A stretch of 64,000 nucleotides of DNA from Propylenella binzhouense (GTDB lineage: Bacteria; Pseudomonadota; Alphaproteobacteria; Rhizobiales; Afifellaceae), in contig NZ_SPKJ01000004.1 of NCBI RefSeq assembly GCF_009866965.1, positions 1 to 64,000 on the forward strand. Reading direction: 5' to 3'. This document shows, piece after piece, positions 1 through 64,000 of the stretch. A program made the position numbers and the translations under genes. Positions within the stretch are counted from its first letter, which is position 1, and every line of letters starts with the position of its first letter. The notes beneath the pieces were generated by a model, which made no database searches, was not told the origin of the DNA, and saw only the letters and a list, made by a program, of their open reading frames with translations.

Positions 1-393
1 CGCGCCCCCGCGTTCCGCCGCCCAAACCGCGCAGCGCCCGGGCCGCCGCGGGGCCGGCGGCCGTGCCTGCCGAAGACCCGCTCTCCCGCCGCGGACCAGG
101 TGGAGCCGTCCGGGCGATCCGCTTCCGCCGCGGCAGAGCGAAGGCCGCCCCGCGCGCTCCCCTTTACTCCATGACGGATTTTCGTATTGAATTGCATCTT
201 TAGTCCACGCGGCCGGCGGCCGCCGGCCGGGATCTTGCGCGGATGCCTGACACTTCCCTCCGGATGGCGGGACCGACTTCGACGATAGCGGGTGATCGCC
301 GGGCGGCGCGCGCCCCACGCTTGCGGTCGCGGGGCGCTTGGCTGCACATATTCCGCGGATGCAGCCGGCAAGGAGCGTTTCGGCGCGGCGAAA
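1..393. other. Left-edge region without a recognised gene
   Basis: I see no convincing coding frame here. The first ~170 bases are extremely GC-rich, followed by a short AT-richer patch near 172-205 that could hold the promoter of the LysR gene to the right. The end of a gene entering from the left cannot be excluded. Confidence 0.3.
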
Positions 394-1362
394 GTGGACG
401 ATAGGGTCAGCTCACAGTCACGCCGGAACCTGCCTTCCATGAAGGCGCTGCAGGCGTTCGAGGCGGCGGCCCGGCATCTGAACTTCACGCGCGCCGCCGT
501 CGAGCTGAACCTCACGCAGACGGCGATCAGCCACCAGATCCGCAATCTCGAGGAGATGCTCGGCGGCAAGCTCTTCGCGCGGAAGGCCGGAAGGCTCGAC
601 CTCACCCCCATCGGCCGGAACTACGTCCTGTCCGCCCGCCTCGCCCTTTCCGAGATATCGATGGCGACCGACCGGGCGAGCTACGAGCAGCGCGCCGACA
701 CGTTGACCATCGGCTGCCTCGGGACCTTCCTCGTCAAGACGCTGCTGCCCAAGATCGGCCATTTCCACCGCCGCCACCCGGACATCGCGCTGCGCTTCAA
801 GACGCTGGTGCCGATCGCGCCGCCGGCCCGGCCGGACTACGACGTCGCGATCCATTACGGCGTCGGCGACTGGCCCGGCGTGACCGCCCACCGGCTCGGC
901 GACGAGGAGGTGTTCCCGGTCTGCAGCCCGAGGCTGCTGGAGGGGCTGCCGCCGCTGCGGGAGCCGGCGGACCTCGCGCGCCATACCCTGATCCGGGTCG
1001 GGGTCCCGATCCTTCCGCGCGACGACTGGCCGTTCTGGCTGGAGAAGGCCGGCGTTCCGGACCTCACCTTCGCCAGGGAAATCAACTTCGACCTGCTCAA
1101 TCCGGCCTTCCACGCGGCGATCGAGGGGCTGGGCGTGGTGCTCGGACGTTCCGCGGCGGTCGCCCACGACATCGACGAGGGCCGCCTGGTGGAGCCGTTC
1201 AACGTCCGCATCGTGGCGCCGTCGGCCTATTACCTGCTCGTCCCGCAGGGCCGCGAGACGCTCGACAAGGTGGCGGCCTTCCGCGACTGGGCGCTGGAAC
1301 ACCTGATCAACCTCGAATGCCGCCGCATGGCGCGCCCCTCGCCCGCCTCCGCCAGCCGCTGA
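394..1362 (+). CDS. LysR-family regulator, GcvA-like subgroup
   Basis: Transcriptional regulator. The N-terminal winged helix-turn-helix is recognisable from 'LPSMKALQAFEAAARHLNFT' followed by 'AAVELNLTQTAISHQIRNLE', the layout of GcvA/AmpR-type LysR proteins. A substrate-binding-type effector domain follows from about residue 55. The frame is open from an ATG at 292, but homologues begin only a few residues before the helix-turn-helix, so I chose the GTG at 394; the ATG at 439 would cut into the domain. It is convergent with the aldehyde dehydrogenase gene and lies near an SDR/ALDH/TRAP cluster that it may control. The effector is unknown and the exact start is uncertain. Confidence 0.85.
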   Translation: MDDRVSSQSRRNLPSMKALQAFEAAARHLNFTRAAVELNLTQTAISHQIRNLEEMLGGKLFARKAGRLDLTPIGRNYVLSARLALSEISMATDRASYEQRADTLTIGCLGTFLVKTLLPKIGHFHRRHPDIALRFKTLVPIAPPARPDYDVAIHYGVGDWPGVTAHRLGDEEVFPVCSPRLLEGLPPLREPADLARHTLIRVGVPILPRDDWPFWLEKAGVPDLTFAREINFDLLNPAFHAAIEGLGVVLGRSAAVAHDIDEGRLVEPFNVRIVAPSAYYLLVPQGRETLDKVAAFRDWALEHLINLECRRMARPSPASASR

Positions 1363-1429
1363 CCGGAAAAGGTCCGGGCGGAGACGGCGAGGCCGCTCCG
1401 CCCGTGCGCAGCGATGCGGCGCGTCGCCC

Positions 1430-2866
1430 TCAGCAGGCCAGTCTGTGCGAGACGAACTTGCTCACGAGAAAGCTTTCCAGGCTCTCCGAGCCGCCCTCGC
1501 GGCCATAGCCGCTCTCCTTCACGCCGCCGAACGGCCCCTCCGGCGGAACGCCGGTGAAGTGGTTGATCGTCATGATCCCGCACTGCACCTCGCGCGCCAG
1601 CAGATCGGCCGTCTCGGCGGAGTTGGTGAAGGCGTAGGAGGCGAGCCCGTAGGAGAGCCGGTTCGCCTCCCCGATCGCATCGTCGAGCGTGCTGAAGCGG
1701 GAGATGAGCGCCACCGGCCCGAACGGCTCCTCGTTCATCGCCTTCGCCTCCGCCGGCACGTCGACCAGCACCGTCGGCGCGAAGAAATAGCCGCTGTTGC
1801 TCCGCCGTTCGCCGCCGGCCGCCACCGTGGCGCCGTGGCTCCTCGCATCCGTGACGAGCGCCTCCATGGCCGCCAGCCGGCGGTCGTTGGCGAGCGGCCC
1901 CATCTGCGTGCCGGGCTCGAGCCCCTTGCCGAGCTTCAGCCCCTCCGCCTTCTCGACGAAGGTCTCGACGAAGCGGTCATAGGCGTCCTCCTGCACGATG
2001 AAGCGCGTCGGGGCGATGCAGATCTGCCCGGCATTGCGGAACTTGGCGGCGGCGGAGGCCTGCGCCGCCCGGGCGATGTCGACGTCGTCGCAGACGATCA
2101 CCGGCGAATGGCCGCCGAGCTCCATGATCGCCGGCTTCATGTGCCGCCCGCAAAGCTGCGCCAGGTGCTTGCCGACGGGAATCGAGCCGGTGAAGGTCAG
2201 GAGGCGGACGACGGGCGATGCGATCAGGCGTTCCGAGATCTGCGGCGGATGGCCGAAGAGGAGATTGATGACGCCGGAGGGGAGCCCGGAATCGGCGAAG
2301 CAGCGCACCAGGGCCGCGACCGAGGCGGGCGTCTCCTCGGCGCCCTTGATGATGATGGCGCAGCCGGCGGCGAGCGCGCCGCCGATCTTGCGCGTGGCGG
2401 ACGTGACCGGCAGGTTCCACGGGCTGAAGCCGGCGACGACGCCGATCGGCTGGCGAATGACGAAATTGTTCGCGACGCCGTCGCCCGGCAGGATGCGGCC
2501 GTAGACGCGGCGCCCTTCGTTCGCGTCCCATTCGATCAGGGAGGCCGCGCGAACCACCTCGATCCGGGCCTCGCCGAGCGGCTTGCCCTGCTCGAGGCTC
2601 AGCATGCGCGCGATCTCCTCGCTGCGGTCGCGGAGGAGATCGGCGGCCCCGAGCATCACCTTCGCACGCTCGTTCGGCGAAAGCTTCCGCCAGGTCTCGA
2701 AGCCCGCCTGCGCCGCCGCCAGCGCGGCATCGATCTCTTCGTCCGTGGCATGGGGGACGGAGCCGATGCGTTCCTCGGTCGCCGGATCGAGGATCGGGTC
2801 GGGCGCGCCGCTGCCGCGCGTCCACTCACCGCCGATCAGCATCATCGGCTCGACATAGCCATCCAT
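1430..2866 (-). CDS. NAD(P)-dependent aldehyde dehydrogenase
   Basis: Oxidises an aldehyde to a carboxylic acid with NAD(P). The 478-aa length is normal for the ALDH superfamily. Visible catalytic features are the oxyanion Asn in 'FSPWN' (N151), the cofactor-binding Lys at 174, the general base Glu in 'MELGG' (E249) and the nucleophile in 'NAGQICIAPTRF' (C283). Overall it resembles succinate-semialdehyde or related aldehyde dehydrogenases, but the substrate cannot be read from sequence. It has a strong GGAGGA ribosome site just before the ATG. It lies 86 bases downstream of a same-strand SDR gene, so the two probably form an alcohol-to-aldehyde-to-acid pair linked with the divergent TRAP transporter. 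Confidence 0.93.
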   Translation of the reverse strand: MDGYVEPMMLIGGEWTRGSGAPDPILDPATEERIGSVPHATDEEIDAALAAAQAGFETWRKLSPNERAKVMLGAADLLRDRSEEIARMLSLEQGKPLGEARIEVVRAASLIEWDANEGRRVYGRILPGDGVANNFVIRQPIGVVAGFSPWNLPVTSATRKIGGALAAGCAIIIKGAEETPASVAALVRCFADSGLPSGVINLLFGHPPQISERLIASPVVRLLTFTGSIPVGKHLAQLCGRHMKPAIMELGGHSPVIVCDDVDIARAAQASAAAKFRNAGQICIAPTRFIVQEDAYDRFVETFVEKAEGLKLGKGLEPGTQMGPLANDRRLAAMEALVTDARSHGATVAAGGERRSNSGYFFAPTVLVDVPAEAKAMNEEPFGPVALISRFSTLDDAIGEANRLSYGLASYAFTNSAETADLLAREVQCGIMTINHFTGVPPEGPFGGVKESGYGREGGSESLESFLVSKFVSHRLAC

Positions 2867-2952
2867 GGTCTTCCTCCAGAAATCCGTTCGTGCAAGGCGG
2901 CGGGCACGCCACCCGGAAAGGTCGCGAGCGATGCGGCAGGCGGCGGCGCGCC

Positions 2953-3708
2953 TCAGGGCATGAGACGCCCGCCCGTGACCCAGATGATCTGCCCGGTGAG
3001 ATAGCCGCTCCCGGGCCCGAGCAGGAACTCGATCGGCCCGACCACATCGTCCGGATAGGCCATGCGCTTCAGCGGCACGGTCGGGACGTAGCGCTCGACG
3101 TCGAGATCGCTCGTCCCGCTCTCGTCGGAACGGCCCGTGCCGCCGCGGAAGAAGGCCGTCTCCACGGCGCCCGGCGCGACCGAGTTCACCCGGATCCCCG
3201 GCGCGAGTTCCAGCGCGGCGGAGCGCACGAAGGCGTTCACGCCGTCCTTGGCGGCGCTGTAATGCGCATAGCCGGGGCGCGGCGTGCGCGTGAGGCCGGA
3301 CGAAGTGTGCACGATGCTCGGCATGTCCCCCTTGCGCAGCAGCGGCACCGCCGCCTGGGTGGTGACGAACGCAGCGGTGAGATTGCCGCGGACGACCTCC
3401 TCCCAGAGCGGAAGCGGCATCTCCATCAGCAGGCAGCTGGCGCCCACGAAGCCGGCGAGATTGACCATGCCGTCGAGCGCCGGCACCGCCTCGCCGATCG
3501 TGGCGAAGGCGCCCTTCACCGCGTCGGGATCGGTGGCGTCGACGGGAAGCGCCGCAACGCCCTCGGGCACCGGATGGGTCGCGATGGAGGCCGGGAGGTC
3601 GAGCACGAAGACCCGCGCGCCCTTGCTATGGAGATCGGCCACCAGCGCCCGGCCCAGTCCGCCGCAGCCGCCGACCACCGCGATCCGCCTGTCCTTCATC
3701 TCGCTCAT
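2953..3708 (-). CDS. SDR-family oxidoreductase
   Basis: Classical short-chain dehydrogenase/reductase of 251 aa. The Rossmann glycine motif is 'GGCGGLG' (13-19), the NAG-type motif is 'NLAG' (about 83-86), catalytic Ser is near 136-137, and the catalytic pair is Y150-x3-K154 in 'YSAAK'. The C-terminus ends in the family-typical 'TGQIIWVTGG'. It is the first gene of a probable two-gene operon with the aldehyde dehydrogenase and is divergent from the TRAP operon across about 550 bases. Likely role: oxidation of a hydroxy substrate imported by that transporter (inference). Confidence 0.9.
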   Translation of the reverse strand: MSEMKDRRIAVVGGCGGLGRALVADLHSKGARVFVLDLPASIATHPVPEGVAALPVDATDPDAVKGAFATIGEAVPALDGMVNLAGFVGASCLLMEMPLPLWEEVVRGNLTAAFVTTQAAVPLLRKGDMPSIVHTSSGLTRTPRPGYAHYSAAKDGVNAFVRSAALELAPGIRVNSVAPGAVETAFFRGGTGRSDESGTSDLDVERYVPTVPLKRMAYPDDVVGPIEFLLGPGSGYLTGQIIWVTGGRLMP

Positions 3709-4255
3709 TCACCCACTCCGGAAAAGGGCGCGCCTCTCCCGGAGGGCGGCGGAAATCCGCCGCTTCGGACGGAAGCGCGACGGGGGAGGGACGGCGCCGC
3801 AAAGGCAGCGTCCGGACACGACCGTCATTGGGCTTCCCGATGGTCCTCCCCCCGGGGATCGCGCGCACCCGCGTCTCTTCTTCGTCCTCGCATCGCCGGC
3901 TCGACCGGCGAGCGCCGAAACTGCTTTTGGCTTTGCGGTACTAGAATTCTACAGTGCTGCGCAGCTCGGGGTCAACGGCTCCGCCGGCCTGTGGAAGCCC
4001 GCAATCCAAGCGGGCGCGACCGCTCGGTGGCGTAACCCGAACGCGCTTGACAGGCGAAAATGAAGCAAGCACTGTCATTTCAGAATTATCGTTCGTGAAC
4101 CCCAGTATAGGCGTATCGGATCGGATCCGGCCGGCAAGGCGAAGCTCCGGGTCGGTCCCGCCGGAGAAGGAGAGGGGCAGAGGGGGAAGCATCTCTCCGG
4201 AACCGGTTCCGGCCGCGCCGGCGCACGAAAAAATCCAAGACGAAGAGGAAATGCC
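3709..4255. other. Divergent intergenic region between SDR and TRAP operons
   Basis: About 550 bases with no credible gene. It must hold promoters for both the leftward SDR/ALDH pair and the rightward TRAP genes. Features seen are the 10-base perfect palindrome TAGAATTCTA at 3942-3951 and a TTGACA hexamer at 4047-4052 without a good -10 partner. A GAAGAGGAAATGCC ribosome site precedes the TRAP binding-protein ATG. Confidence 0.5.
3942..3951. promoter_or_regulatory. Short perfect palindrome, possible operator
   Basis: TAGAATTCTA is its own reverse complement and stands out in an otherwise GC-rich intergenic region between divergent operons. Ten bases is short, and no binding protein is implied by the sequence. 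Confidence 0.3.
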
Positions 4256-5269
4256 ATGAGCCGCAGAGCTTTCGGGGCGGGGGCACTCTGTGCTGCCGCT
4301 TTCAGTATCGCAACGATGGTCGCGACGCCCGCCGCCGCCGCGGATGCCGTGATGAAGATCGGCACGCCGACCATCAACGACAATCAGCACGAATGGATGA
4401 AGCTCTTCGAGCAGAAGGTTGAGGCGCGCCTCGGCGACCGCCTCGACGTCCAGATCTATCCGGCGAGCCAGCTCGGGCCGATTCCGCGCATGATCGAGGG
4501 GCTGCAATACGGCACGGTCGAAGGCTTCGCCGCGCCGCCCTTCTTCTTCACCGGGCTCAACAAGAAGATGTCGGTGCTCTCCGCCTCCGGCCTGTTCTCC
4601 AGCATGGACAATTGCTGGGAAACCGCCGAGGACGAGAAGTTCCGCTCCATCGTCTTTTCGGCGATGGAGGAGAACAACATCATGGGGCTGAGCGCCTATT
4701 GCTCGGCGCCGCAGGCCATTCTCACCAAGAAGAAGATCAATTCGCTCGACGATCTCGCGGGCCTCAAGATCCGCGTGCTCGCCTCCAATTTCGAGATCGA
4801 CCCGTTCAAGGCCGTGGGCATGAACCCCGTCCCGATGCCGCTCAACGACGTGGTGCCGGCGCTCGAGCGCGGCGTGATCGATTCGGTCAGCTCCGCGATG
4901 ACGGTCTTCCAGGGCTTCAAGATGACCTCGGTCGCGCCGCACGTGACCATGACGAAGCTGTTCTACTTCGTCGGGTTCGTCGAGGTGAGCAAGTCCTGGT
5001 TCGATTCCCTCCCGAAGGACGTGCAGCAGGTGCTGCGCGAGGAAGCGAAGGCCGTGGAGGCCGACCTGCGCAGCTGGAACGCCGACATGCTCGAGCGGAT
5101 CGACGGCGAGTGGAAGGCGGCCGGCGGCACGATCTCGTCGCTTCCGGCGGCCGACGAGGCCGAGTTCGAGAAGCGCACCGCCGAGGCGACCAAGTCCGTG
5201 CTGGCCGGCGACCCCAAGCTCAAGGCCTTCTACGACAGCCTGGAGGCGGTCGCGGCCTCGCACCGCTGA
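4256..5269 (+). CDS. TRAP transporter substrate-binding protein (DctP family)
   Basis: Periplasmic solute receptor of a tripartite ATP-independent periplasmic transporter. The 337-aa protein begins with a signal peptide (hydrophobic core about residues 8-28, ending in an Ala-rich cleavage region). The fold-typical segment 'SLDDLAGLKIRVLASNFEID' holds the Arg that usually contacts the substrate carboxylate in this family. It is first in an operon with the small and large membrane subunits, 13 bases upstream of the former. Ligands of DctP proteins are mostly organic acids; this one is unknown. The neighbouring SDR and ALDH suggest a hydroxy or oxo acid. Confidence 0.92.
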   Translation: MSRRAFGAGALCAAAFSIATMVATPAAAADAVMKIGTPTINDNQHEWMKLFEQKVEARLGDRLDVQIYPASQLGPIPRMIEGLQYGTVEGFAAPPFFFTGLNKKMSVLSASGLFSSMDNCWETAEDEKFRSIVFSAMEENNIMGLSAYCSAPQAILTKKKINSLDDLAGLKIRVLASNFEIDPFKAVGMNPVPMPLNDVVPALERGVIDSVSSAMTVFQGFKMTSVAPHVTMTKLFYFVGFVEVSKSWFDSLPKDVQQVLREEAKAVEADLRSWNADMLERIDGEWKAAGGTISSLPAADEAEFEKRTAEATKSVLAGDPKLKAFYDSLEAVAASHR

Positions 5270-5282
5270 TCCACCCGCCGCA

Positions 5283-5780
5283 GTGAGCCTCACGATGGTC
5301 GCACGCCTGCTTCGGCTCGGAATGGGGCTCCTGCTGCTCGTGGCGGTGGCGATCAACGCCGCCAACATCGCGGAGCGCTTCTTCCTCGCCCGCTCCTTCG
5401 TCTGGGCGGAGGAGATCCTCATCCTCCTCAACGTCTGGGTCGTCTTCGTCGGGCTCGTCGTGTGCGCGCTGGAAGGAAGCCACATCAACATCGACCTGTT
5501 CCGCCCGTTCGTTCCGGCCAGCCGGCACGGCTGGCTCGACCGGATCGCCGATCTCGGCGTCGCCATCGCCTGCGGCGGCGTCCTGTTCGGCTCCTGGACC
5601 GTGGTCCGGACCGTCTACCGCTCGGGCCAGGAAAGCATCGCGGCGGGCTATCCGATGATCATCCCGCACGGATTGATCGCCGCCTGCCTGCTCTTCGCCG
5701 CCATCGTCAGCGTCGGGCGCGTCTTCGTCCGGCGCCAGGCGAAATCGGCCGCAAGCCAGGAAACAGACCGCGCGCAATGA
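5283..5780 (+). CDS. TRAP transporter small membrane subunit (DctQ family)
   Basis: A 165-aa integral membrane protein with four hydrophobic segments, and the 'WAEEIL' region near residue 40 that is usual in DctQ proteins. It starts at GTG 5283; an in-frame ATG four codons later is an equally good candidate. Its stop overlaps the ATG of the large subunit by 4 bases, so the two are translationally coupled. Confidence 0.9.
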   Translation: MSLTMVARLLRLGMGLLLLVAVAINAANIAERFFLARSFVWAEEILILLNVWVVFVGLVVCALEGSHINIDLFRPFVPASRHGWLDRIADLGVAIACGGVLFGSWTVVRTVYRSGQESIAAGYPMIIPHGLIAACLLFAAIVSVGRVFVRRQAKSAASQETDRAQ

Positions 5781-7117
5781 CCACGATCTGGACCCTTGTC
5801 GTCGTCCCGGCCGCGCTCCTGATCGTCGGGTTCCCGGTCTTCGCGGCGCTCCTCGTCGCCGGCATCCTGACGCTCGTCCTCGCCTCCTCGGTGCCGCTCG
5901 CCGCCGTGCACCAGGTGATGTTCGGCAGCATCGACAGCTTTGCGCTGATCTCGATCCCGTTCTTCATCTTCGCCGGCGAGCTGATGAGCCGCGGCGGCAT
6001 CTCGCGGCGCATCATCGTCTGGGTGATCACGCTGTTCCGCGGCCGCCAGGCGGTGCTGCCGCTCACCGCGGTCGCGACCTGCACCGTCTACGGCGCCGTC
6101 TCCGGCTCGAGCCCGGCGACCGTCGCCGCCGTCGGAAAGCTGCTCTTCCCGGCGATGCGCTCCGCCGGCTATTCGGCCTATCACGCGGGCGGGCTTCTCA
6201 CCTCCGCCGGCGCGATCGCCATCATCATCCCGCCCTCGCTCTCGATGATCCTCTACGGCGCGGTGGCCGAGCAGTCGATCTCCGACCTCTTCATCGCCGG
6301 CATCGGGCCGGGCCTGCTGCTTTCCGCCTTCATGGCCCTCTACGTCGTCCTTGCCGAGAAGCGGGCGCGCGTCGGAGCGCCCCGGCCCCAGGCGGCCGTC
6401 CCGGCCGCAGCCGGCGCCGTGAAGGACGGCGCGGCCGGGGGCGAGGTGACGATCGGGCTCGGCGCGAAGTCGCTCGCGACCGCGACGCGCGAGGGCATCC
6501 TCGCCATCGGAACGCCGCTCATCATCCTCGGCGGCATCTATGGCGGCGTCTTCTCGCCGACCGAGGCCGCGGGCGCTGCCTGCGTCTACGCGCTTCTCCT
6601 GACGCTGGTGATCTACCGCGAGCTCGACCTGCGCTCGGTGCTGGAGATCGCAGCCGATGCGGCCGTCCTCTCCTCCCAGATCCTCATCATCGTCGCCGCC
6701 GCCGGGGTGTTCTCGTGGCTCCTGACGATCAACGGCGTCGCCCAGGCCGTGCAGACCGCGCTTGCGCCGGTGGCGCAGAACCCGGTTCTGTTCCTCCTCG
6801 CCGTCAACGTGACGCTCCTCGTCGTCGGCTGCTTCATCGACACCAGCTCGGCGATCCTGATCCTCACGCCGCTGATCATGCCGCTCGCCAACATTGCCGG
6901 CATCGACCCGATCCATCTCGGCGTGATCGTCTCGCTCAACCTCGCCATCGGCATGTTCACGCCGCCCTTCGGGCTCAACATCTTCGTCGCGCAATCGGTG
7001 CTGAAGCTCGACATCGGCACGATCTATCGCGGCATCTGGCCGTTCCTGCTGGTCAACCTCGTGGTCCTGCTGATCGTGACCTTCGTGCCGGCGATCTCCC
7101 TCTTCCTGCTGTCGTGA
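5777..7117 (+). CDS. TRAP transporter large membrane subunit (DctM family)
   Basis: A 446-aa permease subunit that drives solute uptake with an ion gradient. The sequence is almost all hydrophobic helices, with DctM-type motifs such as 'FFIFAGELMSRGGISRRI', 'GAVSGSSPATVAAVG' and 'GMFTPPFGLNIF'. The frame is open upstream to 5462, but the ATG at 5777 overlaps the DctQ stop (ATGA) and fits the family N-terminus. An unusual Ala/Pro/Gly-rich hydrophilic loop of about 45 residues near position 195-240 separates two membrane blocks. Confidence 0.93.
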   Translation: MTTIWTLVVVPAALLIVGFPVFAALLVAGILTLVLASSVPLAAVHQVMFGSIDSFALISIPFFIFAGELMSRGGISRRIIVWVITLFRGRQAVLPLTAVATCTVYGAVSGSSPATVAAVGKLLFPAMRSAGYSAYHAGGLLTSAGAIAIIIPPSLSMILYGAVAEQSISDLFIAGIGPGLLLSAFMALYVVLAEKRARVGAPRPQAAVPAAAGAVKDGAAGGEVTIGLGAKSLATATREGILAIGTPLIILGGIYGGVFSPTEAAGAACVYALLLTLVIYRELDLRSVLEIAADAAVLSSQILIIVAAAGVFSWLLTINGVAQAVQTALAPVAQNPVLFLLAVNVTLLVVGCFIDTSSAILILTPLIMPLANIAGIDPIHLGVIVSLNLAIGMFTPPFGLNIFVAQSVLKLDIGTIYRGIWPFLLVNLVVLLIVTFVPAISLFLLS

Positions 7118-7303
7118 CGGCGGCAGGCCGGCAGGCGCCGGCGCAAGAACCGCCAGAACCCCGAAGACGAGCAGCCGTGTAGAGGCCGCCCCGGCTGCGC
7201 GTGCGCGCCTCGCCGCGGGCCGGCAAACGGGCCGCGGCTTGCGGCACCTGCTCCCCGCGATGGCGCTGGAATGGCATGCGATCCAGTCCGCCCGCCGCCT
7301 CCG

Positions 7304-10557
<3,254 letters not shown>

Positions 10558-10561
<4 letters not shown>

Positions 10562-11577
10562 GGAACGACCACCCGGTCGCCGGGGGAAAGGCCGGTCAGG
10601 ATCTCGACCATCCGTTCGCCTTCATGGGCGAAGGTCTCGCCGAGGATCACGGCGACGTCGAGCGCGCCATCGGGGCTCGCGACGCGGACATAGTCGATGC
10701 CGTGGCGGGTCGTCAGCGCAGCGGCGGGAACGGCGAGCACCGTGCGCCTGCCGACCGGAATCCGGACGAGCGTCCGCTCGCCGACGAAATAGTCGCCGAT
10801 GTCGGCAACCTCGACATCGGCGATGACACGGCCGTCCGCGATCTCCGGATAGACCTTGGCGATGCGGCCGGAGCGGGTGTCCTCGTCGCTGCCGGCGGAG
10901 GCGCCCGAGATGCCGCGACGGCCGATCGTGACGCTCGCGCCCTCGACGATCTCGGCGGCGTGGCGCTCGGGCAGGGAGAGGCGGAGATAGTAGCGGCCGC
11001 TCGCGATCCGGGCGATCTCCTCGCCGGCGAGGATCACCGAGCCGCGGGTGACCGGGACGGAGAGCACGCGGCCCGTCTCCGGCGCGAGGATATCCCCTTC
11101 GCGGGCGCGCTGCTCGATGACGGCCTTCTCGGCATTCGCCGCCGCGACCTGGTTGCTGACGACGTCGAAGGCGGTCGTCGCCTGGTCGACGCGGCTCTGG
11201 GGGGCGACGCCGCGGGCGAGCAGCTCCTGCGCCCGGTCGAGCTCGACGCGGGCGTTCTCGAGCTGGGAATCGAGCGCCTTGATGCGGGCATTCGCGGCGT
11301 CGAGCTCGAGCGCGATCTTGTCGTCCACGACGCGGGCGATGACCTCGCCTTCCTCGACCTCGCTGCCCTCGCCGACGAGGACCTCGGTGAGCGTGCCGCC
11401 GATGCGCGCCCGCGCCGGCACCACCGTGCGGCTCTCGATCTGGCCGAACACCGCCTTGAGCTCGGGGATCGTCAGCGTCTCGACGGCGCGTTCCGCCGCC
11501 CCGACTGGCGGGGCCCACGGGAAGAGCCCCGCGGCGGCGAGCGCAAGCGCGGCGACGGATCGGATCGTTCGCGGCAT
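10558..11577 (-). CDS. RND efflux periplasmic adaptor (membrane fusion protein)
   Basis: Periplasmic adaptor linking the RND permease to an outer-membrane channel. The ATG at 11577 opens a 339-aa protein with a signal peptide ('SVAALALAAAGLFPWAPPVG'). A biotinyl-lipoyl-like half ('GGTLTEVLVGEGSEVEEGEV') follows, then an alpha-hairpin coiled coil rich in Ala/Glu/Arg (about 95-165), the second lipoyl half, a beta-barrel and the membrane-proximal domain. The frame is open for 59 more codons upstream, but that part has no family resemblance. It is translationally coupled to the permease. Confidence 0.93.
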
Positions 11578-11606
11578 GAGATCGTGCTTCGAAAGCCGGG
11601 CGCGGC

Positions 11607-11822
11607 TCAGCTCCGCCCGGCGCCGAAGGCGATGCCCGGCTTCACCCCGAGCTTCGAGAAGACGATCGCTGCCGGGCAGAAGCCGGTGATCGACGCCTGG
11701 ACGAGGTTGAGCCCCACGAAGGCGGTGAGCAGGAACCAGTACCCGGAGAGGCAATAGCCGAGCACCAGCGAGACGAGCACCAGCAGGCCGGCGAACATCA
11801 TCACGGCGCGATCGAGAGTCAT
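11607..11822 (-). CDS. DUF2892 (YgaP-like) small membrane protein
   Basis: A 71-aa protein with two hydrophobic segments and the family signature 'FVGLNLVQASITGFCPAAI', including the TGFCP motif that follows rhodanese domains in YgaP-type proteins. DUF2892 genes often sit beside rhodanese, sulfide:quinone oxidoreductase or RND genes. Here it is 29 bases upstream of the RND adaptor, and its ATG overlaps the stop of the preceding stub. Its biochemical role is not established. Confidence 0.85.
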   Translation of the reverse strand: MTLDRAVMMFAGLLVLVSLVLGYCLSGYWFLLTAFVGLNLVQASITGFCPAAIVFSKLGVKPGIAFGAGRS

Positions 11823-11941
11823 GTCGCTTCTCCTTGATTTCCGATGCGGCTATTCCGCCGCGCCGGCCCGAGCTTCTCCGTCATCTCGCAGGCCATGACG
11901 CCGCCGCCGAGACCGGCGCCGCGAATGACGACATGCGACAT
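11819..11941 (-). pseudogene. 5' stub of a sulfide:quinone-oxidoreductase-like flavoprotein gene
   Basis: A 40-codon frame, starting ATG at 11941 behind a GGGGGAA ribosome site. It reads 'MSHVVIRGAGLGGGVMACEM', the FAD-binding start of SQR/FCSD-type flavoproteins with a GxGxxG turn, then loses similarity after about 26 residues and stops. The full protein would be about 400 aa. The stop overlaps the DUF2892 ATG (ATGA). This looks like an internal deletion that removed nearly the whole flavoprotein but kept its start signals, which may now serve to couple translation into DUF2892. Confidence 0.55.
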
Positions 11942-12236
11942 CACCGTTCCCCCGCTGACCATCTTGCCCGGACGCTTGCCTGCTCTTCATGCCTCGCCCG
12001 GCGCGGAATTGAATTGATCCGGCGCAAATCGGTCTTCATGGCGCGGCCACGTCCCGCATTCGGGCAGGCGCGCGCGGCCGACGAGCGTGGGAGCCGCGGG
12101 GGGAACCTGTGCCGGCGTTCCGCGCAGCCTGCGTGGCCGCTGATGTCATCCGGTGCGATCTTCTGACCGATCAGGCCCGGGTGCGGGCACGCGGTCTTTC
12201 CTTTCGGTCGGGGCCAGTCGGGCCGGCCGAGTCCGG
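11942..12236. other. Intergenic region upstream of the DUF2892/RND operon
   Basis: About 300 bases between the end of phnM and the SQR-like stub. It must carry the leftward promoter of the RND operon. An AT-richer patch around 12008-12020 contains a GAATTGAATTGATC run. No gene or clear operator was recognised. Confidence 0.35.
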
Positions 12237-13370
12237 TCAGAGGTAGCGCCGGCCGGCCACCCAGATATTGCGGATCACCGGCACGCCGCCGGCGAGGCGC
12301 ACGCGCAGGAGATCGGCCCTGAGCCCCGGCGCGATCCGGCCGCGGTCCGAAAAGCCGAGGAGCCGCGCCGGGGAGGCGCTCGCCATGGCGACGGTGCGCG
12401 GGAGGTCGAGGCCGCGGGCCGCGAGCGTGAAGACCGCCTGCAGCAGGCTGCCGGGCACGTAATCGGAGGTCAGCACGTCGAGGAGGTCGGCATCGGCGAG
12501 CTCGGCCGCGCCGACATTGCCGGAATGCGAGCCGCCGAGCACGATGTTCGGCGCCCCCATGACGATCGTCATGCCGAGCTCGCGGGCGCGCCGCGCGGCG
12601 GTCAGCGTGGTCGGGAACTCGCTGATCGAGGCGCCGTGGCGATCCGATTCCTCGACATCGGCGCTCGTCGTGTCGTCATGACTGGCGAGCGGTATGCCGC
12701 GCGCCCGGCACAATTCGCCGATCCTGATGCGGCCCGGCGGCACGAAGCGCCGCTGGTGCGCCTGCCGTTCGGCGAGATAGAGCTCGAACTCGTCGTCGGT
12801 CCAGACGCGGGCGTTCTTCTTGCGCCGGAATTCGCGGAACAGCGCCAGATCGTGCCATTGCCGCTGGCCGGGCGTGTGGTCCATCAGGCTGGCGAGGCGC
12901 AGGCTGCCATTGTCGATATGGCGCGCGACCAGCGGCAGCAGCGAGGCATCGGACAGTTCGCAGCGGAAATGGAAATAATGGTCGACGCGGAGCAGGCCGG
13001 CCGCGCGGGCCTCTGTGAGGCCGGTGATGGCGGCGTCGAGCAGGGCGGTGCGCTGGCCGGCGCTGTCGTAATCGCCGAGCGAGAGCGCATCGAGCACGGT
13101 GGTGATCCCCGCCCCCAGAAGCTCCCAATCGTGCGACAGCACCGCCGCGAGCACCGACGGCCAGCGCACGCCGGGGCGCGGGTTGAGGTGATGCTCGATG
13201 CCGTCGGTATGAAGGTCGATCAGGCCCGGCAGGAGGAAATCGCCCTCGCAGTCGAGGAGCGGCGCATCGGCCGGCCCGTCCTCGGCCAAGACGCCGCCCC
13301 GGATGAAGATTTCGCCCGGCTCGACGGCCTCCGGCCGCACGATGCGGGCATTGACGAGACGCATGACCAT
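12237..13370 (-). CDS. phnM: Alpha-D-ribose 1-methylphosphonate 5-triphosphate diphosphatase
   Basis: Amidohydrolase-fold enzyme of C-P lyase phosphonate catabolism. It releases pyrophosphate from ribose 1-(alkylphosphonate) 5-triphosphate. The 377-aa protein has the metal-binding start 'LLPGLIDLHTDGIEHHLNPR' (H54, H60, H61), a central 'GIPLASHDDTT' and the late 'NIVLGGSHSGN' segment, all typical of PhnM. No other phn gene (phnGHIJKL) lies in the window, so it is an orphan copy. It overlaps the upstream DeoR regulator by one base (TGATG), so the two are coupled. Orphan PhnM-like proteins may act on other substrates. Confidence 0.88.
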   Translation of the reverse strand: MVMRLVNARIVRPEAVEPGEIFIRGGVLAEDGPADAPLLDCEGDFLLPGLIDLHTDGIEHHLNPRPGVRWPSVLAAVLSHDWELLGAGITTVLDALSLGDYDSAGQRTALLDAAITGLTEARAAGLLRVDHYFHFRCELSDASLLPLVARHIDNGSLRLASLMDHTPGQRQWHDLALFREFRRKKNARVWTDDEFELYLAERQAHQRRFVPPGRIRIGELCRARGIPLASHDDTTSADVEESDRHGASISEFPTTLTAARRARELGMTIVMGAPNIVLGGSHSGNVGAAELADADLLDVLTSDYVPGSLLQAVFTLAARGLDLPRTVAMASASPARLLGFSDRGRIAPGLRADLLRVRLAGGVPVIRNIWVAGRRYL

Positions 13371-14236
13371 CAGCGGAGGTCTTCGGGCGGAAGGGACGAT
13401 GGCCGTGCGAGCGCCGCCTGGTCCGGCAGCAGCAGCACGGCTCCCGTCGTCTCGAAGGGCGCCGCGAGCGCGTCCGGCGGCCGCCGGTCGGTGGCGATCA
13501 TGTCGATCTGCCGCAACGGGCGAACGACCTGCGCATCGCGCCGCCCGAACTTGGCGCTGTGCGCGACGAAGCAGTGCCGGGTGGAGTGCGCGCAGAGCAC
13601 CGCGGCGAGCATGGCGTGGGCGCTGGTCGGGCCGAGCACGCCGAATTGCGGATGGACCGCGCTCGCGCCCATGACGCTGAGATCGAACAGCCGGTGCTCG
13701 AGCGCCTTCATCAGCTCGACGCCGCCGGTCGAGCGCGTCCGCGGGCTGACCTGTCCGCCGAGCAGCGTGACCGAGCAGCGCTCCGCCCCCGCGAAGGCGA
13801 CGGCAATGTCGATCATGTTCGTGGTGATGGCGAGCGCCCTGTTGCGCCGTGCCAGTTCCTCGGCGACCAGGAGCATGGTCGAGCTTGCGCCGAGATAGAC
13901 GTTCATGTCGTCCTCGAAGAGGGCCATCGCCGCCACCGCCGCCCGCAGCTTGGCATCGCGGTCGACGCTCAGCCGCTCGCTCACCGGACGGCGCGCGGTC
14001 AGGTCGAAGCCGCTCGCCGGCGCGGCGCCGCCATGGATGCGGCGCAGCCGCCCGGCCTCCTCGAGACCGCGGATGTCGCGGCGGATGGTTTCGTGGGAGA
14101 CGCCGAACCGCTCGGCGAATTCACCGACCGAGACGATCCCGCCGCGATCGATCGCCGCCAGGATGCTGCGCTGGCGCTCCGCGCCGAGAACGGGGCCACT
14201 CCGCCGCGGGGCGCCGGAATCGTTCGAACTGCTCAT
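13370..14236 (-). CDS. DeoR/GlpR-family transcriptional regulator
   Basis: A 288-aa repressor-type regulator. The N-terminal helix-turn-helix reads 'VGEFAERFGVSHETIRRDIR' (about 37-56) followed by 'RLRRIHGGA', the DeoR hallmark. A DeoR-C effector domain with a phosphosugar-isomerase-like fold follows. Its stop overlaps the phnM start by one base, so it probably regulates phnM and itself. Two direct repeats in the upstream region are candidate operators. Confidence 0.92.
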   Translation of the reverse strand: MSSSNDSGAPRRSGPVLGAERQRSILAAIDRGGIVSVGEFAERFGVSHETIRRDIRGLEEAGRLRRIHGGAAPASGFDLTARRPVSERLSVDRDAKLRAAVAAMALFEDDMNVYLGASSTMLLVAEELARRNRALAITTNMIDIAVAFAGAERCSVTLLGGQVSPRTRSTGGVELMKALEHRLFDLSVMGASAVHPQFGVLGPTSAHAMLAAVLCAHSTRHCFVAHSAKFGRRDAQVVRPLRQIDMIATDRRPPDALAAPFETTGAVLLLPDQAALARPSSLPPEDLR

Positions 14237-14639
14237 GCCGTCCGGAATCCTGGTTGACGGGCGCGGGACGCCTACGCCTTAGCGGAGCGAATGTGACCGT
14301 TTGATGAATAATTGCCCGATTTTGACCGTTACGTTTGCTTTTTGTTGGCATCTGGAGGCGCGTGAGGTCGCGCGCGCAACCCCGCCGGTGAACACGGTCG
14401 ACATCACCGCCGCCGTGAAAATGGTCCGAAGGGGAGAACGGATGACGATCGGAGGCTAAGCCGGCAGGCTGATCGTGAGGCCGAGCAGGTCGGCACCGAT
14501 CACGACCGCGACGGCGAGCCGTGTCACATGGAAGACGCGGTCGCTTCGGGTGCGGATCTCGCCGACGAAGCTCCAGCGGGAGCGTCGATCTCCGCCTGCC
14601 CTGCCGTGCCTCCTGGTTGGCGACGGTGGCACGGAACTT
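14237..14639. other. Intergenic region between deoR-phnM and the Crp-coupled small gene
   Basis: About 400 bases. The left part holds the candidate DeoR operator. On the minus strand a frame ends in a TAG at 14456-14458 with a hydrophobic tail 'LAVAVVIGADLLGLTISLPA', which could be the end of a small membrane protein. I find no start codon with a ribosome site for it, so it is not called as a gene. Confidence 0.35.
14294..14330. promoter_or_regulatory. Direct repeat TGACCGTT x2, possible DeoR operator
   Basis: TGACCGTT occurs at 14294-14301 and again at 14323-14330, 29 bases apart (about three helical turns), within an AT-richer patch 60-90 bases upstream of the deoR-phnM start. Position and spacing suit binding by a regulator; assignment to this DeoR protein is inference. 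Confidence 0.4.
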
Positions 14640-14885
14640 TCAGAAGAGCGCCCGCTTCAGCTGCGCCTCGATCCATCGCGAAGCCTCGGCCAGGTCGCGG
14701 AAGACCGGTTCCGGTCTGACGTTCAGCTTCCCGAAGCCCGCCTCCAGGAACCACTTGCCAGCTTCCGCGTGCTCGTCGGAGAGGAGGACGAGCACCGCGA
14801 CCAGGCGGTCGCCGGCGAAGGCGAGCCGGCCCTCCTCGTCCGGGCTGCCGGTGTCGATCTTCACGGGTTTCAGCTCGATCGTCAC
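14640..14885 (-). CDS. 81-aa hypothetical protein coupled to a Crp/Fnr regulator
   Basis: Starts at GTG 14885, which overlaps the stop of the Crp/Fnr gene by 4 bases (GTGA), strong evidence for translation. The product begins 'MTIELKPVKIDTGSPDEEGR' and continues with a strand-rich 'LVAVLVLLSDEHAEAGKWFL' and an amphipathic C-terminal helix. There is no signal peptide or membrane segment. Similar short proteins of unknown function are found beside other regulators in Rhizobiales as far as I recall; no function can be named. Confidence 0.65.
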   Translation of the reverse strand: MTIELKPVKIDTGSPDEEGRLAFAGDRLVAVLVLLSDEHAEAGKWFLEAGFGKLNVRPEPVFRDLAEASRWIEAQLKRALF

Positions 14886-15673
14886 GGCTCCGGCCGGGTG
14901 AGGTGCAGGTAGTCCGGGTCGAATTCGGAAAGCTCCACGAGTCCATCCCAGTTCAAGGTGGTAACCGTACCGCCGCTCACCAGCACCAGACCGGCGTCGC
15001 GGAGATCCCGCAATACCCGGCTCACGTGGATGTTCGAGATCCCGACCGCATCGCCGAGCTCGGACTGCGTCACCGGAAGTGTGTAATGATGGTCGCCGGC
15101 CAGCCCCACTGCCCGGAAGCGCACCGCCAGCTCGCAGAGGAGATGCGCCACTCGCTGCATCGCGGTCCGGCGGCCGAGCCCCACGATCCATTCCCGGAAG
15201 ATCGCCGCATCGATCAAGGTCTCGCGCCAGAGGATCGCCGCGACGGAAGGCCTCGAGCCGACAAGCGCGCGAAGGGCGGCATGGGGAATGAAGGCGGCGC
15301 GCACCGGCGTGATGGCGGCGAGGCTGTGATCCATTCTCTTCAGGAACAGGCTCTGGAGATCGGGGATCTCGCCGGCCAAGTGGAAGGAGAGGATCTGGCG
15401 CTTGCCACCCAGGAGCAGCTTGTAGCGGCAGACGAGGCCCGAGACGACGAGACAGCATTCCGCCGGCCGATCCCCATCCCGGACGATATCGACGCCGCGC
15501 GGCAGGTCCTTCACCGTAAAGGGAAGCTGTCGGACCGCCTCGCGATCCTCGTCCGAAAGCCGGGAGTCGCTCTCGAGCTTGGTGACGAGCCGCTCATGGG
15601 CCGCGATGCTCGACTCGATCGTCCGGGGCAAATTCGCCTCCTCCCCGCGTTCCTCTGAATTCCCTTCGCGCAC
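14882..15673 (-). CDS. Crp/Fnr-family transcriptional regulator
   Basis: Up to 263 aa. It has an N-terminal cyclic-nucleotide-binding-like beta-barrel ('GVDIVRDGDRPAECCLVVSG', then 'GGKRQILSFHLAGEIPDLQS') and a C-terminal winged helix with recognition region 'LPVTQSELGDAVGISNIHVS'. No Cys cluster for an Fe-S centre is present, so it is not an Fnr-type oxygen sensor. The first candidate start is GTG 15673, but a TTG at 15631 sits behind an excellent GGGGAGGAGG site and may be the true start. It is translationally coupled to an 81-aa protein. Confidence 0.9.
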   Translation of the reverse strand: MREGNSEERGEEANLPRTIESSIAAHERLVTKLESDSRLSDEDREAVRQLPFTVKDLPRGVDIVRDGDRPAECCLVVSGLVCRYKLLLGGKRQILSFHLAGEIPDLQSLFLKRMDHSLAAITPVRAAFIPHAALRALVGSRPSVAAILWRETLIDAAIFREWIVGLGRRTAMQRVAHLLCELAVRFRAVGLAGDHHYTLPVTQSELGDAVGISNIHVSRVLRDLRDAGLVLVSGGTVTTLNWDGLVELSEFDPDYLHLTRPEP

Positions 15674-16017
15674 ACCAGCACCATAGTACCTGGTTCAAGC
15701 CTCCTGCTGAACGGTGCCCGACGCCAGCGCTGCGGCAACTCGGCCAGCAGGGCGCCGCCTTGATCGCGATGGGATGGTCCGGGTGCGACTGATCGGACGG
15801 CAGGACAGCGGATCAACGGCCCTCGGCGATTAAATCATTTCGTCCTTGCCGTCTGTAGATGAGCGGTCCATATTGCGAACATCGACTTTTGGCCGGGCGA
15901 CTTGGCCGTACTGCCTGCGACTGGCGGGCGCACGCTCAGACTTTCTATCCAAATTCGACTTTTACGAACGGGCCTTTTTGTGCCCGATCGCACCCGTGCG
16001 TCTCGAAAGGACACGAC
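15674..16017. other. Intergenic region with the cold-shock gene 5' leader
   Basis: About 340 bases without a gene between divergently arranged crp-like and cold-shock genes. An AT-rich stretch near 15830-15845 and another at 15945-15985 could supply promoter and a long leader for the cold-shock mRNA, as is usual for csp genes. No specific motif was assigned. Confidence 0.4.
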
Positions 16018-16227
16018 ATGACCATAGGCAGTGTAAAGTTTTACAATTCCCAGAGGGGCTACGGATTCATCCAGCCGGACGACGGCAGCAAGGATGTGTT
16101 CGTCCACGCCACCGCACTCGAGGCCGCCGGTATGCGCGGGCTCGTCGAAGGCCAGAAGATCGCCTTTGATGCGGAAACCGATCGCCGGACGGGAAGAGTG
16201 GCGGCTGCCAACCTGCAGCACCCCTGA
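16018..16227 (+). CDS. Cold-shock domain protein (CspA family)
   Basis: A 69-aa single-stranded nucleic-acid-binding OB-fold protein. RNP1 is visible as 'GYGFIQPDD' and RNP2 as 'DVFVHATAL', preceded by 'GSVKFYNSQR'. The ATG at 16018 follows a GAAAGG ribosome site; the frame is open upstream but only this start matches the family. The gene ends just before a strong hairpin terminator. It heads a run of small genes in the same direction. Confidence 0.95.
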   Translation: MTIGSVKFYNSQRGYGFIQPDDGSKDVFVHATALEAAGMRGLVEGQKIAFDAETDRRTGRVAAANLQHP

Positions 16228-16240
16228 CAGGTCGATCAAA

Positions 16241-16271
16241 GAGGCGCGGACAACCCGCGCCTCTCTCGTTT
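16241..16271 (+). terminator. Rho-independent terminator after the cold-shock gene
   Basis: A perfect 9-bp stem, GAGGCGCGG (16241-16249) with CCGCGCCTC (16255-16263), a 5-base loop, then a T-rich TCTCGTTT tail. It begins 14 bases after the csp stop. Confidence 0.8.
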
Positions 16272-16294
16272 CAGGCTTCGCGGGAGAGGTTCCG

Positions 16295-16498
16295 ATGGAT
16301 ACTCACGCCTTCAAGATCGACCAGATCGTGCGTCTCTCCGGATCGTCCGTCATGCGGAATGCCGTCGGCATCTACACGGTCACGGCGCTGCTCCCGGAGG
16401 AGCGCGGCGATCGGCAGTACCGCCTCAGGAACACCGAGAGCGCGCAGCAGCGGGTCGCTTGGGAAAGCCAGCTCTCCGCAATCGAGCCGGAAAGCTAG
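16295..16498 (+). CDS. 67-aa hypothetical protein
   Basis: Small soluble protein beginning 'MDTHAFKIDQIVRLSGSS', continuing 'GIYTVTALLPEERGDRQYRL' and ending 'VAWESQLSAI'. This pattern (hydrophobic strand, LLP-E, QYR, RV-ESQL) matches a family of uncharacterised small proteins common in Hyphomicrobiales, probably a small beta-barrel. It has a GGGAGAGG ribosome site just before the ATG and lies immediately after the csp terminator. Confidence 0.7.
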   Translation: MDTHAFKIDQIVRLSGSSVMRNAVGIYTVTALLPEERGDRQYRLRNTESAQQRVAWESQLSAIEPES

Positions 16499-16589
16499 AC
16501 CCGGGAAGATCGGGACATGCGTGGCAGGCCGCTCGCCGCCCGGCAGTCCCTGGCTGCGTTCATCAACACACATGCGAAAGGGTTCCGAC

Positions 16590-16742
16590 ATGGCCAAGGA
16601 GCAGAAGCGCGGCAACAAGGAAGCCAAGAAGCCGAAGAGTTCCGAGAAGGCTGCGAAGGCCCCTCCGAAGTACATCGCCGTCAGCGATCTCGGCCAGGCG
16701 GCGAAGAGCGCGGTATCGCGGCTCGGCGGGAATCGGAAATAG
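16590..16742 (+). CDS. 50-aa Lys/Ala-rich basic protein
   Basis: Very small, strongly basic protein: 'MAKEQKRGNKEAKKPKSSEK' then a short conserved-looking tail 'PPKYIAVSDLGQAAKSAVSR'. The disordered Lys-rich start and compact tail resemble short proteins seen in many Rhizobiales genomes. Nucleic-acid binding is plausible from charge alone but not shown. The upstream sequence has a GAAAGGG site. Confidence 0.65.
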   Translation: MAKEQKRGNKEAKKPKSSEKAAKAPPKYIAVSDLGQAAKSAVSRLGGNRK

Positions 16743-16748
16743 CGCGGG

Positions 16749-16988
16749 ATGGCGCGCTTCGAACTGACGATGGCAAGTGGCGAGAAGCTGGTCGTCGACC
16801 ATCCTGCATCGGACATGGCTGCGATGCGGACGCATCTCACCGCAGGGCCGTTCGTGGTCTTCAGCGAGATCCGGTCCGGCACGGAAGGACCGATGAAGGA
16901 CGTGATCGTCGCGACCGGCCAGATATCGATTCTGAGGTCGCTCGCCGAAGGAGCGACACAGGGCAGCGGCTTCCGCCCGAAGCGCTGA
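16749..16988 (+). CDS. 79-aa hypothetical protein
   Basis: Begins six bases after the previous stop. The product 'MARFELTMASGEKLVVDHPA' followed by 'TAGPFVVFSEIRSG' and 'DVIVATGQISILRSL' has an alternating pattern suggesting a small all-beta protein. The last codons and stop lie inside the first unit of a 14-base tandem repeat. Function unknown. Confidence 0.6.
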   Translation: MARFELTMASGEKLVVDHPASDMAAMRTHLTAGPFVVFSEIRSGTEGPMKDVIVATGQISILRSLAEGATQGSGFRPKR

Positions 16989-17017
16989 GCCCGAAGCGCT
17001 GAGCCCGAAGCGCTGAG
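16976..17017 (+). repeat. Three perfect 14-bp tandem repeats across a stop codon
   Basis: CCCGAAGCGCTGAG is repeated three times without a mismatch at 16976-16989, 16990-17003 and 17004-17017. Each unit holds a TGA, and the first TGA is the stop of the 79-aa gene. The copies contain a GAAGCGCT block and probably arose by slippage. Confidence 0.9.
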
Positions 17018-17054
17018 AAGGACGGTGCCTTGGTGCGCCAGCAGGAGACGAGCC

Positions 17055-17285
17055 ATGACGCTCACGATGAAGGAAATGGACGCCCTCCGGGCGCAGATCG
17101 ACACCGCACTGGTCCACCCGGGGACGACCGGATTCGAGCGGCAGTTCCTTGCCGGCCAGAAGGCCCGGCTGGATCAGCACGGCACGCATGCCATGGTCAC
17201 CCCCGGCCAGAATGCCAGGATCCAGGCGATCTGCCTGCGCGCCGCCGCTCACGCGGGAACGATGCAGTCGTCACCAGGCCACTGA
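17055..17285 (+). CDS. 76-aa hypothetical protein
   Basis: Starts at ATG 17055 behind a GCAGGAGACG ribosome site. The protein 'MTLTMKEMDALRAQIDTALV' is helix-rich, with a middle 'FERQFLAGQKARLDQHGTHA' and 'VTPGQNARIQAICLRAA'. It has no signal peptide or membrane segment. Not recognised; the neighbouring small genes suggest one small-protein locus. Confidence 0.6.
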   Translation: MTLTMKEMDALRAQIDTALVHPGTTGFERQFLAGQKARLDQHGTHAMVTPGQNARIQAICLRAAAHAGTMQSSPGH

Positions 17286-17316
17286 CCGTGCCGGTACGGC
17301 TTACATTGGGAGGGAG

Positions 17317-17556
17317 ATGCACGTGGCAGAGAGCAGGGGGCTCCGCCAAAAGGCGGAGGTGATGTTCAGCAAGATGCAGAAGAAGGCGAAGACCAAGATC
17401 GGCCGCAAGGCGCTCCCGGCCTACGAGGTGGATGCGGCAGCGGTCCGCAAGAAGACCGCGATGCTGAGAGATCTCCGGATCGCCAAGGAGGCGGCCGACC
17501 GGGAAGCGACGCCTGCAATCGCGTCGAGCCTGGCCAAGGGATCCAGCAAAGCCTGA
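17317..17556 (+). CDS. 79-aa basic helical hypothetical protein
   Basis: ATG at 17317 follows a GGGAGGGAG site. The product is Lys/Ala-rich: 'LRQKAEVMFSKMQKKAKTKI', then 'AYEVDAAAVRKKTAMLRDLR', with charged helices like other small stress-associated proteins of this order. Not recognised as a named family. It is last of five small genes after the cold-shock gene. Confidence 0.6.
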   Translation: MHVAESRGLRQKAEVMFSKMQKKAKTKIGRKALPAYEVDAAAVRKKTAMLRDLRIAKEAADREATPAIASSLAKGSSKA

Positions 17557-17997
17557 CCGGCCAACGGCCGAAGCGGCGCCGGGTGAAATCACCGGATCAA
17601 GCGAGGCCGATATGACCCGTCGCATCGCCGGGATGGTGCCAGCAGAACCGGAATCGGCCGTCGGGTCCTGCGCCGCGCCCGCGGCCCTGGTGTTCCTCAC
17701 CGCAATGACTGTCGGAATGCTGCAGGCGCGGCTTCGGATCGGCTCGAGCCCGATCGTACCGCATGCCAGCAAGCGCAGCGTCGGCCGCCTGCCGTGCGCG
17801 ATGGCGACCGCTCAACAATGCGGCCGCGGCGCCGGCCTCCTGCGGCCGGCGATCGTCCGCCCGAGGGCGGATCGATGCCGGTCCGCGCGGCTTACGGTCG
17901 GCTAACCGTCCTTCCGCAGATTCCCGATCCCTGACAACCGGAACGCCACGACTCCGTTGAGATCGAACGTGCGATCGCGCGCTGATCACGGGCGGCA
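17557..17997. other. Gap between small-protein genes and the GGDEF gene
   Basis: About 440 bases. A 97-codon plus-strand frame at 17612-17905 has biased, Arg-rich composition and no family look, so I do not call it. No promoter or RNA gene was recognised. Confidence 0.4.
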
Positions 17998-18807
17998 ATG
18001 GACCAGGACGGGATGAGGCGGAGACGAATGATGGATCGGGCGATCCTGGCGGCTGCTCTTCTCACGGCGCTCCTGGTTGCACTCGTCTTCGACATCGTCG
18101 TGAAGGAGGAGGAAGGGAATACCGCCGGGCTGATGATCGAGATGAACGAGGCGCTCGGGCTCGCTTTGCTCATCGTCTTCGGATTGCTCGTCTACGGCGT
18201 CCGGCGGCTCAGGGACCAGCGTCGCGAGCTCGAAGCGCGGCTCCAGGCGGAGACCGAGGCGAAGCGGGCGCTTCAGTTGGCCCTGCTCGATCCGCTCACC
18301 GGCGTCGCGAACCGTCGGCACTTTCAGGACACCTTCACGGCCGCGAGCGACGGCCGTATCGGGACGAACGCCGTCTTCATGCTGGACATGGACGGCTTCA
18401 AGGCGATCAACGACACCTATGGCCACGCCGCCGGGGACGAGGTGCTGAAGGTCGTCGCTCTGCGGCTCCAGGCGGCGGTTGGCAGGCACAACCTCGTGTC
18501 GCGGCTCGGCGGCGACGAGTTCGCGGTGCTGGTCTTCAATATCGGCGGCGAGAGCGATGCGGAGCGACTGAAGCAGCGCATGCGCTATGAGGCCGAACAG
18601 CCGATCCCGATCGGCCGCGCCGCTCACTCGATCGGCGTCGCCATCGGGCTCAGCCTGTTCCCGCAGGAAGGCGCCGACGCGGCAGCCATTCTGGCGCGCG
18701 CCGACGAGGCGCTCTATCGCGACAAGCGCATGCGGCAGGCCGGCCTTTCACGACGTGGCGCGACGGCGCCGGAGGTGACAGACGAGGCATGTTCCGAGCC
18801 AGGATAG
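17998..18807 (+). CDS. Membrane-bound GGDEF diguanylate cyclase
   Basis: A 269-aa protein predicted to make cyclic di-GMP from two GTP. Two N-terminal membrane helices (about 14-33 and 50-67) enclose a short loop, then a coiled linker and a GGDEF domain starting at 'DPLTGVANRRHF'. The active-site signature is intact as GGDEF at 171-175. The upstream inhibitory I-site (RxxD) is not conserved: the aligned positions read G162 and N165. It has no recognisable sensor domain in the roughly 15-residue loop. It is convergent with the LysR gene to its right. Confidence 0.92.
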   Translation: MDQDGMRRRRMMDRAILAAALLTALLVALVFDIVVKEEEGNTAGLMIEMNEALGLALLIVFGLLVYGVRRLRDQRRELEARLQAETEAKRALQLALLDPLTGVANRRHFQDTFTAASDGRIGTNAVFMLDMDGFKAINDTYGHAAGDEVLKVVALRLQAAVGRHNLVSRLGGDEFAVLVFNIGGESDAERLKQRMRYEAEQPIPIGRAAHSIGVAIGLSLFPQEGADAAAILARADEALYRDKRMRQAGLSRRGATAPEVTDEACSEPG

Positions 18808-18819
18808 ATCGCCTGCAGG

Positions 18820-19743
18820 TCACGTGAACCGGGCTCGGCTTGCGGGTGGCCTGCCACCGTGCTGCCCGCCAGCCAGGTGGAGGAGAAGGTCACGCGCCGA
18901 ATCCGACAGATCGTCTTCGCAGAGATAGCAGATCGAGAGATGCCGGGTGGCCCAGGCGTCGGCCAGGCGGACAGCCGCGATCGGCATGGACCGGCGCCAT
19001 CGGCGCGCCGCCCTCTCCGGCACGATACCGATCCCGGCTCCCTGCCCAACCATGTTGCAGATCCCTTCGAATGTCCGGAGGCGGGCCCGGTACGTCAGCC
19101 GCCTCCCCATACGGGCTGCATGGTCGTCGAGGTGATCCTGAAGCGCACCACGCCCGAGCCCGATGAACCGCTCCCCTGCGATGTCGGCCAGAGGAATCCG
19201 CCTTGCTCCGGCAAGAGCGTGGTCCCGCGGAACCACGACGAACAGGCGGTCGATCGCGAAGTTTCGGAGGTGCAGTCCTGCCGGATCCACGGCACTGGAG
19301 ATGATCCCGAGCTCCGCCAGCCCGGCCGACACGGCTTTGACGATGTCCGAGCTCTGTCGTTCCTTCAGGTCGATGTCGGTATGGGGGTGACCGGCAAGCC
19401 AGGACCCTAGACGTGCCGGCAGGAATTCCGTCATAGCGGCCGTATTCGCGAGCAGTCGGATGGTGGCCCGAATTCCCTGGGCCCGCTCGCTGAGCTCATC
19501 CTGCAGATCGGCGACCTGCCGCAGAATGAGCCTGGCATGGTGGGCCAGGGCCTCCCCAGCTTCGGTCGGAACTGTCCCCCTCGGTCCGCGCACGAGCAGT
19601 TGCACGCCGCCATGCGTCTCCATGTCCCGCAACCGCTCGCTGGCCGCGGCGAGCGAGAGATTGGCGTCAGAGGCGCCGTGCGTGATGCTGCCAGCCTCGA
19701 CGACTGCCAGGAATAGGCGGAGATCAGCGATGTCGAAGCGCAC
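18820..19743 (-). CDS. LysR-family regulator, divergent from TauE/SafE
   Basis: Transcriptional regulator with an N-terminal winged helix ('DLRLFLAVVEAGSITHGA' then 'SLAAASERLRDMETHGGVQL') and a LysR substrate-binding domain. I place the start at GTG 19743 (reading 'VRFDIADLRLF') because homologues start at this point; a TTG six codons upstream (19761) is the alternative. It is divergent from a TauE/SafE gene across about 100 bases, the usual arrangement for this LysR subgroup, and probably regulates it. Confidence 0.9.
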   Translation of the reverse strand: MRFDIADLRLFLAVVEAGSITHGASDANLSLAAASERLRDMETHGGVQLLVRGPRGTVPTEAGEALAHHARLILRQVADLQDELSERAQGIRATIRLLANTAAMTEFLPARLGSWLAGHPHTDIDLKERQSSDIVKAVSAGLAELGIISSAVDPAGLHLRNFAIDRLFVVVPRDHALAGARRIPLADIAGERFIGLGRGALQDHLDDHAARMGRRLTYRARLRTFEGICNMVGQGAGIGIVPERAARRWRRSMPIAAVRLADAWATRHLSICYLCEDDLSDSARDLLLHLAGGQHGGRPPASRARFT

Positions 19744-19840
19744 GAGGCACTGATACGGCAAAGCGCCCCTTCGGAACAGCCGAAGCCTGGCTCCGGATCA
19801 ACCACATTGTTGCGGGAGTGCCGCGCAGGCCAAGTGGGGC

Positions 19841-20590
19841 ATGTCCGATTTCCCTGCCCTCACGACGATTGCCGTTGCCGGGACCTTCTTCATTGCCGGA
19901 ATGGTGAAGGGGATTACCGGGATGGGCCTCCCGACTCTGGCGATGGGCGTGCTCGGCGCGCTCATCTCGCCGATCACAGCCGCCTCTCTTCTCCTCGTCC
20001 CCTCGCTCGTCACGAATCTCTGGCAAATGGCGGCCGGTCCGAACTTGGGGCGGCTTGCGAGGCGACTTTGGCCGATGATGGCGGGCGTCGTGACGGGCAC
20101 CGTCGCCGGCAGCGCCGTCCTTGCGGATGGCGCCTCCGGGCTGACGACGGTCTGTCTCGGAGCGGTGCTTGTCCTCTATGCCGCCTACCCCCTGCTTGCC
20201 CGCCAAGCGATGGTGCCGCGGAGGCATGAGCCGTGGCTTTCGCCCATGGTCGGTCTCACCACCGGCATCGTAACCGGCGGAACGGGAGTCTTCGTCATTC
20301 CGGCAGTGCCGTATCTTCAGGCCTTGGATCTGGAGAAGAACGAGCTCGTCCAAGCCCTGGGCCTGTCCTTCACAGTCTCCACCCTGGCGCTTGCCGTCGG
20401 TCTGACGCTGCAAGGTGCATTCCGCCCCGACAATCTCATAAGCTCGATTCTGGCGGTGGCGCCCGCGCTTGCGGGCATGTGGGCAGGCCAGATCATCCGC
20501 GGGAAGGTGGGCCCGACGACATTCCGCCGATGGTTCCTGATCGGTCTGCTCGGTCTCGGAGCAGAAATGCTGATAGCACCGCTCCTTTAG
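19841..20590 (+). CDS. TauE/SafE-family membrane transporter
   Basis: A 249-aa integral membrane protein with about eight hydrophobic segments in two repeats; the first contains 'AGMVKGITGMGLPTLAMGVL', a TauE/SafE signature. Members export sulfite or sulfonate-derived anions such as sulfoacetate; the actual substrate here is unknown. It is divergent from a LysR gene that likely controls it. Confidence 0.9.
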   Translation: MSDFPALTTIAVAGTFFIAGMVKGITGMGLPTLAMGVLGALISPITAASLLLVPSLVTNLWQMAAGPNLGRLARRLWPMMAGVVTGTVAGSAVLADGASGLTTVCLGAVLVLYAAYPLLARQAMVPRRHEPWLSPMVGLTTGIVTGGTGVFVIPAVPYLQALDLEKNELVQALGLSFTVSTLALAVGLTLQGAFRPDNLISSILAVAPALAGMWAGQIIRGKVGPTTFRRWFLIGLLGLGAEMLIAPLL

Positions 20591-20717
20591 TCGGCCATAT
20601 TCTACGCCGAAGCACAAATCGCGCAGTACGGTGCAGTAGGCCTACGGCTCTCCATTTGTGAACGCCTGATCAAGAGCCTGCTTCCACTCTTCTTCTGACG
20701 CGTACGGGCTTGGCATC

Positions 20718-21461
20718 TTATCTCCGTCCAGACGGGTTCATGAAGGTATCGAGCAAGGAGATTGTCGACGCGCGGAATGACCGCCAGGAAGAAATATTCT
20801 CACGCGGGAGTCGTGCGCTTATGAATAGGCCTTTGTGCAGAAACCTCTCCATGCATCCCGGAAATGGAACTTGCTCAAATGTCGAGCATACCATGAAAAC
20901 TGTAACATTAGATCCGTCAAGTGCATAGTATACATCTTTATTATTCGAACTTTTAGCATGAAAAAGTCCATCCAAGACTGGATGATTGCTATCTATATTC
21001 ACGCCACGGCCATACGCACGAAATGCACGTCGAAGATCAACAGGCGTTTTGACTCCAATTGAGGTCCAACTGACCGTTGTTGATCCAGCTGCCCTATTAT
21101 TCGAGGAGGTTCGGGGGGGAATCGGAGCGAAACTCGGTATCTGGGCGAGCAGGACAAGGGTGCTTTGCTCCTCGTCGCAGCCGGTCGGCGGAAATCCCAG
21201 ATAGTTCATCGGAACCAAGAAGCGGATGCCGCCCACTTTCGTGGGCGCGAGCATTGCCGAACCGCGACCGATGCGGACGCCGCCTGCGGCCTCGAGCTCC
21301 TCGCAGAGTCTCGCGACCTCCGCATCCGAGATGCTTGCCAGGCGTGGCGCGGCATTCGCGGTGGACATCGGGTTGGGGGAGGACACGGCCAGGAAGCAGG
21401 CGGCCGCGACACCGAGGATGCGCCTGGCGGAGGATGCGACGCGCCGCTTGGTTCGTACCAT
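20718..21461 (-). CDS. Hypothetical secreted protein, AT-rich and unlike its surroundings
   Basis: A 247-aa protein with an N-terminal signal sequence (basic start, hydrophobic core 'ILGVAAACFLAVSS', Ala-rich end). The rest has no recognised domain; it holds scattered Cys residues ('PTGCDEEQ', 'VFMVCSTFEQVPFPGCMERF') that could form disulfides in the periplasm. The 3' half (20,750-21,080) is clearly richer in A and T than the rest of the window, suggesting recent acquisition. Its start lies only about 20 bases from an IS630 remnant. Confidence 0.6.
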   Translation of the reverse strand: MVRTKRRVASSARRILGVAAACFLAVSSPNPMSTANAAPRLASISDAEVARLCEELEAAGGVRIGRGSAMLAPTKVGGIRFLVPMNYLGFPPTGCDEEQSTLVLLAQIPSFAPIPPRTSSNNRAAGSTTVSWTSIGVKTPVDLRRAFRAYGRGVNIDSNHPVLDGLFHAKSSNNKDVYYALDGSNVTVFMVCSTFEQVPFPGCMERFLHKGLFISARLPRENISSWRSFRASTISLLDTFMNPSGRR

Positions 21462-21480
21462 GGTTCACCTATGGCAGAAG

Positions 21481-21917
21481 CCCACGGCCGCTGGAAGACG
21501 ACGACCTTCGTGGCGCACTGACCCGGCGCGGCATGATCGCGCCCTTCGTGCCGCCCGGCGCCATCAACCCCGACGCCTTCGAGGCCCAAGTCGGAAAGGT
21601 GCCCGTCCCCGAGCTGCGCCCCGGCGACGTGGTCGTCATGGACAGCCTCTCCAGCCGCAAGGGGCCGCGGACGCACGCGCCGATCGAGGCGAGAGGCGCG
21701 GCCCTCCCCTTCCGTCCGCCCTACAGCCCCGACTTCAACCCGATCGAGAACGCGTTCGCCAAGCTCAACTCGCTGCTCCGGCGAGCGGCAGAGCGCACCG
21801 TCGAAGACCGCTGGGCACCCCTCTGGGCACCCATCAGATCGCCGACGCCTTCTCCCCGGCCAGATGCGCCAACTCCTTCGGCGCCTGCGGATACGATCCA
21901 GACGGGTAGGCTCCCGC
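21481..21917 (+). mobile_element. IS630-type transposase remnant (left copy)
   Basis: 3' part of an IS630-family transposase. Two of the three DDE residues are visible, Asp in 'DVVVMDSLSSRKGPRT' and Glu in 'SPDFNPIENAFAKLNSLLRR'. The 5' part is missing, and a one-base deletion near 21511-21516 shifts the frame between 'HGRWKTTTFV' and 'ALTRRGMIAP'. The remnant is closely related to the inverted copy at 37999-38553, and both share the same downstream end. Non-functional. Confidence 0.85.
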
Positions 21918-21963
21918 TCTGGCTGCCAGGCACATCGTCATGTTCTCACGTCATTGGCGGCCG

Positions 21964-22797
21964 TCACGCCGCTGGCATGATGGCCGCGCTGCCAAACCCT
22001 TCCCATCCGATTGCCGCGGCGAAGCCTGACTTTTCCGCACTTGTGTTTCTATGCCACAAGGCAGCATTCACCCGAAGCCCGTTCCGTGGCGGAGACGATT
22101 CGCCCAGCAACCAAAGAAGAGGCTCGACCATGACTTCGGGCTGAATGAGCACGTTTCGGTCAGGAGCCATTGTTTCCGTCACCATCTGCGTATTGGAAGC
22201 GCCTCCCGGGATCAATACGTTAACAGTGATGCCGGTACCTTCCAGATCCTTGGCCATGATTGCCGAGTGCGCTTCCAAGGACGCCTTGGTGCCGCCATAG
22301 GGCAGAAGTCCCCGGCGAAGCATGGTATCGAGGCTGGTCGTTATATTTACAATACGGCCATACCCCTGCGTTCTCATATGTTTTACCGCAGCCTGGGCGA
22401 GCAGGATCGGCGCGATGGCATTCACATGAAAGAACCGTATCAGCAGATCGGCAGAGACATTATCAAACGATGGCGGGACTTTAAGGTAATCCGGACTAAG
22501 CAATTGCGCTCCCAGCGCTGCATTATTGACGAGGCACTCAACTGTTCCGAATTCCTCAAGTCCGGCCTCTATGGTCCGCGATGCCTCACTAGGTTCCGCA
22601 AGATCGGCAACAAACGCGACCGCCTTTCCTTGCAGACCGCTTGCCGCCTGCACGGCATCCTCGAGACCTCGTTCATCGTGGTCTACAAGCAGTACATTAT
22701 ACCCAGAGCGCAGCAGGCCCATGGCCATGGCCTGCCCCAGTCCCCGGGCCGCGCCCGTCAATATTACATTCCGGCATTGTACCGACGTCACGTACAA
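21964..22797 (-). CDS. SDR-family oxidoreductase
   Basis: A 277-aa classical short-chain dehydrogenase. Cofactor turn 'TGAARGLG' (G15, G19, G21), 'NNAA' at 91-94, Ser155, and Y167-x3-K171 in 'YGGTK'. An Asp at the end of strand 2 ('LLVDHDERGL') favours NAD over NADP. It starts at a non-ATG codon (TTG 22797, or the GTG two codons on) and overlaps the end of the GntR gene by 10 bases, so it is co-transcribed with the regulator. Substrate unknown; presumably part of the island pathway. Confidence 0.9.
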   Translation of the reverse strand: MYVTSVQCRNVILTGAARGLGQAMAMGLLRSGYNVLLVDHDERGLEDAVQAASGLQGKAVAFVADLAEPSEASRTIEAGLEEFGTVECLVNNAALGAQLLSPDYLKVPPSFDNVSADLLIRFFHVNAIAPILLAQAAVKHMRTQGYGRIVNITTSLDTMLRRGLLPYGGTKASLEAHSAIMAKDLEGTGITVNVLIPGGASNTQMVTETMAPDRNVLIQPEVMVEPLLWLLGESSPPRNGLRVNAALWHRNTSAEKSGFAAAIGWEGFGSAAIMPAA

Positions 22798-23465
22798 TCT
22801 CCATCCTTGCGCTGCTCCAGGTAAGCGCGCGCGTTACGAAGATGCTCTCTCATAGCGGCTTCGGCCGCATCCGGATCGCGCGACTCTATCGCAAGGACAA
22901 TCTTCTCATGCTCATTGTAGGCGGCCTTTGCGCGCCCGGCCAATGTGCTCGACTTGTAGCGGTAGACCCGCAACAGATCGTACAGATCCCCGCAAAGCAT
23001 TTGAATCAGCCGCTCGTTCTGGCTGCCCTTGATGATGCGGAAATGAAAATCGAAATCCTTGCCTTCCTGGTAATAGCCGGTGCCCTTCTTGAGTCCGGCC
23101 TGTGATCCATGGCGTCGCAGGAGCTGCCGAAGCGCCTTGATCTCGGAGTCGGGCATCTTGAGACATGCCTCGCGGCACGCCATTCCCTCGAGGGCCTCGC
23201 GAATGACGAGAATCTCGGAAAGATCGTTTTCTGTAAGCTCGGCGACGCGGACTCCGATATTGGGTGTCCGCTGCAGCAGCTTGCGTCCCTCCAGCCTTCG
23301 AATGGCCTCTCTCAGAGGCCCGCGACTGACGCCGAGGGAATGGGCGAGAGCAACTTCGCTCAGTTTTGTCCCGGGCGGAATTTCTCCGCTGACAATCGAC
23401 GCTTCCAAGCGCTCCACGATCATATCTACGAGAGATCGTGCTTCGAGGCGATTATTCAGGGACAT
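22788..23465 (-). CDS. GntR-family regulator, FCD (VanR-like) subgroup
   Basis: About 225 aa. The N-terminal winged helix ('LSEVALAHSLGVSRGPLREA' then 'RLEGRKLLQRTPNIGVRV') is joined to an all-helical FCD effector domain with His/Asp residues ('EGKDFDFHFRIIKGSQNERL', 'HEKIVLAIESRD') that usually bind a metal and a carboxylate ligand. The ATG at 23465 is chosen; a TTG three codons upstream is possible. It overlaps the following SDR gene. FCD regulators typically bind TGT-NN-ACA operators, and such sites lie at several promoters of this island. Confidence 0.9.
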   Translation of the reverse strand: MSLNNRLEARSLVDMIVERLEASIVSGEIPPGTKLSEVALAHSLGVSRGPLREAIRRLEGRKLLQRTPNIGVRVAELTENDLSEILVIREALEGMACREACLKMPDSEIKALRQLLRRHGSQAGLKKGTGYYQEGKDFDFHFRIIKGSQNERLIQMLCGDLYDLLRVYRYKSSTLAGRAKAAYNEHEKIVLAIESRDPDAAEAAMREHLRNARAYLEQRKDGDCT

Positions 23466-23555
23466 CGGCTGCAATGTTGTGAGGGACTTCTGATTCGTGG
23501 ACTCTAGGAGTTACGGAGAACCAGCCCCCGGAGGGGACAGCAATTCGTGATAAAA

Positions 23556-23565
23556 GTCAACAGTT
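23556..23565. promoter_or_regulatory. TGT-NN-AC half-conserved site upstream of the GntR gene
   Basis: The minus strand reads AACTGTTGAC about 90 bases upstream of the GntR start, sharing the AACTGT-NN-AC core of the better palindrome at 28952-28965. It overlaps a -35-like TTGACT. Possible autoregulatory site. Confidence 0.35.
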
Positions 23566-23581
23566 TATGATCGTCATCGCG

Positions 23582-24067
23582 TCAACCGCCGGTGCTCGAC
23601 CAGGCTCTCTGCATTGCGATCGAAGCGGCGGCGTTCCTTGCGGCATGGAGGCCGTGGAGGGATATCTGGAGGTCAAGAGCGTGTGGATCTCCAGCGACCT
23701 GGAGATGCCAAACCCTTCCATTCGCAAATATTGAACCGGAACCGCCCTCGCCTCCAATTCCGCTCTCCTTGAAGCCGGCGAAAGGCCTATCGAGCCTGGT
23801 GGGCCGGTAGCCGTGGATCCAGGCCGTTCCGGCCTTCAGCCTGTCCGCCATCGTCACGGCCCGTTTCAGGCGTCGTGTCCAAACGCCGGCGGCGAGCCCG
23901 GATCGGAGACCGTCGGCGATCTTGACGGCGTCTTCCACAGCCTCGAAGCGAAGAACGGCGCGCGCCGGTCCGAACACCTCTTCCCGCGCGATCCGCATCT
24001 CTTTGGTGACGTCGAGAAAGATGGCCGGCGGGATGCGCAACCGTGCGTCCGGGCGTCTCGGGCGGTC
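23582..24067 (-). pseudogene. 3' remnant of an aldehyde dehydrogenase gene
   Basis: About 160 codons resembling only the last third of an ALDH: 'PPAIFLDVTKEMRIAREEVF' followed by 'PARAVLRFE', then 'RPFAGFKESGIGGEGGSGSI'. The catalytic Cys and Glu region is absent. It begins directly after the LivM stop codon and in the same frame: only four codons separate that TAG from ALDH-like sequence. This suggests a deletion or recombination that joined the permease end to an ALDH tail. No start codon or ribosome site is evident. Confidence 0.75.
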
Positions 24068-25045
24068 CTAGCGGACGCGATTTATCAGAGCCGCGATCTC
24101 TCCGACGACACCGCGCCGGAACAGCGAGACCATGATGACGAAGGTCACGCCCTGGATCACCAGAACCCACTCACCGAAGGTGGCGAGATAATCCTGCATC
24201 GTAATGATGATCGCCGCTCCCACGACAGGACCGAACACCGTCCCCAGGCCGCCCACGAGCGTCATGAGGACCACCTCGCCGGACATTTGCCACGTGACGT
24301 CGGTGAGAGTGGCGATCTGGAACACCACGACCTTCGTTGCTCCAGCAAGACCGGCAAGGCCGGCCGAGAGAACGAAGGCGAGCAGCTTGAACCGGGTCGT
24401 ATGATAGCCAAGCGACGTCGCCCGGTCCTCGTTCTCGCGGATGGCTTTCAGCACCTGTCCGAACGGAGAATGGATCGTTCTGTAGATGAAAAGAAATCCG
24501 AAAACGAAGATCGTCAGGACGACATAATAGAGGGTCGTGTCATTGGCGATGTCGATGAAGCCGAAGACGGCACGCCGCGGAACGTTCTGAATGCCGTCCT
24601 CGCCGCCGGTGAACGGCATTTGCAGGAAGATGAAGTAGACCATCTGGGCCAGCGCCAGGGTCACCATCGCGAAATAGATGCCCTGGCGCCGGATGGCAAT
24701 CAGGCCGGCCACGACGCCCAGCAAAGTGGAGAAGACGACGCCTACGAGAATGCCGAGCTCAGTCGGCCATCCCCAAACGAGCATCGCATGCCCGGTGATA
24801 TAGGAGGCGCCACCGAAGAACATCGCATGTCCGAAGGATAGCAGCCCGCCATAGCCAATGAGCAGATTGAATGCGAGCGCAAAGAGCGCAACGCACAGCA
24901 CCTTGACCAGGAAGATCGGGTAGAGAACCGCCGGGGCCACCAGAGCCAGCGCGAGCAGGACAAGATACAGAATGGTGCTCGAGTTGAACCGGCCGGGCCC
25001 TTGGGCAGGACTGCCGCCGGCGGTGTTGATGTCGGTGCGCTTCAT
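24068..25045 (-). CDS. livM: Branched-chain-type ABC transporter permease LivM
   Basis: A 325-aa inner-membrane permease with about ten hydrophobic segments. Family marks include 'LIGYGGLLSFGHAMFFGGAS' and the EAA-like 'LKAIRENEDRATSLGYHTTR'. It overlaps livH by 4 bases (ATGA). Together with LivH, LivF, LivG and the binding protein it forms a complete HAAT-family importer. Substrates of this family include amino acids, aromatic acids and other small acids, so 'Liv' names the family only. Confidence 0.93.
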   Translation of the reverse strand: MKRTDINTAGGSPAQGPGRFNSSTILYLVLLALALVAPAVLYPIFLVKVLCVALFALAFNLLIGYGGLLSFGHAMFFGGASYITGHAMLVWGWPTELGILVGVVFSTLLGVVAGLIAIRRQGIYFAMVTLALAQMVYFIFLQMPFTGGEDGIQNVPRRAVFGFIDIANDTTLYYVVLTIFVFGFLFIYRTIHSPFGQVLKAIRENEDRATSLGYHTTRFKLLAFVLSAGLAGLAGATKVVVFQIATLTDVTWQMSGEVVLMTLVGGLGTVFGPVVGAAIIITMQDYLATFGEWVLVIQGVTFVIMVSLFRRGVVGEIAALINRVR

Positions 25046-25923
25046 TTCTGGCTCCCGAACAGGCCGGCAGGCTTGATAAGAAGCACGATGGCCATGATCA
25101 CGAAGATGATAGTGTTTGACGCTTCGGAGTAGATCATCTTGGTCAGGCCTTCGATGATGCCCAAGCCGAAGCCGGTGACGATGGCACCCATGATGGACCC
25201 CATGCCGCCTATGACGACGACCGCGAAGACCACGATGATGAGGTTCGAACCCATAAGCGGGTTGACCTGGTAGATCGGAGCCGCAAGCACGCCGGCGAGA
25301 CCGGCCAGTGCCGCGCCGAATGCGTAGGTCAGGGTGATCATGCGGGGCACGTTGATGCCGAAAGCCTGAACGAGATCAGGGCGTTCGATCGCCGCCCGCA
25401 AGTAGGAGCCCAATTTGGTCCGCTCGATCAGATACCAGACGCCGAAACAAACGGCGACGGAGAAGACGACCACCCACAGGCGGTAGTTCGGCGCGAACAT
25501 GAAGCCGAGATTCGTGCCGCCAGGCAGCGGATTCGAGTAGGGCATCCCTGACGCGCCATAGAGCCAGCGAAAAAAGCCTTCGATGATCAACACAAGTCCG
25601 AAGGTCAGCAACATCCCGTAAAGATGATCTACGCTGTAGAGGCGGCGCAGGAGAGTAACCTCAATGACAGCGCCGACAAGTCCGACGCCCACGGGCGCGA
25701 GCAGAAGCGCCCCCCAATATGGAATGCCCAGGTAATGCAGCAGCATCCAAGCGAAAAGCGCGCCGAGCATGTACTGGGTCCCGTGCACGAAATTGACCAC
25801 GTTGAGCAGGCCGAAAATCACCGCCAGCCCCAGGCTCAGCAGGGCATAAAAGGCGCCGTTTATCAGGCCCAGCGTCAGCTGGCCGAAGAGCATCGGCATC
25901 GAAATATTCAGAACATCCAGCAC
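25042..25923 (-). CDS. livH: Branched-chain-type ABC transporter permease LivH
   Basis: A 293-aa permease with the LivH-type start 'QLTLGLINGAFYALLSLGLA' and the loop 'TKLGSYLRAAIERPDLVQAF', followed by 'GALAGLAGVLAAPIY'. It starts at GTG 25923 and ends in a 4-base overlap with livM. About 94 bases separate it from livF. Confidence 0.93.
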   Translation of the reverse strand: MLDVLNISMPMLFGQLTLGLINGAFYALLSLGLAVIFGLLNVVNFVHGTQYMLGALFAWMLLHYLGIPYWGALLLAPVGVGLVGAVIEVTLLRRLYSVDHLYGMLLTFGLVLIIEGFFRWLYGASGMPYSNPLPGGTNLGFMFAPNYRLWVVVFSVAVCFGVWYLIERTKLGSYLRAAIERPDLVQAFGINVPRMITLTYAFGAALAGLAGVLAAPIYQVNPLMGSNLIIVVFAVVVIGGMGSIMGAIVTGFGLGIIEGLTKMIYSEASNTIIFVIMAIVLLIKPAGLFGSQK

Positions 25924-26017
25924 CTTTTTATGTCCTCCTGGCGGACCATGTAGGAATTGGCGCGTAGCCTTTTAGAATGGCCGGTCGGTCGGTTTCGGCA
26001 GACACCCCCAGCAATCG

Positions 26018-26752
26018 TCAAACGCCCAGATAGCCTCGAAGCTTCTCCGTGCTGGAGGCGATGTCGGCATTCATGATCCGATCCACGATCTTGCCGTCCT
26101 CGACGACGTAGTGCCGGTCGGCGACGGTGGATGCGAAACGGAAATTCTGCTCGACGAGAAGAATCGTATAACCCCTCTCCTTGAGCGTGTGGATGATCCC
26201 GCCGATCTGCTGGACGATGACGGGGGCGAGCCCCTCCGTGGGTTCGTCGAGCAAGAGAAACTTGACGCCCGTCCGCAAGATCCGGGCAATCGCGAGCATC
26301 TGCTGCTCACCGCCCGAAAGCTTCGTGCCCTGGCTGTTGCGCCGTTCCAGAAGAGCAGGAAACAGGACGTACACTTCCTGTGTGGAAAGACCCCCCTTTT
26401 TCAATACAGGGGGAAGTTCAAGGTTCTCCTGCACGTTGAGGCTCGAAAAGATTCCGCGTTCCTCCGGAACATATCCGATGCCCTCACGTGCGATATGGTG
26501 CGAGGGCATGCTGATCATCTCCTTGCCATTGAAGATGATTGACCCCTTGCGTGTGGGCAGCATGCCCATGATCGAACGCATCGTGGTCGACTTGCCGGCG
26601 CCGTTGCGTCCGAGAAGGGTGACGACTTCACCTTCCCGGATGTCAAAGCTCATACCGTGGAGGACGTGGCTCTCCCCGTACCAAGCGTTGAGATCGACGA
26701 CCTTGAGCGCCAGTCGTCCGTCATGGACCGACCTGTCAACGATATCAGGCAT
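26018..26752 (-). CDS. livF: ABC transporter ATP-binding protein LivF
   Basis: A 244-aa ATPase. Walker A 'LLGRNGAGKSTT' (about 47-58), signature 'LSGGEQQMLAIARIL', Walker B 'FLLLDEPTEGLAP', switch His region 'TILLVEQNFRFA' (a Gln/Asn variant normal for LivF). The frame is open upstream, but the ATG at 26752 matches the family start and overlaps livG by 8 bases. Confidence 0.93.
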   Translation of the reverse strand: MPDIVDRSVHDGRLALKVVDLNAWYGESHVLHGMSFDIREGEVVTLLGRNGAGKSTTMRSIMGMLPTRKGSIIFNGKEMISMPSHHIAREGIGYVPEERGIFSSLNVQENLELPPVLKKGGLSTQEVYVLFPALLERRNSQGTKLSGGEQQMLAIARILRTGVKFLLLDEPTEGLAPVIVQQIGGIIHTLKERGYTILLVEQNFRFASTVADRHYVVEDGKIVDRIMNADIASSTEKLRGYLGV

Positions 26753-27497
26753 GTCCGGACCCCATATAGGCGTCGACAACCTCCGGGTTGCTGGAAACCT
26801 CCAGATAGGATCCCTCCGCGAGGATCTGCCCGCGGGCGAGGACCGTGATCCGGTCCGACAGCTCCGAAACAACGGACAGATTGTGCTCGACCATCAGAAT
26901 GGTCCGGTTCACGGCGACACGCTTTATGAGCGACGTGATGCGTTCAATGTCCTCGCGCCCCATTCCCGAGGTGGGTTCGTCCAGAAGAAGCACTTCAGGG
27001 TCGAGAGCGACCGTGGTCGCAAGTTCCAACGCGCGTTTGCGACCGTACGAAAGGCTGGCGGCCTGCGCCCCGGCGAATTCCGCCAGCCCCACCTCGTCAA
27101 GCAGTTGCATGGCGCGATCGTTGAGCCCATCCAGCGAGGTTTCGGAACGCCAGAAGAAGAACGCCGTGCCCAATGGGCGCTGTAGCGCCACACGGACGTT
27201 CTCCAAGACGGTCAGATGCGGAAACGTCGCGGAGATTTGGAACGAGCGAACCATCCCAAGCCGCGCGATGTCGGCCGGCTTCATTCTCGTGATGTCCTCG
27301 CCCTTGTAGAGGATCCTGCCCTCGCTTGGCTCCAGGAACTTGGTGATGAGATTGAAGCAGGTCGTCTTTCCGGCTCCGTTCGGACCGATAAGCGCATGGA
27401 TGGCGCCACGCCTGATCCGGAGATCGACGCCGTTGACCGCGGTGAATCCCTTAAACGACTTGGTCAACCCAGATGTTTCTATAATATAGTCGCTCAT
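26745..27497 (-). CDS. livG: ABC transporter ATP-binding protein LivG
   Basis: A 250-aa ATPase beginning 'MSDYIIETSGLTKSFKGFTA'. Walker A 'LIGPNGAGKTTCFN' (about 36-49), signature 'LSYGRKRALELA', Walker B 'VLLLDEPTSGMGREDIERI', switch 'TILMVEHNLSVV'. It is first of the four-gene livGFHM block and lies 140 bases downstream of the binding-protein gene. Confidence 0.93.
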   Translation of the reverse strand: MSDYIIETSGLTKSFKGFTAVNGVDLRIRRGAIHALIGPNGAGKTTCFNLITKFLEPSEGRILYKGEDITRMKPADIARLGMVRSFQISATFPHLTVLENVRVALQRPLGTAFFFWRSETSLDGLNDRAMQLLDEVGLAEFAGAQAASLSYGRKRALELATTVALDPEVLLLDEPTSGMGREDIERITSLIKRVAVNRTILMVEHNLSVVSELSDRITVLARGQILAEGSYLEVSSNPEVVDAYMGSGHA

Positions 27498-27637
27498 TGC
27501 GTGATAAAATCCACAATAGAGGCAAACATTTGTGGGGGATGGTCTCCGCTTTCGCAGCGCAGACCATCACGATCACATCCGGCCCGTCTCCTCGCCACCA
27601 GATCTGGCCGATGGAGACGGCCCGGCTGGGGAGTCGA

Positions 27638-28843
27638 TCAGAGCTTGCAGCCGCTCTCCTCGAACGACAGGAAGGCGTCCTTGGCGGGAATGGTGGCGAT
27701 CACGTCGTAATAGTCCCAGGGCCCGGTGGATTCCTCCGGCTTCTTCACACGGACGAGATACATGTCGTGGAAGACGCGGCCGTTTTGCGGGATCCGGGCA
27801 CCCTGGATCGTCAGATCGTCGACCGGCAATTCCTTCATCTTCGCTGCGACGGTCGGCCCGTCATCGGTTCCGGCCGCCTCGACCGCCCGAAGATAGTGGC
27901 GAACGCCGGAATAGACGCCAGCGTGCACCATGGTCGGCATACGGCCCATCTCCGCAGCGAACTTCTTGGCGAACTCCCGGCTTTTCTCGTCGCGGTCCCA
28001 GTAGAACGACGTCGACAAGAGCATGCCCTGGGCCGCCTCGAGGCCGATGCCGTGAATATCCGTGATGAACATCGCCAGACCGGCGAAGGAAACATCGCCC
28101 CCGGCCGTCAACCCGAACTCACGCCCCTGCTTGACGCTGTTGATGGTATCCGTACCGCCGTTCGCCAGTCCGATGATCTTGGCGCCAGACGCCTGAGCAG
28201 TCAGCAGATAGGACCCGAAATCGGACGATCCCATGGGATGGCGGGCGGCTCCGAGCACGCGGCCGCCCAGGTCGACGACGACCTTGCTGGTCTGCTCCTC
28301 CAGCGTATGCCCAAACGTGTAGTCGGACGTCAGGAAGAACCAGTCCTTTCCGCCTTGCTTGACGACCGCACTGGCGGTTGCCGCCGCTGCCGAATGCGTG
28401 TCGTAGCTCCACTTGAAGCCGGTCGGCGAGCAGGAGTCTCCATTGAGCCTGGTCGTGGCGGACGAAACGCTGATCGTAATCTTGCCGCGCTGCTTCGCGA
28501 GCTCCTGCACGGCCAGCGCCGCGCTGGAAAGCTGATTGTCGGCGATCATATCGACGCCGTCCGTGTCGAACCAGGAGCGCGCGATGCTTGTGGCCACGTC
28601 CGGCTTGTTCTGCATGTCGGCGGCGATGATCTCGACGGGCTTACCCAAGACCTTATTGCCAACTTCAGCCGCGGCAATTCGCGCCGCCACTTCCGATCCG
28701 ACGCCGGCAAGATCCGACTGGAAGCTGGATCTGTCGTTCAGCACGCCGATCTTGACAACATCCCCCGAAATCCCCGGGGATTGCGCCGACGCACTCGTGG
28801 CTGCGGCAAGCGTCGCGGCCAATGCGGTGATGATTATGCGCAT
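27638..28843 (-). CDS. ABC transporter substrate-binding protein (Leu/Ile/Val-BP fold)
   Basis: A 401-aa periplasmic receptor of type I fold, with signal peptide 'MRIIITALAATLAAATSASA'. The mature start 'GDVVKIGVLNDRSSFQSDLA' matches aromatic/amide-type members ('VKIGVL.D..G.Y.D..G') more than strict amino-acid receptors. The ATG at 28843 is preceded by a GGAGGAGACT site. The upstream promoter region has an excellent palindrome overlapping the -10. It is the probable first gene of the transporter operon. Confidence 0.92.
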   Translation of the reverse strand: MRIIITALAATLAAATSASAQSPGISGDVVKIGVLNDRSSFQSDLAGVGSEVAARIAAAEVGNKVLGKPVEIIAADMQNKPDVATSIARSWFDTDGVDMIADNQLSSAALAVQELAKQRGKITISVSSATTRLNGDSCSPTGFKWSYDTHSAAAATASAVVKQGGKDWFFLTSDYTFGHTLEEQTSKVVVDLGGRVLGAARHPMGSSDFGSYLLTAQASGAKIIGLANGGTDTINSVKQGREFGLTAGGDVSFAGLAMFITDIHGIGLEAAQGMLLSTSFYWDRDEKSREFAKKFAAEMGRMPTMVHAGVYSGVRHYLRAVEAAGTDDGPTVAAKMKELPVDDLTIQGARIPQNGRVFHDMYLVRVKKPEESTGPWDYYDVIATIPAKDAFLSFEESGCKL

Positions 28844-28951
28844 TCCAAGTCTCCTCCAGAACTCACCAATCTCCGAGACAGACGCTCCTCGGCGCCTCAG
28901 CGACACTCCCTCCTGAGACCTCCCCCGAGCGTCCGCCGGTGTCGATTGTGC

Positions 28952-28980
28952 AACTGTAGACAGTTCACGCACTGTGTCAA
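28952..28980 (-). promoter_or_regulatory. Promoter with an overlapping FCD-type operator
   Basis: AACTGTAGACAGTT at 28952-28965 is two perfect 6-base arms around two bases and contains the TGT-NN-ACA core of FCD-type GntR operators. On the minus strand it overlaps the -10 (TACAGT, 28958-28953) of a promoter whose -35 is TTGACA (28980-28975) with a 16-base spacer. It would drive the ABC binding-protein operon from about 110 bases upstream; binding there would block transcription. Confidence 0.65.
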
Positions 28981-29085
28981 TGCATATATAGAGGAGAGAT
29001 CAGACAGGCGGCTGACCTAGGAGGGCTTGGGGCGAGGTTTGGACGTAGACTGCTGATTGACCCGATTTGCCCCGTGAACAAATCA

Positions 29086-29104
29086 GCTCTTCTGGGGGAA
29101 GAGC
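29086..29104 (+). promoter_or_regulatory. Hairpin covering a ribosome-binding site
   Basis: GCTCTTC-TGGGG-GAAGAGC is a perfect 7-bp stem that encloses the GGGGGAAGAG ribosome site two bases before the ATG at 29107. It would hide the start of the remnant gene. It may be a relic. Confidence 0.4.
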
Positions 29105-29106
29105 AG

Positions 29107-29290
29107 ATGCGCATCTGGCACCAGAGTTACGCCGACCTGGTTCATGCCCCCCGCTCTACCTACAAACGCTGATCGATCGCGCAGAAGATGTGTCGGATCG
29201 GTCGACATTGCTGGCGCACGCTCGCTCCGCCTCCGGACTGAGACCCTGGAGCGAGTCTGCTTTTTCGGGTTCTCGTCGAGGAGTGGAACG
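29107..29290 (+). pseudogene. 5' remnant of an Asp/Glu-racemase-fold gene
   Basis: Starts ATG behind a strong ribosome site and reads 'MRIWHQSYADLVHAP', the same type of start as the neighbouring racemase-fold protein ('KIWYQSAVEMS'). A run of six C at about 29147-29152 shifts the frame; skipping one C continues as 'LYLQTLIDRAEDVSDRSTLL', which suits the family. Similarity then fades. It lies on the strand opposite the intact gene. Probably a decayed paralogue. Confidence 0.5.
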
Positions 29291-29310
29291 ATAAAGCCCG
29301 GGCATGGGGT

Positions 29311-30126
29311 TCAATCGACGCAAGCGCCGCCCGGGGACGATGAAAAAGTCAGGAACTGATCGATCACCTCCGGTTCGGGCTTCCGATAGTGCCACCGACG
29401 GCCGACGCCCAGTCCGGTTGTCCGCTTCAACTTCACCATCATTTCGGCGAATGCCACCGGGATACCGATACCGTCCATGACGACCGCGTCGTCCACACGA
29501 GTGATCGCCGCCGCTGAAACGAGTTCGGCCAGGATCCCTTCGGCCGGGATGATCGCGTCAGCGTGCTGCGTTACGGCGTGTCTGGCGATTGCAACAAATC
29601 GGTCCAGATATTCCTCGGACCCGGTGAGTAGCTTTATGATTTCCTGTTCATTGAGTTCCGGCTCCATCACCAGCATGGCGCCGACCCGGGATTGCAGGCG
29701 GTGCCTCTCGATGCTGTTCTTCAGGATCCACAGAAGCTGCTGGTTAAGCGTCACGATTCCGACCGTATGCGCCGAGGAGCAACCCACCAGCAACATCGCT
29801 TCGAGGCTCGATATCACCGGAATGTCGACCGCCGCCCGAAGCTCACGCAAGTAAGGCTCGATGTAGGTCCCGATGATGAACGCGTCGTAGCCCTCCCGTT
29901 CCGCGCGAACGGCGTTGCGCAGGAACGCGGGTGCGAGCGCGGCCTGGAAGATGGTGGGGTAGGAAAAGAGCTGGGAAGGCTGCTTGCCTTTCCAGGTGCC
30001 CGGGTCGACCCCGAAAACGTCGACCGTCGTCGCCGGATCGACAACACGCCCGATGTGGCGTTCCAGAGCGGTCCGGTATTGACTGGTGCCGGACATTTCT
30101 ACGGCGGACTGATACCAGATTTTCAA
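29311..30126 (-). CDS. Asp/Glu/hydantoin-racemase-fold protein without catalytic Cys pair
   Basis: About 271 aa. The TTG at 30126, six bases after a GAGGGAGG site, gives the family start 'KIWYQS'; upstream non-ATG starts are less likely. The fold is recognised from 'REGYDAFIIGTYIEPYLREL' then 'VDIPVISSLEAM', and the later 'HADAIIPAEGILAEL'. In hydantoin and aspartate racemases both segments carry a catalytic Cys (GC-G-P and GCAG). Here they read GTYIEP and PAEG. So ordinary two-Cys racemisation is unlikely, and the protein may be a different isomerase or lyase in the island pathway. Confidence 0.8.
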   Translation of the reverse strand: MKIWYQSAVEMSGTSQYRTALERHIGRVVDPATTVDVFGVDPGTWKGKQPSQLFSYPTIFQAALAPAFLRNAVRAEREGYDAFIIGTYIEPYLRELRAAVDIPVISSLEAMLLVGCSSAHTVGIVTLNQQLLWILKNSIERHRLQSRVGAMLVMEPELNEQEIIKLLTGSEEYLDRFVAIARHAVTQHADAIIPAEGILAELVSAAAITRVDDAVVMDGIGIPVAFAEMMVKLKRTTGLGVGRRWHYRKPEPEVIDQFLTFSSSPGGACVD

Positions 30127-30192
30127 GAGCGCCTCCCTCTTCAACGACTTCACCAATGCGGGAGGAGCTGATGTTCGCCGTCCGCACCTGTG

Positions 30193-31530
30193 TCAGTGCT
30201 TGTGCAATTCAGCCAGGATTTCGTCGAAGCTGGGTTCGATGCCGTCGACAATTTCGAACAAGATGGCGTCGAGCGCGGATTTCGATCCCAGACGCCTTTC
30301 AACGATCGCCCGGGTCGCCTTCCTATCCCGAAAGAAGACCGTCCTTGAAACATCGGAGGCGTCCGCGCGAATTGCTTCCTCGGATGTCCGGACCTCGACC
30401 GAACCGTCAAGGTAATCCATTCCCTCCACCGGCTTGATCGTTGTTTTCGCCACCAGTCCGAGCACGCGCTCATCGCTGATCAGCTGACCGTAATCGCCGT
30501 AGTCGAGATCGCCGTGCACGAGCAACGTCGCCACCGCGAAAGCGGTGCTCGTTATCATCTGTTCGGTGCGCTCGAACGGCCCGCGATACTGCGTTCCCGG
30601 ATACTCGGCGAAGTGAGCGTTCATCCGGATCTCGACCGTCTCGATCTTCGAAAGTTCCGGTATCTTTCCCGTCAGCGCGGATGCCGCGACGACGGGAGCC
30701 ATGTTGTCGCCCAGGGTGGGATAAGGCTTGAACCAGACGCCCTTGAGCGCGGCGATCTGCGGCGGCCTGCGCCAGGCTTCCGGCGTCTCGCCATCGGTGA
30801 AGCAGGTCAAGAACCCGCCCTTCCCCGTGAAGGGTTGCGGCGGCCCCTGCACGCCGGCCCGCGCCAACAGAGCTGCCATCGCCCCGCGCTGTGCCGCGAA
30901 GCCGTTCTGCAGGCGCCAGTCCTGCGCTCCCGAGCGCACCGGCTCCAGCGAGCCTCCGGCGGTGTCGACCGCCAGGGCGATCGCGTTTCGCGTCTGAAGG
31001 GGGTCGAGCCGCAACGTTGCGGCGCCCGCGGCCGCGGCGGCGATCGGCCCGAAGACCGCGCTCGCCCGAAAGCCTTTCTCCACCACCTGGCGGGCGACCT
31101 TCTCCTCGGCGCCCAGCCAGTTGAGGGTCGCGTAGCCCGCGACCAGGCCGCGCAGCGCCTGGCCGACCCCGAGCCCCTCCGCTTCGGCGAGACCGAACGC
31201 CGCCATGGGAACCAAAGACCCGGGATGCGCCCAGGCGGTCATGTCAGTGTCGTCCTGAAAGAAGGCATGGGTCGCCGTGGCGTTGACGAGAACCGCCTCG
31301 CTGACCGGAATGCGCTCTCCCGTCGTCCAGGTGCGCGCCAGACGATCTCCCCCGGCCTCCTTCGTCGTGAGCGACTCGACCGCCTTCACCACAGCATGGG
31401 GCGCGGCCTTCTTCGCCAGCGTCATCGCATCGACGACGAGATGAACCGCCTTCTCGAGCGCCTCCGCGTCAAGTTTCTTCGTTCCACAGTCCTGGAGGAA
31501 ATCGACGAGGAATTCTTCCGGTGATTTCAT
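30193..31530 (-). CDS. MmgE/PrpD-family protein
   Basis: A 445-aa member of the family of 2-methylcitrate dehydratase (PrpD), cis-aconitate decarboxylase and related dehydratases or decarboxylases. Typical parts are an early 'TTGERIPVSEAVLVNATATH', 'FFQDDTDMTAWAHPGSLVPM' with the family's Asp/His cluster, and 'LKGVWFKPYPTLGDNMAPVV'. The substrate cannot be fixed. It is first after the flavoprotein trio in the same direction and probably acts on a tricarboxylic or unsaturated dicarboxylic intermediate. Confidence 0.9.
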   Translation of the reverse strand: MKSPEEFLVDFLQDCGTKKLDAEALEKAVHLVVDAMTLAKKAAPHAVVKAVESLTTKEAGGDRLARTWTTGERIPVSEAVLVNATATHAFFQDDTDMTAWAHPGSLVPMAAFGLAEAEGLGVGQALRGLVAGYATLNWLGAEEKVARQVVEKGFRASAVFGPIAAAAAGAATLRLDPLQTRNAIALAVDTAGGSLEPVRSGAQDWRLQNGFAAQRGAMAALLARAGVQGPPQPFTGKGGFLTCFTDGETPEAWRRPPQIAALKGVWFKPYPTLGDNMAPVVAASALTGKIPELSKIETVEIRMNAHFAEYPGTQYRGPFERTEQMITSTAFAVATLLVHGDLDYGDYGQLISDERVLGLVAKTTIKPVEGMDYLDGSVEVRTSEEAIRADASDVSRTVFFRDRKATRAIVERRLGSKSALDAILFEIVDGIEPSFDEILAELHKH

Positions 31531-31582
31531 GATCTTCCTCCTTCAGGCGGCCAGCATTTGATTCCGTCGCACCGTCCAGTGC

Positions 31583-32959
31583 TCACGCCCGTCCGGTGCG
31601 CGCCGCTTCGCGCCCGGCGAGCCGCCCGAAGACGGCCGATTTCCCGAGCGAAGTGCCGGTCATGTAAGCTTTTCCGTGGAAGCCGCCGGTCACCTCGCCC
31701 GCCGCGTAAAGGCCTTCTATGGGCTCCTCATAGACATCGATGACCCTCGCCTTCGCATCGATCCGCAAGCCGCAATAGGTCGCAAGAACGGCGACGGCCG
31801 AGGGGTAGGCGAAGAACGGCGGCTGATCGAGGGGAACAAGCGCTCCGACATGGTGACAAAGGCCGTCTCGGCCAAAGGCTTCGTCCCGCCCCGAGCGGGC
31901 GTCTTCATTGTATGAGGCGACCGTCGCGAGCAGGCCCTGCGGATCGATGCCACATTGCTCCGCGAGAGATTGAAGAGAATCCGCCTTGATCAAGAGCCCC
32001 CTGTTCAGGGCGGCCGCCGCATCGAAGAGACGCGCGGCGCCGATGGAGCCGTCAAAGATCTTCTTGTCGAATATCTGCCAGGTGACGGGGCTGTCTTGGC
32101 GCATCGCCGCATCGCCGATGAGCTTGTACGACACGGATTCGTCTGTGAAGCGCCGCCCTTCCCGGTTTACGATGATCGCGCCGCGATAGAAGATCAGAAG
32201 AATTTCCTGCCCGTTGTTGCACTCGGTGGCGTGAACGCCATAGGTTCCCTTGACCTCCCCCATGTCGTGAAGATCGGCGCCGTGCCGCCACGCCATCCTG
32301 AGGCCGTCGCCGACATTGCCGACGCCGCCGACGCGAAGCGCCCTCGCCTGCTGCGGCGCGAAAGTCTGCAGAAGCCTTTCGGACCGGGAGAACCCGCCGG
32401 TCGCGATCACGACGCCGCAGCGCGCTTCGACATCCTCAAGCCGCCCGCTTTCTTCGACCGTCACGCCCCGGATGCGCCCGTTCTCGCCCTCCCGGAGGAG
32501 ATAGACGCCGGTCGTCCCGGTGCGGATCGTGACGTTTCCGTTCGCCTGCGCAAGTTCGTGCAGCGTCAGGATCAACTGTCCCGGATCGATGGAATGGCTG
32601 CGCGGCGCGGATTGTCCGGCCGCCAGCTCCACGCCTTCGAAGCGCAATCTCTTCGCGGTCAGCCATCCGAAAAGCGTCGTCTGTTCGGCCGCGTAGGTGC
32701 GCAGGAGATCCTCCTGCGCATGCGGGCCGCCGACGGATCTCAGGTCCTCGAGCAGGAGCTCGGGACTGTCGGAGACGCCTAGCTCACGTTGCAGGGCCGT
32801 ATCGGCAAAAGCCATGAAGCCGCCGCTGAGAACGGTGCTTCCTCCCCCCTCGTCGCATTTCTCGGCGAGCAGGACGGTTGCGCCTTCCTCCGCCGCCGAG
32901 AGCGCAGCGCAATAACCGGCGAGGCCGCCTCCGAGGACGATTACGTCATAGTTGGACAT
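31583..32959 (-). CDS. FAD-dependent oxidoreductase, fumarate-reductase-like (1 of 3)
   Basis: A 458-aa flavoprotein of the FAD-binding-2 / succinate dehydrogenase type. Dinucleotide motif 'VIVLGGGLAGYCAALSAAEE' (G10, G12, G15), middle capping domain, and a C-terminal 'PIEGLYAAGEVTGGFHGKAY' with the FAD-closing Gly-rich loop. Related enzymes are tricarballylate dehydrogenase, urocanate reductase and ketosteroid dehydrogenases. It lies 31 bases from the second flavoprotein gene. No covalent-flavin His motif is evident. Confidence 0.9.
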   Translation of the reverse strand: MSNYDVIVLGGGLAGYCAALSAAEEGATVLLAEKCDEGGGSTVLSGGFMAFADTALQRELGVSDSPELLLEDLRSVGGPHAQEDLLRTYAAEQTTLFGWLTAKRLRFEGVELAAGQSAPRSHSIDPGQLILTLHELAQANGNVTIRTGTTGVYLLREGENGRIRGVTVEESGRLEDVEARCGVVIATGGFSRSERLLQTFAPQQARALRVGGVGNVGDGLRMAWRHGADLHDMGEVKGTYGVHATECNNGQEILLIFYRGAIIVNREGRRFTDESVSYKLIGDAAMRQDSPVTWQIFDKKIFDGSIGAARLFDAAAALNRGLLIKADSLQSLAEQCGIDPQGLLATVASYNEDARSGRDEAFGRDGLCHHVGALVPLDQPPFFAYPSAVAVLATYCGLRIDAKARVIDVYEEPIEGLYAAGEVTGGFHGKAYMTGTSLGKSAVFGRLAGREAARTGRA

Positions 32960-32990
32960 GTCCGCACCGCCTCTCCGCGCTGGCGAATGG

Positions 32991-34382
32991 TCATCTGCTT
33001 TCGCTGAAAATCTCGCGGGTCGCCGTCCGGGCCGCGATCCAGCCCAATCCGAGTGCGTGCAGGAGGCCGCTTCCGGAGGAGTAGCCGATCCCCCCTTCCC
33101 GCCCGGAGATCCCGGCGACGGCTCCGCCGGCGGCGAACAGGTTGGGGATGCGCTCGCCCGAACGATCGAGAACCCGCCCTTCGGCGTCGGTCATCAGCCC
33201 GCCCTGCGTGCTGAGAAGAGCGGGGACAACGCGCGCATGCCAGAATGTCGGCTTCAGCGGCGCGACCCCGAACTCGGTTCGCCCGAAGGGGTCCGCGATT
33301 TCCCCGGATGCGGCGCGGTTATAGGTTTCGAAAGCCGCCCCCAACCGCCTCTCATCCACTTCGAGGGCCACGGCGAGCTCCCTGACGGAGCCTGCCGGCT
33401 TGACCGCGCCGTAATCGAGGATTTCCTTGAACCAGGGCTCCCGAGCGGCGATCTCGTAGATGGCTTGGTCGAAAATCGCCGTAACGGGCCCCTTCTGGGC
33501 TTTGACTGACGCTGCGAAGCCCGAGTAGCCGATCGCCTCGTCGCCGAAGCGATCGCCTTGCTCGTTGACGAGAATCCCGCCCTTTTCAATCGTGGTCCAG
33601 GACAGCAATTCCCCATGCGGGTGCAAAATGGCCGCATAGGCCTGGTAGCTTTTCATATTGCCCATTCGGGCGCCGAGCTCCTCGCCCCATCGGATCGCCT
33701 CGCCTTCGCTGCCCCGGGCGCCGACATACATCGCCTCCGCGATCTCGGGACAATGCCGCCGGACAAGATCGGACGCCTGCCCGAACCCGTTCACGCACAG
33801 GATCAGCTTCTTGAAGCCGATGCGCAGTTCCGCGCCGTCCGCGCTCCGCGTGACCGCGCCGACAACGATGCGGTTTTCGTCCTGCAGCAGGCTGACCACC
33901 GGACTCGACAGAGCAAGCGGGATGTCGCGCCTGCTCACCGCCGCCAGAAGATCGTTCGTCAGATCCTCGCCCTTCCGCGAGGAGGGAGCGTGAAGCCGCG
34001 GAACGGAATGCCCGACGTGCCGGTAGTCCGTGATTATGTCCAGACGGATCCCGGCGTCGTCGACAAGCCACTCCACCAGCTCCGCCGATCGATGAGCCAG
34101 CGCGTGAACAAGATGATCGGCGTCGTGAGAGCCGCTCAGGGCCAGCAGGTCCCGCTCGAACCTGGCGCCGTCGTCCTCGATGCCGGCGGCGCGCTGGAAG
34201 CGCGTCCCGGCCCCGGGAACAGAGCCGGTGCTGATGGCGGTGTTCCCGCCCGGCCGCGGCAGCTTTTCCGTGATTGCCACGCTCGCCCCGGCATCGTGCG
34301 CAAGGATGGCGGCCGCCAGCCCGGCGCCGCCGGCCCCGGCCACGAGCACGTCCACTTCCAGATCCCACTCCAGATTCGGCAT
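32991..34382 (-). CDS. FAD-dependent oxidoreductase, fumarate-reductase-like (2 of 3)
   Basis: A 463-aa member of the same family. Dinucleotide motif 'VDVLVAGAGGAGLAAAILAH' (G16, G18, G21), followed by 'ASVAITEKLPRPGGNTAIST' and C-terminal 'NLFAAGGAVAGISGREGGIG'. It is clearly diverged from its two neighbours, so this is not a recent duplication. It sits 56 bases from the third flavoprotein. Substrate unknown. Confidence 0.9.
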   Translation of the reverse strand: MPNLEWDLEVDVLVAGAGGAGLAAAILAHDAGASVAITEKLPRPGGNTAISTGSVPGAGTRFQRAAGIEDDGARFERDLLALSGSHDADHLVHALAHRSAELVEWLVDDAGIRLDIITDYRHVGHSVPRLHAPSSRKGEDLTNDLLAAVSRRDIPLALSSPVVSLLQDENRIVVGAVTRSADGAELRIGFKKLILCVNGFGQASDLVRRHCPEIAEAMYVGARGSEGEAIRWGEELGARMGNMKSYQAYAAILHPHGELLSWTTIEKGGILVNEQGDRFGDEAIGYSGFAASVKAQKGPVTAIFDQAIYEIAAREPWFKEILDYGAVKPAGSVRELAVALEVDERRLGAAFETYNRAASGEIADPFGRTEFGVAPLKPTFWHARVVPALLSTQGGLMTDAEGRVLDRSGERIPNLFAAGGAVAGISGREGGIGYSSGSGLLHALGLGWIAARTATREIFSESR

Positions 34383-34438
34383 GGTGCGTCCAACTTCCCG
34401 GTAAGGCGCCCGTGCGAACCGCGCGCCAAATGTCCAGC

Positions 34439-35884
34439 TTAACGGCGCGTGGCGGCGTCGATTCCGGCCAGCCTTCCGAAGACGAGTCCCTTGAGGACGG
34501 ACGTGGCGCCAGTGTAGTTGCGGTAATAGACGCCGATCGTCTCGCCCGCGGCGTAGAGCCCGCCGATCGGCCGGCCGTCGCTATCGAGAACGCGCGCGTT
34601 CACGTCCACCTTCAAACCGCCGAACGTGAAGACGTTCGACGAAATGATCGGATAGGCGTGATACGGACCCTTGTCGATCGGCAGGGCCCAGTTCGACTTC
34701 GGGGGATTCAGGCCGCGGGTCGCCAGGCCGTCGAGTTCGAGCGGCTTGTACGTTCCCGGCTGGCAGGCGTCGTTGTAGGCCTTGACCGTCGATTCCAGGA
34801 CGTCGGCCGGAACGCCGATCTTTTCGGCGAGCTCGCCGATCGCATTGCCGACGATCGGCGGCTGATCCGTGCGGATCGCAAGCTTGTAATTCGGAACGTC
34901 CATGTGCTTGGCATCGAGCACGACATAGGCGAGACCGTTGGTCTGCTCGTAGATGCGCCGGGTCACGCGCTCGTAATAGGCGTCGACCGTTCCGGGCGCC
35001 TCGTCCGTGAAGCGCCGACCCTCGCTGTTGACGAGGATGCCATAGGGAAAAATGAAGACGGAGGGCTCGGAGCCTGCCGCGCGGGGGTCGATTGGCTCGG
35101 CGTGATAGCTTGCAAAATCGCCCGCGGCCGCGGCCCCGATGTGGAGCGCCATCCTGATGCCCTCGCCGCGATTGAGATAGCCGCCGCGCGAGACCGGGCG
35201 CAAATTGATCGAGCGCGGCCCGAGATAATGGGCGAGCATCTCCGCGTTGCCTTCGAAACCCCCGCTGGCGAGAACGACCTTGCCGTTGAGAACGAGGCGA
35301 CGGCCGTCCGAGCCGCGGGTGACGAGACCCACGACCTGGCCGTCCTCATCGAGTTCCAGCGATTGGGCGGTCGTCTCGTAGTAGAACGTCACGCCGCGAC
35401 GCTCGGCCTGTTCGGCGAGTGCTTCCACCAATGCCTCGCCGCCTCCAACGGGGAGCAGGCGCGGCTGCGATTTGGTCAGGAACTGGGTGGGCAGGAAGTC
35501 GAACTTGACCCCGAATTGCTTGAGCCACGCAATCGTCGGCCCAGACTGCTCCGCGAAGGTCTGGATGAAGTCCGGGTCCGAAAGGCTGAGCGCCCTCGCC
35601 GCCGCCGAACGCTCCTCGGTCGGCCGGACCGTTTCGGTCAGAAGCTCGGGATCGAGATAGCCGCTGCAGTTTTCGGCGATGTGGCTCTCGAAATCATCCG
35701 AGACCTCCGATTCGCTCTTCATGCGCAGATAGGCTTCGGTATAGCGGCTTTGCCCGCCGCGCTCTTCGCGCGTCGTCCGCTCAATGATCGCGACACGCGC
35801 GCCTTTCTCGGCCGCGGCGACTGCTGCGGACAGTCCCGCCACGCCACATCCCGCAACAACGACGTCAAAGCTTACGCGGTTCAA
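34439..35884 (-). CDS. FAD-dependent oxidoreductase, fumarate-reductase-like (3 of 3)
   Basis: A 481-aa member, closest in look to tricarballylate dehydrogenase: 'FDVVVAGCGVAGLSAAVAAA' (G12, G14, G17), 'RTTREERGGQSRYTEAYLRM', and 'GGLYAAGETIGVYYRNYTGA' near the end. It starts at TTG 35884 behind a GAGGAGATTAGG site. It is the first of three consecutive flavoprotein genes transcribed leftward towards the MmgE/PrpD gene. Confidence 0.9.
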   Translation of the reverse strand: MNRVSFDVVVAGCGVAGLSAAVAAAEKGARVAIIERTTREERGGQSRYTEAYLRMKSESEVSDDFESHIAENCSGYLDPELLTETVRPTEERSAAARALSLSDPDFIQTFAEQSGPTIAWLKQFGVKFDFLPTQFLTKSQPRLLPVGGGEALVEALAEQAERRGVTFYYETTAQSLELDEDGQVVGLVTRGSDGRRLVLNGKVVLASGGFEGNAEMLAHYLGPRSINLRPVSRGGYLNRGEGIRMALHIGAAAAGDFASYHAEPIDPRAAGSEPSVFIFPYGILVNSEGRRFTDEAPGTVDAYYERVTRRIYEQTNGLAYVVLDAKHMDVPNYKLAIRTDQPPIVGNAIGELAEKIGVPADVLESTVKAYNDACQPGTYKPLELDGLATRGLNPPKSNWALPIDKGPYHAYPIISSNVFTFGGLKVDVNARVLDSDGRPIGGLYAAGETIGVYYRNYTGATSVLKGLVFGRLAGIDAATRR

Positions 35885-35970
35885 GGCCTAATCTCCTCAC
35901 CCATGAATTTCTGTGCGAGTGCCGCCGCCTTATCCGAAGTCGCAATGGCGGTAGCGACGTGGTTCGTCAG

Positions 35971-36552
35971 TCAGAAACTTGCGCTCGTCTTGACGCTTGC
36001 AAACATTGGAAGAATGTTTTCGATCGAGAACTTGTGCCATTCGGGGTTCGGAGAGGCGCACAGATCCTCCAGAACCGTGATCGCAAATCCCGCATCGTCG
36101 GCGGCCCGGACGGTGCTTTCCACGACAAGGTTGGTCACGACGCCGCCGACGACGATCGATTTGACGCCCCGGGCAAAGAGCCAGTTCATTAGTCCCGTGT
36201 TATGGAACGGATTCACGCATTGCTTGGTGACGATCAGCTCCGTCTCAAGCGGCTTGATGACATCGGGGAATTCGGTTCCCCAAGTCCCGACGATGGCCGC
36301 GTTGTTCGCCTTCAGCTTCTCGATCCGCGGCGCGACGCTCAGCGCGTCCGAATAGTCCGGGCGGAATCCCAGACGCACGAACACGACGGGGACGCCCTCC
36401 TTGCGAGCCTTTTCGAGCACGCGGGAAGCGTTCGCCAGAACACCACGCTCCTCGACGACCTTTGCGAGACCGCCGCTGCCGATCTTTCCCTTCGGATCGA
36501 CCATTTCGTTCTGAAGATCGAGAAGAAGGAGCGCCGTATCCTTAGTCGTCAT
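35971..36552 (-). CDS. Isochorismatase-fold hydrolase-like protein lacking the catalytic Cys
   Basis: About 193 aa from the ATG at 36552. The fold is clear: 'ALLLLDLQNEMVDPKGKIG' carries the catalytic Asp, and 'ARKEGVPVVFVRLGFRPD' follows. In Cys hydrolases (nicotinamidase, N-carbamoylsarcosine amidase, maleamate amidase) the motif is GV-TN-CVEST; here it reads 'GVVTNLVVEST', with Val at the Cys position. So amidase chemistry is doubtful. PhzD-type isochorismatases also lack Cys. It lies 86 bases upstream of the flavoprotein trio. Confidence 0.85.
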   Translation of the reverse strand: MTTKDTALLLLDLQNEMVDPKGKIGSGGLAKVVEERGVLANASRVLEKARKEGVPVVFVRLGFRPDYSDALSVAPRIEKLKANNAAIVGTWGTEFPDVIKPLETELIVTKQCVNPFHNTGLMNWLFARGVKSIVVGGVVTNLVVESTVRAADDAGFAITVLEDLCASPNPEWHKFSIENILPMFASVKTSASF

Positions 36553-36597
36553 GAACATTAATTCCACTTTCGTTGGCAATTGTTGGTTCGCGGATGG

Positions 36598-36950
36598 TCA
36601 ATCAGACCCGGGTCCGCCGTGTACCTCGAGAATTTCGCCGGTGATGAACCATGCTTCGTCGCTTGCGAGGAAAAGCGTCGCGGCCGCGACATCCTCCGGC
36701 ATCCCCATTCGCCCCAGGGGGATCAGAGCTTTCGGCCCATCCGGAAACGTCTTCGTCATCGGCGTCGAAATCGGGCCGGGGGGCGACGGCGTTCACCGTA
36801 ATCCTTGCGGACGCGAGTTCCCTCGCACGGAAAGACGTCATGATGTGCATGCCGGCCTTCGTTATCCCGTAAACGACGTTGCCGGCATGGTCCTGCTCCG
36901 AAGGAGCGATCCAGGGACGAACAGCATAGAATCCGCCTTCTCCACCCGGC
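36598..36950 (-). pseudogene. 3' remnant of an SDR gene with a frameshift
   Basis: Reads 'GNVVYGITKAGMHIMTSFRA' with the SDR Y-x3-K pair, then '[15 protein letters not shown]'. The frame then shifts at a C/G run near 36780 and continues in another frame as '[20 protein letters not shown]', then '[20 protein letters not shown]', ending '[12 protein letters not shown]' and a TGA at 36598-36600. The cofactor-binding N-terminus is missing. It lies between the lyase and isochorismatase-fold genes, so a former SDR step of the pathway has been lost. Confidence 0.75.
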
Positions 36951-36976
36951 TTTCGCGTCGGCTGCCCGCGGCCATC

Positions 36977-37852
36977 TCACTCGGCGACGGTGTAGCGCCT
37001 GTCCAGATCGTCGAAATAGTCCTTGCGCACCACCTTCTGCCGATCGGAGAACGACGCGATTCCCGGCGTCGTCTCATCGACCTGTCCCTCGGACTTGAGG
37101 TGCTCCAGCGCGGTCCGCATTCCGGCGACGGCTGATTGCAGGGCGACATTCGCGTAAAGAACCATGCCGATCCGCATCTTCTTCGCGTCCTCATGCGAAA
37201 TCGTCGGCGTCTTTCCGCCGATGACCAGGTTGAGGACGTGAGGCATGTCCACATGCCCCACCACCTTCTCGATCTCTTCCCGGCTTTCGGGAGCCTCCAC
37301 GAAGACGACGTCCGCTCCTTCCCGGGCGAAAAGTTCGGCGCGCAGCAGCGCCTCATCGAGACCGACGGCCGCGCGCGCGTCGGTGCGGGCGATGATCTGG
37401 AAATCGGGGTCCGATCGCGCCTCGACGGCCGCGCGAACACGTGCGACGGCTTCCGCGCGGGATACAACCGCCTTGTCGGCGAAGTGACCGCATTTCTTCG
37501 GCATGATCTGATCTTCGAGCTGCACGCCGTTCGCCCCCGCCTGCTCGAGCGCGCGGACCGTGTAGTGAACGTTCAGCGCGCTGCCGAAGCCGGTGTCGGC
37601 GTCGACGATCAGGGGAAGGTCGACGACGCGGCGGATGGCGGCCGTGTGCTGCACGAGGTCCGTCAAGCCGATGAAGCCGAGATCCGGCATGCCCAGAAAG
37701 GTGTTCGAGATCCCCGCGCCGGTGAGATAGAGCGCCTCGAAACCGAGATCTTCGGTCAATCGGGCGGCCAGCGCGTTGGCCACCCCGGGGACGATGAGCG
37801 CACGCCGCTCCTGAAGGTTGGACTTGAGCTTTCGGTTCAGTGTCGTCTGCAT
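36977..37852 (-). CDS. Isocitrate lyase/PEP mutase-family lyase
   Basis: A 291-aa TIM-barrel enzyme. It carries the lyase signature 'KKCGH' (119-123, with the catalytic Cys121) and metal-ligand Asp residues in 'LIVDADTGFG' (D84, D86). This pattern fits C-C lyases such as 2-methylisocitrate lyase, 2,3-dimethylmalate lyase or oxaloacetate decarboxylase, not PEP mutase. The nearby MmgE/PrpD-family gene would fit a pathway ending in cleavage of a methylisocitrate- or dimethylmalate-like acid (inference). Confidence 0.92.
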   Translation of the reverse strand: MQTTLNRKLKSNLQERRALIVPGVANALAARLTEDLGFEALYLTGAGISNTFLGMPDLGFIGLTDLVQHTAAIRRVVDLPLIVDADTGFGSALNVHYTVRALEQAGANGVQLEDQIMPKKCGHFADKAVVSRAEAVARVRAAVEARSDPDFQIIARTDARAAVGLDEALLRAELFAREGADVVFVEAPESREEIEKVVGHVDMPHVLNLVIGGKTPTISHEDAKKMRIGMVLYANVALQSAVAGMRTALEHLKSEGQVDETTPGIASFSDRQKVVRKDYFDDLDRRYTVAE

Positions 37853-37956
37853 GAGATCTCGGTGGCCACAAGGAGGACGCTTGGTTGTCTGGACTTAGAG
37901 GGGCCGATTTCGTGAGCCAGAAACTCCGATCCATAAATCAGTTCGGACAGGCTAGA

Positions 37957-37978
37957 TTGTAGACAGATGACATGTCAA
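37957..37978 (-). promoter_or_regulatory. Probable promoter with TGT-NN-ACA site, lyase gene
   Basis: TTGTAGACAG at 37957-37966 contains the same TGTAGACA core as the palindrome at 28952-28965. On the minus strand a TTGACA (37978-37973) lies just upstream of it, and TAGCCT follows with an 18-base spacer. It is about 105 bases before the lyase ATG. Confidence 0.5.
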
Positions 37979-37998
37979 GAGTGAACAATCAGACACCG

Positions 37999-38553
37999 CC
38001 AGCGCAGATTCCTACCGGTCCGGATCCTATCCGCAGGCGCTGAAGGAGCTGGCGCATCCGGCCGGGGAGAAGGCGTCGGCGATGGGTCCGATGGATGCCC
38101 AGCGGGCCTCGACGGGGCGCTCTGCCGCTCGTCGGAGCAGCGAGTTGAGCTTGGCGAACGCGTTCTCGATCGGGTTGAAGCCGGGGCTGTAGGGCGGCAG
38201 GAAGAGCAGGCTCGCGCCGGCGGCCTTGTTCAGCGCGCGTCCGCGGCCCCTTGTGGCTGGAGAGCTTGTCCATGACGACCACGTCGCCGGGGCGCACCCC
38301 GGGGACGGGCACCTTTCCGACCTGGGCCTCGAAGGCGCCGCGGTTGCTCGGCCCGCCGAGGACGAAGGGCGCATCATGCCGCGCAGGGTCAGCGCGCCGA
38401 CGCAGGTCGTCTTCTTCCAGTGGCCGTGGGGCATGCCGGCAAGAAGCCGCTCGACGCGCCGGCCGCGCCCGTGCGTGCGGGCCATGTCGGTCTTGGCCCA
38501 GGTCTCGTCGATGAACACCAGCCGCTCGGGATCGGCATCGATCGAGCCGTCAA
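37999..38553 (-). mobile_element. IS630-type transposase remnant (right copy, inverted)
   Basis: Carries parts of all three DDE motifs: 'LVFIDETWAKTDMARTHGRG', 'GDVVVMDKLSSHKGPRTR' and 'SPGFNPIENAFAKLNSLLRR'. They lie in different frames: the sequence shifts after 'GALTLRGMM' and shifts back near 'LLFLPPYSP', so no functional protein results. It is closely similar to the left copy at 21481-21917, which runs the other way, and both share the same outer end (around CCGGTCCGGATCC-type sequence). Confidence 0.85.
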
Positions 38554-38634
38554 CCGCAATAATTACGGATTTTATCGTGACTGTCGTAGTGACAGCGCCT
38601 GGATATAAGGGTCTTCGTTCACATCGACGTAGAA

Positions 38635-39615
38635 TTACTGCAAAAACGGATGCGATAGATCGTTCGTGCACAGTCTGATCGGCGCCCCCGCGAGAAACGC
38701 CGCTACATTCTCGACGATCTGGGGGAAGAAGAGGTTGTAGGTCTCCTCGGTCACATAGCCGAGATGAGGGGTCAGCAGAACGTTGTCGAGGGAGCGATAA
38801 GGATGGTCGAGCGCGATAGGTTCATGTTCGAAGACGTCGAGGCCCGCTCCCGCAATGCGCCGCTCCTGCAAGGCCTCTATCAAAGCGGTCTCCTGGACGA
38901 TAGGGCCGCGGGAGGTGTTGATGAGAATGGCGCTCGGCTTCATCCTTCCGAGCATGCGGTCATCAATCAGGTTGCGGGTCCGGTCGCTGAGAATCAGATG
39001 TATGCTGATTACGTCCGCCTCGGCCATCAGAGTTTCGAGCGGAACGAGCGTCGCGCCGGCCTCGGCTGCCTGCTGCTGCGTCATGTGCTTGCTCCACGAC
39101 AGGACGTTCATGCCGAACGCATAACCGTAACCGGCCACCGTCCGACCGATATTGCCGAGCCCGAGCACGCCGAGAGTCAAACCTCGCAGATCCCTTCCGA
39201 TCGTCGTCTGCCATTTTCCTTGAAGGAGCGCATTGTGCTCCCGCGTGATGTTTCGCGTCAGGTCCAGGATCAGCCCCCAGGCCAGTTCCGCCGTGGCCGC
39301 GTAGCCTGAGCCGTTGTCGGTGCCGGAAACGATGACGCCGTAATCCGCGGCAGCGCTCAAATCTATCGAGAAATTGACTTCACCGGTCGTGGCCAAAAAT
39401 TTCAGATTCGGCAATTGCTCAAAAACACTGCGGGGAAAGGCAACCCTTTCACGCATGGCGCAAATGATCTCATAATCCTTGAGACTTTGGATCATCTGTT
39501 GCTGGTTCTGAAACGGTTCGGTGAAAACGTCTATCGTGGTTTGACGTGCGACGTCCGACCAATCGGCGAATGTCAGCGCGACGTTCTGATAGTCGCTCAG
39601 GATAGCAAGCCTCAT
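38635..39615 (-). CDS. D-2-hydroxyacid dehydrogenase-family protein
   Basis: A 326-aa NAD(P)-dependent dehydrogenase that interconverts 2-oxo and D-2-hydroxy acids. Rossmann motif 'LGVLGLGNIGRTVAGYGYAF', catalytic Arg in 'INTSRGPIV', Glu in 'VFEHEP', His in 'LTPHLGYVTEE'. The ATG at 39615 is chosen because it opens the conserved 'MRLAILSDYQNVAL'; the upstream open frame is unrelated. It lies just outside the right IS630 remnant, but its upstream region has a site like those of the island, so it probably belongs to the same pathway. Confidence 0.92.
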   Translation of the reverse strand: MRLAILSDYQNVALTFADWSDVARQTTIDVFTEPFQNQQQMIQSLKDYEIICAMRERVAFPRSVFEQLPNLKFLATTGEVNFSIDLSAAADYGVIVSGTDNGSGYAATAELAWGLILDLTRNITREHNALLQGKWQTTIGRDLRGLTLGVLGLGNIGRTVAGYGYAFGMNVLSWSKHMTQQQAAEAGATLVPLETLMAEADVISIHLILSDRTRNLIDDRMLGRMKPSAILINTSRGPIVQETALIEALQERRIAGAGLDVFEHEPIALDHPYRSLDNVLLTPHLGYVTEETYNLFFPQIVENVAAFLAGAPIRLCTNDLSHPFLQ

Positions 39616-39925
39616 TCTGTCCTCCGAGGGCTTAAGGACGCACAGAGCCGTTCGGTGAGCATCAGAGCCGCCGAGCAATCCGGCAACATGCCTACAGTAT
39701 GCAGTAGGACGATTCAAAATGAAAATCGAGGTGGAATGCTCCCGTTTTTTGGCCGGGTCCGGCCATGGAAAGGGCCGGAACAAGAGCAATCGTCCGCCTT
39801 GCGCAACGGACCCGGAGCCACTATCCCCGTGCGCTCGAGCGCAGCGGCGAGAGCCCGGTGAGGACCGCCGCGCAGCAGCTCGAGGGGAAAGGCCCGGGGT
39901 GACCCAGCCCCCTCATTGCCCTCGC
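39616..39925. other. Upstream region of the hydroxyacid dehydrogenase
   Basis: About 310 bases without a gene between the dehydrogenase start and a transposase remnant. It contains the dyad at 39691-39708. Nothing else is recognised. Confidence 0.45.
39691..39708. promoter_or_regulatory. Dyad upstream of the hydroxyacid dehydrogenase
   Basis: CCTACAGTATGCAGTAGG has perfect 5-base arms (CCTAC/GTAGG). Read on the minus strand it holds ACTGTAGGCA, close to the ACTGTAGACA core seen at the other island promoters. It sits about 75-95 bases before the gene, between a TTGAAT and a TAGGCA with a 17-base spacer. Confidence 0.45.
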
Positions 39926-40320
39926 TCATAAGGAGAGTCTGTTCTCATTCTGGTCCGTTCGGGACCGGGTGGCGAGCTCGTGTGGCGTCAGTCCGCCGAG
40001 CCTCGTGTGCGGCCGGCGCTGATTTTAGCCCTCCGGCAGGTGTCTAGAACCGCCTGCATTTCCTCGATGGTCTCGAACCAGGTGCGGCGCCCCTCGACGC
40101 GGAAGTGCTCGTCGAGCAGGGCGCGATCCAGCCGCTCGACGATGCCGTTCGACTGCGACCGCTTGACCCGCGTGGTGCGGTGCCCGATGTCCGCGAGCTG
40201 GAGGAACAGCTCGTACGGATGCTGGTCGGGCCGGCCGCAGAACGCGCGATGACACCCGAAGATCAGCTTCTGCGCGTCCTTTCCGGTGCGGCCATGACCG
40301 CGATCGACGGCCGGACCCAA
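39926..40320 (-). mobile_element. Transposase 3' remnant (IS3/IS481 integrase-core type)
   Basis: C-terminal part of an rve-type transposase: 'RPDQHPYELFLQLADIGHRT', 'VKRSQSNGIVERLDRALLDE' with the catalytic Glu, and 'GRRTWFETIEEMQAVLDT'. It then changes frame to 'NQRRPHTRLGGLTPHELATR', the usual end, with a TGA at 39926-39928. The N-terminal two thirds is missing. Located just before the biosynthetic operon. Confidence 0.8.
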
Positions 40321-40438
40321 GCCTCATCCGATCCGTCTCGGATCTGCCGAAATCACGATAAGCTGAGCGACCTTAGCTTGACTTGAACCAGCGGCCGACC
40401 GAGGGCACGTTAGGCGCACCAATTCACTGCAGAGTAGC

Positions 40439-42163
40439 ATGTCTGAGCTGTTGAAACCGCAGGTCGAGGGGATGGAGGCTCGGGCGACGCCCGAGCCCTT
40501 CATGGCCTTCTTCGAGACGTTGCAGCGCGCCATGGCCGCCAGGGAGTTCTCCACGGCGCAAAGCATCCTCGACAGCGCCGAACCAGGTTGGCGGAACCGC
40601 CTTCCGGCCAGGCGGCTGGAGGCCCGCCTGCTTCTTATGCAGGGCAGACTCCCCGAAGCGGAAGCCGCGTGCCGTGCCATTCTCGAGACGCGTCCCGACG
40701 ACGTCTCCGTCACGGCTCTTCTGTGCAGGGTGCTGGCCGCCGCGGGGCGCGCCGATGAGGCGCGCGATCTGTTTGAGCGGCATCTGTGGACGAGCGAGCT
40801 GACCCCCGAGCAGAAGGCCGGCATTCTGGCCGACCTCACCAATGCGGGCGGCGCCGGCGAGATCGAGGCGTTCGTCCGGCGGCTCGAGGCGACGCGGCCG
40901 CTGGGGCCAGGGGAATCGGGTCGGCTTGCCATTTCCGAAGCCCGGCTCGGACTGCCCGAACGCGCTCTGGAGAGGCTGATGGGCGTGGAGCGGGCAAACG
41001 ACCTGTCGCAAGTCCAGACATCGCAGCTGATGCAGCTTCTCGTGCAGGAATTCAGGCTCGACGAGGCCCGGGCCCGAGCGGCCGCGCTCACCGAACGCGA
41101 GCCGACCAATCCGGAATGGCTGCTGCGCCTGGCGCAGATCGAATTCCTGGAAGGCAATATCTCCGCGGCTGCCGACCGGCTCGCCGCGGCCTTGGCACTC
41201 GCGCCGGGCACACCTGCCCTCCTGAGGGCGCTGGTCGGCATGCCGATGTCTCCCGACCGCTTCCGGGACATCTTCCGCCAAGTCGAAGCCGCCCGCGATC
41301 ACGTGGAGTTCACCGAGGTCGCGAATTGGTCGTTCGCGCTGGCAGCGCTGCAGGCACGGGAGCCCGAGGCGGCGATCAAGGCGCTGGAGACGATCGGGCC
41401 CGGCTCGGACGAATTCCATGCCAACGCCCAGCTCATGCTTTCCGTTCTCCGCAGTCGCCCGCTCGAGGACTGGATCGCACGGCCGCGTCTGGCCGACGAC
41501 CCCACGCGGGCCGCTCGGATCGTATGTCGGGATGGCGCCGCGGCGACGCTGATCGTATTCCCCGGGCTGCACAACCAGTTCGGTAACCTGCCGTACGGCT
41601 ACTTGGACGTTCTTCTGTCCGAGCTGCCGGCCAATATCGTGTACCTGCGCGACCTTGGGCAGACTGCCTTCCTGGACGGCACCCGCGGGCTGGGCGAAAG
41701 CGAGCCGGCGATGGCCGACAGCCTGAAGAGGATGGCAGGCGAGCTCGCCGCGCCGCGGATCGTGACCCTCGGAAGCAGCATTGGCGGGTTTGCAGCGATC
41801 CGCTACGGCGCACGGCTCGGCGCGGCGGCCGCGGTCTCGTTTTCCGGACCGAGCAAGCTGTACTCGACCGACGACCGGCCGGACCGCTCCAAGCGCCGCG
41901 TCGGGCTCGCCTTCATGCGGCGCTATTCCGAGCGTCAGCGCGATGTCCTGCCGGATGTCCGGGCGAATCCGGACATGACGGTCTGGCACTTCGCCGGCGC
42001 GGAGAACGTCGAGGATATCGGCCAGCAGAACAGGCTGCTCGGCCTTCCCCAGGCGAGGCTAGAGACCGTTCCCGGCGTGGCGAGCCACAATACAGTGTTG
42101 CCCACCATCGCGGCCGGACGCCTGTTGGCGATCGTCGCGCGGGCGGTCGGCGGGGATGCCTGA
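40439..42163 (+). CDS. TPR-repeat/alpha-beta-hydrolase fusion protein
   Basis: A 574-aa two-part protein, not recognised as a named family. Residues about 20-345 are helical TPR-like repeats ('LPARRLEARLLLMQGRLPEA', 'CRVLAAAGRADEARDLF'), suited to protein-protein contact. From about 360 there is an alpha/beta-hydrolase-like half: 'AATLIVFPGLHNQFG', a nucleophile elbow 'LGSSIGGFAAIRYG' with Ser447, and a late His550 in 'GVASHNTV' as a possible triad member. No signal peptide. As first gene of an operon with an acyl carrier protein, it could be a thioesterase or acyltransferase that meets the carrier through its repeats (inference). Confidence 0.75.
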   Translation: MSELLKPQVEGMEARATPEPFMAFFETLQRAMAAREFSTAQSILDSAEPGWRNRLPARRLEARLLLMQGRLPEAEAACRAILETRPDDVSVTALLCRVLAAAGRADEARDLFERHLWTSELTPEQKAGILADLTNAGGAGEIEAFVRRLEATRPLGPGESGRLAISEARLGLPERALERLMGVERANDLSQVQTSQLMQLLVQEFRLDEARARAAALTEREPTNPEWLLRLAQIEFLEGNISAAADRLAAALALAPGTPALLRALVGMPMSPDRFRDIFRQVEAARDHVEFTEVANWSFALAALQAREPEAAIKALETIGPGSDEFHANAQLMLSVLRSRPLEDWIARPRLADDPTRAARIVCRDGAAATLIVFPGLHNQFGNLPYGYLDVLLSELPANIVYLRDLGQTAFLDGTRGLGESEPAMADSLKRMAGELAAPRIVTLGSSIGGFAAIRYGARLGAAAAVSFSGPSKLYSTDDRPDRSKRRVGLAFMRRYSERQRDVLPDVRANPDMTVWHFAGAENVEDIGQQNRLLGLPQARLETVPGVASHNTVLPTIAAGRLLAIVARAVGGDA

Positions 42164-42166
42164 CGC

Positions 42167-42868
42167 GTGCGGATCGCTGCTCTCGCCGGGCCAACCCGCC
42201 CAACCGCTCCGCGTCCGCACGAGGCGCTCGCCGCGCTCGCTCACCGGCTCCAGGCGTTCCAGTTCCTGCTCGACCGCTTTTGGCCCGAACCCGGGAGCCG
42301 CCGGATCGTCGATCTTGGTGCCGGGCACGGCCTGTTCGCTCAGATCGCAGCGCGTCGCGGCTTCTCCGTGACGGCCGTCGACGCACGGCCGCAATGGACT
42401 CTCGCCGATGCGCTTTCCATCGGCCGCAAGCAGCCGAGCCGCGCACGGCCGGAAGTCGCGTGGATCGAAGGCGACGTCCGCAGTTTCGATACGGCAGGCT
42501 TCGACGTGGTCTTGGCGATCGGCCTCACCTACCACCTGCCGCTTCAGGCGCAGCGGGATTTCCTTCGGCGGACAGCCGGACAGGCCACCGTGATCGACAC
42601 CGAGATCTACGATCCGAGTGACCCGGATGCCGCGGCCTGCGAGCGTCTGCGTCCGGTCGTCCTCGACGGCTACGACGGCGCGCTCTGTCGGGAAACCGGC
42701 GACCTCTGGTCCTCGATCGACAACGAGGAATCCTTCTGGCCGAGCCACGATGCAATGCTGCGCATGTGCGCCGGGGCAGGCCGGGCGAGCGTGATCGCCG
42801 TCGGAGCGCCGTACCGGTCCCGCTTCGGCTGGCGGCAGTGGTACGTCCTCGATGGACCGCTGCCATGA
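42167..42868 (+). CDS. Class I SAM-dependent methyltransferase
   Basis: A 233-aa protein starting at GTG 42167, three bases after the previous stop. The SAM-binding motif I is 'RIVDLGAGHGLFAQIAARRG', motif II region 'VTAVDARP', and 'WIEGDVRSFDTAGFDVVLAI' follows. The acceptor is unknown; in this cluster it may methylate a sugar, an acyl chain or the pyruvyl-modified product. Its stop overlaps the next ATG (ATGA). Confidence 0.85.
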   Translation: MRIAALAGPTRPTAPRPHEALAALAHRLQAFQFLLDRFWPEPGSRRIVDLGAGHGLFAQIAARRGFSVTAVDARPQWTLADALSIGRKQPSRARPEVAWIEGDVRSFDTAGFDVVLAIGLTYHLPLQAQRDFLRRTAGQATVIDTEIYDPSDPDAAACERLRPVVLDGYDGALCRETGDLWSSIDNEESFWPSHDAMLRMCAGAGRASVIAVGAPYRSRFGWRQWYVLDGPLP

Positions 42869-44100
42869 GCGACGCCAGACGCGTGCTCGTCACGGGCACT
42901 TTCGACGTCGAGAACTACGGGGATCTCCTGTTCCCGATCGTCGCAGCTCATGAACTCGGATCAAGGGGGTTCGGGGTCGTTCCCGTTTCCCCCACCGGCG
43001 CAGCGGTGACCGGACTGGCGGATGCTCCGCGTCCCGTCACCGTCGCCGAGATGATGAGCGGAGAGGCGCCGATCGCGGGCATCCTGATAGGCGGCGGATA
43101 CATCGTCCATCACCATTCGGCGAGCGTCCTTTCCGAGTATGAGAGCGCCGGAGTCGCGGACTGGGCCTATGCCGGCCTCTGGCTCGGCGCTACGGCGGCG
43201 GCTGCGCTCCGAGACGTGCCGGTCGCCTGGAACGCACCCGGCGCTCCGGTGCCGTTCGGCGGCGCCGGCAGGCGGGCACTCATCGGCTCGATGCTGAGGG
43301 CCGCCACTTACGTCAGCGTGCGGGACCCCGGGAGCCTGGAATTCCTCGGGCAGCACGAGGGCGTCGACATAAGGGTCGTCCCCGACACCGTGCTCGGACT
43401 TGCCCGCGCGTGGCCCCGCGAAGCTCTGGCGGATGCTTGTCGGACGCTCGCGGCTCGCAAGGGCATCTCCGCCGGCACCCGCTGGCTGGCGGTTCACCTG
43501 CGAATGCGCACGCTCGGCCAGCTGCAGCTTGCCGATCTCGCTCGCTCAATCGACGCGATCGCTGCGCGGTGGGAGGTCACGCCGCTTCTCATAGCGCTCG
43601 GGAGGAGCCTGGACGACGCGGCTGCGGTCAGCGCGCTTTCGGATACGCTCCGCTGCGGCCATGTCCGCCTCGACGATCCGACGAGCCTCAAGGAGATCGC
43701 TGCCGCGATCGCCTTCAGCCGGGCCTATGTAGGCGCTTCCATGCACGGCTATGTGACGGCCTGCGCGTATGACGTCCCGGGCGTGATGGTCGCGCGGCCG
43801 GCACACCGGAAGTTCGGCGGGCTGGTGAGCCAGCTCGGCCGCCGGGGCGACCTCGCCCAGGACTGGACGAGCGCACTCGATGCGGTCGAGCGCCACATGG
43901 CGGCGACCCCGTCGCCCCGGATTCCGGCCTCGGTTCGAATGGCGCTCGACCAGCACTGGTCGGAAATCGGCCGCGCGCTGGAGGATACTCGTGAGGCCGC
44001 CGAGCGGCGCCGGCGCTTTCTCGTCGACTATCTGCGGTCGGCGATCGGAGGAGCGGGAGCCGCATGGGCCTTCCAGCCGTTCGTGTCGGCGCGCCGATGA
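42865..44100 (+). CDS. Polysaccharide pyruvyl transferase-family protein (copy 1)
   Basis: A 411-aa protein of the PF04230 type, which usually transfers pyruvate from PEP to a sugar to form a ketal. The N-terminal 'GTFDVENYGDLLFPIV' (NYGD at 17-20), 'ILIGGGYIVHHHSASV', 'YVSVRDPGSLEFL' and the C-terminal 'YVGASMHGYVTACAYDVPGV' are typical. The ATG at 42865 overlaps the methyltransferase stop. No signal peptide. It is a clear paralogue of the next gene. Confidence 0.85.
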   Translation: MSDARRVLVTGTFDVENYGDLLFPIVAAHELGSRGFGVVPVSPTGAAVTGLADAPRPVTVAEMMSGEAPIAGILIGGGYIVHHHSASVLSEYESAGVADWAYAGLWLGATAAAALRDVPVAWNAPGAPVPFGGAGRRALIGSMLRAATYVSVRDPGSLEFLGQHEGVDIRVVPDTVLGLARAWPREALADACRTLAARKGISAGTRWLAVHLRMRTLGQLQLADLARSIDAIAARWEVTPLLIALGRSLDDAAAVSALSDTLRCGHVRLDDPTSLKEIAAAIAFSRAYVGASMHGYVTACAYDVPGVMVARPAHRKFGGLVSQLGRRGDLAQDWTSALDAVERHMAATPSPRIPASVRMALDQHWSEIGRALEDTREAAERRRRFLVDYLRSAIGGAGAAWAFQPFVSARR

Positions 44101-45392
44101 TCGGGCAATCGGCAGGAGACCACGGCCGCCGTGTCTTCATGGCGGGGCTCTTCGACCTCCGCAATTACGGCGACCTTCTGTTCCCGCTGCTCGCCGACCG
44201 TCGCCTCGCGCAGTACGGCTACCGGATCCAGCCGGTCACCCCCGCCGGGGGCTCCTGCGGATGGGCGGACACGACGCCGTGCATTGCGCTGGAGGGTCTC
44301 TTTGCGGAGGAAGGGCAACCCGCAGGTGTGCTCATCGGCGGCGGAAACATCGTCTACGGCGGCGTGCGCGGAAACCATTTGTTGCCCAATTCACCCGAAA
44401 CGGCCGATCGCGGAGAACTGGCCGCCTGGGGGCCACCCGGCCTTTGGCTCGGGCCGGCCCTCGCCGCAGCCGTGCACGACGTGCCGATCCTCTGGAATGC
44501 GCCGGGGCTGCCGCATCCCCTGGCCGGCCACTGGCGCAGCCTTCTCGGCTCGGCCCTCGACGCGTCGGACTACGTGAGCGTGCGCGAGGAGATGAGCCGG
44601 TCTCTCGCGCTCGAGACCTCGAGCCGGGCGGATATCCGTGTGGTCCCGGACAGCGCGGCCGAGCTCGCCCGGTTATGGCCGAAGGCCGGGCTCGCCGCCG
44701 TCTATCGCACGCTTCTGGAGCGCAAGGGTGCGCGACCGGATGTCCGCATTTGGGCCATTCACCTGCGAGACAGGTCGCTTGGCGAGCACTCGCTCGCGGA
44801 GCTGGCGCGTGAGATTGACCGTATCGCCGCGCGGACCGGCCTCACGCCGGCGCTGGTCGCGATAGGCCCGGGGCTTGGCGACGCGACCATGGTGCGCGAG
44901 CTGAACGACCGCCTCACAGTGTCGGCGCTGCCTCTCGATGATCCTGCCGGGCCCCGCGAGATTGCCGCCCTCATCTCCCACGCGCACCTCTATGTTGGTG
45001 CTTCGCTCCACGGCTACATCACTGCGGCGGCGTACGGCGTGCCGGGTTTGCTGGTCGCGCGCCCACGGCACCGGAAGTTCTCGGGCTTCGTCTCGCAGAT
45101 CGGCCGGAGCGGCGATCTCAAGGGCGACTGGTGCGCGGCCTTGGACGCCGTCCCTCCCGCGCTCGCCGAAGGTCCGAGCGCGCGCATCCCGGACGAGGTC
45201 CACGCCCGACTTGACCGGCATTGGGCCGCGATCGCCGCCGCGCTGAGCAATCCCGCCCGGAGCCGGGCCGCGCGGGCGGCCTTTCTCCGCACCGTCGTTC
45301 GGCTGGGCCTGCGGACGCCGTTCGGTCCGGCCTGGCTGCTCTCGCCCATGCTCCGGTCGCGAGCCCATCAACGCCCCGGTGCTTCCGCATGA
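44097..45392 (+). CDS. Polysaccharide pyruvyl transferase-family protein (copy 2)
   Basis: A 431-aa paralogue of the previous protein: 'FMAGLFDLRNYGDLLFPLLA' (NYGD at 23-26), 'GVLIGGGNIVYGGVRGNHLL', 'YVSVREEMSRSLAL' and 'YVGASLHGYITAAAYGVPGL'. The ATG at 44097 overlaps the previous stop (ATGA) and is preferred over an ATG at 44064. The two copies share the whole domain plan but differ in many positions, so they are an old duplication and could act on different acceptors or form a heterodimer. Confidence 0.85.
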   Translation: MIGQSAGDHGRRVFMAGLFDLRNYGDLLFPLLADRRLAQYGYRIQPVTPAGGSCGWADTTPCIALEGLFAEEGQPAGVLIGGGNIVYGGVRGNHLLPNSPETADRGELAAWGPPGLWLGPALAAAVHDVPILWNAPGLPHPLAGHWRSLLGSALDASDYVSVREEMSRSLALETSSRADIRVVPDSAAELARLWPKAGLAAVYRTLLERKGARPDVRIWAIHLRDRSLGEHSLAELAREIDRIAARTGLTPALVAIGPGLGDATMVRELNDRLTVSALPLDDPAGPREIAALISHAHLYVGASLHGYITAAAYGVPGLLVARPRHRKFSGFVSQIGRSGDLKGDWCAALDAVPPALAEGPSARIPDEVHARLDRHWAAIAAALSNPARSRAARAAFLRTVVRLGLRTPFGPAWLLSPMLRSRAHQRPGASA

Positions 45393-47125
45393 CGCTCGAC
45401 CTTGTCGGCGGACCGGACATTCTTCGGCCGCCCTTCCCCGTACCGGATGTCCTCCTCGACCCGACGGCCGACACGCTCGTCGACCTCATCCGGCGTCGCG
45501 CAGCGGCGCACCCGCAGCGAACCGCCCTCTCCCATCTCGACCGCGGCGAACGGATCGCGGAGGAGGTGAGCTATGGCGAACTCGACCGGCAGGCGCGGGC
45601 CGTCGCCGGGTGCCTCCGCAGCGCCGGGCTCGCCGGAAAGGCCGTTCTCCTCAGCCTGCCGTCGGGGCTCGACTTTCTGCGCTGCTTTCTCGGATGCCTC
45701 TATGCGGGTGCCTTTGCCGCGCCGGCGCCGGGCATCGAGGGCCGGCGCAGCCTCGAGCGGAACCGCTCGATCATCCGCAGCCTCCGGCCGGCGGCAGTGA
45801 TCGTACCGGACGGCGCGCACTGTCGGGCGCTGGGCGGGGATCTGCCGGCGGCCTGCCTCGTGATAACCCCGACGGAAGCACTGGATAGCACCCCCGCCGA
45901 GCATCTCCGGCGGCCGAAGCCGGACGAACTCGCGTTCATCCAGTACACCTCGGGCTCGGTGTCGGACCCCCGCGGCGTCGGCGTGACGCATCGCAACATC
46001 ATGGCCAACCAGGCCATGATCCGGGAGGCGTTCGGCCACAGCGCCGATCTCGTCGTGGTGAACTGGCTGCCGCTCCATCACGACATGGGACTGATCGGCT
46101 CGGTTCTGCAGGCCCTCTATCTCGGCGGGCGGTGCCTCTCTATGTCGCCCCTCGCCTTTCTGCAGAAGCCCTCGCGCTGGCTGAGTGCGATCCACGCGTT
46201 CGGGGCGAGTTCGAGCGGCGGGCCGAACTTCGCCTACGACCTCTGCTGCCGGAAACTGGACGAGACGAGCACGCGCCGGCTCGACCTCTCGGCCTGGCGG
46301 GTGGCCTTCTGCGGCTCCGAGCCGGTGCGCGCCGGCACCTTGAGACGATTTGCCGACGCCCTCAGGCCTGCAGGCTTCTCCGAACAGGCGCTCCATCCCT
46401 GCTACGGCATGGCGGAGGCCACCCTCTTCGTCAGCAGCGGTCCTCCTGGATCCGGTTTGCGGACCCGGAGGTTTGCCGCCGAGACGGTCTCTTGCGGCCG
46501 CGCTTTCGGAGGCTCCCGGATCGCCATTCTCGGCGCAGGGGACGCGCCCGCCGCCGATGGCCAACCGGGCGAGATCTGCGTCGCCGGCGACCACGTGAGC
46601 CCGGGCTTCTGGGATGCCGATGCCGGAATGATCCGCCCCGATCCGGCACGCGAGACCCTGATCGAGGACCGGCGCCACCTCAGGACCGGCGATATCGGGG
46701 CGATCGTGGCAGGAGAACTCTTCGTGCTCGGCCGCAGCCGCGACATGGTCGTCGTCCGCGGCACGAAGGTTCATGCAGAGGACGTGGAAGCGACCGCGCT
46801 GGCGCCGGAGACGGGGGCCGGGCTCGCAGCAGCCGCGGCCTTCGGCATCGAGGAGGAAGACGGAGAAAGCCTGGTCGTGGTTTGCGAGATGGCCCGCACG
46901 GCCGAATCCGAAGGCGAGCGGGAGCTGCTGGTGCGCCGGCTTCGGGCGACGATCGGGGAATTGCACGGCCTGGTGCCCGCCGACGTGGTGCTGGTGCGGC
47001 CGGGCGTCATACCGCGGTCCATCAACGGCAAGATCCGCCGGTCCGCCTGCCGGGCGCTCTACCTGGAAGGCAGCCTTGCAGGCTACAGCTGGCGCTCCCG
47101 GTCGACCGAAGGAGCCTTCGCATGA
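45389..47125 (+). CDS. Fatty acyl-AMP ligase (FAAL-type adenylation enzyme)
   Basis: A 578-aa adenylate-forming enzyme that activates a carboxylic acid as acyl-AMP and normally passes it to an acyl carrier protein. FAAL-like motifs: P-loop 'QYTSGSVSDPRGVGVTH' (about 185-201), 'NWLPLHHDMGLIGSVLQALY' (225 on), 'GGPNFAYDLCCRKLDE', 'AFCGSEPVRAGTL', 'YGMAEATLFVSS' (339 on), 'RTGDIG' and a C-terminal Lys in 'SINGKIRRSACR'. The P-loop is slightly unusual (Val-Ser after GS where Thr is common; Arg for Lys). The start overlaps the previous stop (ATGA). The partner is presumably the ACP at 48312. Confidence 0.92.
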   Translation: MTLDLVGGPDILRPPFPVPDVLLDPTADTLVDLIRRRAAAHPQRTALSHLDRGERIAEEVSYGELDRQARAVAGCLRSAGLAGKAVLLSLPSGLDFLRCFLGCLYAGAFAAPAPGIEGRRSLERNRSIIRSLRPAAVIVPDGAHCRALGGDLPAACLVITPTEALDSTPAEHLRRPKPDELAFIQYTSGSVSDPRGVGVTHRNIMANQAMIREAFGHSADLVVVNWLPLHHDMGLIGSVLQALYLGGRCLSMSPLAFLQKPSRWLSAIHAFGASSSGGPNFAYDLCCRKLDETSTRRLDLSAWRVAFCGSEPVRAGTLRRFADALRPAGFSEQALHPCYGMAEATLFVSSGPPGSGLRTRRFAAETVSCGRAFGGSRIAILGAGDAPAADGQPGEICVAGDHVSPGFWDADAGMIRPDPARETLIEDRRHLRTGDIGAIVAGELFVLGRSRDMVVVRGTKVHAEDVEATALAPETGAGLAAAAAFGIEEEDGESLVVVCEMARTAESEGERELLVRRLRATIGELHGLVPADVVLVRPGVIPRSINGKIRRSACRALYLEGSLAGYSWRSRSTEGAFA

Positions 47126-48315
47126 CGGCCGCGCTTCTCGGGACGCAGGACCTTGGCGAGGGGCTGCACCTGGAGGATGACGAGCCGGTCTGGATGCCGG
47201 TCGAGCGGGCATGGCGCGTCTCCCGCTACGTCGACGTCGACCGGCTCCTGCGGCATCCGGCGGTCGAGGTCATCGAGATGCACCAGCGGATCGCGCGGCT
47301 CGGAGCCAGCGGCGGGCGCGATTACGCCAGCCTCTCCAGCCTGCTCGCGGCGACCCTGTTCTACCGCAACGCGGCGTTTCACACCGATGGCCGCCGCTTC
47401 CTGCTCCGAACAATGGCCGAGCTCAGGAATGCGCTTTCGGAGCCTGCGCTCAGGCGGATCGCAAGGGCGATCGTCGGGGAGGCTCGCGAAGGCGGCCGCA
47501 CCGAGGCCATGCAGGCCATCTGCATGCGCATGCCCCTCGCGGTCATGACCGAGGCGCTGGGCCTCTCGCCCGCCACCGGCGAAGCGATCGCTGCCTCCGG
47601 CGGACGGATCATAGGCGCTTGGCTCCCGGCCCTGCCGATGCGGATTCTCGACCTGCTGCAAACCGAAGCCGCCACGATCGAGCGGCTCATCGAAGAGGAC
47701 ATGCGGACGGCAGCCGCGGACGGCACCGCCGGGCTCGCGCTCATGATGCGGCTCAACGCCGACGGCTTCGGATTCACGCCGCGCCAGATCGCCGGGCTTG
47801 CGTTCTTCCTCGTCTTTGCGGGGGTCGAGACCACCTCCGCCTTCATGGGCGCCGCGCTCCACCAGATCCACGCGCATCCTGACGTCGAGGCGCGGCTGCG
47901 CGCCGATCCCGCCCTGATCGCGCCGGCGCTGGCAGAAGTGCTGCGACTTGCCGGACCGGTCCGGCGCGTGAACGGACGCGTTCTCGGGTCGGAGATCACG
48001 CTCGGCGGACGCTCCTTCGAAGCGGGGACGGCGCTCGCGGCGGATCTCGAACGGGCCAATCACGATCCCGCGGTCTTCCCGGATCCGGCGCGGTTCGACA
48101 TCGACCGCCGCGGCCCGGCGAGCTTCGGCTTCGGCGTCGGCGCCCACGCCTGCATCGGCGCTGCGCTCGCCCGGCTCGAGACCCGGATCCTGGTCGAGGA
48201 AATCCTTTCCTCGGCCCGGGTGGAGCTTGTCGATCCGACACCGCGATGGCAGCAGAATCCCGCATTCAGACGCCTTGAGCGCCTGGACCTGATCTTGAGA
48301 TCCCTTCCGGAATGA
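47122..48315 (+). CDS. Cytochrome P450
   Basis: A 397-aa soluble bacterial P450. I-helix oxygen-binding motif 'FAGVETTS' (A233-T238), ExxR as E272-V-L-R275, and heme loop 'FGFGVGAHACIG' with Cys344 as thiolate ligand. No membrane anchor, so it needs separate redox partners, none of which is in the window. The C-helix WxxxR-type heme contact is H87-x3-R91. Placed between a FAAL and an ACP, it may hydroxylate or desaturate a carrier-bound acyl chain, as P450 BioI does in biotin synthesis (analogy). ATGA overlaps at both ends. Confidence 0.93.
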   Translation: MTAALLGTQDLGEGLHLEDDEPVWMPVERAWRVSRYVDVDRLLRHPAVEVIEMHQRIARLGASGGRDYASLSSLLAATLFYRNAAFHTDGRRFLLRTMAELRNALSEPALRRIARAIVGEAREGGRTEAMQAICMRMPLAVMTEALGLSPATGEAIAASGGRIIGAWLPALPMRILDLLQTEAATIERLIEEDMRTAAADGTAGLALMMRLNADGFGFTPRQIAGLAFFLVFAGVETTSAFMGAALHQIHAHPDVEARLRADPALIAPALAEVLRLAGPVRRVNGRVLGSEITLGGRSFEAGTALAADLERANHDPAVFPDPARFDIDRRGPASFGFGVGAHACIGAALARLETRILVEEILSSARVELVDPTPRWQQNPAFRRLERLDLILRSLPE

Positions 48316-48587
48316 AGGCCTACGAAGCCATGAAACAGGCACTCGACGCGGAATTTCTTCGCGCGTGGATTGTAAATTACATCTCGTCCGTGCTCGACAT
48401 GGACAAGGAGACATTTCCGACCTCCGAGCCTTTCGACAGCTACGGTTTCGATTCCGCCGAGGCCGTCATCATGGCCGGGGTGATGGAGGAGGAGTTCGAC
48501 GTCGAGATCGACCCGTCCCTGTTCTTCGAGGAACCTTCGGTCGACGGCCTCATCAGCGCGCTGCGCGCCGCCGGCCTCGCGGCCTGA
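48312..48587 (+). CDS. Acyl carrier protein
   Basis: A 91-aa acidic four-helix protein. The phosphopantetheine site is Ser48 in 'SYGFDSAEAVIMAG', a DSxE-like variant of the usual GxDS(L/M); Ala-Glu after Ser is common in carrier proteins with FAAL partners. 'FDVEIDPSLFFEEPSVDGLI' matches helix III. It starts in a 4-base overlap with the P450 gene. Likely carries the acyl chain made by the ligase. Confidence 0.9.
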   Translation: MKAYEAMKQALDAEFLRAWIVNYISSVLDMDKETFPTSEPFDSYGFDSAEAVIMAGVMEEEFDVEIDPSLFFEEPSVDGLISALRAAGLAA

Positions 48588-48609
48588 CCGCGCCCGGCGC
48601 TTCACCTCG

Positions 48610-49482
48610 ATGACCGAGCCCGCCGCAAGCATCGTGGTGATAAGCCACGAGATGGCACGCGAGCTTCCGCGCACCCTGCTCTCGCTGTCTCCGGCCTATC
48701 AGCGTTGCTGTTCCCCCGGAACGTGCGAGATCATCGTCGTGGACAACGGCTCCGCGCGCCCGCCCGCTGCACGCGATTTCGACCATCTCGGCCTCGACAT
48801 CGCGGTCCACGTCTTCCCGGATCCGTCGCCCTCTCCGGTCGCGGCGCTCAATTTCGGCCTGTCGCTGGCACGGGCGCCCTTGATCTGCGCGTGGATCGAC
48901 GGCGCGAGATTGGCATCGCCGGGGCTCGTCGGCGCTTCGATCGCGGCCGCACGCCTCCATCCGCGGCCGGTGATCGCCTCCCCCAACTACCATCTGGGTC
49001 CCGGCCGGCAGTACGTCACCGTGCGCCAGGGCTACGATCAGGCAGAGGAGGATCGGCTGCTGGCGTCGATCGGCTGGCCGGCCGAGGGGGACCGGCTGTT
49101 CGAGATTGCGACGCCGGTCTGGCACGCCGGAGAGCTCGGGCCGATGCTGGAAAGCAACGCCCTGTTCCTGACCCGCGCGATGTGGGACGAACTCGGCGGC
49201 TACGATCCGCAGTTCGACAGCCCGGGGGGAGGAGCAGCCAATCCCGACGTGTTCATCAGGGCCTGCGAATTGCCCGGCGTGCAGCTGGTGCGGCTGAAGG
49301 GCGAGGCGACCTTCCACCAGGTGCATGGCGGGGTGTCGAGCAACGCCTCGAACTACGCGATCGACGTCGGCAAGGCGATCAGCCGCGAATATTTCAGGAT
49401 CCGGAAGCGGCCCCTCACGCCGGTTCGTGACCGCGGCTGGGTTTTCGATACCCGATCCGGGCAGCTCTGCCTGGATGCCTGA
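48610..49482 (+). CDS. Family 2 glycosyltransferase
   Basis: A 290-aa GT-A-fold enzyme transferring a sugar from a nucleotide donor. N-terminal 'ASIVVISHEMARELPRTLLS' and 'CEIIVVDNGSARPP' hold the nucleotide-binding Asp; 'LICAWIDGARLASPG' is the DXD-like metal site. 'ESNALFLTRAMWDELGGYDP' is the acceptor-side block. No membrane segment, unlike many lipid-linked GTs. It is last in the operon, 22 bases after the ACP gene, the only gap wider than a few bases in the run. Confidence 0.88.
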   Translation: MTEPAASIVVISHEMARELPRTLLSLSPAYQRCCSPGTCEIIVVDNGSARPPAARDFDHLGLDIAVHVFPDPSPSPVAALNFGLSLARAPLICAWIDGARLASPGLVGASIAAARLHPRPVIASPNYHLGPGRQYVTVRQGYDQAEEDRLLASIGWPAEGDRLFEIATPVWHAGELGPMLESNALFLTRAMWDELGGYDPQFDSPGGGAANPDVFIRACELPGVQLVRLKGEATFHQVHGGVSSNASNYAIDVGKAISREYFRIRKRPLTPVRDRGWVFDTRSGQLCLDA

Positions 49483-49533
49483 CTGCGAGCCTGGGGGGGC
49501 GCTGGGCGCGGCACGCAGAGCCGGCTCCAGGTG

Positions 49534-51219
49534 TCATCTCGGCGGCGCCGAGGACTTCTCCGAATTGGGGGGGCTCCAGGACCAGTACGCCGGGGCCGCG
49601 CCGATGGCCCGCATGTCGACGTCGACGAGCACAGGACCAGCAACCGCAACGGCCCGGGAGACCGCCTCTTCGAACAGTTCGGCGCGGTCGACGCGGATGC
49701 ACGGGATGCCGGCCGCGTCCGCTAGGCGCGAGAGGTCGGGCGACAGCACGTCGAGGTAGCGCCGGCGGCCGTCCACGAGGGCGTCCTGCATGTGGCCTAT
49801 GGCGGCGTACATGCCGTCGTTCATCACAATGACGGTGAGGTCCACGTTCTGCTGCACCGCCGTCCAGAGCTCGTTCATGGAGAGGGCGAAGCCGCCGTCG
49901 CCCACCAAGGCGACGGCCTTTCGACCCTGCTCGCCGGCGGCGATCGCCGCGCCGATCCCGAGCGGCAGGCCGAGCCCGATCGCTGCGCCGACCGAGTGGA
50001 CCGAATCGCGCGGATTGTAGAGCGGCACCAAGCGGTGGCCCCACGTGCTCGCCGCAACGGTCGCATCCCGGGCGAAGACGCAGTCGCTCGGCAGGGCCTT
50101 GCGAAGCTGACGCGCGAAGTCGTGGTAAGGACCGAGCGTCTGGCGGTAAGCGTCGGCGGCCTCCGCGCGGGCCTCGGCGAGGTCAGCATGGAGCCGCGGG
50201 TCCGCCGCGTAGCCGGCGGCGACGAGGCGATCGGCGAGGGCCTCGAGGACGAGCCCGGCGTCGCCACGGACGAAGAGGTCGCAGCCATAGGTGCGGCCGG
50301 CAGCGCGCGGATCGACGTCGATCTGCACGCGGCGGCGAGGGAGGGAAAGCGTGCCGTCCATCGTCTCGTGCCCGCGCAGGCGCGATCCGACCACCAGCAT
50401 CAGGTCGACGGTGTCGTAGAACGCTTCGATGCGAGGCGAGCCGGAGCCGTGCAACGCCCCAAGCGTCGCCGGATGGTCGTCCGGCACGATGGCGCGCCCG
50501 TTCCACGAGGTGACGATGCCGAAGCCGAGATTGGCGAGGCGCAGGGCCCCGTCGGTCGCGCCCTTGGCACCGTTGCCGAGCCAAAGCATCGGCCGCCGGC
50601 TCTCCCGGACCAGCGCCTCGATCGCGGCGAGGTCGGTGGGAGACGGCGCCTGCGGCGGGCGGAGCGGTATGGTGAGGTCGTCGAGGTTGGCGGGTCGTGC
50701 GACCGGCAGGCGCTGCAGATCGACGGGAATCTCGACCGTCGCAGGCCCGGTCGGGGCGGAGAGCGCCTCGCAGATCGCCGCGAGGAGGACGCCGAACGTT
50801 TCCTCGGCGCGGTGGACCTGCAGACACGCCTTGCCGACAGCGGCCAGCATCTCGCTTTGCCCCGGCACGTCGTGAACCGAGCCGGTGTCGCGACCGAGAA
50901 GGCGGGTGGCGCTGCGGCTCGTGATGTGGAGCAGGCGGCTCCCGGCGAAGCGGGCCTCCACCAGCGCCGGCACCGCGTTCGCGGCTCCCGGACCGGTGCT
51001 GGTGATGAGAACGCCGAGCTCGCCCGAAACGCGCGCGTAGCCGTCGGCCATGTGACCGCCGCCCATCTCGCCGCGCGAGGATATGAAGCGGATCGCGTTG
51101 CGCCGCCCCAGCGCGTCCAGGAGGGGAATGTTGTGAACCGAGGAGATGCCGAACGCGGTCCTGACGCCGCACGCGGCAAGGACCTCAGCGACGAGATCGC
51201 TGACGGTGTATTCGCTCAC
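49534..51219 (-). CDS. Thiamine-diphosphate-dependent enzyme (acetolactate synthase/decarboxylase superfamily)
   Basis: A 561-aa ThDP enzyme. The N-terminal domain holds the activating Glu in 'SSRGEMGGGHMADGYARVSG' (E51). The C-terminal ThDP/Mg motif is 'GDGGFALSMNELWTAVQQN' (GDG at 440-442) ending in N467 of 'VIVMNDGMYAA'. Related activities are acetolactate synthase, oxalyl-CoA decarboxylase, benzoylformate decarboxylase and sulfopyruvate decarboxylase. It starts at GTG 51219 and overlaps the CoA-transferase stop by 4 bases. A CoA-transferase plus ThDP-enzyme pair recalls the frc-oxc arrangement, but the rest of the cluster points to a different acid. Confidence 0.9.
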   Translation of the reverse strand: MSEYTVSDLVAEVLAACGVRTAFGISSVHNIPLLDALGRRNAIRFISSRGEMGGGHMADGYARVSGELGVLITSTGPGAANAVPALVEARFAGSRLLHITSRSATRLLGRDTGSVHDVPGQSEMLAAVGKACLQVHRAEETFGVLLAAICEALSAPTGPATVEIPVDLQRLPVARPANLDDLTIPLRPPQAPSPTDLAAIEALVRESRRPMLWLGNGAKGATDGALRLANLGFGIVTSWNGRAIVPDDHPATLGALHGSGSPRIEAFYDTVDLMLVVGSRLRGHETMDGTLSLPRRRVQIDVDPRAAGRTYGCDLFVRGDAGLVLEALADRLVAAGYAADPRLHADLAEARAEAADAYRQTLGPYHDFARQLRKALPSDCVFARDATVAASTWGHRLVPLYNPRDSVHSVGAAIGLGLPLGIGAAIAAGEQGRKAVALVGDGGFALSMNELWTAVQQNVDLTVIVMNDGMYAAIGHMQDALVDGRRRYLDVLSPDLSRLADAAGIPCIRVDRAELFEEAVSRAVAVAGPVLVDVDMRAIGAAPAYWSWSPPNSEKSSAPPR

Positions 51220-52454
51220 GAAACGCCCTCTGCGGCACCTGCCGCGCTGCCGGCGGAGCCGGAATGGCGCGCGATCTCCAGGGTGCTCGGCTCGCCCGTG
51301 ACGCGGCGACGCACTAGGTCATTGATCGCGGTCTCGTCGTAGCCGAGCGTGGACAGGACCGCGCGCGAGTCTTCACCGAGGGCGGGGACGCGCCAGTCCG
51401 GCGCCGCCGGCTCGTCGGCGTAGCGGATTGGCGTGCCGATGTGGTCCCAGCCGCGCGCGTCGGTCGCTACTATGCCACGCTCGCGGAACTGCGGGTCATC
51501 GAGCGCCTCAGGCAGGGTCTTCAGCGGCGCGAGAGGCACGTCCTTACCGGCGAAGAAGCTCACCCAGTCGTCGCGGCTGCGGGTGGCGAAGGTCCCCTTC
51601 AGGAACTCACGCAGGGGATCCTGCTCCGGGCCGGGCGGCAGGTTCGCCACCGCCGCGAGGTCGGAGCGGCCGAGCGCGCCGAGGAGGTTGGCGGCGAACT
51701 TGGGCTCCTGGCCGCCGAGCGCGATGTGCCCCCCGCACGCGGTCTTATAGACTGCGTACAGCGCGTTGCCGCCGACGGAGCGAGAGCGGGAGAGGTCCGG
51801 CTGCTCGCGCCGCACCATCGCCGTGTCGAGGTTGTTGAGGACGCCGGTGAGGAGGCAGTCGGCCATCGACATGTCGAGATAGTCGCCGCGCCCTGTCTGC
51901 GCGCGGCGCAGGAGCGCCATAAGGATGCCGGAGAGCGTCATCGCCGAGGAGATGACGTCTGCCGCAGGCACGCCCGGAATCGCGGGCGCGCCGTCCTTGC
52001 CGCGGTTCAGGGACAGGACCCCAGTCATCGCCTCGATGGCGAGGTCGTGGCCCGCGAGGTGGCGGTAGGGGCCGGTCTGGCCGAACGCGGAGATGGACGC
52101 GTAGACGATCCGCGGCGCCCGCGCCGCGACGGCCGCGTAGTCCACCCCCAGGCGGGCCGCGACGCCGGGGCGAAACGATTCGATCATCACGTCGGCGGTC
52201 TCGGCGAGGCGCAGCAGGGCCTCGACGCCGTCCGGGCTCTTGAGGTCCAGCGCGAGGCTCTTCTTGCCGCGATTGGTATTGGCGAAGTACACGCTGACGC
52301 CGTCGCGCGCCTCGCCGATCTCGCGCGTTGGCTCCCCGCCGGCCACCGCCTCGACCTTGATGACCTCGGCGCCGTGGTCGGCCATCGTCTGCGTGAGCGC
52401 CGGACCCGGCAGGAAGCGCGAGAGGTCGACGACGCGGATGCCCTGCAGCTTCAT
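51216..52454 (-). CDS. Class III CoA-transferase (CaiB/BaiF family), copy 1
   Basis: A 412-aa enzyme transferring CoA between acids. It starts at ATG 52454 with 'MKLQGIRVVDLSRFLPGP' and has the CaiB pattern 'AEVIKVEAVAGGEPTREIGE', 'YFANTNRGKKSLALDLKSPD' and 'YASISAFGQTGPYRHLAGHD', where the catalytic Asp is in 'GHDLAIEA'. Its stop overlaps the ThDP gene start. It follows an acyl-CoA dehydrogenase gene by about 30 bases. Confidence 0.92.
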   Translation of the reverse strand: MKLQGIRVVDLSRFLPGPALTQTMADHGAEVIKVEAVAGGEPTREIGEARDGVSVYFANTNRGKKSLALDLKSPDGVEALLRLAETADVMIESFRPGVAARLGVDYAAVAARAPRIVYASISAFGQTGPYRHLAGHDLAIEAMTGVLSLNRGKDGAPAIPGVPAADVISSAMTLSGILMALLRRAQTGRGDYLDMSMADCLLTGVLNNLDTAMVRREQPDLSRSRSVGGNALYAVYKTACGGHIALGGQEPKFAANLLGALGRSDLAAVANLPPGPEQDPLREFLKGTFATRSRDDWVSFFAGKDVPLAPLKTLPEALDDPQFRERGIVATDARGWDHIGTPIRYADEPAAPDWRVPALGEDSRAVLSTLGYDETAINDLVRRRVTGEPSTLEIARHSGSAGSAAGAAEGVS

Positions 52455-52483
52455 TCTCGTCCTCTCGGAAGGTGCGGCGCGCG

Positions 52484-53629
52484 TCAGAACGGCGCGTGTT
52501 GGCGGCCGAGCAGGTCGCGGGCGATGATGCCGTGGTGGATCTCGCGCGGCCCGTCCGCCGATTCCATGCCGAGGCAGTCGCGGTAACGCTGCTCGAACGG
52601 CAGCGACGTCGCCCAGCCGTAGTGCCCGTGCAGGCGCATGCAGGTGTAGAGCACCTCGTTGGCGACCATGACGCCCCACCACTTCGCCATCGACGATTCA
52701 GTGTCGTGGCGCAGGCCCTGGTCCTTCAGCGAAAGCGCGCGGTAGCACAGCATCCGCGCCGCATCGAGCTTGGTCGCCGCCACCGCGAGCTCGGTCGACA
52801 CCGCCTGCCACTTCGACATGGACTTGCCCATGATCTGGCGCTCCTTGGCGTACTCAATCGTCTCTTCGAGCGACTTCTGCGCCGCGCCGATGCAGGCGAG
52901 GGGGACGAAGTTGCGATTGTAGCCGATGATCGTCATCGCCCAGATGAAGCCGGTGTTCTCCTCGCCGATCATGTTGCGCGCGGGGATGCGCACCTCGTCG
53001 AAAAAGAAGCTGCCGGCGCGGTCGATGCGCTGCCCCATCCGCTTGAACTCGGACTTCGAGACGCCAGGCAGGTCCGTCGGCACGAGGAAGAAGGACAGAC
53101 CGCGCGGTCCCGCTCCGCCGGTGCGCGCCGAGACGAACACGACCTTCGAGACGCCGCAGAAGGTGATCGAGGTCTTCTCGCCGGAGATCAGCCAGTCGCC
53201 GCCGTCCTTCACAGCCTTGGTGACGATGTTGCCGGCGTCGGCGCCGCCGCGCGGCTCGGTGAAGGCGAGCGACATCTGTTCCCCTGCGGCGATGCGGGGG
53301 ATCCATTCCGCGCGCAACTCGGGATGCATGGAGGGCGCCATCTCGCCGAGGTGGATGGCGTTGGAGATGATGTAGCGGATGTTGTGGTCAGCGCGGCCGA
53401 TTTCCTCGCAGACGATGCCGCAGTCGACGAACGAGGCACCCTGGCCGCCGTACTCCTCCGGCAGACGCAGGGTCAGCAAGCCCATGCTGACAATCTTGTC
53501 GATGAACTCCTTGGGGAGCCAGCCGTCCTGCTGGTCCCAGCGCTGGTAGTTCGGCAGAAGCTCGGCCTCGGCGAACTTGCGGACCGAGTCCCTGAGGGCG
53601 ATCTGATCGTCGGAAAAGCCGAAGTCCAT
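52484..53629 (-). CDS. Acyl-CoA dehydrogenase with an Asp at the usual catalytic position
   Basis: A 381-aa flavoenzyme of the acyl-CoA dehydrogenase superfamily, made of N-terminal helical, central beta ('AFTEPRGGADAGNIVTKAVK') and C-terminal helical domains. In most ACADs the base is a Glu in 'YEGT' near the C-terminus. Here the segment reads 'CLGMESADGPREIHHGIIAR', with Asp at the aligned position, as in the ACAD10/11-like subgroup ('ADGP-E-H'). So it is probably an ACAD of unusual substrate range. It is between the HMG-CoA-lyase-like gene and the CoA-transferase. Confidence 0.92.
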   Translation of the reverse strand: MDFGFSDDQIALRDSVRKFAEAELLPNYQRWDQQDGWLPKEFIDKIVSMGLLTLRLPEEYGGQGASFVDCGIVCEEIGRADHNIRYIISNAIHLGEMAPSMHPELRAEWIPRIAAGEQMSLAFTEPRGGADAGNIVTKAVKDGGDWLISGEKTSITFCGVSKVVFVSARTGGAGPRGLSFFLVPTDLPGVSKSEFKRMGQRIDRAGSFFFDEVRIPARNMIGEENTGFIWAMTIIGYNRNFVPLACIGAAQKSLEETIEYAKERQIMGKSMSKWQAVSTELAVAATKLDAARMLCYRALSLKDQGLRHDTESSMAKWWGVMVANEVLYTCMRLHGHYGWATSLPFEQRYRDCLGMESADGPREIHHGIIARDLLGRQHAPF

Positions 53630-53648
53630 GGCGCGTGTCTCCTCGTCT

Positions 53649-54767
53649 CTAGACGTTCTGCGCGGTCGGGCGCTTGAACGGCCCGGCGATGGGGTGTTTC
53701 CAGGGGGAGTAACCCTCGGCCGCGTAGGCTTGCGGGCCGAGCCTGAAGTGCCGTGCGGCGGCCAGGCTTTCGACCGCCGGGAGGTTGGGGTCGTAGAGCG
53801 CGTCCGGCCGGGTCGGGCGGGGCCCCGCCTTCGACACGTGCCCGAACGCGGGGCGGCCGATGATTGCCTCGAGCCGCCAGACGCAGTCGATCAGCGCGTC
53901 GAGGTCGACGCCGGTCGCGATGCCCATGCCCTCAAGCATGTGCATGACGTCTTCCGTCGCCGCCATCGCCGAGGCGCGCCCGTTGCCGCAGTACTGGCCC
54001 CCACCGATGCCGCCGAGCGTGCCATCGATCATGAGCGTGTCGCCCGGACCCAGCGTGCGCAGCGCCGCGCAGATGCCGGGGAGCGCCATGCCGCGCGCGT
54101 CGTGCATGTGGAGGTGGAACTGCCGCACGCGAGGCCAGCGCCGCCGGATCTCGATGAGGTCGGCCTCGAGGAGGTGGGGCAGCGAGAAGCTCTGCGAGTC
54201 GTGCAGGCCGATCTCGACCACCTCGAGCCCGGCAGCCGTCAGCGTCTCGATCTGACGCGTCAGCATCGCAAGGCGGTAGTCCTGCGGGAACGGGCCGAGG
54301 AAATTGGAGCCCCAGGCCGAGGCTATGCCGACGCGCGCCGTACGCACACCGCGCGCCTTGGAGGCGGCGATCATCTGCGGCCACGACGCCATGATCTCAT
54401 CGATCGAGCGGTTGACGTTGCGGCGCTGGTGAACGTCGCAGATGTCGATGAAGAGCGAGCACAGTTCCTCCTCGACCGTCAGCGGCGGGGAGAACTCGGC
54501 TGCGCGCTCGCGCGCCTTCTGGTTATGGATGAACGGGACGTAGGTCACGCCCTCCCGCGGCCGGAAGCGGCGCAGGAGCTCCTCAAAATCCGCCATCTGC
54601 GGAACGAAGCGGGGGCTCACGAAGGCGCCGACCGTGATGCGCTTCAGCCCGGTCGCCGACAACGCCTCAAGGAAGCGGACGCGGGTGTCGAGCGGGATCC
54701 CGACATCCTCGATGCCGAAGCCCTCGCGCATCACCTCTTCGCTGTAGATCACAGCCGGCCAACTCAC
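53649..54767 (-). CDS. HMG-CoA lyase-like DRE-TIM metallolyase, atypical
   Basis: A 372-aa TIM-barrel lyase-like protein starting at GTG 54767. The family parts are 'EEVMREGFGIED' (usually RDGLQ), 'LHMHDARGMALPGICAALRT' (metal His pair) and 'GGIGGGQYCGNGRASAM' followed by 'AATEDV'. In HMG-CoA and citramalyl-CoA-type lyases the last motif is G-GGCP-A-G; the catalytic Cys position is Gly here, with a Cys three residues later. It may therefore catalyse a related but different aldol-type reaction. It heads the leftward run dehydrogenase, CoA-transferase, ThDP enzyme. Confidence 0.8.
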   Translation of the reverse strand: MSWPAVIYSEEVMREGFGIEDVGIPLDTRVRFLEALSATGLKRITVGAFVSPRFVPQMADFEELLRRFRPREGVTYVPFIHNQKARERAAEFSPPLTVEEELCSLFIDICDVHQRRNVNRSIDEIMASWPQMIAASKARGVRTARVGIASAWGSNFLGPFPQDYRLAMLTRQIETLTAAGLEVVEIGLHDSQSFSLPHLLEADLIEIRRRWPRVRQFHLHMHDARGMALPGICAALRTLGPGDTLMIDGTLGGIGGGQYCGNGRASAMAATEDVMHMLEGMGIATGVDLDALIDCVWRLEAIIGRPAFGHVSKAGPRPTRPDALYDPNLPAVESLAAARHFRLGPQAYAAEGYSPWKHPIAGPFKRPTAQNV

Positions 54768-54839
54768 GTCCTGGCTCTCCGTCTGGGTTCGGATCGGGGT
54801 CGAAGGTCGCGAGGGCCGGACATGCGCGCCTCGCTGTCA

Positions 54840-54855
54840 GTTCTAATTATCTAAC
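54840..54855. promoter_or_regulatory. GTTCTAATT dyad upstream of the lyase-like gene
   Basis: GTTCTAATTATCTAAC matches 14 of 16 bases of the site at 60391-60406. It lies about 73 bases upstream of the lyase-like GTG, inside a short AT-rich stretch between two leftward operons. Probably an operator shared within the cluster. Confidence 0.55.
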
Positions 54856-54898
54856 TATTAAGCGCGGGCCGAGCAAGCCTGCTGTTGCCTGGGCTCGC

Positions 54899-56203
54899 TC
54901 AGCGGGCCAGATGCACCACGGTGGTGATGATCTCCGGGAATGCGGTGAGGACGCAGACGAGCACGATGTCGGCCGCGATGAACGGCATGACGCCGCGGAA
55001 GACGGTCTGCACGGAAATTTCGGGATGCGCGCTGCTGACGATGAAGCAGCACAGCCCGAACGGCGGCGTCAGCAGGCCGATCGCACACAGCTTCGCGACG
55101 ATCACGCCGAACCAGACCGGGTCGTAGCCGAGGCCGACGACCAGCGGGAAGACGATCGGCAGCGTGAGCAGCATGATCCCGAGCGCGTCGATGAACATGC
55201 CGAGCACGATGAACAGAGCATAGACGAACAAGAGAACGACCGTCGGGGAGACGTCGAGATTCTTGACCCAGTCCGAGATGAACGCCGGCAGGTTGGCGTA
55301 GCCGAGGAAGAGCACAAAGATCATGATGCTCCACACGATCGTGAACACCACGACCGTCAGCTTGGCCGTCTCCATGAATGCAGCCCGCAGCGCGCGCAGA
55401 GAGCTGCGGTTGAGAAGGCTGAGGATCAGCATGAAGAACGCGGCCAGCGCGCCAGCCTCGGTCGGCGTCGCCCAGCCATAGAACATCGCCGTGAAAATCG
55501 TTGCTACGATCATCACGATCGGGAGCACGCCGGGCACGCTCTGGGCGCGCTCGCGCCAACTGTAGCGGCGCAGCCGCGGCGCGATCTCGGGATTGCGGAT
55601 CGCGAGGATGGTGATGATGATCCCGTAGGTGATCGCCGTCAGCACGCCCGGGATGAAGCCCGCTACGAGAAGGTCGGCGACCGACTGTTCGGTGATGATC
55701 GCGTAGACGACGAGGAGGGTGGACGGCGGGATGATCGAATCGAGCACCGACCCGGCCGCGACCGAGCCGCCCGCGAGCGATTTCGTGTAGCCGTCCTTCA
55801 GCATCTCGGGGATCGCGATGCGGCTGAACACGGCCGCTGCCGCCGCGCTGGAGCCGCACACCGCCCCGAACGCGGCGACGGCGAGCACGGTCGCGGTCGC
55901 AAGCCCGCCCGGCAGGCGGCCGAACCAGCGCCGGCTCGCCTCGAACGCGGCTCTCGATACGCCTGCGCACTGGGCGAGATAGCCGAGCAGGATGAACATC
56001 GGCAGCACCGACAGCGTGTAGGCGGTGCCCTTGCCGTAGGGCACCGTTCCCGCTGTGCGGATGCCGGCGTCGAGCCCCAGCATCGCGACCAGGCCGACGA
56101 TGCCGACGAGCCCAGCCGCGTACGCGATCCTGACGCCAAGCAGGCCGAGGACGACGAGGCCCAACGCGCCCAGCCCACCGAGTTCCAACGCCCCGAGTGC
56201 CAT
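54899..56203 (-). CDS. TRAP transporter large membrane subunit (DctM family)
   Basis: A 434-aa permease of mostly hydrophobic helices with 'ALFIVLGMFIDALGIMLLTL' and 'AIGLLTPPFGLCCFIVSSAH', the DctM hallmarks. The ATG at 56203 overlaps the DctQ stop (TGATG); the frame is open further upstream but unrelated. It is downstream of DctQ and two tandem DctP genes. Confidence 0.93.
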   Translation of the reverse strand: MALGALELGGLGALGLVVLGLLGVRIAYAAGLVGIVGLVAMLGLDAGIRTAGTVPYGKGTAYTLSVLPMFILLGYLAQCAGVSRAAFEASRRWFGRLPGGLATATVLAVAAFGAVCGSSAAAAAVFSRIAIPEMLKDGYTKSLAGGSVAAGSVLDSIIPPSTLLVVYAIITEQSVADLLVAGFIPGVLTAITYGIIITILAIRNPEIAPRLRRYSWRERAQSVPGVLPIVMIVATIFTAMFYGWATPTEAGALAAFFMLILSLLNRSSLRALRAAFMETAKLTVVVFTIVWSIMIFVLFLGYANLPAFISDWVKNLDVSPTVVLLFVYALFIVLGMFIDALGIMLLTLPIVFPLVVGLGYDPVWFGVIVAKLCAIGLLTPPFGLCCFIVSSAHPEISVQTVFRGVMPFIAADIVLVCVLTAFPEIITTVVHLAR

Positions 56204-56763
56204 CACGACTGCCTTGTGGAGGGTGCGCCGATGCTGGGAGCGGCCAAGCGCCGGCCGTAGCCCACCATGGAGAGGAGGACGCGCAGCCACAGGAGAGCCA
56301 GCGAGACGCACAGGAGGAGCTTCGACGGCCAGAGCGGGGCGCGGATGTCCATGGTCGAATCGCCGAGCTGCCAGGTCCGCTGGAAACTGAACCAGGTCGC
56401 GTAGACGAGCACGGAAGCCGCGACGAGCGCGATGGCGCAGAGAAACATCTCGAACGCGGCGCGGGTGCGGCCCGAGAGGGCACCGGGCAAGAAGTCCATG
56501 CGGATGTGGGCCTGGAGGCGCTCGGCATAGGCGATCGCGGCGAACGCGATCACAGACATCATGAGCTCGACATAGTCGATATAGCCGGGGATCTGCAGGT
56601 TCCAGACGACCCGCACGACGATCTGCACGACGCCGAGGAGCATAAGCGCGAAGATGAACACCGCAGCCGCCCCTGCGAACATGTTCTCCACCGTCCGCAG
56701 CACCCGGTCGACGACCGGGACCTCAGCCGGAAGAGTGTCGATGGCGGCACTGTCGCTTTCCAT
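56203..56763 (-). CDS. TRAP transporter small membrane subunit (DctQ family)
   Basis: A 186-aa protein with four hydrophobic segments: 'AAAVFIFALMLLGVVQIVVR', 'YVELMMSVIAFAAIAYAE', a third around residues 110-130, and a fourth near 160-178. 'LQAHIRMDFL' matches the DctQ loop. It is translationally coupled to the large subunit by a one-base overlap. Confidence 0.9.
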   Translation of the reverse strand: MESDSAAIDTLPAEVPVVDRVLRTVENMFAGAAAVFIFALMLLGVVQIVVRVVWNLQIPGYIDYVELMMSVIAFAAIAYAERLQAHIRMDFLPGALSGRTRAAFEMFLCAIALVAASVLVYATWFSFQRTWQLGDSTMDIRAPLWPSKLLLCVSLALLWLRVLLSMVGYGRRLAAPSIGAPSTRQS

Positions 56764-56817
56764 GGACTACTCCGCGAGGTGAGTACGCGGGCGGCTGTCG
56801 GCCGCCCGCTGCAGGGC

Positions 56818-57849
56818 CTACCGCGCGGCCGGGGCGTCGGCGGCCCCGAGCACGAAGTCGAGCAGTGCCTGGGCCTCAGGGTGGGCGGCGCTGTTCTTCG
56901 CCACCCACTCTTCCCAGATCGGCCTCGCGCCGACCCGGCGCAGCTCCGCCATGTCCTCGTCCGAAATCTCGATCAGCGTCATCCCGGACGCCTTGATCTT
57001 GTCTAAGGCCGCTGCGGTGTCATGCTCCATCGCCGCGATCTGTGCGGCGTAGGCGGCCTCGCGCGCCTCCATGAGCACGTCGCGGTACTGCTGCGGCAGC
57101 GCGTCCCAGGCCTCGATGCTGAGCACGACCGGCAGCGCGGTGCCGGACATGCCCATGTTCGTCGTCATCCAGTCGCCGAGCTCGTAGGTGCGGTAGGAGA
57201 CGTGGGCGTAGTAAGGCAGGGCGACCGCCGAAATTAGGCCGCGGTCCATCGCGACGTACATCTCCTGCGGCGGCATGTTGCTGGTCACGGCGCCGAACTT
57301 GGACAGCGCGTCGCCATTGCCGCCGAGCGCGCGCATGCGCATTCCCGAAATGTCGGCGAGCTTCTGCGGCGGGTTGCCCTTGCCCATCAGTTCGTATGTC
57401 GGCAGCAGGCTCGACATGAACGGAAACGCGCCCCACCCCGCGAACTCGCGGAGGATCGCCTTGTTCAGATGCACCGCGTCGTGGACCGCGCGCTGCTCCT
57501 CGGCGCCCGAGATCGGCAGGAACGGCAGGTCGAGGACGGTGTAGAGCGGCAGCCGCTCAGCCGAGACCGACGCCTGGACTGTCGCTCCCTGAATGGCGCC
57601 GATCTTGATGAGGTCGAGGAACTCGCGGCTGTCGCCGAAAGTGCCGTAGCCGATGGTGATGGAGAAGCGGCTGTCCGTCTTCTCCTCGACGAACTTCTTG
57701 ATGGTCTCGATGTGGGTGGTCGCGGCGCGCGGCGAACCCATGGTGGCGATGCGCCAGTTCACCGAGGGGAGCGCGTCCTGCGCGAGCGCGGGCCCGGCGA
57801 GCAGGGTGGCGACGGCAACGGTGAGCGAAAGGCGAAGGGACGGTATCAT
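56818..57849 (-). CDS. TRAP transporter substrate-binding protein (DctP), copy B
   Basis: A 343-aa periplasmic receptor with signal peptide ('LSLTVAVATLLAGPALA'). Its mature part 'NWRIATMGSPRAATTHIETI' parallels 'SWRIATFGSPRTGLTHIETL' in the next upstream gene, and the similarity continues over the full length ('DISGMRMRALGGNGDALSKF'). It lies 54 bases upstream of dctQ. The tandem pair is an ancient duplication. Confidence 0.92.
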   Translation of the reverse strand: MIPSLRLSLTVAVATLLAGPALAQDALPSVNWRIATMGSPRAATTHIETIKKFVEEKTDSRFSITIGYGTFGDSREFLDLIKIGAIQGATVQASVSAERLPLYTVLDLPFLPISGAEEQRAVHDAVHLNKAILREFAGWGAFPFMSSLLPTYELMGKGNPPQKLADISGMRMRALGGNGDALSKFGAVTSNMPPQEMYVAMDRGLISAVALPYYAHVSYRTYELGDWMTTNMGMSGTALPVVLSIEAWDALPQQYRDVLMEAREAAYAAQIAAMEHDTAAALDKIKASGMTLIEISDEDMAELRRVGARPIWEEWVAKNSAAHPEAQALLDFVLGAADAPAAR

Positions 57850-57927
57850 TCTGCTGACGTCCTCTGAGTAGGAGCCCGGGGGCATGGTGGCCCGCCAACC
57901 CGGGCGGGCGGAGGAGCGAGCAGGCGG

Positions 57928-58959
57928 CTACTGCCGCGCCTTCTCGACCTCGGACATGACGAACTCGAACGTGTCGCGGCCGGGCAGGCCTTCGGCCTCC
58001 CGCTCTGCGATCCACTCGTCCCACACCGGTTTGCCACCGGCCGCGCGGAACGCCTCGAGGTCACGTTCCGCAAACTGGACGAGCTCGACGCCGGCGCCCT
58101 TGATCTTGGCGAGCGACTTCGCGTCGTCGTCCTGGATCGCCTTCTTCTGCGCGGCGTAGGCGACCTCGCGCGCCTGGTTGAGCAGCGTCTGGTATTGCGG
58201 CGGCAGCTCGTCCCAGGCGCTCTGCGAAAGCGTCACCGGGAAAGCGGTGGTTCCGAGTGCGAGGTTGGTCGTCATCCACTTGCCGAGCTCGTAGCTGCGG
58301 AAGGAGACGTGCGCGTAGTAGGGGAACGCGACGCCGTCGAGCAGCCCGCGGTCCAGCGCGACGTAGACCTCCGACGCCGGCATGTTGACGGACGAGGCGC
58401 CGAGGCGATCGAGGGCGTCGCCCGCTCCACCCAGCGCGCGGATGCGCATGCCTGCGATGTCGGCGAGCTCGGCCGGCTTGGCGTTCGTTCCCATCAGCTC
58501 GTACTGCGGCAGCAGGCTCGACATGAACGGCATCGCGTTCCAGGCCGCGAACTCCTTGGCGACAGGCGGGTAGGCGTGGACTGCCTCGTGCACCTTGCGC
58601 TGCACGTCCGGGTCGGAGAGCGGCAGGAACGGCAGGTCGCGCACCGAATAGAGCGCCAGCCGCGAGCCGGAGAGGGACGGCTGAACCGTTGCACCCTGCA
58701 CCGCGCCGACCTTCAGAAGGTCGAGGAACTCGCGCGGCTCCCCGAGCGTACCGTAGCCGATGGTGATCGAGAAGTTGCCGCCGGTCTGCTCCTCGACATA
58801 CGTCCTGAGCGTCTCGATGTGCGTCAAGCCTGTTCGCGGCGATCCGAACGTCGCGATCCTCCAGCTGACCTTGGGTCCCTTGACCGCCTGTGCCGATGCG
58901 GACGTTGTCGCGAACGCGGTCGTGACCGCGAGCGCGGCCGCAAGGATGCTCAGTCTCAT
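57928..58959 (-). CDS. TRAP transporter substrate-binding protein (DctP), copy A
   Basis: A 343-aa DctP protein equal in length to its downstream neighbour, with signal peptide ('ILAAALAVTTAFATTSASA'). 'DIAGMRIRALGGAGDALDRL' is the substrate-Arg segment. It lies 78 bases upstream of copy B and shares the single DctQM permease that follows. Two receptors feeding one TRAP permease would widen the substrate range. Confidence 0.92.
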   Translation of the reverse strand: MRLSILAAALAVTTAFATTSASAQAVKGPKVSWRIATFGSPRTGLTHIETLRTYVEEQTGGNFSITIGYGTLGEPREFLDLLKVGAVQGATVQPSLSGSRLALYSVRDLPFLPLSDPDVQRKVHEAVHAYPPVAKEFAAWNAMPFMSSLLPQYELMGTNAKPAELADIAGMRIRALGGAGDALDRLGASSVNMPASEVYVALDRGLLDGVAFPYYAHVSFRSYELGKWMTTNLALGTTAFPVTLSQSAWDELPPQYQTLLNQAREVAYAAQKKAIQDDDAKSLAKIKGAGVELVQFAERDLEAFRAAGGKPVWDEWIAEREAEGLPGRDTFEFVMSEVEKARQ

Positions 58960-59029
58960 TCATCCCTCCCGTGGGGCGCGGGTTCTTGTTTGCGCCCTTC
59001 TGCGTGTGATGCGGCGTGACCGCGCCGGG

Positions 59030-60256
59030 TCAGCCGATGATGTTGCGCTCCCTCAATGCGTCCAGCTCGTCCTGTGGCAGGTTCAGCTCACGGGCGAGGA
59101 CCTCATCGCTTGCTTCGCCGAGGTGCTGGCCGGGCCAGCGGATCGCCGCCGGCATCCGCCGCAGCCGCGGCACCGGGGCGGCGAGGCAGACGTGGCCACG
59201 GTCGTGGTCGGGCACGTCGACGAAGTTGCCGCGAGCCACCACCTGCGGGTGAGTCATCAGGTCGCCGATGCTCTGGATCTTGACCGCCGGCACGTCCGCC
59301 GCCGACAGCGCGTCCAGCGCCGCGGCGGTTGTGTGGCGGCGGAGCCAGGCGTTGATCTCGGCGTCGAGCGCCGGACGGTTCGCAACCCGATCGGTGTTCC
59401 GCTTGAATCTCGGGTCCTCGATCAGGTCCGGGCGGCCGATGACGGTCATCAACCGCCCGAAGACACGGTCTCCGGTGCCGCTGACGAAGATCCACTCGCC
59501 GTCGCCGGTCAGGTAGGCGCCGCCCGGCGCGACGTAGCCCGGAGTATTGCCGGACCGCTCGGTGACGATGCCTTCGTGGCGGAAGGTCTGCGGCATTTCC
59601 TTCAGGAACGGCAGCATCGTCTCGTAGAGTGCGAGGTCGACGTCGTCGCCCTCCCGCTCGCCGCGCCGCAGCCTGCCGAGCATCGCGGTGACCGCGCCGA
59701 ACGCAGCCCACAGGCCCGCCGTGAAGTCGCAGACGGGGAGCCCCGCCTGCTGCGGCGGCCCGTCAGGCTCGCCGGTGACGTAAACGAGTCCGCAGAACGC
59801 CTGCGCGTTGCGGTCGAATCCGGGGACGTCGCGCCACGGGCCGTCCTGGCCGTAACCGCTGATGCGTACGACCACGAGTTCGGGACGCTGCGCGCGCATC
59901 CACTCGGCGGTGATACCCCACCGGTCGAGGGTGCCGGGGCGGAAGTTCTCGATCAGGACGTCGGTCGTCGCGAGCAGGCGAGCGAGGATGTCGCGCCCCT
60001 CCGGATGGCGAATATCGAGCGCGACGGAGCGCTTGTTGCGGCCGATGGACGACCACCAATAGCCGCTTTCGCCGCCTGGCGGGTAGGCGCCGAGCGTGCG
60101 CATCGGGTCGCCCTGGCCCGGAAGTTCGATCTTGATGACATCGGCGCCGAAGTCGGCGAGAAGGGCGGCGGCGAACGGCGCCGAAATGAAGGTCCCGAGT
60201 TCGATCACCCGGACGCCCGCGAGTGCGGCCGGCGATGATCCCTCGCAACTCGTCAT
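59030..60256 (-). CDS. Class III CoA-transferase (CaiB/BaiF family), copy 2
   Basis: A 408-aa CoA-transferase from ATG 60256, beginning 'MTSCEGSSPAALAGVRVIEL' followed by 'LADFGADVIKIELPGQGDPM', 'WSSIGRNKRSVALDIRHPEG' and 'ISGYGQDGPWRDVPGFDRNA', where Asp of 'GFDRNA' is the catalytic residue position. It is only moderately similar to copy 1. First gene leftward from a divergent region shared with the GntR regulator. Confidence 0.92.
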   Translation of the reverse strand: MTSCEGSSPAALAGVRVIELGTFISAPFAAALLADFGADVIKIELPGQGDPMRTLGAYPPGGESGYWWSSIGRNKRSVALDIRHPEGRDILARLLATTDVLIENFRPGTLDRWGITAEWMRAQRPELVVVRISGYGQDGPWRDVPGFDRNAQAFCGLVYVTGEPDGPPQQAGLPVCDFTAGLWAAFGAVTAMLGRLRRGEREGDDVDLALYETMLPFLKEMPQTFRHEGIVTERSGNTPGYVAPGGAYLTGDGEWIFVSGTGDRVFGRLMTVIGRPDLIEDPRFKRNTDRVANRPALDAEINAWLRRHTTAAALDALSAADVPAVKIQSIGDLMTHPQVVARGNFVDVPDHDRGHVCLAAPVPRLRRMPAAIRWPGQHLGEASDEVLARELNLPQDELDALRERNIIG

Positions 60257-60390
60257 CGCGCGAAGCCGGCGGTGGAATGCGTCGCGCCCGCGTCCGCATG
60301 CGGAAGAAACGTTCGCATGTGTGCAGCTTCGACCTCTGACGGAGGTTGAACACGTCGCGGCAAGGCCGATCGAGCGGTGGCCTGCCTGAC

Positions 60391-60406
60391 GTTCTAATTG
60401 TATAAC
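60391..60406. promoter_or_regulatory. GTTCTAATTGTATAAC dyad, likely GntR operator
   Basis: The site has arms GTTnTA and TAnAAC around four bases. It sits in the 280-base divergent region between the CoA-transferase and the GntR gene. The same motif occurs at 54840-54855. Position, symmetry and recurrence support an operator for the neighbouring GntR protein. Confidence 0.6.
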
Positions 60407-60534
60407 CCTTTTCCAAGGGTGGCAACAGCCTCGCCGCGTGGATGGCGGCTTCACTTGCCTGCTGCATTGTAGCAGAACCGGGGTGCGGTCTCCGCCAGCG
60501 GTTCACCGTCCCCTCAAACAGCCCGCGGATTTCC

Positions 60535-61359
60535 ATGACCGACCACGCAGCAGTGCGCAAAACGACGGCGATCGCAACGGCCCCGAGGCCACTCAAAGCC
60601 GCGCTCCGCGTGGCGACCGAACTGCGACGCCAGATCGTGACGGGTCAGCTTCGGCCCGGCGACCGGCTGCCGCCGGAGAACGCGCTGCAGACCCAGTTCG
60701 CAATCTCGCGACCGACCCTGCGCGAGGCGTTGCGGCTGCTCGAGGCGCAGTCGCTCATCACCATCGCCCGCGGCAAGCACGGCGGCGCCAAGGTCACCTC
60801 GATCGATCTGCGGACGATCGCGAGCCAGGTCGGCGTGTTCCTGCAGATCGAGGGAACCTCGCTCGACGACCTCTGGACCGCGCGCACGATCATCGAGCCG
60901 CCCGCAGCGGGCATGCTCGCCGCGCGCCGCGATCCGGACGCCCTCCTCGCGCTGAAGGCCAACATCGAGGGCGCGCGCGAAGCCTCGCGGAAGGACCTCA
61001 TCCGCTACGCCGGCCTCAGCGCCGAGTTCTCGATGCTGATCATCCAGCACTGCGGCAACAAGACGATCCATCTGCTCGCCTCGCTGATCTACGACCTCAT
61101 TCGCCGTCAGCACGAGCACGTGACCGAGCGCACGCTCGGGCGCCCGAGCGTCGACAAGCTGCGGCAGAACAGCATCCGCAGCCGCGAGGCGCTCGTCGGC
61201 ATGCTGCGGGCCGATCCGCCCGAGGCCGTGGAGGAGTTCTGGCGCGACCATCTCTGCCACATGCGCGATCTGGTGCTAACCGCGTACGAGAAGCCGCGCA
61301 CGATCGACGTACTCGGCAGCGCCCCGGCGGGCGCGGGCGGAGCGGCGAAGGCGTCGTGA
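60535..61359 (+). CDS. GntR-family regulator (FadR/FCD type)
   Basis: A 274-aa regulator from ATG 60535. Winged helix: 'LPPENALQTQFAISRPTLRE' followed by 'ALRLLEAQSLITIARGKHGG'. The FCD-type effector half is all-helical ('TIIEPPAAGMLAARRDPDAL'). It is divergent from the CoA-transferase gene and likely controls the cluster through the GTTCTAATT dyads. The open frame continues upstream to 60442, but that part is not family-like. Confidence 0.9.
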   Translation: MTDHAAVRKTTAIATAPRPLKAALRVATELRRQIVTGQLRPGDRLPPENALQTQFAISRPTLREALRLLEAQSLITIARGKHGGAKVTSIDLRTIASQVGVFLQIEGTSLDDLWTARTIIEPPAAGMLAARRDPDALLALKANIEGAREASRKDLIRYAGLSAEFSMLIIQHCGNKTIHLLASLIYDLIRRQHEHVTERTLGRPSVDKLRQNSIRSREALVGMLRADPPEAVEEFWRDHLCHMRDLVLTAYEKPRTIDVLGSAPAGAGGAAKAS

Positions 61360-61692
61360 CGGCGGCGAGGCGGCGCGGTCGTCGTTCCACACCGTCGGTC
61401 AGCTCGGTGCCGGCGGGCCCGACATTCCCTTTGCAGCGCAGGCGAAGTTTTCCGATTGCCGACGGACTTCTGGAGATGATCAACGCAGCTGATCGCTCGA
61501 CGGACAATTACTCAGGGATGCCCCCTCGCCCGTTGTGACTTCCGCATCACAGCTTGACGCATCGTGATCCCGTCAGGGGAGAGCGGCATCATCCATTCGA
61601 AAGATCGTCCCGTCCGGGCATCTGCAGGGCAAGGGCGGCCTCAGCCAAGCCGCGTCGTTCTCAATACGCGCCGCGACGCGCAGCAGGACGCA
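61360..61692. other. Gap between convergent GntR and lyase genes
   Basis: About 330 bases between convergent genes. I see no coding frame with family character and no clear terminator hairpin. Confidence 0.4.
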
Positions 61693-62655
61693 TCAGCGGA
61701 TCGCAGACCGCAGGCGAGCCAAAGAACCGCCCTTCATGATCGAGCCGGGCAACGGATGTCCGACGATGTCCTCGGCCAGCCGGGCTGCTTCGATCATCCT
61801 TTCGAGGTCGATGCCGGTTTCCACGCCGAGTTCCTCGCAGAGGAAGACGACATCTTCGGTGCACACATTGCCGGCTGCGCCCTGGTGGCCAGCGAACGGG
61901 CATCCGCCGAGGCCGGCCACGGAGGAATCATAACTGTCGACCCCCATTTCCAGTCCGGCATAGACGTTGGCGAGGCCGAGGCCGCGCGTATTGTGGAAGT
62001 GCAGGTTGATCCGCAGCGACGGCCAGCGCTCGCGAATGGCGCCGACGGTGCGCTTCACAGTGTCCGGCGTCGCCCAGGCCATGGTGTCGTTCAGCGAGAC
62101 CCGCGTCAGAGTGCACTGATGCGCCTCCGCGATCTCGATCGCCTTCGCCACGGTCGCGACGAGGTGCTCGGTCGGGATGTCGCCGGCGAAATTGCAGCCG
62201 AAGGCCGCCATTATGAGGACGCCGTCTACAGCCAAGCCGTTCTCCAGGAAAACCTCGACCTGGCGGTTTTGGATCGCGATGTTTTTTTCGGTGTTTTGGT
62301 TCTGGTTGCGCTCGATGAACCGCTCCGATGCGGAGAGCAGTATGGCATCCTTGAAGGTGAGCCGGTTGCGATATTGCAGCGCCCTCATCAGGCCCCGCTC
62401 GTTGAGCCACAGCGGAAGATAGCTGACGCCCTCCCGGACCCGCATGCCGGTCACGACATCGTCAGCGTCGGCCCAGCCGGGCACCTTCTTCGGATTGACG
62501 AAGGAGCAGACCTGGATTTGGCGGACGCCGGTCTCCGAAAGCGCATCAATGAGCGCGATCTTCCGGTCGGTAGCGATCGGCCCAGGCTCGATCTGAAGCC
62601 CTTCACGCGGTCCCTTCTCGCAGATCTCGACAAACTTCGGCAGGTCGGACATCAC
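61693..62655 (-). CDS. HMG-CoA lyase-family enzyme
   Basis: A 320-aa DRE-TIM metallolyase with a standard active site: 'CEKGPREGLQIEPGPIATD' (Arg17), 'VCSFVNPKKVPGWAD', 'INLHFHNTRGLGLANVYAGL' (metal His pair) and 'SSVAGLGGCPFAG' with the catalytic Cys, then 'GNVCTEDVVFL'. It cleaves a 3-hydroxy-3-methylglutaryl-CoA- or citramalyl-CoA-type thioester to acetyl-CoA and a keto acid. It starts at GTG 62655, overlapping the acyl-CoA synthetase stop by 4 bases (GTGA); an ATG is the next codon. Confidence 0.93.
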   Translation of the reverse strand: MMSDLPKFVEICEKGPREGLQIEPGPIATDRKIALIDALSETGVRQIQVCSFVNPKKVPGWADADDVVTGMRVREGVSYLPLWLNERGLMRALQYRNRLTFKDAILLSASERFIERNQNQNTEKNIAIQNRQVEVFLENGLAVDGVLIMAAFGCNFAGDIPTEHLVATVAKAIEIAEAHQCTLTRVSLNDTMAWATPDTVKRTVGAIRERWPSLRINLHFHNTRGLGLANVYAGLEMGVDSYDSSVAGLGGCPFAGHQGAAGNVCTEDVVFLCEELGVETGIDLERMIEAARLAEDIVGHPLPGSIMKGGSLARLRSAIR

Positions 62656-64000
62656 AGCGGCTCCATGTGAGTTTCTTGTCGCCCAGCCCGGGCCTCAGCG
62701 GCGGCACTTGGAATGATGAGGGCATCGACGGCCACGAGACCGTCTTCGCGGAGAATGAAGGGGTTGACGTCCAGGGCCCCGAGGAGGTCGCCCGCCCAGA
62801 GCGCGAAATCCTGGAGCCGCGCTAGCACGGCGAGTATCTCATCCGCACTGCGCGCGTGGGGCCAGCGCGGGCTGCGCAGGATGCGGCCGAGCGCGGAGTT
62901 GGCGAACTGCCGCTCCAGCGCAGCGGCAGGCGCCGGGATGGACCACATCTCGACCGCGCGGATCGCCTCGGCGTGAATGCCGCCGAGCCCCGCAAGGAGG
63001 ATCGGCCCCACGTCCGCTTGACGCGTCACCCCGGCGATCATTTCGAGATGGCCGGCGACGAGAGGCTGGATCGCCATCGGACCCCCGCCGAAGGCCCTGT
63101 GCGCCTCCCGGATCGCGTCCGCCCCTCTGATGCCGACGCGCACCAGGCCGGCCTCCGTCTTGTGCCCGACACCCTCGACGACGGCCTTGGCGACGACCCT
63201 GCCGCCGAGACGCTCGGCCGCGGCGATCGCCTCGTCGAGATCGGCGCACACCTCCGTCTGAACCGTCGGGACGCCGAAGCGCGCGAGCAGCGCGAGGCTC
63301 TCCGGCTCCGTGAGCGGGCGGCCGAGGCGCAGGAGCGGTTCGCCCGCGGCCGGCTCGCGGCCCGGTATGCCGTCTTGGCACGGGGCCGGCGGCGGATGCA
63401 GCACGGCGGCAAGACCCTGCAGCGCGGCCTCGGTGTCCGGGAAGACCTTGAAGCCCTGCTCCAGATAGCCCGCCGCCTTTTCGGGCTGCAATCCGCCCGG
63501 CACGACCAGGACCGACGGCTTTTTGGAGAGCGCCCGCGCCGACGCGAGATCCCTGATCAGCGTCGGCACGCCCGAATTCGGATCGATGCCGTTGATCGGC
63601 GTCATCATCGCGCCGACCGCCGGATCCGCCGCCACGATCTCCGCGATCGGGCCGGAGCGGGCGCGGTCGAACACGCCGAGATCGACAGGATTCCCGAACT
63701 GCGAGAAGCTCAGATATTCCGCAAGGCGTGATTGAGTCACCGGGCCGAACTCGGCCAGCGGCACCTTGTGATGCTCGGCGAGATCGGCGAGAATCGCAGC
63801 GCCCGCACCCGAGGTGGACATGATTGCCAGGCCGCCTGGCGCTCGGCCAAAGAAGCTCAGCATGGCCGCCGCGCTCATCAGGCCCTCGAGCGAGCGAACC
63901 ATAGGGATTCCGCTCGCCTCGAAAAGCGCCCGGTAAGCATCCGCCTGCCCGGCAAGACGGCTCGAATGGGCGAGTGCCGCGCGCGCACCCGTCTCCGTCA
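62652..64000 (-). CDS. NDP-forming acyl-CoA synthetase, partial at the window edge
   Basis: At least 449 residues; the start lies beyond the right edge because the reading frame stays open and family-like to base 64000 ('HSSRLAGQADAYRALFEASG'). The visible part holds the end of the CoA-binding/ligase domains ('SGAGAAILADLAEHH', 'NPVDLGVFDR') and a C-terminal ATP-grasp domain ('LLARFGVPTVQTEVCADLDE', 'VVAKAVVEGVGHKTEAGLVR', 'LLGALDVNPFILREDGLVAV'). It makes or uses an acyl-CoA with ATP or ADP. It is translationally coupled to the HMG-CoA lyase-like gene, so the two likely act in sequence. Confidence 0.9.
   Translation of the reverse strand, partial: TETGARAALAHSSRLAGQADAYRALFEASGIPMVRSLEGLMSAAAMLSFFGRAPGGLAIMSTSGAGAAILADLAEHHKVPLAEFGPVTQSRLAEYLSFSQFGNPVDLGVFDRARSGPIAEIVAADPAVGAMMTPINGIDPNSGVPTLIRDLASARALSKKPSVLVVPGGLQPEKAAGYLEQGFKVFPDTEAALQGLAAVLHPPPAPCQDGIPGREPAAGEPLLRLGRPLTEPESLALLARFGVPTVQTEVCADLDEAIAAAERLGGRVVAKAVVEGVGHKTEAGLVRVGIRGADAIREAHRAFGGGPMAIQPLVAGHLEMIAGVTRQADVGPILLAGLGGIHAEAIRAVEMWSIPAPAAALERQFANSALGRILRSPRWPHARSADEILAVLARLQDFALWAGDLLGALDVNPFILREDGLVAVDALIIPSAAAEARAGRQETHMEPL

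Follow-up and report, generated by a model that had tools for sequence, protein, structure and literature searches.

Architecture of the eight-gene operon

The 64,000-nucleotide stretch of Propylenella binzhouense contig NZ_SPKJ01000004.1 analyzed here (the window) raises the question of whether a tightly packed set of genes for lipid activation and sugar modification constitutes a single pathway and, if so, what that pathway might make. A sequence-only reading had named eight gene families on the forward strand between positions 40439 and 49482. We recovered all of them by means of Pfam, with the hydrolase half of the TPR protein, which has no Pfam match, being visible in its AlphaFold model. 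Each of the eight reading frames is open with a single terminal stop, and the genes occur in the following order:

40439..42163, + strand: TPR superhelix plus alpha/beta-hydrolase protein (P0001), 574 aa; proposed glycan O-acyltransferase (Pfam TPR_19; structural model)
42167..42868, + strand: class I SAM methyltransferase (P0002), 233 aa, GTG start (Pfam Methyltransf_25, 37 bits, cutoff 27)
42865..44100, + strand: PF04230 protein 1 (P0003, "Y type"), 411 aa (PS_pyruv_trans, 59.7 bits; ATGA overlap upstream)
44097..45392, + strand: PF04230 protein 2 (P0004, "N type"), 431 aa, ATG at 44097 (PS_pyruv_trans, 68.9 bits; ATGA overlap)
45389..47125, + strand: fatty acyl-AMP ligase (FAAL), 578 aa (AMP-binding, 197 bits; PDB sequence matches)
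47122..48315, + strand: cytochrome P450, 397 aa, heme Cys present (PF00067, 87 bits)
48312..48587, + strand: acyl carrier protein (ACP), 91 aa, DS motif (PF00550 PP-binding, 52 bits)
48610..49482, + strand: GT2-family glycosyltransferase, 290 aa (PF00535 Glycos_transf_2, 28.2 bits, cutoff 23.3)

The genes had been described as having almost no spacing, which is borne out by five consecutive ATGA overlaps (methyltransferase/PF04230-1, PF04230-1/PF04230-2, PF04230-2/FAAL, FAAL/P450, and P450/ACP), a methyltransferase start 3 bases past the TPR-hydrolase stop, and a gap of 22 bases between the ACP and the GT2. A promoter scan found 0 candidates, and a terminator scan returned 6, compared with 3.7 ± 2.0 in shuffles. 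Transposase-like ORFs lie upstream of the cluster.

Conservation of the cluster across genomes

A genome scan using the PF04230 proteins alone as queries gave 187 candidate stretches, the best 80 of which yielded 71 loci. Among the 33 loci with at least 38% PF04230 identity, a border chosen post hoc with the data already seen, 25 contain all five partners (FAAL, ACP, GT2, P450, and TPR-hydrolase) and 5 contain four of the five; among the 38 loci below this border, all five are found in 1. Loci L065 to L088 were entered in the grouping script as 33% identical; since the scan gives 26 to 34% for them, the grouping is unaffected. The search for co-occurrence that the sequence-only reading had called for thus uncovered a co-conserved unit. 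The cluster recurs in about thirty other bacteria, and these counts indicate more than chance association. An identical eight-gene order is found in Gemmobacter megaterium DSM 26375 (L030), although its first PF04230 gene is split over two frames in the assembly.

We further defined a core list of 36 loci, made up of 34 from the 71 plus L013 and the window; cluster genes visible in them were part of the reason for their choice. L020 is nearly identical to the L013 cluster, and L042 shares its contig with L014. The HMMs were trained on core members, so that detection is favored there, and matches below 40 bits were not counted. On this basis, an ACP is present in 34 loci, GT2 in 32, PhyH-type oxygenases in 25, a two-domain glycosyltransferase in 23, the methyltransferase family in 10, and a ketosynthase in 6, with up to three oxygenases accompanying the PF04230, FAAL, and ACP genes. 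The earlier statement that there is no PKS or NRPS module is therefore correct for the window but does not extend to its relatives, given the ketosynthase in 6/36 examined loci. The window has neither a PhyH domain (found in 25/36) nor the two-domain glycosyltransferase (23/36). Elsewhere in its own genome, there are two PhyH matches outside the cluster, and a search for the two-domain glycosyltransferase, run without a positive control, gave no match.

Several cluster domains also occur fused to one another. The TPR-hydrolase and PF04230 form one fused protein in 5 loci, with either domain first, and PF04230 and the methyltransferase do so in 8, two of which are near-identical. In L038, the GT2 and the FAAL are each fused with a PhyH domain. 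The pairing of ligase and carrier that had been anticipated is seen in their joint presence across loci and in a single fusion, in L014/L042 (one contig), where the ligase ORF has a C-terminal PP-binding domain (residues 616 to 669). Distance matrices of seven cluster families correlate with one another (r of 0.79 to 0.93), with 0/2,000 permutations reaching the r of any of the 21 pairs; this comparison was among cluster families only and may reflect common descent of the clusters or of their hosts. For L027, RpoB identity was set to 82 from at least three pieces of 79 to 87%, and a search for 16S in the draft genome gave no match, so that the order of the host is assigned from RpoB.

Flanking ORFs were mostly judged by eye, ten of them by Pfam. 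At this depth, no accessory Sec genes were recognized, and no sugar-nucleotide, lipid-carrier, or export family was seen to recur except for ABC-ATPase ORFs of mixed kinds (7/36 loci); among the families listed, neither adhesins and flagellins nor secretion families recur. Besides the ABC-ATPases, the families seen in at least three loci are antisense artifacts and SDR, kinase-like, FtsK-like, GGDEF, methyltransferase-like, and GT2-containing proteins. In L023, an autotransporter ORF lies 3.4 kb from the cluster.

Proteins of the proposed acyl activation and carrier-bound oxidation

Of the 16 PDB sequences that match the ligase at an E value of ≤1e-40, 11 bear the names FadD, acyl-CoA synthase, or fatty acyl-adenylate ligase; the remaining five comprise McyG, "saframycin Mx1 synthetase B," and three entries labeled "polyketide synthase" (the best being 7r7f, E value of 3e-108). 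The 16 include 3kxw, FadD23/28/32, and 3pbk; we take 7r7f and 3kxw to be FAALs. Judged by these sequence relationships, the ligase is FAAL-like. Other AMP-binding matches in its own genome are 26 to 32% identical. Counting only matches over a length limit, here and below, the heme-ligand Cys of the P450 is present in 31/31 aligned proteins and the phosphopantetheine Ser of the ACP in 34/34. The top NCBIfam match of the P450 is a P450-derived glycosyltransferase activator (76.9 bits, against a cutoff of 343). Such activators typically lack the heme Cys, and we dropped this identity because the Cys is retained in 31/31.

The PF04230 pair and the GT2 glycosyltransferase

Both PF04230 proteins match the PS_pyruv_trans model (59.7 and 68.9 bits; gathering cutoff of 25.3). 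They are 46% identical to each other, and the 4.7-Mb draft genome has no further PF04230 match. The model of protein 2 (pLDDT of 91.8) has a GT-B-like fold with UDP-GlcNAc 2-epimerase as its best match (Z score of 21.5); Pvg1p is absent among the 50 fold matches listed, and PDB sequence searches with PF04230 alignments retrieved no relative. Our residue alignment included WcaK and not CsaB itself, and CsaB numbers were placed by motif order, a placement that is partly our assumption. At the positions matched to CsaB R148, H308, and K328, the cluster proteins have Arg (57/57), His (57/57), and Lys (56/57, with R in one). The position matched to R306, a contact of docked PEP in CsaB, is Arg in WcaK but Ser in 57/57 cluster proteins; the 38 PF04230 proteins from the other 37 loci likewise all have Ser. 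In the cluster proteins, this Ser and the conserved His belong to an SLHG motif. For CsaB, R148, H308, and K328 are reported to be critical to PEP binding (PMC10435577). The earlier designation of "two pyruvyl-transferase paralogues" is thus apt as regards the family and the retained R/H/K positions but not as regards the one donor-docked Arg, which is replaced by Ser; given its absence, we use "pyruvyl transferase" for these proteins as a family name only.

The GT2 domain has a conserved WIDGAR motif, whose first Asp is found in 36/36 proteins. It has D-G-A-R instead of D-x-D: at the second Asp position, 35 of the 36 proteins have Ala and the remaining one X.

A TPR-hydrolase with a putative acyltransferase fold

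The AlphaFold model of the TPR-hydrolase (pLDDT of 90.7) places the hydrolase domain at about residues 344 to 574. Its putative Ser-Asp-His set, in which the Asp and His were assigned from conservation and position, has Ser in 31/31 aligned proteins and Asp and His in 28/31 each, with three lacking the Asp and three the His. The top VIA match is 6oyc_B from the Gap123 glycosylation-associated complex (Z score of 18.1, 210 aligned, rmsd of 3.3), followed by an esterase (16.8), a meningococcal capsule O-acetyltransferase (16.7), and Ag85C (16.6). For the TPR part, the first Foldseek matches are SPINDLY, with OGT TPR domains close behind. Gap2 is kin to Asp2 of the accessory Sec system. Asp2 is a Ser-Asp-His glycan O-acetyltransferase (PMC5578698). 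This likeness of fold suggests that the TPR-hydrolase, which had been given no role in the sequence-only reading, is a glycan O-acyltransferase, although the scores of the esterase and the capsule O-acetyltransferase are alike, so that the domain could release a chain instead.

A few TPR-hydrolase matches carry one in-frame stop (L064, L033, and the TPR piece in L030). Extra hydrolase matches were found in L090 (about 5616 to 6260), adjoining a TPR ORF in a region of glycosyltransferase ORFs and others judged sulfotransferase-like by eye; in L091, where a TPR-hydrolase runs into an ORF that is radical-SAM-like by eye; in L092, where gene calling missed the match; and in L093, as a 272-aa hydrolase in uninformative surroundings.

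A proposed pathway and its alternatives

On the basis of these observations, we propose, with a probability of roughly 0.5, that the cluster specifies a small, nonmodular carrier-protein pathway to an acylated, capped sugar, whose substrates, step order, and product we infer. The FAAL would form an acyl-AMP and transfer the chain to the operon's ACP, whereupon the P450 would hydroxylate the chain on the ACP; in many relatives, two PhyH-type oxygenases would join this stage, and in some a ketosynthase. The GT2 would make a glycoside, whose sugar hydroxyls might then be capped by the methyltransferase and the two nonequivalent PF04230 enzymes, the latter most likely adding pyruvate ketals from PEP. 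Finally, the alpha/beta-hydrolase domain, acting as an O-acyltransferase, would pass the oxidized chain from the ACP onto the sugar, while the TPR superhelix would keep the partners together.

It is possible, if on balance unlikely, that the PF04230 pair acts instead on the hydroxylated acyl chain, converting ACP-bound diols to pyruvate-derived cyclic acetals, with the GT2 adding a sugar afterward or acting in a minor capacity. A precedent comes from chitinimine biosynthesis: ChtnH, a putative pyruvyl transferase, has been proposed to condense two hydroxyls of the lipid chain with pyruvate into a six-membered cyclic acetal that has NMR support, and a related megapolipeptin enzyme is said to esterify a chain hydroxyl (PMC13291983). 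The presence of FAAL, ACP, and as many as three oxygenases beside the PF04230 genes fits this activity, but the window offers a single oxygenase for its two PF04230 enzymes, GT2 conservation comes near that of the ACP (32 versus 34 of 36), and the eight PF04230/methyltransferase fusions also speak against it. Similarly doubtful is an extended form in which a free-standing FAAL-ACP-oxygenase line, with PF04230 enzymes working on the ACP-bound chain, yields an anionic, acetal-capped lipid that the TPR-hydrolase passes to a sugar or protein. If true, this would give the PF04230 family a new role, within a PKS- and NRPS-free pathway that is sparse across Alphaproteobacteria.

The final acyl transfer would fall away were the hydrolase domain a thioesterase releasing a free hydroxy acid or a glycosylated acid. 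Thioesterases of this fold accompany many carrier-protein pathways, and esterases and lipases form much of the fold list; we nevertheless consider this improbable, because the top match, from a glycosylation-associated complex, exceeds the first esterase by 1.3 Z, and because fusions of the domain with PF04230 occur in five loci but with a FAAL or ACP in 0/36 examined. The SPINDLY and OGT matches, together with the Gap123 likeness, the lack of a recognized lipid carrier or flippase in the flanks, and the autotransporter near the L023 cluster, might suggest cytosolic protein glycosylation, the TPR recruiting, as in O-GlcNAc transferase, a surface protein to be glycosylated, acylated, and capped before export. 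This appears quite improbable, as TPR matches are generic and surface-protein or secretion families do not recur among the flank families listed (Pfam on ten ORFs). Finally, these are broad families with transposase-like ORFs upstream, as might be expected of chance neighbors without joint function; the recurrent co-occurrence, the fusions, and the ATGA coupling make this so remote that we rejected it on the first two grounds.

Relationship to known systems and implications

Several known systems resemble the cluster in part. Mycobacterial lipooligosaccharide loci, as their gene roles are generally understood, combine large PKSs, Pap acyltransferases, and MmpL export, whereas PKS and Pap acyltransferase are absent among the window's eight genes. 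We know of no P450/PhyH-ACP block or TPR-hydrolase in the mycobacterial systems. What they share with the proposed pathway are FadD-type ligases, glycosyltransferases, and an acylated sugar in the acyltrehalose lipooligosaccharides, and pyruvate on some M. smegmatis glycolipids (PMC7261415). The chitinimine and megapolipeptin pathways also combine a pyruvyl transferase with carrier proteins and an acyl chain but use PUFA-synthase-like, PKS, and NRPS enzymes (PMC13291983); PKS and NRPS are absent from the window, which has one FAAL, one free ACP, a P450, two PF04230 proteins, a GT2, and the TPR-hydrolase. The saccharide ketal-pyruvyltransferases CsaB, WcaK, and Pvg1p are PF04230 members whose CsaB R148/H308/K328 positions are kept in the cluster; the cluster proteins differ in the Ser at the R306 position (57/57) and in forming nonequivalent pairs beside a FAAL and an ACP. 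Asp2/Gap2 corresponds to the hydrolase domain's best fold match and has the same Ser-Asp-His set, while the cluster hydrolase forms one protein with a TPR superhelix and in five loci also includes PF04230.

The literature searched yielded no product or description of this gene combination, in keeping with the earlier suggestion that it is not a described pathway. About 30 genomes have this unit, in which PF04230 chemistry would be combined with glycosylation, lipid activation, and oxidation on a carrier. This unit supplies defined core proteins for mining and a candidate carrier-protein-linked glycan acyltransferase, and it offers a test of whether PF04230 enzymes without the Arg of CsaB R306 still use PEP.

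Organization of the operon

The operon occupies the plus strand at positions 40439-49482 of the window and comprises, in order, genes for a TPR-hydrolase (a TPR superhelix joined to an alpha/beta hydrolase), a methyltransferase, two PF04230 (polysaccharide pyruvyl transferase family) proteins, a fatty acyl-AMP ligase (FAAL), a P450, an acyl carrier protein (ACP) and a GT2. In the window sequence, every frame is open with a single, terminal stop, and Pfam profiles match TPR repeats, methyltransferase, PF04230 (twice), AMP-binding, P450, PP-binding and GT2, bearing out the eight same-strand families proposed in the sequence-only reading. The tight spacing that it described is equally evident, with five ATGA overlaps and 22 bases before GT2:

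Junctions within the operon
methyltransferase/PF04230-1, plus strand: ATGA overlap
PF04230-1/PF04230-2, plus strand: ATGA overlap
PF04230-2/FAAL, plus strand: ATGA overlap
FAAL/P450, plus strand: ATGA overlap
P450/ACP, plus strand: ATGA overlap
ACP/GT2, plus strand: 22-base gap

Given these ATGA-sharing junctions, PF04230-2 most likely starts at 44097. PF04230-1 and PF04230-2 are 46% identical and are the sole PF04230 matches in their own 4.7-Mb draft genome. Upstream, within 37989-40320, lie transposase-like ORFs: a DDE_3 transposase ORF (38027-38671) and a transposase-like tail (39988-40320) that lacks a Pfam match and was recognized by eye only.

Conservation of the gene combination

A scan of the genome_contigs collection with a six-sequence PF04230 alignment confirmed 187 stretches, the best 80 of which yielded 71 distinct loci; partner genes were detected by profile searches and then counted, with contig ends cutting some loci. 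All five partners (FAAL, ACP, GT2, P450 and TPR-hydrolase) are found in 25 of the 33 loci with at least 38% PF04230 identity, four in 5, three in 1 and none in 2 (L040 and L041), whereas the 38 loci below 38% have no partner in 34 cases, one in 2, two in 1 and all five in 1 (L046). The proposed co-occurrence of FAAL, P450 and ACP with PF04230 genes is thus recovered, and the window order is repeated throughout in Gemmobacter megaterium (L030), with the first PF04230 gene in two frames. This break (L030 9309-10462) reflects a frameshift or an assembly error. The PF04230-FAAL-P450-ACP-GT2 block is found in L029, L030, L031, L034 and L044.

Across 36 core loci (the window, a Sphingobium plasmid [L013] and 34 scan loci), we counted FAAL in 33, ACP in 34, and GT2, P450 and TPR-hydrolase in 32 each, along with PhyH (25), a two-domain GT (23) and a ketosynthase (6). 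The 37 noncore loci have FAAL in 2, GT2, TPR-hydrolase and ketosynthase in 1 each and no match to the ACP, P450 or PhyH profiles; the two-domain GT, present in 12 of them, is therefore a poor cluster marker. PhyH is missing from nine loci bearing the other genes, the window included, and two GT2 genes occur in 5 of these 9 versus 1 of the 25 PhyH-bearing loci (L037). Two PF04230 genes accompany a related GT2 in a deltaproteobacterial MAG (L058 8997-13764), with no FAAL or ACP in the 20 kb covered; this is possibly a sugar-only form.

Proteins of one GGDEF family lie near the cluster, at different edges, in two Sphingobium loci (L013 8503-9714 and L020 2503-3711) and in Fulvimarina and Aurantimonas loci (L026 18493-19650 and L032 16975-18132); the basis is annotation in L013 and Pfam GGDEF plus 5TMR matches in L032. 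Perhaps the cluster is under c-di-GMP control. Other neighbors are a thiol-activated-cytolysin plus PAN ORF ~1.5 kb from the Pseudooceanicola cluster (L038 5127-7406, minus strand) and an autotransporter ORF ~3.4 kb from the Neoroseomonas cluster (L023 2063-3928, minus strand).

Predicted structures and conserved residues

The TPR-hydrolase is modeled (pLDDT 90.7) as a TPR superhelix at the N terminus, SPINDLY and OGT being among the top Foldseek matches, and an alpha/beta hydrolase at the C terminus. In the fold search, this hydrolase scores highest against chain B (Z 18.1, 210 aligned, rmsd 3.3) of the Gap123 glycosylation-associated complex, a chain that we take to be the Asp2-like Gap2. 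An esterase, the meningococcal capsule O-acetyltransferase and the mycolyltransferase Ag85C follow 1.3 to 1.5 Z below, with many esterases further down. A passage in PMC5578698 describes Asp2 as acetylating GlcNAc on a glycoprotein via a Ser-Asp-His triad. The hydrolase domain keeps Ser in 31/31, Asp in 28/31 and His in 28/31 aligned proteins. A second TPR-hydrolase in a Jiella genome (L091 4344-5948, plus strand), distant from the FAAL cluster, runs into a radical-SAM-like ORF recognized by eye.

Elsewhere, the P450 heme Cys is kept in 31/31 aligned proteins, with a less constant helix-I residue (Thr in 14, Ser in 10, other in 7); the ACP Ser is kept in 34/34, the PhyH His, Asp, His and Arg in 50/50 and the GT2 Asp in 36/36, whereas Ala replaces the second Asp in 35.

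The PF04230-2 model (pLDDT 91.8) has a GT-B-like fold; its best matches, reaching Z 21.5, are UDP-GlcNAc 2-epimerases and BshA-type glycosyltransferases. With CsaB numbering placed by motif order, the CsaB sequence itself being outside the alignment, the equivalents of R148, H308 and K328, reported in PMC10435577 to be critical to PEP binding, are R in 57/57, H in 57/57 and K in 56/57 cluster proteins. The R306 equivalent is Ser in 57/57, as in 38/38 proteins from other loci, and Arg in Escherichia coli WcaK; the same paper presents R306 as docked to PEP. This pattern of residues points to a donor site mostly, not wholly, of known kind.

In 19 of the 21 loci where two full-length PF04230 proteins are visible, an Asn form is paired with a Tyr or His form (residue after the GGG motif), the exceptions being L029 (two Asn forms) and L037 (Tyr and Glu forms). 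Although 23 of 28 Tyr forms fall within one 25-member clade (support 0.998), a 14-member clade holds mixed types, which indicates on phylogenetic grounds that the pairing is more than a single old duplication. The two proteins are probably nonredundant.

Host affinities and spread

A 16S search of the 4.7-Mb draft genome gave no match. Its RpoB is 82 to 83% identical to those of eight locus genomes (L019, L028, L031, L032, L034, L036, L037 and L043; Ancylobacter, a Pseudoxanthobacter MAG, Corticibacterium, Aurantimonas, Oryzicola, Mesorhizobium and Aquabacter), 79 to 87% to Jiella (L027), matched in pieces, and 71 to 74% to the rest, with one short piece at 77%; 2 of the 31 locus genomes had no RpoB match. 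Since we take Ancylobacter, Aurantimonas, Mesorhizobium and the other RpoB-near genera to be Hyphomicrobiales, the window genome probably belongs there. L055, titled an Exiguobacterium profundum MAG yet 71% identical in RpoB to the window genome, within the span of the other locus genomes, is probably a misnamed bin.

The cluster is sparsely distributed: PF04230-2 matched 2 of 101 genomes (its own and one at 34%), and in a search across the class with PF04230-1, 5 of 385 genomes matched, with strong pairs only in its own and one other genome (G345). Gemmobacter megaterium, at 73% RpoB identity, has the nearest cluster by FAAL, ACP and GT2 (57, 58 and 66%). The nearest P450 is in L029 (38%; Gemmobacter 36%), the best-scoring PF04230 protein points to L035 (49%), and the nearest TPR-hydrolase is in L044 (30%), that of Gemmobacter being excluded as too short among the matches listed. 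FAAL identity to the window averages 44.0 in high-RpoB-identity genomes (n = 8) versus 40.0 in low ones (n = 15; p = 0.17), and the same comparison gives p = 0.92 for GT2, 0.80 for ACP and 0.63 for TPR-hydrolase. There is thus no clear difference between the two sets, a pattern that fits horizontal spread, short of proof.

Fusions and the proposed pathway

A single reading frame encodes both TPR-hydrolase and PF04230 in five loci, beginning with the hydrolase in L042 and with PF04230 in L050, L053, L055 and L064; partial fusions are seen at the locus ends of L023 and L047. PF04230-methyltransferase fusions occur in L013, L018, L020, L024, L025, L026, L027 and L032; L038 fuses PhyH to both GT2 and FAAL, and the ligase of L014/L042, a single contig, has a carrier domain at its end. 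Pairwise distance matrices of seven families correlate at r = 0.79 to 0.93 (20 to 32 loci a pair, L020 excluded), with 0/2,000 permutations reaching r in all 21 pairs; common descent of hosts or entire clusters would produce this as well.

The simplest pathway compatible with these gene contents is one in which FAAL would load the ACP, the chain would be oxidized while on the carrier, GT2 would supply a glycoside, the methyltransferase and PF04230 enzymes would cap its sugar, and the hydrolase domain would join chain and sugar. The fusions of PF04230 with the hydrolase and with the methyltransferase suggest that all three may act on a common acceptor, and the FAAL-carrier fusion fits as a marker of the acyl side. 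The main rival would have the acyl chain, not a sugar, as the PF04230 acceptor, by analogy with the chitinimines, for which PMC13291983 proposes that a pyruvyl transferase builds an acetal from pyruvate on the lipid chain; the cluster data are compatible with either acceptor.

The sequence-only reading had not recognized the combination as a described pathway, and we found no description of it in open-licence PMC full text, subscription papers and cluster databases being outside this scope; the papers retrieved for the combination were one on Ktedonobacteria genomes (PMC6497799) and that on the chitinimines. Each enzyme can be placed in an established family; what appears to be new is the conserved combination, together with the TPR-hydrolase/PF04230 fusion.
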